NCBI GenBank assembly: GCA_947311765.1
Contig: CAMZLS010000055.1
Coordinates: 1 to 35,421 of the forward strand
Reading direction: 5' to 3'
Length of the DNA stretch: 35,421 bases
Source: an uncultured Helicobacteraceae bacterium
Lineage (GTDB): Bacteria > Campylobacterota > Campylobacteria > Campylobacterales > Sulfurimonadaceae
This document shows positions 1 to 35,421 of this stretch, in pieces. Numbering within the stretch: the stretch's first letter is position 1; each line of letters starts with the position of its first letter. The notes under the pieces were generated by a model that was not told the origin of the DNA, did not search any database, and saw nothing but the letters and a program-made list of their open reading frames with translations. The position numbers and the translations under genes were made by a program.

Positions 1-15
1 CATATACGAGAGAAA

Positions 16-289
16 CTAGTACCCCACCACTCATAGATTGAGGGTCTCTGTGATTTAAAAAATAGCCATATCTTGTTTTTAAACACTGAAGTCGTAGTTA
101 TTCTACTTCTAAGTGTTTAAGGGCAAGAGATGGCTATTTTTTAAACCACCCGAAGGGAAAGAGTACAAAACAGGAATTGCTGCGTTAGGTTATCTTGAAG
201 TACAATAAGTACTCCTGCGATAATCTGCCTTACACTTCCTGCTTTGTACTCTTTCAGAGACCCTCAATCTATGGGTGGTGGGGTACTAG
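16..289. repeat. Fold-back repeat element with 35-bp terminal inverted repeats and two internal hairpin arms
   Basis: Bases 16-50 and 255-289 are inverted repeats of 35 bp with one mismatch (a G-U pair in RNA). Inside lie two further long stems: arm 1 pairs 54-75 with 124-145 (21 of 22), and arm 2 pairs 157-176 with 236-255 (19 of 20). Each arm has weaker inner pairing, for example AAACACT/AGTGTTT in arm 1 and AGTAC/GTACT in arm 2. The whole folds as a three-way junction. Arm 1 runs from an A-tract to a T-tract, so it could also terminate transcription in both directions. I see no ORF and no target-site duplication (flanks agaaa and atgaa). A MITE-like or REP-like element, or a structured RNA, are the options; the family is not recognised. 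Confidence 0.75.
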
Positions 290-799
290 ATGAACTTACA
301 AGAGAAAATAAACAGATTAATTGATACAAAACTACTTCCTTTTATCTTTAAAACATCAGAACAGCCTATGCTTTTCTCTGACCTTTTAATGGCAAACAAA
401 GCAAATCAAGAGGGAATGCGTCCAGAATCGGCGATGCTTGGATTTCGTTTTAGAAAAGGGCGTGCATATCTTTTTTATATAGTGCTTTGGCATATAGCTT
501 TTGGGATTCCTGCTTTAATTTTTCATAGTTTTCTAGTAAAGATAGATTGCCACGCGCTTATTGTTTTTGCGGTTTTATTTACAGGAGTCTTTTTTGCTAC
601 ATTTTTAATGTTTAGCGAGTGGATACAGGAGAGAATGACGCTCAATCTTATAAAAAAAGCGTGGAAGATTCACTATCCGCACTTCAAGTATGACCAACAC
701 GCTCAAGAGGTTGCAACAATTTATAAGCAAGCATGTCAAGAAGATGTCCACCATAAAGATATGCGTCTGTATATCTATAATAAAATGGTGGCAAAGTAG
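290..799 (+). CDS. Small inner-membrane protein, function unknown
   Basis: This 169-residue protein is not recognised. It has a polar N-terminal part (about residues 1-55), two hydrophobic segments at roughly 59-82 and 88-108 that should form a membrane hairpin, and a charged, His/Lys-rich cytoplasmic-looking tail. The ATG at 290 is the first base after the fold-back repeat, and the repeat supplies both an in-frame TAG just upstream (287-289) and the only candidate ribosome-binding site (GGTGGTGGGG). Expression therefore depends on sequence inside the element, or the true start is an internal Met such as codon 27 or 34. It converges on ppaC with an 18-bp gap. Confidence 0.6.
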   Translation: MNLQEKINRLIDTKLLPFIFKTSEQPMLFSDLLMANKANQEGMRPESAMLGFRFRKGRAYLFYIVLWHIAFGIPALIFHSFLVKIDCHALIVFAVLFTGVFFATFLMFSEWIQERMTLNLIKKAWKIHYPHFKYDQHAQEVATIYKQACQEDVHHKDMRLYIYNKMVAK

Positions 800-819
800 T
801 TCCTTACATGTAACTACTT
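794..819. terminator. Convergent hairpin built around TTACATGTAA
   Basis: AAGTAGTT (794-801) pairs with AACTACTT (812-819) around a 10-base loop that holds most of the palindrome TTACATGTAA (804-813). The hairpin overlaps the stop codons of both convergent genes. It is symmetrical, so it could act on both strands, but it is AT-rich and lacks a strong T-tract. Its use as a terminator is an inference. Confidence 0.4.
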
Positions 820-1735
820 AAAACTGCGCTTGTAAAAATGGAATAATCTGTTTCTTACGACTGAGCACTCCACCAAGCCATGCCTCTGAATTTTCAAGTT
901 TTACATCAAAAGCTTTTTCTACCTTAGACGCATCCTCGCTCACAACTAAAATCTGAGAACCCTCAGTCATAATATCAGTGAGTAAAAGTATAGCAGTATG
1001 TAAAGAGCCCTCTTCTTTGAGTTTTTTCAAATCAGCAAAGAGATCTTCTTTCATAGTGTTAAATACGCTCAGATCAACAACTTCAAGCTGTCCAACACCT
1101 ACTTTTTCACTGCCCATTGCAAACTCTTTGTAATCGCGAGTGGTGAGCTCACGAGCTGTAGCGCCAGCAACAGCAGATTTAACAATAAACATCTCCATAC
1201 CTAAGGCTTTGTAATCTTCTATACCTGCTATCTGCGCTAACTCTTTACACGCTTTTGTATCGGCTTTTGTGCATGTAGGAGATTTGAAGATAACAGTGTC
1301 ACTAAGAATAGCACAGAGCATCATTCCTGCGATATCTTTAGTGATTTCTATGCCATGGTAATCATACATCTCTTTGATGATAGTATTGCTACATCCAACA
1401 GGGCGTATCCAGCACTCTAGGGGTGTAGAAGTTGTTAAATCTCCTAGTTTATGATGGTCAACTATGCCTAAGATAGTCGCTTCCATAATATCTTCAGGAG
1501 CCTGTCCTAAGTCAGAATAATCAACAATATAAACTTTTTCACCAGCGTAAGAAGTTTTAAGCTCAGGTGCATTTGCACCAAATTTGTTTAAGATAAATTC
1601 TGTTTCAGGTGATATTTTGCCTTGGCGAGCAGGGATAGTGTCCTCTCCAAGTTTGTTTTTTAAGTATGAGAGAGAAATTGCTCCAACAATTGAGTCTGAA
1701 TCTGGGTTTGTGTGTCCGAAAATGTATGTTGCCAT
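818..1735 (-). CDS. ppaC: Manganese-dependent inorganic pyrophosphatase (family II, DHH superfamily)
   Basis: Cytoplasmic enzyme hydrolysing PPi to two phosphates, which pulls forward reactions that release PPi. The 305-residue length is normal for family II. The metal site is complete: H8, D12 and D14 in GHTNPDSDS, D72 in VDYSD, the DHH triad at 93-95, and D146 in the LSDTVIF stretch, followed by the C-terminal DHHA2 domain with the SRKKQ motif near residues 291-296. The ATG at 1735 has an AAGGA site eight to ten bases upstream. It lies 17 bp downstream of the AMP-forming ligase gene and is probably cotranscribed with it, which is a sensible pairing because that ligase releases PPi. Confidence 0.95.
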   Translation of the reverse strand: MATYIFGHTNPDSDSIVGAISLSYLKNKLGEDTIPARQGKISPETEFILNKFGANAPELKTSYAGEKVYIVDYSDLGQAPEDIMEATILGIVDHHKLGDLTTSTPLECWIRPVGCSNTIIKEMYDYHGIEITKDIAGMMLCAILSDTVIFKSPTCTKADTKACKELAQIAGIEDYKALGMEMFIVKSAVAGATARELTTRDYKEFAMGSEKVGVGQLEVVDLSVFNTMKEDLFADLKKLKEEGSLHTAILLLTDIMTEGSQILVVSEDASKVEKAFDVKLENSEAWLGGVLSRKKQIIPFLQAQF

Positions 1736-1752
1736 AGTCTTTTGTATCCTTT

Positions 1753-3333
1753 TTATAGTAAATTATTTTTTATCATCTCGTTTTTGAGACTCTCTTTATT
1801 GACCTCTTTATCGTGTAGTGATTTTAGAGGCATCTCGCGGTTATAAAATATCTGTGCAGGAAGCATATAGTTTGGAAGATGTTTTTTCAGCTCAAAAAGT
1901 ATCTCATTTTTGGCTAGTTCATGCTCTGCATTATAGACTAAAACTATCTCCTCTTCAATCTCACTGTTTTCTACTGAAAAGATAGTACATGATGAGATTG
2001 CAGGGATATTGTTGTAAATAACGCTCTCTATCTCAACAGGGCTGACACGGTAGCCTTGCGTTTTAATCATATCATCTTTGCGTGAGACAAAATAGAGATA
2101 ATCTTCTTCATCTTTATAGACATAATCACCGCTCGCAACGACAATCTCATCAGTGAGACCATGCTCAAGATCGATAACCTTATCTAAGATCTGGATACTT
2201 TTAAAACGCATAGCAGTCTCCTGTGGTGAGTTCCAATATCCTTTATAGATACATGCCCCACGGTGAATAAGCTCACCAATCTCACGAGGCTTGCATGCTT
2301 CTCCCTCTTCATTGATGATATAAAGCTCCACATCAGGAATCGCCTTGCCAATAGAGTTAGGACGGATATGAATCTGTTTAGGATCAAGAAATGCGGAACG
2401 AAAAGCCTCACTTAAACCGTGCATAGAATAAAACTCAGCGCCTTGAAAATGGGTGTTGATATTTTTAATCATAAGATTTGTGATATTGCCTCCAGACGAG
2501 GTGATAGTACGAATATTTTTAAGATGCTCTATATGAGGGATTTTATGAATGTCATCATCAAACATCTGCGTGATATGAATAGGCATCAGTGCTATGATAG
2601 TAATTTTATCATTAATAAGATGGCTGAAAAAATCACTTGGTAGCACAAATTTATGAATAGCAAGAGTCGCTTTTGCATAGAGTGTAGTAAAGATTTGGTT
2701 GAGTCCATAGTCAAGATTAAAGCTCAGTAGTCCTGAGAGAACATCACTCTCTTTAATATCTATATAGTTTGAGACAATACGCGCCCCATCAGTCAAACTA
2801 CGGTGCGTAATCACAATACCCTTAGGGTTTCCGCTTGAACCAAAGGAGTAGGTGATAACGGCATTATCATGTCCATTAATCTTACATGTAAGGTTTGCAT
2901 CATAACACTTATACATCTCATCAAAAGAGACATCACTTCGCTCATGAGGATGATAAGTGATAACCTTGCCTTCAAATCTAAGAGCCTTAAGCGCATCTAT
3001 CTTATACTCATCCGTAATCATACAAGCTATCTGACAATCATCAACAATATGTTGGACTTGTTCGGGTTTAAGCAGACGCGTAATAGGAACGAAAACATAA
3101 TCACTAGAGAGTAGAGCCAAGATAGCGATAACTTGCTCACTTCCCTTGTGCGAGTAGATGCCAATACGACTCCCTTTTTTGAGCTTAAGAGTAGTAAAAT
3201 AGTGTGCAACCTTATTGACATTTTCCAAAAGTTCTTTGTAACTATACTTCTCACTATTAAAAACAAGGGCAGTTTTCTCTGCTGAAGTCTCTACTGCGCT
3301 TTCAAGTAAGTGCCTTATGCTATTAACTGACAT
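1753..3333 (-). CDS. AMP-forming acyl/aminoacyl ligase (ANL superfamily)
   Basis: A 526-residue adenylate-forming enzyme expected to activate a carboxylate with ATP, releasing PPi, and pass it to CoA or another acceptor. The P-loop-like A3 motif is at 161-172 (TYSFGSSGNPKG), with LSFNLDYGLNQ after it. A5-like SMHGLSE is in the middle, and the C-terminal hinge region includes GDYVYKDEEDYLYFVSRKDD and KTQGYRVSPVEIE. The LDYGLNQ signature recalls the ligases associated with exosortase-A loci, but no exosortase or carrier protein is seen here. The start overlaps the end of glmL by 11 bp, so it is translationally coupled to the glutamate mutase genes. The substrate is unknown; methylaspartate or a derived acid is a guess from context. 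Confidence 0.85.
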   Translation of the reverse strand: MSVNSIRHLLESAVETSAEKTALVFNSEKYSYKELLENVNKVAHYFTTLKLKKGSRIGIYSHKGSEQVIAILALLSSDYVFVPITRLLKPEQVQHIVDDCQIACMITDEYKIDALKALRFEGKVITYHPHERSDVSFDEMYKCYDANLTCKINGHDNAVITYSFGSSGNPKGIVITHRSLTDGARIVSNYIDIKESDVLSGLLSFNLDYGLNQIFTTLYAKATLAIHKFVLPSDFFSHLINDKITIIALMPIHITQMFDDDIHKIPHIEHLKNIRTITSSGGNITNLMIKNINTHFQGAEFYSMHGLSEAFRSAFLDPKQIHIRPNSIGKAIPDVELYIINEEGEACKPREIGELIHRGACIYKGYWNSPQETAMRFKSIQILDKVIDLEHGLTDEIVVASGDYVYKDEEDYLYFVSRKDDMIKTQGYRVSPVEIESVIYNNIPAISSCTIFSVENSEIEEEIVLVYNAEHELAKNEILFELKKHLPNYMLPAQIFYNREMPLKSLHDKEVNKESLKNEMIKNNLL

Positions 3334-4513
3334 GTGAGCTCCCTTTTATGCCTAGTGTCCAGATTTTATACTCATCATCAATGATAAGCGATGGAATCTG
3401 ATGAAAGTGTAAAAGTTTTTTACAAAAGAATTTTACTATCATCTCTACCTCTTCAAACTGAAGCACCTTTGTGATACCGCCTGTAAAGATGATGGAGTTT
3501 AGTTTTTCTAGCTGGAGGTTTATATAAAGATTGTGATGAAGTGATGTTTTGTAAAGCACCAAAAAGATAGAGAGTTGCATTAAAATCTTTGTGGCATTGT
3601 CACTATGCTCTTCTAAAATATTTTCAGTTACATTTAAAAATTCGAGTAATTCATAGACAAACTCATTGTTTTTAGCGCTAAAAACAAGTGAATCTCGTGA
3701 TTTAAAGACACCAAGCTTTTTAAAGACAAGGCGGTCATACTCGCTTTCACTGACGATATTATCTACAACCAAATCACGAGAATAATGAATATCAGTCGTT
3801 GCCCCACCAATATCAATAAGGATAAAAGGATCAGCCACTTCAAAGGTCTTATGCATCATTCCCATAGAGCGATTGACTATATAAGGCGTGGAATAAATTT
3901 GATTGGAGGTAAATTCATAAAGATGCTTTATATCCTCTTTTCCCGTAATATCTTGCTGGTAAAGGTTCGTTAAAAAGTTTTTTAACTCTTCGCCTCTAAC
4001 TTGAAGTTTAGGATTGATGATATTGTCTAATATGAGAATATTTTCAAGATTTTCTTGCATAAAACTATGACTCTTATCACTACCAACATAGACAATATTG
4101 TGAAAATTTATCTGCTTAAGGTAATCAAGAAGCGTATCATCAAAGATATTTTTAACCCCATCAATACCACCAACAATAATAACGACATCAATCTGCTCTT
4201 GTGGAGGGGTATATTCATGAATATGTGAGTACAAAACGGTATCAATGATATTGATTCCTGCATTGTACGCGATATTTGTGGCGTATTTTAAGCTAAAAGA
4301 GTGGGTGAGTCCTATGATTAAGGTACTTAGCCCTCCATTGGCAGAACTACAGATATGAACATCTTCTTTGGCATATCGTGAAAGTAGATCGCCACAGCGA
4401 CTCTGAAAATCATCATAAATATTGCGCTCAAAATTTCTAAAATACTGTGCAATACCCTCATCTTGAGAAACTTTAAAATAGGTACTCCCGATATCTATTA
4501 AAATTTTACTCAT
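3323..4513 (-). CDS. glmL: Glutamate mutase accessory ATPase (MutL/GlmL family)
   Basis: This 396-residue protein carries the two nucleotide-binding signatures of the actin/Hsp70-like ASKHA fold: LIDIGSTYFKVS at 5-16 and LIDIGGATTDIHYS at 232-245, plus a late glycine motif (FTGGITKV). The family accompanies B12-dependent glutamate mutase in clostridia and is thought to help maintain or reactivate the mutase; the biochemical role is not settled. It is shorter than the usual 450-470 residues. Its ATG overlaps the glmE stop by 4 bp (ATGA). Not to be confused with the DNA mismatch-repair protein of the same name. Confidence 0.85.
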   Translation of the reverse strand: MSKILIDIGSTYFKVSQDEGIAQYFRNFERNIYDDFQSRCGDLLSRYAKEDVHICSSANGGLSTLIIGLTHSFSLKYATNIAYNAGINIIDTVLYSHIHEYTPPQEQIDVVIIVGGIDGVKNIFDDTLLDYLKQINFHNIVYVGSDKSHSFMQENLENILILDNIINPKLQVRGEELKNFLTNLYQQDITGKEDIKHLYEFTSNQIYSTPYIVNRSMGMMHKTFEVADPFILIDIGGATTDIHYSRDLVVDNIVSESEYDRLVFKKLGVFKSRDSLVFSAKNNEFVYELLEFLNVTENILEEHSDNATKILMQLSIFLVLYKTSLHHNLYINLQLEKLNSIIFTGGITKVLQFEEVEMIVKFFCKKLLHFHQIPSLIIDDEYKIWTLGIKGSSHVS

Positions 4514-5871
4514 AGCATAACTCCGATATCTTGAATAATTTTTTGTACCACAGATTCATTTTCACCAAGTCTTATCTTGTCACGGTCAAAGGCAAAGCTT
4601 TTCTCTGAAAGTGGAAGATTACCTTTGTTATAGATGCGGATATTACTTTGCGGGTCACGGACTGTTATGACCTCATTATGATTGATAATATGGGGAGAAA
4701 AAGGAATATCTATATAGCCCTTTTTGATAGAGTTAAAGACTTTTCTCCAAAGAGTGTCCGCGTTGTCATTAAAAACTGCCTCTAAAATCTCATCAACTTG
4801 AAGGGTGAGGTTTTCCTCCTCTTCTTCGTCATGAATTTTTGGAAGTCCTTTGAGCATATTAAGAGTATATTTTACATTGGCAACGGCTTGGGCATTAGAC
4901 TCTTTAGTGGGAAGCCCAAAAGCTTCATCACGAGTTTTTGTGATGATTTTATTCGCACCTACTATTGCTGCGATAACAGTAGAGGTGTTAATAAGCGCAT
5001 CTGATGAGTTTTTATTGTAAGGAAAAGCACCCATCCATTGATGATAAACAAGATTGATTACTGCATCGGTATGACCAAACTTATCAGCATATTTGCGAGC
5101 AAGTTTTTTAATAACATTAGAGCTTACTGCATCTTGATTCATCGAACCTGTCTGAGAAAAACTGACTGAAAAAGATTTTACACCCTCTTCAAGTGAGAGC
5201 AGCATCTCAAGCAGCTGAATGACGATAACAATAGCAGGTGCCTGAAGCGTTGCGCTGAGTGGGCCAAAGGATTCACGGTTGATTGGCTCATTGAGTTTTG
5301 AATACTCTGCGCAAACACGCTCTACATACTTCCAATATAAAAAGGCCTTATCAAGTGGAAAGTTTTTTGAGTATGGAAGTAGATAAGTGATAGGCCCACC
5401 CTCAATCTCAAAAATACCCGAAGCCAAGGCAGTCTCAATAAGCAGTCGTGCATCAGGTGTTCCGTGGCGTAGGCTTATAGGGGTATCATAATGCACCATC
5501 ATTTTGCGAGTGGTGCGATAGCCATGATTGACTAGAGGATAGCCGTTTAACATATTGGTATCATTTTCCTCTGAAAGAGCTAACATTTTTTTAGCCATTG
5601 CGTAATCATTGAGACGAGTATTGCTATCAATTGTAAGAGGCAGTACATCAACATTGGAAGCCTTAAACTCACCGTAAAGTTCAAAAACTTTATCATAGGT
5701 AGGAAAACCGCCACGAGGTTGGACTAAGATATTGTCACTATTTTTAAACTTATGGGAGATAAAGAGATTTTTACTTGCATTGGTGATAAACTCCTTGACT
5801 TCATCGAAATCGAAGTTGTCTATATACTCATTGGCAACGATTATTTCGCGTTCGCGTTGTAATAAACTCAT
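4510..5871 (-). CDS. glmE: Glutamate mutase (methylaspartate mutase), catalytic E subunit
   Basis: The large subunit of coenzyme-B12 glutamate mutase, which interconverts L-glutamate and L-threo-3-methylaspartate by a radical carbon-skeleton shift. It is 453 residues against about 483 in Clostridium cochlearium. With a constant 13-14 residue offset, every catalytic residue known there can be found: the arginine claw R53 (QPRGG), R86 (SNTR) and R135 (SLRHG), the base E157, and Y163 and Y167 in EGGPITYLLPYSK. This argues for a working mutase rather than a divergent relative. The ATG at 5871 overlaps the glmS stop by 4 bp. No methylaspartase or mesaconase gene follows, so the product is probably not fed into the clostridial fermentation pathway. 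Confidence 0.92.
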   Translation of the reverse strand: MSLLQREREIIVANEYIDNFDFDEVKEFITNASKNLFISHKFKNSDNILVQPRGGFPTYDKVFELYGEFKASNVDVLPLTIDSNTRLNDYAMAKKMLALSEENDTNMLNGYPLVNHGYRTTRKMMVHYDTPISLRHGTPDARLLIETALASGIFEIEGGPITYLLPYSKNFPLDKAFLYWKYVERVCAEYSKLNEPINRESFGPLSATLQAPAIVIVIQLLEMLLSLEEGVKSFSVSFSQTGSMNQDAVSSNVIKKLARKYADKFGHTDAVINLVYHQWMGAFPYNKNSSDALINTSTVIAAIVGANKIITKTRDEAFGLPTKESNAQAVANVKYTLNMLKGLPKIHDEEEEENLTLQVDEILEAVFNDNADTLWRKVFNSIKKGYIDIPFSPHIINHNEVITVRDPQSNIRIYNKGNLPLSEKSFAFDRDKIRLGENESVVQKIIQDIGVML

Positions 5872-6272
5872 AAGCGCTCTTTTAAGAGAGCTTCAAGTTC
5901 ATCAAGCCCTTCATTTAAATCACTCTGATGCGAAACCAGATCAAAACCATAGTTTTGAAACTTTGGAATAATCTCTTCGGTACTCACTTCACCAACACTT
6001 AAGTTCCCACCAATCATAAAAACCACACCGCTTAAATCAAATTTACTTTTTAAAATTCCCAAATCGCGACACCACCCCTCTGCTTCACCATTGAGCGAAG
6101 AAACAAGAAGCACATCCGCATCCGTTTCGATAACCGCATCAATAAACTCTTCAAGATAAGTATTGACTCCAAGGTTAAAAACAGTAAAACCACGCTCTTG
6201 GAGTGAAATATCGATTAATCTATTGGCAACAACATGAATATCATTGCCAACTACGCCTGTTACAACTTTCAT
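5868..6272 (-). CDS. glmS: Glutamate mutase, B12-binding S subunit
   Basis: Small cobalamin-binding subunit (134 residues from the chosen ATG; family about 137). The base-off/His-on signature is present as D11-I-H13 in VVGNDIHVVANRL, but the glycine of DxHxxG is alanine. The downstream LLVSSLNGE and IGGNLSVGE segments line the nucleotide loop in this family. The frame extends upstream to a GTG at 6314, but the ATG at 6272 matches the family start, so I chose it. It is the first gene of the glmS-glmE-glmL-ligase-ppaC series. The name follows glutamate mutase usage and is unrelated to glucosamine-6-phosphate synthase. Confidence 0.9.
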   Translation of the reverse strand: MKVVTGVVGNDIHVVANRLIDISLQERGFTVFNLGVNTYLEEFIDAVIETDADVLLVSSLNGEAEGWCRDLGILKSKFDLSGVVFMIGGNLSVGEVSTEEIIPKFQNYGFDLVSHQSDLNEGLDELEALLKERL

Positions 6273-6357
6273 ACTTACACAACCTATATGTCTTGAATGC
6301 GATATTTTATCCACTATTGAGTAAAATTTGGCAATTAAAACTTTGGGAGAGATGAAA
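6273..6357. promoter_or_regulatory. Divergent promoter region between glmS and the RraA-like gene
   Basis: An 85-bp AT-rich gap separates two divergent starts and must hold both promoters. On the minus strand GGATAAAATATC offers a TAAAAT -10 element about 60 bp upstream of the glmS ATG, with TTGCCA 19 bases further upstream. On the plus strand GTAAAATTTG offers a TAAAAT. It is too short for a cobalamin riboswitch. Element choice is by eye only. Confidence 0.4.
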
Positions 6358-6834
6358 ATGAGTTTTTATACAGCAGATTTATGTGATGCAAATACAGAAG
6401 AAGCGCAGATAGCGCGTCCAATTTTTACAAATTATGGAGGAGCGCTTACATGTAAGGGTCCTATGAAAACGATAAAACTCAATGAACATAACGCAGATTT
6501 AGTCTCAATGCTTCAAGAAGATGGTCAAGGACATATCGCGGTTGTTGATGTAAATGGCGATTATTGCGCGGTTGTAGGTGAAAATCTCATGAAGTTTGCA
6601 TCAAAAAACAACTGGGCTGGTATAGTGATAAATGGCTATGTTCGAGATATACATGTAACAAAAACCATACCTTTAGCACTTTTTGCCTTAGGAACATGCC
6701 CGTATAAAAGTCCAAATAAAGCAAGTGCAAAACGCGGTGTAGAACTTGTTTTTGGTGGTCTAGCATTTCGTGAGGGTGAATATCTTTACGGGGATGAAGA
6801 TGGTATTGTTGTTTTTAAAAATGGACAAGCATAA
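6358..6834 (+). CDS. rraA: RraA-like protein / possible HMG-type aldolase
   Basis: From the ATG at 6358 the protein is 158 residues and aligns from its first residues with RraA (MSFYTADLCDAN resembles E. coli MKYDTSELCD). GGGAGAG lies six bases upstream; the longer frame to a TTG at 6328 adds ten residues without family support. The family includes the RNase E inhibitor RraA and the metal-dependent 4-hydroxy-4-methyl-2-oxoglutarate aldolases. Here the catalytic Arg-Asp pair is present (INGYVRDIHV), whereas E. coli RraA has Arg-Gln there, so aldolase activity is possible. FGGLAF and YLYGDEDGIVV form the usual C-terminal end. It diverges from the glutamate mutase operon. Which of the two functions it has cannot be decided from sequence. 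Confidence 0.8.
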   Translation: MSFYTADLCDANTEEAQIARPIFTNYGGALTCKGPMKTIKLNEHNADLVSMLQEDGQGHIAVVDVNGDYCAVVGENLMKFASKNNWAGIVINGYVRDIHVTKTIPLALFALGTCPYKSPNKASAKRGVELVFGGLAFREGEYLYGDEDGIVVFKNGQA

Positions 6835-6958
6835 AAAAGATAAGTTTAGAGAAAAAGCGAACATAATATAAAAAAATCAAAGTACTTCTCATCTTAAGCC
6901 TTTCATTAGTAATATTTTCATACTCTATAAAAGTCTAAAACAAGAAAGAGAAAATATT

Positions 6959-8896
6959 ATGTCAAATAGATTAGAAAAAGAAGATTCTCCTTACCTCCAA
7001 CAACACAAAGACAATCCTGTGAATTGGTACCCGTGGGGTGATGAAGCATTTGCCAAGGCAAAAGCTGAAAATAAAGCAATATTTATAAGTATTGGGTATA
7101 GTTCATGCCATTGGTGTCATGTAATGGAAGAGACTGTCTTTGAAAACCAAAAGTGTGCTGATGTTTTAAATGAGTATTTTGTCAGTATTAAAGTTGATCG
7201 CGAAGAGCGTCCTGATATCGACAAATATTATCAAGAAGTTTATATGCTTCTAAACCGCCGTGCGGGTGGTTGGCCAACATCTATCTTTTGTACCCCACAA
7301 AACAAGCCTTTTTTTGCAGGAACATACATACCCCCTGAATCACGCCAAGCCTCTATTGAGGGTATGGGTTTTATCGAACTAAGTAAACTTATTGGTGAAA
7401 AAGTGGCTCAAAATGATACGCAACTCCATAAAAATGCAGATGAAATTCAAAGCTATCTTAAACCAAAAGAGCACCCTACTCAAGCTACAAAACTGACAGA
7501 AGATATCGCTAGTATATTTTTTAAAAATCTAAAGTTTAATTACGAAGAGACTTATGGCGGATTTTCAGTATCTCCAAAATTTCCACACACTTCAACGCTC
7601 AATACCTTAATGAGCATCTACGAAATAAATCCAAACAAGGAGATAGCTTCAATACTCACACACACTCTTAACAATATGGCACTAGGTGGTATGTATGACT
7701 TAATTGATGGTGGTTTTTGTCGTTACAGCGTTGATTCACAATGGCTTGTTCCGCATTTTGAGAAGATGACTTATGATAACGCCCTGCTCTGCGAAGTTTA
7801 TCTGCGAGCATATAAAATTTTTCACAATGAAAACTATCTACTTATAGCTCAAGAGATAGTCTCTTTTATGCAAAAATTTATGCTAGAAGATAATCTCTTC
7901 TACTCTGCAAGCGACGCTGATACCGAGGGCGAAGAAGGTAAATATTTTGTTTATTCTTATGAAGAAGTACAAAAAGTTATTTTAAATTGTGGTCACAGCA
8001 AAGAGGAATCTAAAAGTATCTTACAAGCCTTACATGTAAGCAAAAATGGAAACTTTGAGGGAGCAAATATTATCCGTCTTAAAGAGCTTTCAAAACCTGA
8101 GTGGTTTAAAAAAATAAAAATTGCTCTTCAAGAGCTTCGCAAACCTCGAGCCTACCCTTTTATCGATAAAAAAGTTCAGACCTCTTGGTCTGCTATGATG
8201 ATTAAATCATTTTTTGAATTAGCGATATATGATGAAAACATTCTCCCTCAAGCAGTCTCTTCACTTGATGGCTTGCTTGAAAAAATGATGTTAGACTCTA
8301 CTCTTATGCACTCCACTCTTATAAACAAAGAGCCAAAAATAGAGGCTTTTTTAGAAGATTACGCTTATCTTGGAGTAACACTTATCACTGCCTATGAGCT
8401 TACATGTAACGAAAACTATCTTATCCTTGCACAACAGATGGCAAATAGTGCCTTAGAGCGATATTACGACAAAGGGCGTTGGTACTTTAGTCGTGGAGAG
8501 TTTACAACTGAGGCAGATATGAGAGATAGCTCTTATCCTGGTTCTGTTGGTGTGATAGTTGATTTACTGCTCTCTCTTGGAAGCATTTTAGATGATAAAT
8601 ACCGTCATTTTGCTTTTAAAACCTTAGAATATTACTCCTACGATCTACATAAAAGACCGATGAACTATCCTTATATGACAAACCAAGCACTGCGTTATAT
8701 TCATGAAGACCATATTGTAAAAGTTCCTTTTGAAACTTCTATAAAAGAGATACGAAATGCCAGTAACTATCCCTATTTACATGTAAGATATCATGAGCAA
8801 GAGAACATGATGCTGTGTAATAATCACAACTGTTTTGCCAATGCAAACTCTATCAAGGAACTCTTCAAAGACGATGATAAATCTGTCCGTCTGTAA
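6959..8896 (+). CDS. YyaL/DUF255 family protein with N-terminal thioredoxin-like domain
   Basis: 645 residues, close to the family's usual 650-700. The N-terminus (about 1-165) is the SSP411/DUF255 thioredoxin-like domain with [20 protein letters not shown] at the start and a redox-type C50-H-W-C53-H motif, then [11 protein letters not shown] and FFAGTYIPP. The rest resembles an alpha/alpha-toroid glycosidase-like or epimerase-like fold, with [32 protein letters not shown] and the late DSSYPGS motif. No signal peptide, so cytoplasmic. The biochemical role of the family is unknown. An AAAGAG site precedes the ATG. Three copies of TTACATGTAA lie inside it (8030, 8400, 8777). It appears to be a single gene closed by the terminator at 8886. 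Confidence 0.9.
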
Positions 8897-8902
8897 GACG
8901 GA
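8886..8902 (+). terminator. Rho-independent-type terminator after the YyaL gene
   Basis: TCCGTCT (8886-8892) pairs perfectly with AGACGGA (8896-8902) around a GTA loop. The stem includes the TAA stop codon, and GGTTTTAAACTTTT follows. It is the most GC-rich compact hairpin in the intergenic sequence here. Confidence 0.65.
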
Positions 8903-9013
8903 GGTTTTAAACTTTTCGAGTACCAATAAAACTATCTATTCAATTTTAGGGGTATTTTAGTTCAAACCCATTGGAAACCTTATAAAAATTGATTGGCGTT
9001 ATTGTTATCTTGC

Positions 9014-9076
9014 TTACATGTAAGAGTGTATTAATTGCTTTTTGAATATAATCACTTACATATTACATGTAAGGTG
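9014..9076 (+). promoter_or_regulatory. mobB promoter flanked by two TTACATGTAA palindromes; SD abuts the second
   Basis: A Campylobacterota-style -10 TATAAT is at 9047-9052, preceded by a T-rich run (TTGCTTTTTGAA). Palindromes TTACATGTAA sit at 9014-9023 and 9063-9072, start to start 49 bp. The second abuts the Shine-Dalgarno AAGGTG (9071-9076; the two share AA), seven bases before the TTG start of mobB. A bound protein at either copy could affect transcription or translation, though most copies of this palindrome elsewhere are inside genes. Confidence 0.5.
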
Positions 9077-9083
9077 ATAAAGA

Positions 9084-9587
9084 TTGAAAAAAAGACTTGC
9101 AGTTGCTTTTACCGGACCTTCAAGCAGTGGTAAAACAACGCTTATATTAAAAGTGGCGCGTAGGCTCATTCACGAGAATGGGCTTAAGGTGGCGATTGTC
9201 AAAAATGACCCCAAAGATAAAGCACGCTTTGATGTTCCAGGAAAAGATAGTTATAAGTTTTCTGATACTGGTGCGGAGGTTATTGTCACCTCTCCGACTC
9301 GTACTACTTATTTTTCTCAAAAACAGCAGAGTCTTGATGAGATTATAGAGCTTTTTGGGGACTTTGATATTTTGCTTGTTGAAGGCTTAAAAAACCTACC
9401 ATTGCCACGGATAAGCATCTTTAGAGAGAGTATAGACAAGGAGTATCTTCCCTATATGAATGCGCTTGCGATTGATGGGAGTATCAATCGCATTGACTAT
9501 GACCTACCTCAAGGACTTGATGTTCTTGATCTTAACAATGAATCCACTGTCATAGAGTGGATTTTAAATCACGCTAAGGAAGTATAA
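9084..9587 (+). CDS. mobB: Molybdopterin-guanine dinucleotide biosynthesis adaptor MobB
   Basis: A 167-residue P-loop NTPase with the Walker A motif GPSSSGKTT near residues 11-19 and [17 protein letters not shown], the Walker-B-like stretch typical of MobB, near 91-107. It assists MobA in attaching GMP to molybdopterin for enzymes such as nitrate reductase or formate dehydrogenase. The start is TTG, backed by AAGGTG seven bases upstream; no ATG or GTG fits the Walker A distance. Its TAA stop shares one base with the fbp ATG, so the two genes are coupled. Confidence 0.88.
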
Positions 9588-10441
9588 TGACCTCACTCGA
9601 ACCGATATTTGAAGCTATAAAAACATCAGCTTTTCGCATTCATGAAGCAATTACCAATGAAGATACAGATTATTCAGCCCAATCAAATCAATCAGGTGAT
9701 ATTCAGCTTAAGCTTGACATTATTAGTGATTTAATTATTGCTGAAGAGTTTTCTAAGCTTCCTGTTATCAAAACTATTGCTAGTGAAGAGAAAGAAGAAG
9801 CTGAAACCCTTCATCCTGATGGGCAACTTCTCATTGCTTATGACCCACTTGATGGCTCAAGCCTTATAGATGTAAATCTTAGTGTAGGTTCTATCTTTGG
9901 AATCTATGATGGTGGCTGGGATGCACAAAATATGATTGCAGCTGTTTATGTCGTTTATGGCCCGCGCTTAGAGATGGTAACTGCATATCATGAGAGTGTG
10001 CGTCACTATATCTATCGTCATGGACGCTTTAAAGAGATGGAGCTTATCAAGCTAAATGAAAAAGGCAAACTAAATGCTCCTGGATCAACGCAAAATTGCT
10101 GGTCAAGTGAACATAAGGCACTTATCGAAGAGCTTTTTGATGAGGGCTATCGTCTGCGCTATTCTGGTGGAATGGTTCCTGATTTACATCAGATTTTACT
10201 TAAAGGCGGTGGACTCTTCTCGTATCCAGCAACCTCAGACCGCCCTAATGGAAAACTTCGTAAACTTTTTGAAGTGTTCCCTTTTGCCTTTATCTATGAG
10301 TTGGCAGGCGGTGAAGCAATTGGTGCTAAGGGAGAGCGTTTGATGGAGCTTCCTTGTTCTGAGCCTCACGAAAGTGCACCATGCTACTTTGGATCAAAAT
10401 ACGAGATAGCAAAAGCTAAAGATGTCTGCTGTAAACAGTAA
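9587..10441 (+). CDS. fbp: Fructose-1,6-bisphosphatase, class I
   Basis: A 284-residue gluconeogenic phosphatase converting fructose 1,6-bisphosphate to fructose 6-phosphate with Mg2+. The metal-binding core is visible: E68 in ASEEKEE and D86-P-L-D89-G-S-S in [23 protein letters not shown] and [15 protein letters not shown] are standard later motifs. It is slightly shorter than the E. coli enzyme (332) because of loop deletions, as expected for this phylum. An autotroph or organic-acid user would need it. It overlaps mobB by one base upstream and the small Cys protein by 20 bases downstream. Confidence 0.95.
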
Positions 10442-10619
10442 TATTTATGAGCAAAAACTTGATGAAGAGTTGCAAAAACTTCAAAAGTGTCAAAGTGAAC
10501 ATCAAGTAAAGAGCTGTAAAGAGTGTGAACATTATATAGGCTGTGATGTTCGCAAAGCTTATGTAAATGCCGTGTACAACAGTATGTCAAAAGGCGATAC
10601 TGGCGGATTTGAATTTTAA
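10422..10619 (+). CDS. Small Cys-rich conserved-looking protein
   Basis: 65 residues, function unknown. The N-terminal half is a charged helix that may form a coiled coil ([12 protein letters not shown]), followed by a C-x2-C-x6-C pattern in [14 protein letters not shown] and an ordered C-terminus ([13 protein letters not shown]). The cysteines could bind zinc or a cluster. It starts inside the last 20 bases of fbp in another frame and ends 18 bp before metG, so it is cotranscribed. My impression is that similar proteins occur in other Campylobacterota, but I cannot check that here. Confidence 0.7.
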
Positions 10620-10637
10620 TGAAAGAGATAAAAATAT

Positions 10638-12578
10638 ATGAGTAATTATGTAACTACCCCTATCTACTATGTCAACGGTGAAGCCCATATTGGACATGCT
10701 TATACAACATTTATTGCTGATACTATCGCGCGTCATTCACGGCTTATAGGCGAGGAGACTTATTTTTTAACAGGCACAGATGAGCATGGTCAAAAGATTG
10801 AAGAGTCAGCTCTTAAAAATAAAAAATCTACTCAAGAGTTTGCAGATGAGATAAGTGCTACTTTTAAAAACTTGTGGGATGAGTTTGATATCAGTTATGA
10901 TCAGTTTATCCGCACCACGGACGAAGAACATAAAAAAGGTGTTCAAAAAGCCTTTGAAGTGATGTCTGCTAAAGGTGATATATATAAAGGTGATTACGAG
11001 GGTCATTACTGCGTAAGTTGTGAGACATTTTTTCCTGAAACACAACTTATTGATGGTGAATTTTGCCCTGATTGTGGACGCACTACAAGCACGGTAAAAG
11101 AGGAGAGTTACTTTTTCCGCCTCTGCGATTATGAACAGAAGCTTCTTGATTATTATGAAGCACATCCTGATTTTATCTTGCCAAAATCACGCCGTAATGA
11201 GGTTATCAACTTTGTAAAAGGTGGCTTGCATGACCTTTCAGTCACCCGAACAAGCTTTACTTGGGGCGTAAAACTTCCTAAATCTTTCAATGATGACAAA
11301 CATGTGATGTATGTGTGGTTAGATGCCCTTTTAAACTATATCACTGCGCTTGGCTATGGTAATGATGAAAAAAATATGCACCTTTGGCCTGCAAATATTC
11401 ACTTTGTAGGCAAAGATATTTTACGCTTTCACGCTATCTACTGGCCTGCATTTTTAATGAGTCTTGATCTGCCACTTCCTAAACATATCGGGGCTCACGG
11501 TTGGTGGACTCGTGATGGTGAGAAGATGAGTAAGTCTAAAGGCAATGTTATTCACCCAAAAGAGGTTGCTGATGCTTATGGTCTCGATAATCTTCGCTAC
11601 TTTATGATGCGTGAAGTGCCTTTTGGACAAGATGGTGATTTTTCACAACGAGCTTTTATTGATCGTATCAACTCTGATTTATCCAATGATTTAGGCAATC
11701 TTTTAAATCGTATTATCGGGATGAGCGGCAAGTATAGTGACTTTCATATCGACTCAAAAGATGTAGAAAAATACCATACAAAAGAGCTCTCAGAGATGAA
11801 AACAGTCCTCGATAGTCTCGATGAATATCTTGATGAAATTCGTATGCACCGCTACTTAGAAGAGTTATGGAAACTTTTTAGCATTGGAAATAAAGCCATA
11901 GAAGAGCATGCTCCATGGGTAAAAATGAAAGAAGGCAAAACAGATCAAGCCTTAGCAACCGTTGCACTCATTGCTAATATTTTAGCAAAAGCTTCTTTGC
12001 GTTTGCATGGTGTTATGCCTCAAACAACCACAACGATAGCGGGTGCGCTTGGTATTGAGATGAGCACAAAACATTATACTAAACTTATTAAAGATGATGC
12101 TCTGCTTGCTCCTTTTGTTATTCAAAAAGTGCCACCTCTTTTCCCTCGTGTGGAAGAACCTTTGATTAAAGAAGCCCCAAAAGCCATGCTCGAAGCTGAG
12201 AAACCAAAAGAGAAAAAAGAACCTGTAAAAGAGATTGTAAAAAATGAAGATAATCTTATTGGTATAGATCAATTTTTTGAAACAACTCTAAAAATTGGTC
12301 TTGTTGTAGAGGCTGAGGAAGTTGCGAAGAGTAAAAAACTCCTTAAACTTCAAGTAGATATTGGTGAAGAAAAACCCCGTCAAGTTGTTGCTGGTATCAA
12401 AGAATTTTACAGCGCCGAGTCTCTTATAGGTACGCAAGTATGTGTTGTTGCCAACCTCAAACCTGCCAAGCTTATGGGAATGATTTCAGAAGGTATGCTC
12501 CTTGCTGCAAAAGATGAAGAGGGACTTTGTCTTATTCGCCCTGAGAAACCGAAAAAAATCGGTACAAAAATCTCTTAA
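10638..12578 (+). CDS. metG: Methionyl-tRNA synthetase
   Basis: 646 residues charging tRNA-Met with methionine in the cytoplasm. The class I signatures are HIGH at 17-20 and KMSKSKGN at about 296. A zinc knuckle is in the connective peptide (CVSCETFF and FCPDCG). After the anticodon-binding helical domain comes a Lys/Glu-rich linker and then a C-terminal tRNA-binding EMAP/Trbp111 domain (IDQFFETTLKIG to the end), which makes the protein a dimer in related enzymes. GAAAGAGAT precedes the ATG. Confidence 0.97.
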   Translation: MSNYVTTPIYYVNGEAHIGHAYTTFIADTIARHSRLIGEETYFLTGTDEHGQKIEESALKNKKSTQEFADEISATFKNLWDEFDISYDQFIRTTDEEHKKGVQKAFEVMSAKGDIYKGDYEGHYCVSCETFFPETQLIDGEFCPDCGRTTSTVKEESYFFRLCDYEQKLLDYYEAHPDFILPKSRRNEVINFVKGGLHDLSVTRTSFTWGVKLPKSFNDDKHVMYVWLDALLNYITALGYGNDEKNMHLWPANIHFVGKDILRFHAIYWPAFLMSLDLPLPKHIGAHGWWTRDGEKMSKSKGNVIHPKEVADAYGLDNLRYFMMREVPFGQDGDFSQRAFIDRINSDLSNDLGNLLNRIIGMSGKYSDFHIDSKDVEKYHTKELSEMKTVLDSLDEYLDEIRMHRYLEELWKLFSIGNKAIEEHAPWVKMKEGKTDQALATVALIANILAKASLRLHGVMPQTTTTIAGALGIEMSTKHYTKLIKDDALLAPFVIQKVPPLFPRVEEPLIKEAPKAMLEAEKPKEKKEPVKEIVKNEDNLIGIDQFFETTLKIGLVVEAEEVAKSKKLLKLQVDIGEEKPRQVVAGIKEFYSAESLIGTQVCVVANLKPAKLMGMISEGMLLAAKDEEGLCLIRPEKPKKIGTKIS

Positions 12579-12584
12579 ATTCTT

Positions 12585-13544
12585 GTGAGACTTGAAAATG
12601 TTCTAGCGCTAACTCATGGCTCTTTAATGAGCCAGCCCCATATTTCACTTTTTAACGATATAGTTATAGAGGCTTCTCGTGTAAAACGAGGTTCTCTTTT
12701 TGTTGCGCTTAAGCCTCATGATATTTCACAGGCTATCGAGAAGGGTGCGTATGGCATAGTGTATGAAAGAGATTTAGAGTTTGATGATAAAGAAATAGCA
12801 TGGATAAAAGTTGATGATAGTTATGATGCTCTGAAACGATTGGTGCGTTTTATCCTAATAGACAAAGAGCTTGTAGCTTTTACATGTAAGCCTATTATCT
12901 TGCAAGTAGCTAAACAATTTACAACATCAAATGAATTTATTGTTTTAGAGGGAAGTTTAAGCGATAATTTCTCAAAACTTTTATCTGCTACACCTAAAAG
13001 CACCCTACTTTTCGTAGAATCTCAGATAAAGAGTGATCTTTTTACTAATGCTTCTCGTCTTAGCGATAGTAGCGTTGAAGACAAGATAAGATTACTTGAA
13101 CATACCTTGTTTGAGATGGCTTTTATTTATAGAGATACCTACTATGAACGCCAGATGATATCACCTCTTTTTATCCCTTATATGGAACAACTTTTGGCAC
13201 TTTTTCATAAGCAAAATATTTCTTACAAGATAAAACCTTTTGTAAATATGCCCCATTTTCATGCAAGATTTGTAAACTCTGCCTTACATGTAAGGGATTT
13301 TGGAACTACAAACAGAGTCATTATTTTTGAAAACGATGCAACTCTTATCGAAGAAGAGATAGCTTTTATATCACAAAATGCACCTTGGGCACACTCCTTT
13401 TCGCTTAGCTGTGATGACTTATCAGAAAAAGAGGTCATGAAGATTTTAAGAGTTAAGCATTTTAATTTTGCATTACTTAGCGGGGTTAAAGCTACATTTT
13501 TAGACAATGAGAGCAATTATCTAAGACAACAGACACTTTTTTAA
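12585..13544 (+). CDS. Protein with a Mur-ligase N-terminal-like segment, no ATPase domain
   Basis: 319 residues. The first 80 or so resemble the UDP-binding N-terminal domain of MurE/MurF (EASRVKRGSLFVALKPHD and AIEKGAYGIVYE), which in true ligases reads DSRxVxxGxLFVA followed by a conserved GA-x-A-V. No GTNGKTT-type P-loop follows, so ligase activity is not expected. The remainder is unrecognised. The likely start is a GTG six bases after the metG stop, implying coupling. Two TTACATGTAA copies lie in it (12880, 13284), encoding FTCK and LHVR. It could have a regulatory or scaffolding role in envelope synthesis, or the likeness may be only structural. Confidence 0.6.
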   Translation: MRLENVLALTHGSLMSQPHISLFNDIVIEASRVKRGSLFVALKPHDISQAIEKGAYGIVYERDLEFDDKEIAWIKVDDSYDALKRLVRFILIDKELVAFTCKPIILQVAKQFTTSNEFIVLEGSLSDNFSKLLSATPKSTLLFVESQIKSDLFTNASRLSDSSVEDKIRLLEHTLFEMAFIYRDTYYERQMISPLFIPYMEQLLALFHKQNISYKIKPFVNMPHFHARFVNSALHVRDFGTTNRVIIFENDATLIEEEIAFISQNAPWAHSFSLSCDDLSEKEVMKILRVKHFNFALLSGVKATFLDNESNYLRQQTLF

Positions 13545-13554
13545 GGATTTTAAG

Positions 13555-14691
13555 ATGGACAGAAGAGATTTTTTAACAACAGGGGTTTTAGCATCTAGTA
13601 CACTTTTACTCGATGGTTGCAATGAGAGCAATCGTCAAGCTATAGACTACTCAAAACATCCAAAAAAAAGCACTGATGATTATAAAAGTGTTGCTATCAA
13701 TAAAAATAGAAAAGTCACTCTCAAACTCGCTACAAGCTGGCCTGCTCATTTTCCTATTATGGGAACAGGCGTTGAGCGTTTTGTAGAAAAGGTAAAATGT
13801 GCTAGCGGTGGCTCTTTAGAGATAAAACTTTTTCCTAAAAATACACTGATACCTGCTTTGGCAGTTTTTGATGCAACTTCTAGCGGTGAGATAGACGCTT
13901 TTCACTCTGGGCCATATTATTGGAAGGGAAAAAACAGTGCTTTTTCTCTTTTCAGCGGAGTACCTTTTGGATTTACTGCCGAAGAGATAAACTCATGGAT
14001 GATGTATGGTGATGGTCTTGCTATGTGGCGTGAAATGTATGCAAAATACAATCTCTATCCATTTTTAGGTGGTAACACAAATATACAGATGGGCGGCTGG
14101 TTTCGTAAGCCTTTAGAATCACTTGCAGATATGCAAGGTCTAAAAATGCGTATTCCTGGTCTTGGTGGTGAGGTTTTTTCCCAACTTGGTGTAAATACCA
14201 TTCTTCTGCCTGCTGGAGAGATTTATACATCACTAGAGCGTGGCGTAATTGATGCAACTGAATGGGTTGGTCCTGCACTTGATATAAAGATGGGATTTTA
14301 CAAGGTCGCACCTTATTATTATTCAGGTTGGCATGAGCCTGGTTCTGTTTTGGAATTGACATTTAACAAGCATGTTTGGGAGAAACTCTCTAGCGAACAT
14401 CAAGCGATTATAGATTTGGCAAGTAGTGATATGAATAATTCCATGATGATAGAGTTTCATGCCGAAAATATCAAAGCATTAGCAAAACTCGAAGCCTTAC
14501 ATGTAAAGATAGACTCCTACCCTCAAGATATCATAGATGCAGGAAAAATTGCCTTACAAAGTGTGACCCAGAGATTAGGAAAAAAGAGTGCAGACTTTAA
14601 GCATGTGTACGAAAACGCAGAAGCTTACCTTAAGCTTTCAAAAGCATGGGATGAAGTTAGCTTGAAAAACTTTTTGAATATTCGCTTATAA
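13555..14691 (+). CDS. TRAP transporter solute-binding protein (DctP family), Tat-type lipoprotein
   Basis: 378 residues. The N-terminus has a twin-arginine motif (RRDFLTTG, R3-R4) and a lipobox-like LLDGC with Cys22, so it is probably exported folded and anchored by lipid. The mature part is a DctP/TakP-like binding protein: LKLATSWP at the start, FPKNTLIPALAVFDA, GGWFRKP, LKMRIPGLGGEVF and SLERGVIDATEWVGP, the last being the carboxylate-binding and dimer-type signature of the alpha-keto-acid branch. The binding Arg in MRIPG is present. No DctQ/DctM membrane genes are nearby, so it is an orphan that must use a permease elsewhere. AAGGA lies nine bases before the ATG. Confidence 0.88.
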   Translation: MDRRDFLTTGVLASSTLLLDGCNESNRQAIDYSKHPKKSTDDYKSVAINKNRKVTLKLATSWPAHFPIMGTGVERFVEKVKCASGGSLEIKLFPKNTLIPALAVFDATSSGEIDAFHSGPYYWKGKNSAFSLFSGVPFGFTAEEINSWMMYGDGLAMWREMYAKYNLYPFLGGNTNIQMGGWFRKPLESLADMQGLKMRIPGLGGEVFSQLGVNTILLPAGEIYTSLERGVIDATEWVGPALDIKMGFYKVAPYYYSGWHEPGSVLELTFNKHVWEKLSSEHQAIIDLASSDMNNSMMIEFHAENIKALAKLEALHVKIDSYPQDIIDAGKIALQSVTQRLGKKSADFKHVYENAEAYLKLSKAWDEVSLKNFLNIRL

Positions 14692-14790
14692 TGGAGGCTT
14701 GTGTAAAAAAGTACCTAAGATAACAAAAACTCAAGCCATGCCAAGCATAAAGCTGAGAACTGTATCAAAGGTGAGTGCTTGCCTAAAGTC

Positions 14791-15468
14791 TTAGTGCTCT
14801 TCGCTCATAAGAACAGCGCCACCAAGGTAAACATATGTCAGCATCATAAAGATAAATGCTTGTAACAGTGCCATAAAAGAAAGGAGCGCAAATGGAATCA
14901 GAGGTAGCAACCATGGAGCTAGCATCAAGATTACCATCAAGAACATATCATCACCTTTTACATTTCCAAAAAGACGGAAGCTAAGAGAAATAATGCGAGA
15001 GATATGAGAAACGATTTCGATTGGAAACATTAACCAATATAACCACCAAACTGGTCCAAGAAAGTGCTTGAAGTATGTAATAACACCATTACGACGAATT
15101 CCTTCATAGTTATAGTAAACAAATACAACAATCGCAAGCGCTAAAGTAAAGTCAAGAAATGCACTCGGCGCTTCAAAACCTGGAATAACACCGATAACAT
15201 TTGCAACCGCTACAAAAAGACCAATAGTTGCTACAAGTGGAAGATACTTACGCGCCTCTTCTTTACCCATAACATCTGCACCCATAGCAAGAACGCCACC
15301 AAGATATGCTTCCATAACATTTTGTGTACCTGTTGGTACTATACGAAGACTTTTAGTTGCTGTCTTAGCTAAAAACAGTACAATGCCTGCTGCCAATAAC
15401 ATATGTGTTGCATAAATAAAAATGTGGTTATGGCTAATTAAACCAAAGAATGTAAACAGTTCACCCAT
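14791..15468 (-). CDS. atpB: ATP synthase F0 subunit a
   Basis: 225 residues, polytopic inner-membrane protein forming the proton half-channels against the c-ring. The conserved Arg of helix 4 is in SLSFRLFGN, the family signature (about residues 157-165), and [21 protein letters not shown] is the last helix region. I start at the ATG at 15468 (AAGGGAC upstream); a TTG one codon earlier gives the same frame. It stands apart from the other atp genes, as is common in Campylobacterota. The 99 bp between its end and the convergent DctP gene hold no convincing terminator that I can see. Confidence 0.95.
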
Positions 15469-15500
15469 CAAGAGTCCCTTGTGCTGAAATTATTGTATGG

Positions 15501-15506
15501 ATTATA
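15501..15506 (-). promoter_or_regulatory. Possible -10 element for atpB
   Basis: On the minus strand TATAAT occurs in an AT-rich run (TATATAATATAATCC) about 33 bp upstream of the atpB ATG, downstream of the ribF stop. No good -35 is seen, which is usual for this phylum. Confidence 0.35.
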
Positions 15507-15529
15507 TTATATATTTGGTTAAAGTATTA

Positions 15530-16369
15530 TTAGAATACATGTTGTTTTAATAATTTATTTGCAATAACAATATCACTTCTAATTGCCTCTTTTAGAGCTT
15601 CTAGTGAAGAAAACTTTTTATTTTCACGCACAAAATCTATAAAGCTTATCGAAGCCTTTTGCTTACATGTAAGCATAGCATCTAGGATATGGGTTTCTAC
15701 TGCAAAATTACCATCTGTACTATGGCGATGTCCAATAAATGATACCGAGGGGTGAAAGTGCTCTTCATCATCAATACGCGTTAGTGTCGCATATACTCCC
15801 TCTTTTGGAAGTAGAAAATCCTTTACATGTAAGTTAATAGTAGCAAAAAGCTCTCTCTTGCCCAAACCTTGCCCCTTGATAACTTCACCATGGATTGTAT
15901 AATTATGCCCTAAAAAGGCATTTGCACCTCTAATATCTGAAAGTTTTAGCTTGGCTCTTATTTTATGTGAATGGATAGAATCATTTTGATAAAGAACCTC
16001 ATTTATCACTATAACTTCCCCGTCAAAAAGTGCTTTTAAATCTTTATGTGAGCTATGACGATTTTTTCCAAAACGAAAATCATAGCCCACTACAATAGTT
16101 GTAAGCTTTGGAAATGCTTTTTCAAGCATTGCAATAAAACCCTTACCATCAAGATGGCGAATATCTTCTAGTTGATAATAAAAAATGCGATATTTGCTAA
16201 AATGTTCACGATCTCTAGCGGGTGTCAAATTCGCATAACCAGTTTCAATAACAACAATAGCACCCTTTTCTCCTAAGGCGGAAAAAAGATGTTGGTGCCC
16301 TATATGCATTCCATCAAAGCCACCAATAGCTACAGCTTCAATGTCGTTTATAGCAGTAACAGTATTCAA
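15530..16369 (-). CDS. ribF: Bifunctional riboflavin kinase / FAD synthetase
   Basis: 279 residues making FMN and FAD from riboflavin. The N-terminal nucleotidyltransferase domain has GGFDGMHIGHQ near 17-27 and VVGYDFRFGKN near 94-104. The C-terminal flavokinase domain has GEVIKGQGLGK and KEGVYATLT; the usual PTAN motif reads ATIN, retaining Thr and Asn. The start is TTG with AGAGGG upstream, overlapping tlyA by 32 bp. Two TTACATGTAA copies (15663, 15823) encode LTCK and LHVK. Confidence 0.92.
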   Translation of the reverse strand: MNTVTAINDIEAVAIGGFDGMHIGHQHLFSALGEKGAIVVIETGYANLTPARDREHFSKYRIFYYQLEDIRHLDGKGFIAMLEKAFPKLTTIVVGYDFRFGKNRHSSHKDLKALFDGEVIVINEVLYQNDSIHSHKIRAKLKLSDIRGANAFLGHNYTIHGEVIKGQGLGKRELFATINLHVKDFLLPKEGVYATLTRIDDEEHFHPSVSFIGHRHSTDGNFAVETHILDAMLTCKQKASISFIDFVRENKKFSSLEALKEAIRSDIVIANKLLKQHVF

Positions 16370-17041
16370 TATTGCCCTCTTTTCCTCTAATATGTGCTTC
16401 TTCTTTGGCTATAAGCTTCCACCCTTTAATACTGCAAGTATCTTCAAATTGTAGCATTGCCTTAGCGATAGCTTTTTCATCTTTTACTACGCCATGATTA
16501 TCGCGTTTTGCTTCACGCCCTACTTCAAACTGTGGCTTGAAAAGTAAAATAATCCACTCTTGTGAAAGGCGTTCAACATCATCTAAAATATGCGTTAGTG
16601 AAATAAAAGAGACATCACTTGTTACTAATTCATAATGCTTATCGCTATGAAATTCTCGTATATCTGTCTGTTCATATAAACTTACTCTCTCATCATCTCT
16701 TAAGCTTACATGTAACTGATCTGTTCCCACATCAACAGCATCTACATGCAAGGCACCCTCTTGAAGCAAAACCTCTGTAAAACCCCCTGTGCTTGAACCA
16801 ATATCAAGAACATTCAGACCCTTACATGTAAAGGGGAGTAGCGGCAGAAATGTTTTTAGCTTCAAAGCCGCACGGCTAACATACAGATCATCACCCAAAA
16901 CTTTTACACTTTCATCTTTGACTTTAAAAGCACTTTTTGTGATCACTCTGTCATTGAGTGTGACTTTTTTGTCTTTTATTAGCTGTTGGGCTTTATTGCG
17001 ACTGTCTGTAAAACCATTTTCTACTAAATAATGATCTAATC

Positions 17042-17045
<4 letters not shown>
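16338..17045 (-). CDS. tlyA: TlyA-type rRNA 2'-O-methyltransferase with S4 domain
   Basis: 235 residues. An N-terminal S4 RNA-binding domain (MRLDHYLVENGFTDSRNKAQ to about 60) is followed by an FtsJ/RrmJ-like SAM domain with motif I VLDIGSSTGGFTEVLL near 84-99. TlyA methylates ribose in rRNA and affects capreomycin sensitivity in other bacteria; it is also annotated hemolysin A. The start is TTG with GAGGT upstream, and it overlaps the stop of the beta-barrel gene as TTGA. Two TTACATGTAA copies (16706, 16822) encode LHVS and FTCK. Confidence 0.92.
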
Positions 17046-19593
<2,548 letters not shown>

Positions 19594-19622
19594 TCAAACA
19601 TAGAGAGACGGGAGATTGTCTA

Positions 19623-19721
19623 ATGTTAAAAAAACCATCAATAAGCATACAGACATTTGAGAAATACAAGATAAAAAAAGAGTTATATCTAGTTGGTATC
19701 AACTCGAAGGTAATAAAATAA
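19623..19721 (+). CDS. Possible 32-codon small protein ahead of the methyltransferase
   Basis: An ATG at 19623 preceded by GGGAG (eight-base spacing) opens a 32-codon frame beginning MLKKPSISIQTFEKY, basic and with no membrane segment, ending in TAA immediately before the TTG start of the methyltransferase. It is either a real small protein or a leader peptide coupling translation. A short inverted repeat TTTAGC/GCTAAA (19570-19590) lies upstream in the gap from ligA. Confidence 0.45.
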   Translation: MLKKPSISIQTFEKYKIKKELYLVGINSKVIK

Positions 19722-20363
19722 TTGCAGTGTACAATTTGCTATCAAAAAACAAAACACTACTTTGACTCTCAAATGCAGTGGGATTTTTATCACTGTGAGA
19801 GTTGTGAGTTTTTCTTTAAAGATCCTAAGCATTATCTTGATCATACAAAAGAGATAAAAGTTTATCAAAACCACAACAATACTTTTGAAGCGCCTGGTTA
19901 TGTGGAGATGTTTGAATCTTTTATAAGTGCAACATTTGAACCTCACCTAAAAGATATCAAAACTGTCTTAGAATTTGGTTGTGGACCAGGCCCTGTTTTT
20001 GCCAAGCTTTTGGAGATGAAAGGCTTACATGTAAGCAAATATGATAAGTTCTTTTTTCCAAAAAAAGTCTATGAAAATCAAAAATATGACCTTATTTCCA
20101 CTACTGAAGTGATGGAGCATATACAAAGCCCAAATGAGATAATGCAGTTTTTTCATCAACACTTAAACAAAAGTGGCTATCTCGCCATCATGACTCAATT
20201 TCACACCAACAAAGCAGATGAATTTTTAAACTGGTGGTACAGAAAAGACCCTACGCATATCTGTTTTTTCAGAGCAAATACTTTTGAAGTTCTAGCGCAA
20301 AAGTATGGTTTTAAAATTATTACATTTGATACGAAAAAAACTATCTTATTGCAGAAAATCTAA
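19722..20363 (+). CDS. SAM-dependent class I methyltransferase with N-terminal zinc ribbon
   Basis: 213 residues. Cys3/Cys6 and Cys25/Cys28 (CTIC and CESC) form a zinc ribbon. SAM motif I is VLEFGCGPGPVF near 83-94, followed by DLISTTEVMEHI, typical of the Methyltransf_11/23 group. The substrate is unknown; the zinc ribbon suggests binding to an rRNA or a protein. The start is a TTG directly after the small ORF, with AAGG ten bases upstream. A TTACATGTAA (20025) encodes LHVS. It converges on hypA with a 31-bp gap. Confidence 0.8.
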   Translation: MQCTICYQKTKHYFDSQMQWDFYHCESCEFFFKDPKHYLDHTKEIKVYQNHNNTFEAPGYVEMFESFISATFEPHLKDIKTVLEFGCGPGPVFAKLLEMKGLHVSKYDKFFFPKKVYENQKYDLISTTEVMEHIQSPNEIMQFFHQHLNKSGYLAIMTQFHTNKADEFLNWWYRKDPTHICFFRANTFEVLAQKYGFKIITFDTKKTILLQKI

Positions 20364-20394
20364 AATAACATAAAGATCGAATTCTTCGCTTAAT

Positions 20395-20736
20395 CTACTC
20401 CATTTCTAAACTCATTAAATACATATCTTCGCCATCAATCACTTCTATATCTACACTGCCACACTGCAAGCAAGTATAGTGAGTTTTCTCAATCTCGCTT
20501 ACCGCTCCGCACTCCTTACACCGTATTGTTAAAGGCTGAATATTCATCACAAATTCTGCAGAATCTGCAATGGTTTTCTCTTTAAAAGTATCAAAAGCAA
20601 CTTCAAGAAGATGAGGTTCAATTGCACTCATTGCGCCAAGTTTTGTTATAATTTTTGTTACTTTTGTTGCTTTATTTTCTTCGGCAATATTTTCTATTTG
20701 CTCTAAAAGTGCTTGTACGATACTATATTCATGCAT
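20395..20736 (-). CDS. hypA: Hydrogenase maturation nickel metallochaperone HypA
   Basis: 113 residues. The N-terminal MHE is the nickel site (His2), and the zinc site is C73-x2-C76 and C89-x2-C92. HypA passes Ni with HypB into the HydB precursor; in Helicobacter it also serves urease. It is the last gene of the hyp series, 33 bp after the hypX C-terminal reading frame. Confidence 0.95.
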   Translation of the reverse strand: MHEYSIVQALLEQIENIAEENKATKVTKIITKLGAMSAIEPHLLEVAFDTFKEKTIADSAEFVMNIQPLTIRCKECGAVSEIEKTHYTCLQCGSVDIEVIDGEDMYLMSLEME

Positions 20737-20769
20737 ACTGTTTTCCTAATATTAATAATCATTCATATT

Positions 20770-21707
20770 TTATGCTTTTAACCTTAATGGTGTCTGCCTT
20801 GGGCATATTTTATAGACAAATTCTGCTCTTAAAGTATGAAAACTACTCTTTTTATCCCAAAATTCTGGATACATTATCTCTATCTCTTGCTCTCTTGCAT
20901 TCTCTATCTCTCGCATATGTTCTTGAAGAAAGTCCTCTTTCTCCCATAAAAAATCGTGATATCTATCTTCGTCTTCCAAAAGCTTACATGTAAAGTTTTT
21001 TAACTTCTCTTGATAGTGCTCATTTTTATATACCGCATCTATCATTTTGATACTTTTTGCATACTCCGCACTGATTGGCAGACAGCTCTGTAGTAGCTCC
21101 TGTGCTTTTTGTTTTCCAACACGCTTAAGAAGTGTGTAGCTGTGATATTCGCTTCCACTAAGATCAAGAGTTTTATAGTGAGGGTTAAGCACAACGCCCT
21201 CTCTTGCTAGAATATAATCACAAGCAAGTGCCAAAAAAACACCACCCGCACCCGCATTTTTCTCCAAAGAGGCTACACTTATCACATCGTCTGCAAAAAG
21301 TATGCTTTTTACTAAATCATTCATAGCGTTAATATTACTCCAGCCATCTTCACCATTTTTTTTGCTATCTTCTAAGATGTTTAAGTGAATCCCATTGCTA
21401 AAAAAATCTAATCCACCCATCAACACCACAACTTTAGCTTGGGTTTTTACATACTCAAAAGCGTATTTTAATTTCATGCATTTATCACTGCTAAAAGCAC
21501 CATTGTGAAAATTAAAGTGCAAATAAGCAACTTCCTCTTTATATTCACAAGATATCTCATAAAAAGTTTGATAACTTCTGTCAAATATCGATGGAAGTCT
21601 CTCCTCTTTTATTCCTTTGATGCGTTCTTTTAAGACATAAGTTGCAGGAAGCTTAAAGCGATGAGGCTCTTTTAAATGGCTTATCCATAGCGCACCATAA
21701 TCGTTCC
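20770..21707 (-). pseudogene. hypX: HypX C-terminal part (enoyl-CoA hydratase-like domain), out of frame with its N-terminus
   Basis: From the NDYGALWISHLK stretch near 21707 to the stop at 20770 this frame encodes about 311 residues of the C-terminal half of HypX/HoxX: a crotonase-fold domain with VVVLMGGLDFFSNGIHLN, KNAGAGGVFLALACDYI and RVGKQKAQELL, then a C-terminal extension. In HypX this half removes CO from formyl-CoA to supply the active-site carbonyl. The open frame runs upstream to a GTG at 21795, but those first 30 residues are a shadow of the N-terminal gene. The break from the N-terminal frame is at about 21703-21712 and needs a one-base correction. Confidence 0.85.
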
Positions 21708-22412
21708 TATACAGATAGCTCCATCTCGTTTTGCTAAAATCTCTTTGGGTTTGCCTCTTAATTTTTCTTCTCGCCAAGCACCATAAAGATAGCACCTCAC
21801 ACCTAGAATCTCATCCAAAACACCAGGGTGACTATCGCTCATATGAATTTTTTTGAGTATATCTTGTGTAGTCTCTCTCTGCCAATCTATCTGGCGATCT
21901 TTTTGATTCAGTTGTAAATGCATCGGTTTTGAAAGTTGCGCCAAGGGGGTAAAATTGCTGTTTTGTATATTTTTTAAAAGTGTTTCGATTGCTTTGAGTG
22001 AGGCTCTGTTTAGCTCATTTCTATATAAAGAGGACTTATAAGTATTTCTCATCTGAAAAAACTCTTGTGCATAGATAGCACCACTATCAAACTCATCATC
22101 TGCTTTTAAATAGACAAGACCCCACTCTCGCCTCTCCTCTCTCAGAGCGTTATCAAGAGAGTACGCCCCTCTATCTCCTTGTACTCCTGGATGGAGTATA
22201 AAAGTTGTGTACTTTTCATACAGTGCTTGAGGGACAAATTTTTTCAGATATGGGCAGATAATGGCATTGGGAGCGAAAGCTTCTATCTCCTTAGTAATCT
22301 GCATTTCATCTATAAAAAAGACTACATCAACACTTATTTTTCTATCTTTTAGATAGGTATATGCAAGCTGTGAAGTTGAATTAAAAGCAGTTACAAGTAA
22401 GCTTATCTTCAT
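21681..22412 (-). pseudogene. hypX: HypX N-terminal part (formyl-transferase-like domain), ends by frameshift
   Basis: 243 residues, of which about 235 are HypX sequence: the hydroxymethyl/formyl-tetrahydrofolate-binding domain (FILHPGVQGDRGAYSLDNAL, GAIYAQEFF, the HPG catalytic-type motif, and REEKLRGKPKEILAKRDGAI). The frame then leaves the family sequence after AICIGT and stops within eight codons. Joined by a one-base shift, the two parts give about 546 residues, the expected HypX length. No standard slippery heptamer is seen, so mutation or a sequencing error is more likely than programmed shifting. Starts at an ATG three bases after hypE. Confidence 0.85.
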
Positions 22413-22415
22413 TTT

Positions 22416-23414
22416 TTAGCAGATCCTAGGCAATAGCTCTCCTGTTGGAGTATCTAAGAAACGTTTTGTTCCGTATGAGCTTAAAAGTATCACTCGCCCA
22501 TCATATTGATGTGTTACATCAGCTATCTTTAGCGCATTTGATGAGTTTTCAAAGCTGTGTAAAACTTCAAGGGCTTTAGCTTCATCCTCTTTTTTTATAG
22601 CAAGAACAAAAGTTCCTTCATTGGCGAGACTAACTGCTTCAAAACCAAGTATCTCGCATATTCCAGAGACCTCAGCAGAGACAGGGATACTCTCTTCTTG
22701 CACCTCTATGCAGATATTGGACTGTTTTGCCCACTCATTTAAAACGGCGCTAACACCGCCTCTTGTAGCATCTCGTAAGGCTGTGATTTGAACATCAGCT
22801 TCTATGAGTGCTTGAACTTGGTGCGTCAAAGAGGCACAATCACTTTTGAGTGTTGTGGAGAGTTCTATCCCCTCACGCGCTGCAAAGATCGTAGCACCGT
22901 GAGAGCCGAGGTCACGACTGACTAAAATCACATCCTCTTGGCTGATACTGTTTGAACTGATACCATGTTTTTGTATCTCACCGATACCTGTAGTGTTTAT
23001 AAAAATCTTATCAACACTCCCACGAGGAACAACTTTTGTATCACCGCTCACGATAATAGCACCATTGTTTTCAAGCTCATGTTTCATACTTCGCACTATC
23101 TTTTCAAGTTCACGAGTCGCAAAACCCTCTTCTATGATAACGCTACATGTAAGATATTTCGGTTTCGCACCCATCATGGCTAAATCATTACATGTACCAC
23201 AAATCGCAAGCTTTCCAATATCACCACCTGGAAAAAAGAGAGGACTTACAGTAAAACTATCAGTAGAAAACGCCAACTCCCCACCATGAATAACTGCTGC
23301 ATCTTCACTCTGTGAGAGTATCTCATTTTCAAATGCCTTATAAAAAATCTTAGTGATTAATTCATTATTCTCTTCACCACCATTTCCCATGGCTAGGGTT
23401 ATCTGTTTGTTCAT
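22416..23414 (-). CDS. hypE: Hydrogenase maturation protein HypE (thiocyanate-forming)
   Basis: 332 residues of the AIR-synthase/PurM fold. It dehydrates the carbamoyl group that HypF places on its C-terminal cysteine to give the cyanide ligands. The essential tail P-R-I-C with Cys332 last is present, as are SGDTKVVPRG and ALRDATRGG of the ATP site. AGGAC precedes the ATG. It starts seven bases after the toxin gene stop, so it probably shares a transcript with the toxin-antitoxin cassette. Confidence 0.96.
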   Translation of the reverse strand: MNKQITLAMGNGGEENNELITKIFYKAFENEILSQSEDAAVIHGGELAFSTDSFTVSPLFFPGGDIGKLAICGTCNDLAMMGAKPKYLTCSVIIEEGFATRELEKIVRSMKHELENNGAIIVSGDTKVVPRGSVDKIFINTTGIGEIQKHGISSNSISQEDVILVSRDLGSHGATIFAAREGIELSTTLKSDCASLTHQVQALIEADVQITALRDATRGGVSAVLNEWAKQSNICIEVQEESIPVSAEVSGICEILGFEAVSLANEGTFVLAIKKEDEAKALEVLHSFENSSNALKIADVTHQYDGRVILLSSYGTKRFLDTPTGELLPRIC

Positions 23415-23421
23415 TTTCGTC

Positions 23422-23769
23422 CTACATTAAGTTACAAATTTTCTCTTTAAGTTGTGTAAACTCATTGTCAGTTAGTTGAGTTATCAGCCCTTTATTTACA
23501 AGCACATTATCAAAATCAAGTGTACAAATCCAATTGGCTATGATAAAGCTATCTCTTTCGAGTCTATCTCGTGATTGAATTTTCATTCTGAAATCATCTT
23601 CTATTGCTACAGACGAGAGTGGTACTACCAAAACTTGTTGATATGTCTTTTTTTCTATAGTTCGATTAAGAAAATTATTTTGCATCACAACAGCTGGGCG
23701 GATTTTTCCAAGTTCAGAGTTATACTTTTTTTTAAAATCAACAAGATATATATCCCCCTGTCGAATCAT
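23422..23769 (-). CDS. PemK/MazF-family endoribonuclease toxin
   Basis: 115 residues, matching MazF/PemK length. The family core is visible: RQGDIYLVDF at the start, GKIRPAVVMQNN with R24 at the catalytic-arginine position, and VVPLSS with the conserved Ser/Thr. Such toxins cut mRNA at short sequences and stop growth unless bound by antitoxin. Its ATG overlaps the antitoxin stop by 4 bp (ATGA). It sits inside the hyp operon between hypD and hypE. Confidence 0.85.
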   Translation of the reverse strand: MIRQGDIYLVDFKKKYNSELGKIRPAVVMQNNFLNRTIEKKTYQQVLVVPLSSVAIEDDFRMKIQSRDRLERDSFIIANWICTLDFDNVLVNKGLITQLTDNEFTQLKEKICNLM

Positions 23770-24032
23770 AATCTCTCTCCAATCTCTGCTATAGCTTCAT
23801 CAAAAATTCCTGCAAACTCTTTTTGTGACGCTTCTAAACCTGCCGCATTTTTTTGATACCACTTCCTATACTCAAGCTCTTCAATCATATCTTTTATATA
23901 AGGCAGATCCTTAGCGGAGATAAAGACCCCCTTTACCTCGTTTGTCTTTTTATTGATAATTTCTGCAACATCATCAAGATTGTCTAAAATTGATGGTTTT
24001 TTTACCAATTCTGATATGGAAATAGTTTTCAT
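23766..24032 (-). CDS. Phd/YefM-like antitoxin
   Basis: 88 residues. The first 50 (MKTISISELVKKPSILDN and the GVFISAKDL segment) resemble the Phd/YefM DNA-binding domain, and the acidic, helical C-terminus (EFAGIFDEAIAEIGERL) would wrap the toxin. It has the strongest Shine-Dalgarno in the region (AGGAG), as expected for an antitoxin made in excess. A Phd-like antitoxin paired with a MazF-fold toxin is a mixed pairing rather than the classical MazE-MazF. Confidence 0.75.
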   Translation of the reverse strand: MKTISISELVKKPSILDNLDDVAEIINKKTNEVKGVFISAKDLPYIKDMIEELEYRKWYQKNAAGLEASQKEFAGIFDEAIAEIGERL

Positions 24033-24067
24033 ATTATCATCTCCTATTTTTATATAGGATAATTATA
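24033..24067 (-). promoter_or_regulatory. Toxin-antitoxin promoter and candidate operator
   Basis: The 35-bp gap after the hypD stop holds, on the minus strand, TATAAT (24062-24067) directly after the hypD TGA and then an inverted repeat TCCTAT/ATAGGA (24042-24047 and 24054-24059) that covers the antitoxin Shine-Dalgarno. This arrangement suits autoregulation by the antitoxin. The -35 would lie in the hypD end (TTACAA with a long 19-base spacer) and is weak. Confidence 0.5.
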
Positions 24068-25213
24068 TCATATTAAGTTCCCATATTTGTAATATGCTGC
24101 GCATGCTCCCTCACTGCTTACCATACAGCTCCCAAGTGGAGACTGTGGTTTACAAGCAGTACCAAAAATAGTACACTCTTGTGGCTTTGCCATGCCTCGA
24201 AGTATATCTCCACAGATACAGAGTTTATGGTCTTCTATCTCCTCTTTTGGGAGAATATCTGCATATATTTTCTCTGCGTCTAAGTGAGCAAATATATCTT
24301 TGAGTTTATACCCACTCTTAGCAACATTGCCTAAGCCACGCCATTTAAAAAGACTTGCTTTTTCAAAGTATTTCTCTATCAGTGTTTGTGCTTTGAGGTT
24401 GCCATCATGCGAAACAAGACGCTTATACTCTATCTCAAGTTCGCAGCGTCCTTCATTAAACTGTTTAACTATCATCAAAATAGCTTCCATTACATCCACA
24501 GGTTCAAATCCCGCTACAACAACGGGGCGATTATACTCACGAGGAAATTTTTCGTATATTTTACTTCCCGTAATGACACTCACATGACTCGGGCCTAAAA
24601 AAGCATCAATACGGTTATTGTAAGAGTCCACATGCTCATCACGAGAATCTATCAACTCTACCATCACCTCAGGCACAGTAACATGGTTGATATGAAAAAA
24701 TATATTTTTTATATCTCTTTTTATAACTATATCTATCAAAGAGGTTGTCATAGGCGTTGTAGTCTCAAAGCCTATGGCAAAAAAGATTATCTTTTTTTCT
24801 GGATTTTCTTTGGCAATTTTAAGTGCGTCTAGGGGGGAGTAGATAAAACGCACATCTGCCCCTTTTGCACGCGCATCTTGCAAACTACCTCGACTCCCTG
24901 GAACCTTTATCATATCGCCTAAAGTAACCAAGATAGTATCTTCAAGTTCAGCCAAGATATAAGCATGATCAATACGCTCTTTTGGCATGATACAGACAGG
25001 ACAGCCAGGACCATGGATAAAGTTGATATTATCAGGTAAAAGTTGCGGGAGTCCAAACTTCATAATAGAGTGGGTATGTCCACCACACACTTCCATAATA
25101 TTGATAGGGCGTATCAGTTTTGTTGCTTCTTGCTTAATAAGTTTTGCAAAGCCAGCTATTACTTCTGGATTGCGAAAACCATCATAAAGGTCTTTTAATT
25201 GTAACTCAGACAT
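24068..25213 (-). CDS. hypD: Hydrogenase maturation protein HypD
   Basis: The [4Fe-4S] scaffold that, with HypC, assembles Fe(CN)2CO. Family cysteines are all visible: EVCGGHTHSIMK, GPGCPVC, and the C-terminal CICGDILRG, CTIFGTACKPQSPLGSC and SSEGAC. From the ATG at 25213 it has 381 residues; another ATG at 25234 would add seven residues. Neither has a well-spaced Shine-Dalgarno, and both overlap the end of hypC, so translation is probably coupled. Ends immediately before the toxin-antitoxin promoter. Confidence 0.95.
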   Translation of the reverse strand: MSELQLKDLYDGFRNPEVIAGFAKLIKQEATKLIRPINIMEVCGGHTHSIMKFGLPQLLPDNINFIHGPGCPVCIMPKERIDHAYILAELEDTILVTLGDMIKVPGSRGSLQDARAKGADVRFIYSPLDALKIAKENPEKKIIFFAIGFETTTPMTTSLIDIVIKRDIKNIFFHINHVTVPEVMVELIDSRDEHVDSYNNRIDAFLGPSHVSVITGSKIYEKFPREYNRPVVVAGFEPVDVMEAILMIVKQFNEGRCELEIEYKRLVSHDGNLKAQTLIEKYFEKASLFKWRGLGNVAKSGYKLKDIFAHLDAEKIYADILPKEEIEDHKLCICGDILRGMAKPQECTIFGTACKPQSPLGSCMVSSEGACAAYYKYGNLI

Positions 25214-25496
25214 CTCTTTGAGGGCAGTTATCATCCTCTTGCACTAACTGCCGTCGATCCTCTTCATCAAGTTTTTCTAAAATTTCATTATACACCTTAA
25301 GCGATTCCAAGGCATCTTCCTCGTCTATTTTATTCATAACAAAACCGATATGAAGCAGAACATAATCCCCAATTTTTACATCGCCTTCTTCCATAAGGTC
25401 TAAGCCTGCTTCGCGTGTAACCCCCATGGTATCAACTGTAGCAACATTTCTCTCTAAATCTACTTTCACAACCTTACTAGGAATAGATAAACACAT
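25206..25496 (-). CDS. hypC: Hydrogenase maturation chaperone HypC
   Basis: 96 residues. The N-terminal M-C-L-S-I-P motif carries the essential Cys2 that holds the Fe(CN)2CO unit with HypD and delivers it to HydB. GDYVLLHIGFVMNKID is the usual OB-fold end. The C-terminal 25 residues are unusually acidic and polar. It begins one base after the hypB stop. Confidence 0.95.
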   Translation of the reverse strand: MCLSIPSKVVKVDLERNVATVDTMGVTREAGLDLMEEGDVKIGDYVLLHIGFVMNKIDEEDALESLKVYNEILEKLDEEDRRQLVQEDDNCPQRDV

Positions 25497-25497
25497 C

Positions 25498-26280
25498 TTA
25501 ATTTCTCATCTTTCTTTTAAATTCTATCCAATCAACTACTCTCTGGATTGAAGCATTATCTTTGATATTTAACTCTAAAATATCTACATTTGGCTTGATT
25601 TTTCTCGCCTCTTTTTTCTCATGCTCTATATCATAATCAAAATGTTCAACAAGATCCATTTTTGTAATCAATATTAAATCAGCTTGGCGAAACATTACAG
25701 GATATTTTTCTATCTTATCGCTTCCTTCTGGAACAGAAACAAGAACTATGTTTAGGTGGCTACCAACATCGTAAGAAGCTGGACAGACTAGGTTGCCAAC
25801 ATTTTCTATAAAACAGACATCTATCTCTTTAAGAGGCATATCATGCAAGCCTTTATGCACCATAAATGCATCCAAATGACAAGCTGAACCCGTCTGTATC
25901 TGATAAGCAGGAATACCTTTTGCCTTAATGCGATCTGCATCACGAGAGGTCTCTAAATCACCCTCAATCACACCAAATTTAAAATCCGCAACATCAGCCA
26001 TATATTCAAGAAGTGTCGTCTTTCCACTGCCTGGTGAACTCATAAGATTAATACATAAGACATCGTTTTTATCAAAATGGGCACGATTATGCCCTGCCTC
26101 GTGATTGTTCTTATCTAATATCTTTGTGATAACACTTATCGTTTTTTTATCGTTAAGTTGTGGGTTATGATGCAAGGTCTCATGAGCCGCTTGGTGCTCG
26201 TGAGAGTGGTCATGATGGTGATGACTCTCCTTAACTTCTGAATCTGTTTGTGTTATACTACATCCGCAATCTGCACACAT
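25498..26280 (-). CDS. hypB: Hydrogenase nickel incorporation GTPase HypB
   Basis: 260 residues. Both nickel features are present at the N-terminus: the CxxCGC site (C2, C5, C7) and a His-rich stretch (about residues 20-38) for nickel storage. The G1 P-loop SSPGSGKTT is near 81-89, with GDLETSRDADRI and the G4 ITKMD. GTP hydrolysis drives Ni transfer with HypA. AAAGGA precedes the ATG. It is the first gene of the hypBCD segment; the upstream gap to the divergent transposase-like gene must contain its promoter. Confidence 0.96.
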   Translation of the reverse strand: MCADCGCSITQTDSEVKESHHHHDHSHEHQAAHETLHHNPQLNDKKTISVITKILDKNNHEAGHNRAHFDKNDVLCINLMSSPGSGKTTLLEYMADVADFKFGVIEGDLETSRDADRIKAKGIPAYQIQTGSACHLDAFMVHKGLHDMPLKEIDVCFIENVGNLVCPASYDVGSHLNIVLVSVPEGSDKIEKYPVMFRQADLILITKMDLVEHFDYDIEHEKKEARKIKPNVDILELNIKDNASIQRVVDWIEFKRKMRN

Positions 26281-26316
26281 ATGTTAATATCCTTTTTTAT
26301 GCAAAAAGTATATTTT

Positions 26317-26357
26317 GTACCAACTACTACTGAAACGAATTCAGCAGTTATAAGTAC
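26317..26357. promoter_or_regulatory. Dyad-rich element upstream of hypB
   Basis: In the roughly 200-bp divergent gap, CTGAA (26330-26334) and TTCAG (26340-26344) pair around a five-base loop, flanked by AACT/AGTT and GTAC/GTAC in nested, slightly offset order. It lies 37-77 bp upstream of the hypB ATG. It could be an operator or a 5' UTR hairpin. A TATACT at 26412-26417 may serve as -10 for the divergent gene. Otherwise I see only AT-rich sequence in this gap. Confidence 0.3.
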
Positions 26358-26486
26358 TCTTCTTGCATTTGTTTTATCTATTAAAAACTCTTTATTCAAT
26401 TTTAAAAGATTTTATACTATATTATGTAAAAAGAAGATAAAAAACAGCATTTCTTCTATAATTTTGGGACTAGAAATTTGCAGTGG

Positions 26487-27179
26487 ATGAAAAGATGTTT
26501 GTATTGCAACAGTAGAGTATATAAACTTAGCAACAATAACATAAAATGCTCTACATGTAAGCGAAAGCTCTCTATCGAAAAAACAAACAAAACTCTCTTT
26601 CTGCTCCAATGTTTTATACAAAATAAAAGTGCTCTTGAAGCTTCAAAACTTTATTATATCTCTTACATCAGCGTTAAAAACTATTATCATAACTTTCGAG
26701 CACTGTGCGCTATGATAAGTGAAGAAATTTATATTCAAATTCAAGGCAAATGCGTGGAATATGAAGAGTATTTTTATTTGGAAAAATCTAAAAAAAATAG
26801 AAAAAGTGCTATATTTGATGCGCATAATTTTTTAACTTTTGATTATGATAGCTATATCTATACACTTGTACTGCCTTCTCTTGAAAAGTACAAAACACAG
26901 CTTATTCATGACAAACCCGAAGATTTCTATCTGAAAGAATTTAGTAAGTTCAAAAGAAAAAGCAAAATAATTAAAGTCTCTAAGCGTCATAATGTCATAG
27001 TAGAATTTTGGGATTACTTTGAAGAAAACATTGCACTTTACAAGGGAGTCTCAAATGAATATTTTGTTTACTATCTCAAGGAGTTTGAGTTTAAATTTAA
27101 TTACAACAAAGAAGACGCTTTCAAGCTACTTTTGAAAAATTATTACAAAAATGAAAAATTTAGTAACTCAAAGCCTTGA
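26487..27179 (+). CDS. IS1595-like transposase-derived protein, probably inactive or domesticated
   Basis: About 230 residues. A zinc ribbon (CLYC and CSTC) opens the protein, then a helix-turn-helix-like segment. The end resembles IS1595 transposases (VEFWDYFEENIALYKGVSNE then YLKEFEFKFN; family FW-x-x-x-K-x-x-x-x-x-x-x-G-V then LKE-x-EFRFN). The DDE catalytic core is eroded: the expected first Asp-Glu region reads YEEYFYLEK, and no convincing second Asp is seen. The ATG at 26487 or a TTG at 26478 may start it. No terminal inverted repeats or target duplication are apparent. It lies against the flow of the hyp genes, between hypB and hypF. It could be a remnant or a recruited DNA-binding protein. 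Confidence 0.65.
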   Translation: MKRCLYCNSRVYKLSNNNIKCSTCKRKLSIEKTNKTLFLLQCFIQNKSALEASKLYYISYISVKNYYHNFRALCAMISEEIYIQIQGKCVEYEEYFYLEKSKKNRKSAIFDAHNFLTFDYDSYIYTLVLPSLEKYKTQLIHDKPEDFYLKEFSKFKRKSKIIKVSKRHNVIVEFWDYFEENIALYKGVSNEYFVYYLKEFEFKFNYNKEDAFKLLLKNYYKNEKFSNSKP

Positions 27180-27213
27180 TAGCACTGTAGTCTTTGACAA
27201 CTCTATACTATTT

Positions 27214-29472
27214 TTAATTTTTATTCTTTACATGTAAGGCGTGATACGCTTGCCCTAAAGATATGCCACCATCATTAATTGGGGTTTTTTCTTGGATAAA
27301 ATATTTAATATTGTGCTTTTGAAAAAGTGCTATTGTCTTCTCAAGAAGAACACTATTTTGAAAAACACCACCACTTAAAAGCACCTTTTTGTCTGGATAC
27401 ATCTGTGTAATAGCAAGTATCATCTTTGCAAGTGCATTAATAAACTTTATAGCGATATATTTTTTCTCTTTTTCTTGTAGTATCTCTTGCAAAAGTTTTT
27501 TATATTCTACAACTCCATCATTGATAACAAAAGTATAAGAGTCATTACTTGCATATTTGTTTGCTTCAGTTTCAAGTATCATACCGCTCTCGCCCTCATA
27601 TGCAAGTGTTCTTAAATGTCCACTCAATGCATACACTGCATCAAAAAGTCTGCCTATAGAGCTTGATTTTGGGCTATTAATCGCTCTTATATGCATAAGA
27701 TAAAAGGTCTGCAACTCCTCCTGTGTAAAAGAGTTCACAAGCTTATTTTTCATCCGTTTTATTGTATCAAAATCATACGACTCAAAAAGAAGTGAAAGAG
27801 CCACTCGCCTAGGCTCTTTAACCGCTCGCTCGCCACCCAAAAGAGAAAACTCTTCTAAATGTACTACTCTTGAATAATTTTGTGGCGAAGCTAAAAACAC
27901 CTCTCCGCCCCATAGCATCCCACTATCACCATAGCCAGTACCATCAAAAACAAAAGACAAGACCTCCTCTTGCAAGGCGTATTCCGCCATACAGGCAAGC
28001 GTGTGTGCATAATGATGCTGTACTTGTATCAGCTGAACATTCGTATGCTCTTTTATATATTTTTGCGCCCATAATGTTGTCTCATATTTTGGATGTTTGT
28101 CACACACTATAGTATCTGGTTTAAAGTTATAAAATCCACAAAAAGTCTCTACTGTTCGCGTGAAATATTCCATAGCATCAAGTGAACTCAAATCTCCAAT
28201 ATGAGGCGAAAGGACAATATTTCCATCGAAAGCAAGCGTAATAGTGCTTTTTTGATTTGCACCTAAAGCTAAAATCTTTCGCCTGCTTTTTTGCTTACAT
28301 GTAAAGCTATACGGTGCAAAACCTCGTGCAAGGCGCAGCATAATATTGTGTCCTGCAACAGTGCTCATTACACTGTCATCACAGGCATTAAGTATCTCTC
28401 TATCGTGTGTTAGAGAGATATCCACAATAAGTGGCAGTTTTGCAAAAAGCTCATTTTGATGACGAATTATTGGTTCATCACTCAAGTTTGCACTTGTAGC
28501 AACTATAGGTTTTTTCAGTTTTTTCAAAAGCAGTTCATGCAGAGGGGTATAAGGCAAAAAGACACCTAGTTTATCTATATTTGGAGCAAGCAATTTTGCT
28601 AAAGAACGAGAGCGACTCTTCTTTTTTACAAGCACAATAGGACGCTCTTTTGAGAGAATAAGTGCTCTTTGCTCTTGTGTTATATCACAAACCCTTTCTA
28701 TGGCTTTTATATTTTCAAACATAATAGCAAAAGGCTTAAAAGGGCGATATTTTTGCTTACGAAGATTTAATACTGCTTCTTCATTTGTAGCATCACAGAT
28801 GAGATGAAAGCCTCCTAAACCTTTAAGAGCAACTGTTTTTGCATCTTTTATATGCTCACACAAAGTCTCTATAAAAAAAATTTTATCTACTTTGTCTTTT
28901 TGAAGAAGATGCTCTATCTTTAATTTTGGACCACACTCATAACAAGAGATAGGTTGGGCATGGTAACGGCGATTTGTAGGATCTTTATACTCAGCTTCAC
29001 ATTGAGGACACATTGCAAATCGTCTCATCGCACTATTTTTTCTATCATAAGGAAGAGAGCGAATGATGCTATAGCGTGGTCCGCAGTGAGTGCAGTTAAT
29101 AAAAGGGTAAAGATAGCGTCTATTGCTTTTATCAAACATCTCTTTACGACACTCATCACACATAGAGATATCAGCACTAAGCATTGTTGCCACCTGCGAT
29201 TCTTTTGACTCTATAATTTCAAATTTTTCACTATTTTGCACAGCAATATCACTAAACTCTAAAGTATCTAACCTGCATAGCGGAGGTCTGTTTATCTGAA
29301 AATTTTCATAAAACAGTTCTATATTTTTTTGACTCCCCTCAATCTCAATTACGACACCTTCACCATCATTAAAGACAAAGCCTTTTAAGGAAAATTTCTC
29401 TGCGAGCATATAAACAAAAGGACGAAATCCCACCCCCTGCACTATGCCCTTTGCTATTATTCTTTTTCTCAT
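27214..29472 (-). CDS. hypF: Carbamoyltransferase HypF
   Basis: 752 residues with the full domain order: acylphosphatase (GIVQGVGFRPFVY near 9-21), two zinc-finger units (CDEC with CTHCGPRYS, CPQC with CYECGPK), YrdC-like domain (GGFHLICDATNEEA), and a Kae1/TobZ-like carbamoyl-transfer domain (HHYAHTLACMAEY, FDGTGYGDSGMLWGGE, LSGGVFQNSVL). It makes carbamoyl-AMP from carbamoyl phosphate and loads HypE. Starts nine bases after hydE. Two TTACATGTAA copies lie in it: 27228 provides the C-terminal LHVK just before the stop and 28295 provides FTCK. Confidence 0.97.
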   Translation of the reverse strand: MRKRIIAKGIVQGVGFRPFVYMLAEKFSLKGFVFNDGEGVVIEIEGSQKNIELFYENFQINRPPLCRLDTLEFSDIAVQNSEKFEIIESKESQVATMLSADISMCDECRKEMFDKSNRRYLYPFINCTHCGPRYSIIRSLPYDRKNSAMRRFAMCPQCEAEYKDPTNRRYHAQPISCYECGPKLKIEHLLQKDKVDKIFFIETLCEHIKDAKTVALKGLGGFHLICDATNEEAVLNLRKQKYRPFKPFAIMFENIKAIERVCDITQEQRALILSKERPIVLVKKKSRSRSLAKLLAPNIDKLGVFLPYTPLHELLLKKLKKPIVATSANLSDEPIIRHQNELFAKLPLIVDISLTHDREILNACDDSVMSTVAGHNIMLRLARGFAPYSFTCKQKSRRKILALGANQKSTITLAFDGNIVLSPHIGDLSSLDAMEYFTRTVETFCGFYNFKPDTIVCDKHPKYETTLWAQKYIKEHTNVQLIQVQHHYAHTLACMAEYALQEEVLSFVFDGTGYGDSGMLWGGEVFLASPQNYSRVVHLEEFSLLGGERAVKEPRRVALSLLFESYDFDTIKRMKNKLVNSFTQEELQTFYLMHIRAINSPKSSSIGRLFDAVYALSGHLRTLAYEGESGMILETEANKYASNDSYTFVINDGVVEYKKLLQEILQEKEKKYIAIKFINALAKMILAITQMYPDKKVLLSGGVFQNSVLLEKTIALFQKHNIKYFIQEKTPINDGGISLGQAYHALHVKNKN

Positions 29473-29481
29473 AAAAAGTAA

Positions 29482-31152
29482 CTATTCAGCATCTATTTCC
29501 ATGCCACCATAAAACATATTTATTCCATCGACAGGCATCTGATTATTGAAATATATCTTATGATTAACTGATATCTCTTTGCTCATTTTTGAAAACAGGT
29601 GTCTATTTCCTAAAAGTGAACCCGTTACGACAACAGATGTTATGCTCATGTTTTGCTTAATCTCATCTAGTTCATTTGATAAAAATTCTAAAAAACTTTC
29701 GATAACTCCATAAGATAATGTTCCTTGATCAACACCAGCCAACTTAAAACTCATCGCTGTTCTGATACACATATAAGGATCAAGATAAGCTTTATTTTCA
29801 ATTTTCAGAAGCTTATAGTCTATTCTAGGACCTTTTGTGCCCATAAATGAAAGCGCACTATTTTCCAAGACTTCTGCCGCTATTAGAGGATCATCACTTT
29901 TTGAAAAGTTTAATATAATACTAACAACTCCCCATAATCTATAAATATTAAACTCTTTTTCTTTGAAAACTATTTTAGAAATCTTCTCATAAAGCTCTGG
30001 AAACTTTCTTTTATAGTTTTGAACTATTTTTTCACCTGTTTCATTTGTAGCAACAATATGCTGAAAAATTTCTTCTATTGAATTAAATGTAAAATCAAAA
30101 GATAAATACTTGATAAGTCCGTATTTTTTTCCATATATCAAGATATTATTTTCATATTTTTTACTTAGATTAATCCCAGCTATATTTTCATCTTCTAATT
30201 GATGTTCTTTTATAACAGAATTAAATGAACCGATACAGGCTACGACATTTTTATCTTGAATTGGAAATTGCATTAAGCCTTTTTCTCCAGAAATAATAGC
30301 AACACTTTTTTCAGAAGCAACTATCTCAATTGGTTCAAGCTTTTCTTTGAAATCAACAAGGAGTAATTTCGACTCTGTTTCAATTTTTTCATCTGTAATA
30401 AAAATAACATCTACACCTATCTTATGAAGTTCTTGCATAAGAAGATAAAGTATAAAATCATCCGCAAGCTTATAGCGAACAAGCTCAGTCTCTACTTCAT
30501 AGTCCATGGCAAATTTTATCTTGTTTTTAAGCTTAATAAGAGGCTTCTCAAAGGATCCCAATGCCATTATCTCGTGCGTTTCAACATTTGCGTATTTTTC
30601 AATTGTTGCGAGATCATATGCAATAATATCAAAAGAAAGAGTGTTGCATGTTTTATCAGGTACGCCTATATAATATTTTCCATAAAAAGTATTAATCTCT
30701 ACTTTTTTACCCTCTTTTATCTCATTTGCTGCTAATGCAATCTCTTGCTTATAACTTCGGTTTTCTCCTTGAATACCATAACCACAAACTTCACATTCTG
30801 TGAAAATATTATAAAAATTTTCATCTTCTTGATCTGTAACTTTTTTCATACATTTTGGGCAAAAAGGAAGCTTAAATTTTTCAGTTTCTACACAAGAACT
30901 CTCTTCTTTGGGCATCTCTTCTAGTATCTGTGCGCTACTTTCATATAAGAATATAGAGTGAGGGAGAGCAGAAGCAAAAGCCGTAGAAAATTCTTCCAAG
31001 GTTTCTATACTCTCTGATTCAACATATAATTTCAGTGTGAAATGTTCTCTTAATATTTTTCCGCTTAGATCAAACTCATCCAATGTTTGTGTAAAAATCT
31101 TCTCACACACTAAAGAAGAACTTCTATAGTCTAGGTTAAATTCCAGTATCAT
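29482..31152 (-). CDS. hydE: HydE, HypF-related protein of the Wolinella-type hyd operon
   Basis: 556 residues. Position directly after hydD and its features fit HydE of the hydABCDE operons of Wolinella and Helicobacter, a protein of unclear biochemical role related to HypF. A single zinc ribbon is present (FCPKC and CEVCGYG, about residues 96-125), and the C-terminal part keeps the late HypF-like glycine motif as VVVTGSLLGNRHLF. The acylphosphatase catalytic region and the paired zinc fingers of HypF are absent. It overlaps hydD by 17 bp. It is not the radical-SAM HydE of [FeFe]-hydrogenases. Confidence 0.8.
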   Translation of the reverse strand: MILEFNLDYRSSSLVCEKIFTQTLDEFDLSGKILREHFTLKLYVESESIETLEEFSTAFASALPHSIFLYESSAQILEEMPKEESSCVETEKFKLPFCPKCMKKVTDQEDENFYNIFTECEVCGYGIQGENRSYKQEIALAANEIKEGKKVEINTFYGKYYIGVPDKTCNTLSFDIIAYDLATIEKYANVETHEIMALGSFEKPLIKLKNKIKFAMDYEVETELVRYKLADDFILYLLMQELHKIGVDVIFITDEKIETESKLLLVDFKEKLEPIEIVASEKSVAIISGEKGLMQFPIQDKNVVACIGSFNSVIKEHQLEDENIAGINLSKKYENNILIYGKKYGLIKYLSFDFTFNSIEEIFQHIVATNETGEKIVQNYKRKFPELYEKISKIVFKEKEFNIYRLWGVVSIILNFSKSDDPLIAAEVLENSALSFMGTKGPRIDYKLLKIENKAYLDPYMCIRTAMSFKLAGVDQGTLSYGVIESFLEFLSNELDEIKQNMSITSVVVTGSLLGNRHLFSKMSKEISVNHKIYFNNQMPVDGINMFYGGMEIDAE

Positions 31153-31696
31153 ATTCTACGCCTTTTGTATAAGTGCTACTTGCTATATCTGTAATCGTTA
31201 AATTATTTTTAATTTTCACATTAACTCCAATTTTTTCAAGATAATCTATAATTACTTTTTCCATCGTAACACTTGCTTTTATCACCTCTTGCGTCATAGT
31301 AAATGTACTATCTTCCCCGATAACATACGGGATAACGCCAACTATTTTAACAGGAGGAAGATCTTCCATCATGTCAATCATTTGGAGAGTCTGAAGCATC
31401 TCTACCTCGTGAGCACTTCCATTCCATTTGATATGTTCTGGCATATCGCTAAATTCAAAAGAGTAAACATCTCCAATTTTCCCATCATCAACCTTTACAC
31501 AGTCAATCATCACAACTCTGTCATATTGCGTAATAATTGGTATCAGTCTATGCGCTAGCGTACCGCCATCAACAACATCTACATTATGTTTTGAAGACGA
31601 AAATTGATATTTTTCTTCTATAAGATTTGCAAGATGTGGACCTAATCCCTCATCTCCAAAAAGTATATTTCCAATGCCTAAGATTAAAATTTCCAA
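31136..31696 (-). CDS. hydD: Hydrogenase maturation endopeptidase HydD
   Basis: 186 residues. It removes the C-terminal tail of HydB once nickel is inserted. The nickel-sensing ligands of the HyaD/HybD family are E16 (FGDEGLG), D65 (MIDCVK) and H96 (SAHEVEM). The start is TTG with AAAGGA upstream, matching the family N-terminus EILILGIGNILFGD. It is separated from hydC by 116 bp containing a strong hairpin. Confidence 0.93.
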   Translation of the reverse strand: MEILILGIGNILFGDEGLGPHLANLIEEKYQFSSSKHNVDVVDGGTLAHRLIPIITQYDRVVMIDCVKVDDGKIGDVYSFEFSDMPEHIKWNGSAHEVEMLQTLQMIDMMEDLPPVKIVGVIPYVIGEDSTFTMTQEVIKASVTMEKVIIDYLEKIGVNVKIKNNLTITDIASSTYTKGVEYDTGI

Positions 31697-31784
31697 ATAT
31701 TTTCCTTTATTGTAAACGATTTAGAGTTTAAAAGCTTCTTGATTTATTTAGTATATGCAAGTAAATTATATTCATGAATGATAC

Positions 31785-31810
31785 TTATACTCAGAAAAAT
31801 CTGAGTATAA
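31785..31810. terminator. Perfect 10-bp hairpin between hydC and hydD
   Basis: TTATACTCAG (31785-31794) and CTGAGTATAA (31801-31810) form a perfect stem with a six-base A/T loop, starting three bases after the hydC stop. It has no T-tract in the direction of hyd transcription, so an mRNA-stabilising or processing hairpin or a partial attenuator is as likely as a terminator. A separate palindrome ATTCATGAAT is just downstream (near 31769-31778). Confidence 0.5.
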
Positions 31811-31812
31811 AA

Positions 31813-32514
31813 CTAATGTTTTTTATGCCATTTTAAACCAGAAAAAATTGCATCCATTGCGCCTTCTTTTCCAAATATTGCATTATAAACAGCCATATAA
31901 ACGTGCCCAAGAATAAATAATATCACACCCCACATTGTAAGGTGATGTATTGTTCTCACATTAGCAAGACCACCCATCATTGCTTCAAACGCTCTCATTG
32001 TACCATAGATAAGATTAGAAAAACCATCATGATAAACATGCACATAGAGTATCAATCCTGTTAGTATTAAAGCAACCATCATCAAATAGAAACCCGTGTA
32101 TGCCATAAACTGTAAAGGATTATAAACACCATTTAATTTTGGATGCTTTGTAATTAACAAATAGTATCCAATTTGTTTAATCCAAACCTTTGGATTTACT
32201 ATATCTTTTATTGATTTTCTTTCAATTTCATGTTTTTTTCCAAAGATAAAAAGATAACTTTTAAAAACAACCACCGATAGAAGAATAAAACCAAAAACAA
32301 CATGCCAAAATCTAAAAAGTGCTTGCATAAAGTTATCTGGTTGCGCACTTGGTATTGATGCAACAAACGGCTCAGCTATATAAAACCCCGTAATAATTAA
32401 TACAACTATAGAGAGTGCGCGTATCCAGTGTTGCCATCTGTATAGCGAGGTAAACTCTTCTTCTTTTTCATATTCACACTTGCTTTCTACAAAAGCTTCA
32501 TTAGTTGTCTGCAT
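31813..32514 (-). CDS. hydC: Ni/Fe-hydrogenase cytochrome b subunit HydC
   Basis: 233 residues, inner-membrane dihaem cytochrome b that anchors HydAB and passes electrons from H2 to the quinone pool. Four membrane segments are at about 31-48, 70-90, 138-160 and 192-213. Candidate haem ligands are H29, H71, H190/H191 and H204 (GHVYM). The family motif WQHWIRA lies at 28-33. A strong GAGGAG precedes the ATG and overlaps the hydB stop region. Confidence 0.95.
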   Translation of the reverse strand: MQTTNEAFVESKCEYEKEEEFTSLYRWQHWIRALSIVVLIITGFYIAEPFVASIPSAQPDNFMQALFRFWHVVFGFILLSVVVFKSYLFIFGKKHEIERKSIKDIVNPKVWIKQIGYYLLITKHPKLNGVYNPLQFMAYTGFYLMMVALILTGLILYVHVYHDGFSNLIYGTMRAFEAMMGGLANVRTIHHLTMWGVILFILGHVYMAVYNAIFGKEGAMDAIFSGLKWHKKH

Positions 32515-32524
32515 TTTTCACTCC

Positions 32525-34393
32525 TCAAACGCTACAAACGCCACCGTAAAGTGGGTCAACTTTATATTCACTAAGCTTATTGCCTTTTGTATCCATTACA
32601 TGAACAGCACACGCAATACATGGGTCATAAGAGTGAATAATTCTAATAATTTCCAAAGGTTGTGTAAGATCTAAGATTTTTAGACCTATTAAGTCTGCTT
32701 CATAAGGACCTTTTTTTCCTTGTGCGTCTATTGGTCCAGCATTCCATGTTGAGGGAACTACTGCTTGATAGTTTTCAACAACACCATTTTTTATACGTAC
32801 CCAATGCGAAAGCATTCCTCTAGGCACATCACCCATACCAACACCTTTATACTCTTTATCATTATCAATAGTATAAGTAGCGCAAGTTTCTTGATCTACT
32901 TTAGTGTTTTCTATAAGGTTATTAAATGCAGTCAGCCCATAATCGGCAATTAGCTTAGCTTGAAGCATTCTTCCTGCTGTTCTTCCTAAAGTTGAAAACA
33001 GTGCCGTAGTTGGAATTCCTGTCTCTTCAAGAAATTCATTTACAATCTTCACAACTCTTTTATTACCTTTTGCATAACTTACCAATATAACAGCTAAAGG
33101 ACCAACCTCCATAGGTTCTCCATCATATCTTGGAGACTTAATCCAACTATACTTTCCATTTGGATCAATATTTTTAGAGTGAATCATCCCTCCATCAGGT
33201 CCAACACTTTCACCATCAACAAAACCAGTATAATTTCCTTCTGTTTTTCCATCATACGGATGTAGTGGTTCGTCATCTTGATACCATGAATGAGTTGCTT
33301 CTTCTGTAATTTTTGATATATCAAGATCAAAAGTTTTTGTAAGATCTCCATCCATAATAATACCACTATCAAAAAGATAATCATTACGACCAAGCATCAT
33401 GCTTTTAAAAGACATGAAATTTTTCACACCCATTGGCTTCATGACAGATGGTTCAGTTTTATACATCTCAGCCGCCATAACAATATCAGCATAATATGCA
33501 TTATTAACAAAGTCTGCAAGTTTTTTAAATTTAACCATAAACTCACCCATTCTTGCAGGGTCAAGCATATCCATTACACAGGTAACTCCGCCTACAACTA
33601 AACTTTGTGGGTGCGGATTTTTTCCACCAAAAATTGCTTGCATCTGAGCTACAATTCTCTGCATTTCAAGTGCTTTTAAATAGTGAGCAAGCACAATAAG
33701 ATTTTGCTCTGGTGTAAACTTATATGTTCCATGTCCCCAATATGCATTAGCGAATGGTCCTAATCCTTGTGGGTGTTGTGCAAATTTTGTAACTTTTTCT
33801 TGAACTTTTATTAAATCATTCTCTCCAGTCGCGATAGGGCTTTTTGAATATTTAAATGCTAATTTACTAGCTTTGGCAGGATCGGCACTTAATGCTGAAA
33901 CAATATCTGCCCAATCAACACCATGTAGGTGATAAAAATGAACAACATGGTCATGTAAAAAAAGTGCCTGATCCATTAGAGATCTTACTAGTTCTGCGTT
34001 ATAAGGAATAGTAATTCCTAGTGCATCTTCCATCGCCATTGTGCTTTTCAAATAGTGAGAGTAAGTACAAACTCCACAAATTCTTTGCATAATCAAAGGG
34101 ACATTTCTTGGATCTCTTCCTTTTGCAATAACTTCTAAACCTCTCCATAAAGTGGAGGACACAAAAGCATCTTGAACTATGCCCTCATCATCTACGATCA
34201 CCTCTGCTCTTAAATGCCCTTCTATTCTAGTAATTGGATCAACTACAACTCTTTTTGGTCCCGATGGCAGTGTATGCTCTTGCGCTTCACTCACTTTTTC
34301 CTCCTTGGTATTATCTCTTGTGTGCTTCATAGTAAATTTTTTTGCTTCTATTCTTGCTTCCATCAAATGGGGCTTTTGAATACTTTCATCCAT
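32525..34393 (-). CDS. hydB: [NiFe]-hydrogenase large subunit HydB
   Basis: 622 residues holding the Ni-Fe site. L1 is R104-I-C106-G-V-C109 and L2 is D-P-C592-I-A-C595-A-V-H598, followed by a 24-residue tail that HydD should remove after His598. The motif VVVDPITRIEGHLR, normally at the very N-terminus, begins only near residue 49, so there is a charged extension of about 47 residues. I start at the ATG at 34393 (AGGACGG upstream); a TTG one codon earlier is in frame. It lies 14 bp after hydA and belongs with the group 1b-type uptake enzymes. Confidence 0.96.
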   Translation of the reverse strand: MDESIQKPHLMEARIEAKKFTMKHTRDNTKEEKVSEAQEHTLPSGPKRVVVDPITRIEGHLRAEVIVDDEGIVQDAFVSSTLWRGLEVIAKGRDPRNVPLIMQRICGVCTYSHYLKSTMAMEDALGITIPYNAELVRSLMDQALFLHDHVVHFYHLHGVDWADIVSALSADPAKASKLAFKYSKSPIATGENDLIKVQEKVTKFAQHPQGLGPFANAYWGHGTYKFTPEQNLIVLAHYLKALEMQRIVAQMQAIFGGKNPHPQSLVVGGVTCVMDMLDPARMGEFMVKFKKLADFVNNAYYADIVMAAEMYKTEPSVMKPMGVKNFMSFKSMMLGRNDYLFDSGIIMDGDLTKTFDLDISKITEEATHSWYQDDEPLHPYDGKTEGNYTGFVDGESVGPDGGMIHSKNIDPNGKYSWIKSPRYDGEPMEVGPLAVILVSYAKGNKRVVKIVNEFLEETGIPTTALFSTLGRTAGRMLQAKLIADYGLTAFNNLIENTKVDQETCATYTIDNDKEYKGVGMGDVPRGMLSHWVRIKNGVVENYQAVVPSTWNAGPIDAQGKKGPYEADLIGLKILDLTQPLEIIRIIHSYDPCIACAVHVMDTKGNKLSEYKVDPLYGGVCSV

Positions 34394-34407
34394 CAAAATT
34401 TACCGTC

Positions 34408-35421
34408 CTATTCTTTTGGTGGCTTCGCAGCAGATAAAGCGGCATGCGCAGCTATACCTATCCCTGTAACCGTCAATAGAGCTAAACCTATTTTATCTGC
34501 CGTAGCATCTGCGCCTAAACCACCAAGTGCAGTATGATAAAGATTATCTTTGAGTGGCTCATTTACTGTCCCCATGGTATCCCAAAAATTTGGTTCACTA
34601 CATCCGATACAACCAAAACCAGCTTGTACAGGCCAAGATGTTCCTTGATTAAATTTTTGTTTAGAACAGTTGTTAAAAGTATATGGGCCTTTGCAGCCTA
34701 CCTTATAAAGACAGTAACCATCTTTTGCGCCTTCATCACCAAATTTCTCTACAAACTCACCTGCATCAAAATGCCCACGACGCTCACAAAGATCATGAAT
34801 TCTCAATCTATAAGCCCACTTAGGACGATTATAAACATCAAGAGCTGGGAGTGTGCCATAAAGCAAATAATGCAGTAAAGTTCCTACGATATTCTTTTCA
34901 CTTGGAGGACATCCAGGTACATTAATCACAGTTTTATCTGTTACTTCACTAAGAGATACTGCATTTGAAGGATTTGGCGCAGCAGCTTGAACCCCACCAA
35001 AAGCAGAACATGTTCCTATTGCAAATATTGCAGCAGCATGTTCTGCAGCATGTTTCGCCGAAGCTTTACCTGTTTTTCCATGCCCACCAATAGTTAAATA
35101 ATGCTCAGTATCAGCACTTGGAATACCGCCCTCAACCATTAAAATATATCTACCCTTATATTTCTCTATAGAGTTTTCAAGGTTTTGCTCAGCTTGCCAA
35201 CCAGCAGCGGTCATAAGTGTCTCTTGATATTCCAATGATACATAGTCAAAAATCAAACTATCTATTGAAGGGTTTGCTGAACGCAACAGTGACTCCGTAC
35301 AGCCTGTGCATTCTGCCATGTGCAACCAAATGATCGGTAATCTATCAGCAACTTTTACAGCCTCAGCCATAAGCGGTGTGAAATTTGAAGGAAGTGCCAA
35401 CATTGCAGTAAAAGCTCCTGC
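34408..35421 (-). CDS. hydA: [NiFe]-hydrogenase small subunit HydA (5' end cut by the window)
   Basis: The electron-transfer subunit with three Fe-S clusters; at least 337 residues are visible. The frame is open through the window end (AGAFTA before the first visible Met), so the Tat signal start is outside. Proximal cluster ligands: ECTGCTES, GTCSAFGG and GCPPSEKN. Distal/medial ligands: HDLCERRGHF, and NNCSKQKFNQ with GFGCIGCSEPNFWD. A C-terminal hydrophobic helix (LALLTVTGIGIAAHAAL) anchors it to the membrane. The proximal motif is the ordinary CTGC, without the extra cysteines of oxygen-tolerant enzymes. Confidence 0.95.
   Translation of the reverse strand, partial: AGAFTAMLALPSNFTPLMAEAVKVADRLPIIWLHMAECTGCTESLLRSANPSIDSLIFDYVSLEYQETLMTAAGWQAEQNLENSIEKYKGRYILMVEGGIPSADTEHYLTIGGHGKTGKASAKHAAEHAAAIFAIGTCSAFGGVQAAAPNPSNAVSLSEVTDKTVINVPGCPPSEKNIVGTLLHYLLYGTLPALDVYNRPKWAYRLRIHDLCERRGHFDAGEFVEKFGDEGAKDGYCLYKVGCKGPYTFNNCSKQKFNQGTSWPVQAGFGCIGCSEPNFWDTMGTVNEPLKDNLYHTALGGLGADATADKIGLALLTVTGIGIAAHAALSAAKPPKE

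Follow-up and report, generated by a model that had tools for sequence, protein, structure and literature searches.

The stretch of DNA analysed here (the window; 35,421 nt) represents contig 55 of a host genome that comprises 148 contigs and is 94% complete. A host gene of 169 aa without a Pfam match is located at positions 290 to 799 of the plus strand, and its ORF begins at the first base past a structured element that covers positions 16 to 289. In relatives, gene 290 adjoins a gene resembling the HIT family. The left flank of the element is supplied by another contig (C44), whose last 127 nt coincide with window positions 1 to 127 and therefore do not represent a separate copy. The upstream gene on this contig ends just before the element and contains the motif HIHLHIVP, so that its product reads like a HIT-family protein. 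The plus-strand sequence CGAGAGAA at positions 8 to 15 holds the likely ribosome-binding site of gene 290, which the element now parts from its ATG. In three relatives (G001, G022 and G005), the HIT-like gene and gene 290 lie close together without the element, which indicates that it was inserted downstream of the likely ribosome-binding site GAGAGAA and ahead of the ATG (position 290). Flanks fused at a single CTAG read GAGAGAAACTAGATG. Elsewhere in the window, the minus strand of positions 1753 to 6314 encodes an AMP-binding enzyme, a MutL-type protein, a methylaspartate mutase E chain and a B12-binding protein. A PemK/MazF-like toxin gene adjoins a small gene without a Pfam match at positions 23422 to 24032, a likely toxin-antitoxin pair.

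The element is organized as an outer stem that encloses two hairpins, H1 and H2. Its left arm (positions 16 to 50, plus strand, starting CTAGTACCCC) and right arm (positions 255 to 289, plus strand, ending GGGGTACTAG) are 35 nt long and 97% complementary, in agreement with the 35-bp terminal inverted repeat of the initial annotation. Both ends carry the palindromic sequence CTAG (positions 16 to 19 and 286 to 289), with a putative TA target inside the left one. H1 (positions 50 to 149) is built from 38-nt arms at 50-87 and 112-149 with 87% complementarity, and H2 with its basal stem (positions 157 to 255, plus strand) from 23-nt arms at 157-179 and 233-255 with 91%. Two inner stems were thus correctly recognized in the initial annotation, although its description of 20-22 bp with one mismatch each underestimated their size and overestimated their perfection. 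The linker between the hairpins (positions 147 to 156) contains the mini-hairpin CCCGAAGGG, the counterpart of CCC-TTC-GGG in sister elements, and the proposed three-way junction is therefore four-way. RNA folding of positions 10 to 295 resulted in a minimum free energy of -156.5 kcal/mol compared to -66.3 +/- 4.7 kcal/mol for shuffled sequences (z -19.1; none of 200 shuffles as good), in line with self-complementarity of almost the entire 274 bp. No ORF of at least 80 aa was detected within positions 16 to 289, and the hits of an Rfam scan were confined to microRNA precursors and a single plastid 3'UTR model, each scoring far under its gathering cut-off, so that the claims of missing coding capacity and of no matching known RNA family both hold. 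A promoter-like match is present at positions 195 to 224 inside H2, and such matches are about as frequent in this region as shuffling predicts.

Additional copies were identified in the host genome: a full-length copy on contig C4 (97%), a partial copy of 121 nt with which C73 begins, an internally deleted copy on C94 that retains only the outer stem and lacks both hairpins, and a single arm on C148. A second subfamily (C114, C41, C37 and C107) exhibits the same architecture with different stems, and the order of outer stem, hairpin, CCC-TTC-GGG-type linker and hairpin recurs in elements of G001, G003 and G027. Across these subfamilies, the stem sequences differ, the hairpin cores agree and H1 is the reverse complement of H2. 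Once the ends were refined, 60 of 64 paired elements measured 262 to 271 bp, a constancy that is partly imposed, as the sizing procedure accepted only 255 to 280 bp and favoured approximately 267 bp. A DNA-level search of a plasmid collection with the element yielded no matches. The occurrence of the same gene pair without the element, together with its multiple copies, identifies positions 16 to 289 as mobile, and the insertion and the multiple copies are directly visible, as is a duplicated target in a sister class with this architecture. The length of 274 bp, the 35-nt arms at 97%, the lack of coding sequence, the dispersed copies and the empty sites all conform to a MITE. We are therefore confident that the element is a MITE inserted between the HIT-family-like gene and gene 290, with the inner hairpin core as a separate module. 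This agrees with the MITE-like insertion that had been considered from the window alone, and the finding of a single copy without structural conservation in relatives, which would have spoken against it, was not made.

The conserved part of each inner hairpin consists of the blocks CTGCGTT, CTTGA, CTGCG and GCCTTG, arranged around covarying stems. In the window, the core of H2 (positions 172 to 240, plus strand) is the sole match of the covariance model R2 (73.7 bits, E 8.6e-21) and belonged to the training sets of both R2 and a first model, R1. H1 represents a degenerate, reverse-oriented copy of the core (minus strand, oriented by means of the sister elements) that R2 does not detect at E<=1. 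R1 was built from 12 cores, exclusively from Campylobacterota, and in its alignment 16 of 23 pairs changed on both sides, with a covariation of 0.58 compared to 0.18 after shuffling. For 132 distinct cores, the score was 0.687 versus 0.167, in an alignment that was fitted to the model structure and is biased toward it; the shuffled controls do not provide a probability. Analysis of copies thus revealed the strong covariation that the initial annotation had proposed to look for, and it is this covariation that supports selection on the structure. A strand test comparing G-U with A-C pairs was contradictory, as stem pairs favour one strand and apical pairs the other. In 20 core-bearing loci, Rfam hits above the gathering cut-off were limited to one FMN riboswitch and one group I intron, both off the core positions. 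No description of the shared core was found in the open-access literature, judged by titles and the beginnings of abstracts, and an earlier description may well exist.

R1 matches were detected in 43 of 121 genomes of the host's taxonomic family, with up to 40 per genome, and often form an inverted pair with starts approximately 100 nt apart. To cover a wider range, genome contigs were searched with a pattern of four blocks comprising 22 fixed bases, which recovered at least 120 stretches where, by our own estimate, about one is expected by chance. According to record titles, the hosts among the matches listed include Gamma- and Alphaproteobacteria, Desulfuromonadales, Campylobacterota, Clostridia and Paenibacillaceae; Bacteroides, Gemmatimonadetes, Myxococcales and Elusimicrobia are each represented by single MAG loci for which contamination is possible. 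Viral contigs did not contain the pattern. R1 scored the pattern loci and additional copies in those genomes, including up to 92 core matches in a Clostridia MAG of 1.8 Mb. As the pattern fixes the blocks, their conservation outside Campylobacterota is partly imposed, whereas that of the stems is not. The inner hairpin core is shared by several phyla and can be separated from the element ends. Its covariation and cross-phylum spread likely reflect selection on a folded strand, and the core would probably be kept by selection on a single-stranded fold, read as RNA or as extruded DNA.

The element ends fall into several classes. In 17 of 18 copies of the TACCA-end class of Campylobacterota, the same 3-bp TWA stands on either side, and no copy shows a match of 4 bp (19 were listed; L050 was set aside as wrongly bounded). 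Among Clostridia copies, 10 of 13 are flanked by TAA/TAA or TTA/TTA, with approximately 6.1 expected from composition. The AAGT class and the CTAG class of the window carry TA at both ends, and owing to the palindromic nature of TA and CTAG, target duplication and repeat end are inseparable in the AAGT class and in the window copy. The target duplication of IS630 is usually the 2-bp TA, unlike the 3-bp TWA of the TACCA and Clostridia classes. In 10 of 18 TACCA-class elements, TGGTATAAT, an extended -10 box, arises at one junction from the 3-bp duplication abutting the end of the repeat; these junction sequences are promoter-like. According to mechanical ORF calls for 59 elements, the flanking genes diverge in 22 cases and converge in 4. 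Together with the strong core covariation, this placement bias and the -10 boxes could indicate a host RNA with regulatory or processing functions that moves rarely and is retained at each site because of what it does there. The scattered occurrence among genomes, the presence of near-identical copies at loci with no relation to each other, the empty sites, the target duplications and the contradictory strand preference render such an RNA very unlikely.

For movement of the MITE, a transposase acting in trans on the outer inverted repeats is envisaged, with the TA inside CTAG as the presumed target of the window element. Evidence for the type of enzyme stems from other members. Microbulbifer litoralis encodes an 1148-bp IS630 (NF033545, E 4e-81) that begins CTAGTGGTCCATGCGGAAA, as do the core-bearing elements of this species, and the first 19 bases of these elements are common with the left end of the IS630. 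M. halophilus harbours an IS630 whose end is of this type, and in a Desulfuromonadales genome CTAGTGGCCTGTTTGGTTA is common to an IS630 end and the end of a core-bearing element. R1 found no core in these Microbulbifer and Desulfuromonadales IS loci. Among further IS630-type copies, L373 ends in CTAGTACC, resembling the class of the window, and L377 in TACCATTC, resembling the TACCA class. The L377 copy (positions 1388 to 2499, G149) contains a frameshifted IS630-type gene, has the ends TACCATTCTG and is flanked on both sides by TAA, a 3-bp duplication. The host genome yielded no IS with CTAGTACCCC ends, and its one IS630-type gene (C102) is broken, with other sequence at the expected end position. 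A DDE_3 gene was absent from most Campylobacterota carriers searched, although such absences carry little weight as MAG assemblies collapse repeats. No autonomous partner of the Clostridia elements was evident via their end motif among the matches listed, nor did reading ORFs near neighbouring cores by eye reveal transposases at 8 loci. The link to IS630, established by shared ends in other members, would extend to the window subfamily and is suggested there by the CTAG/TA ends, which fit the IS630 type; the enzyme moving the window element would most likely be IS630 (Tc1/mariner-type). As a general partner, DDE_Tnp_1 was rejected since it went undetected in several carriers and none of the inspected DDE_Tnp_1 loci held an IS with the MITE ends; Y1_Tnp was likewise rejected, as it was not found in several carriers. 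Within the window, a 233-aa protein encoded at positions 26478 to 27179 weakly resembles an IS1595-type transposase domain, with a score under the cut-off.

Y1_Tnp is of relevance for a different route of mobility, in which paired inverted hairpins are moved by a Y1 (RAYT/IS200-type) transposase on single-stranded DNA hairpins. Two inverted hairpins moving as one unit at near-fixed spacing, conserved unpaired bases and Y1_Tnp genes in many carriers are reminiscent of such REPINs. However, of 42 carriers searched, 13 (7 of the 17 Campylobacterota and 6 of the 25 remaining genomes) showed no Y1_Tnp, the partner enzyme of REPINs, including genomes with 92, 44 and 31 core matches. The target duplications and the ends shared with IS630 point to a DDE enzyme. 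A REPIN-like origin is very unlikely, and a MITE moved by a DDE transposase remains the preferred reading.

Several known MITEs can be compared to the element. The ERIC/IRU family of enterobacteria (MITEEc1, MITEPlu5) has ends similar to those of a subset of IS630 (PMC2229807; PMC6267812), and MITEPlu5, an ERIC relative, is described as an IS630-linked MITE (PMC6267812). Like the window element, ERICs are short, non-coding and highly folded with TA at their ends, and CTGCGTT and GCCTT occur at similar positions in one ERIC copy. Unlike it, they form a single hairpin of approximately 127 bp, neither R1 nor R2 exceeded 5.2 bits on two E. coli ERIC loci and no full match to the ERIC hairpin was obtained, making membership in the ERIC family the least credible of the origins considered here. 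RUP of Streptococcus pneumoniae is likewise a MITE that inserts at TA and has ends matching IS630-Spn1 (PMC2229807), differing in its length of 107 bp compared to 274 bp. MITEPsy1 of Pseudomonas syringae duplicates CTAG or YTAA targets but measures 100 bp and is a proposed IS5-family derivative (PMC3189936). MITEs of Coxiella have also been reported (PMC5896051). IS630-linked MITEs are already known; the shared core appears to be undescribed.

MITEs are usually viewed as internally deleted transposons with neutral filler inside. Here, the inside is conserved across several phyla and the ends vary, as if the MITE ends followed a transposase and the inner hairpin were conserved separately. We tentatively propose, at somewhat less than even confidence, that a hairpin module of approximately 55 nt, outside Rfam and unnamed in the publications recovered, travels in several phyla inside MITEs whose ends are unrelated and whose target duplications differ. 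Its conservation would thus not depend on the transposase, and it perhaps serves, as single-stranded DNA or RNA, as a recognition signal for a widespread bacterial factor. If correct, the role of the inside of such repeats in their spread becomes testable and a single model, R2, can serve annotation in many genomes. Some copies put promoter-like sequence directly upstream of genes or come between a ribosome-binding site and its start codon. Insertions at most 5 nt from start codons numbered 8 compared to 4.5 expected (n=36), which is not a convincing enrichment. Related elements that end at most 2 nt from a start codon are present at L033 (G027), L385 (G139) and L400 (G061).
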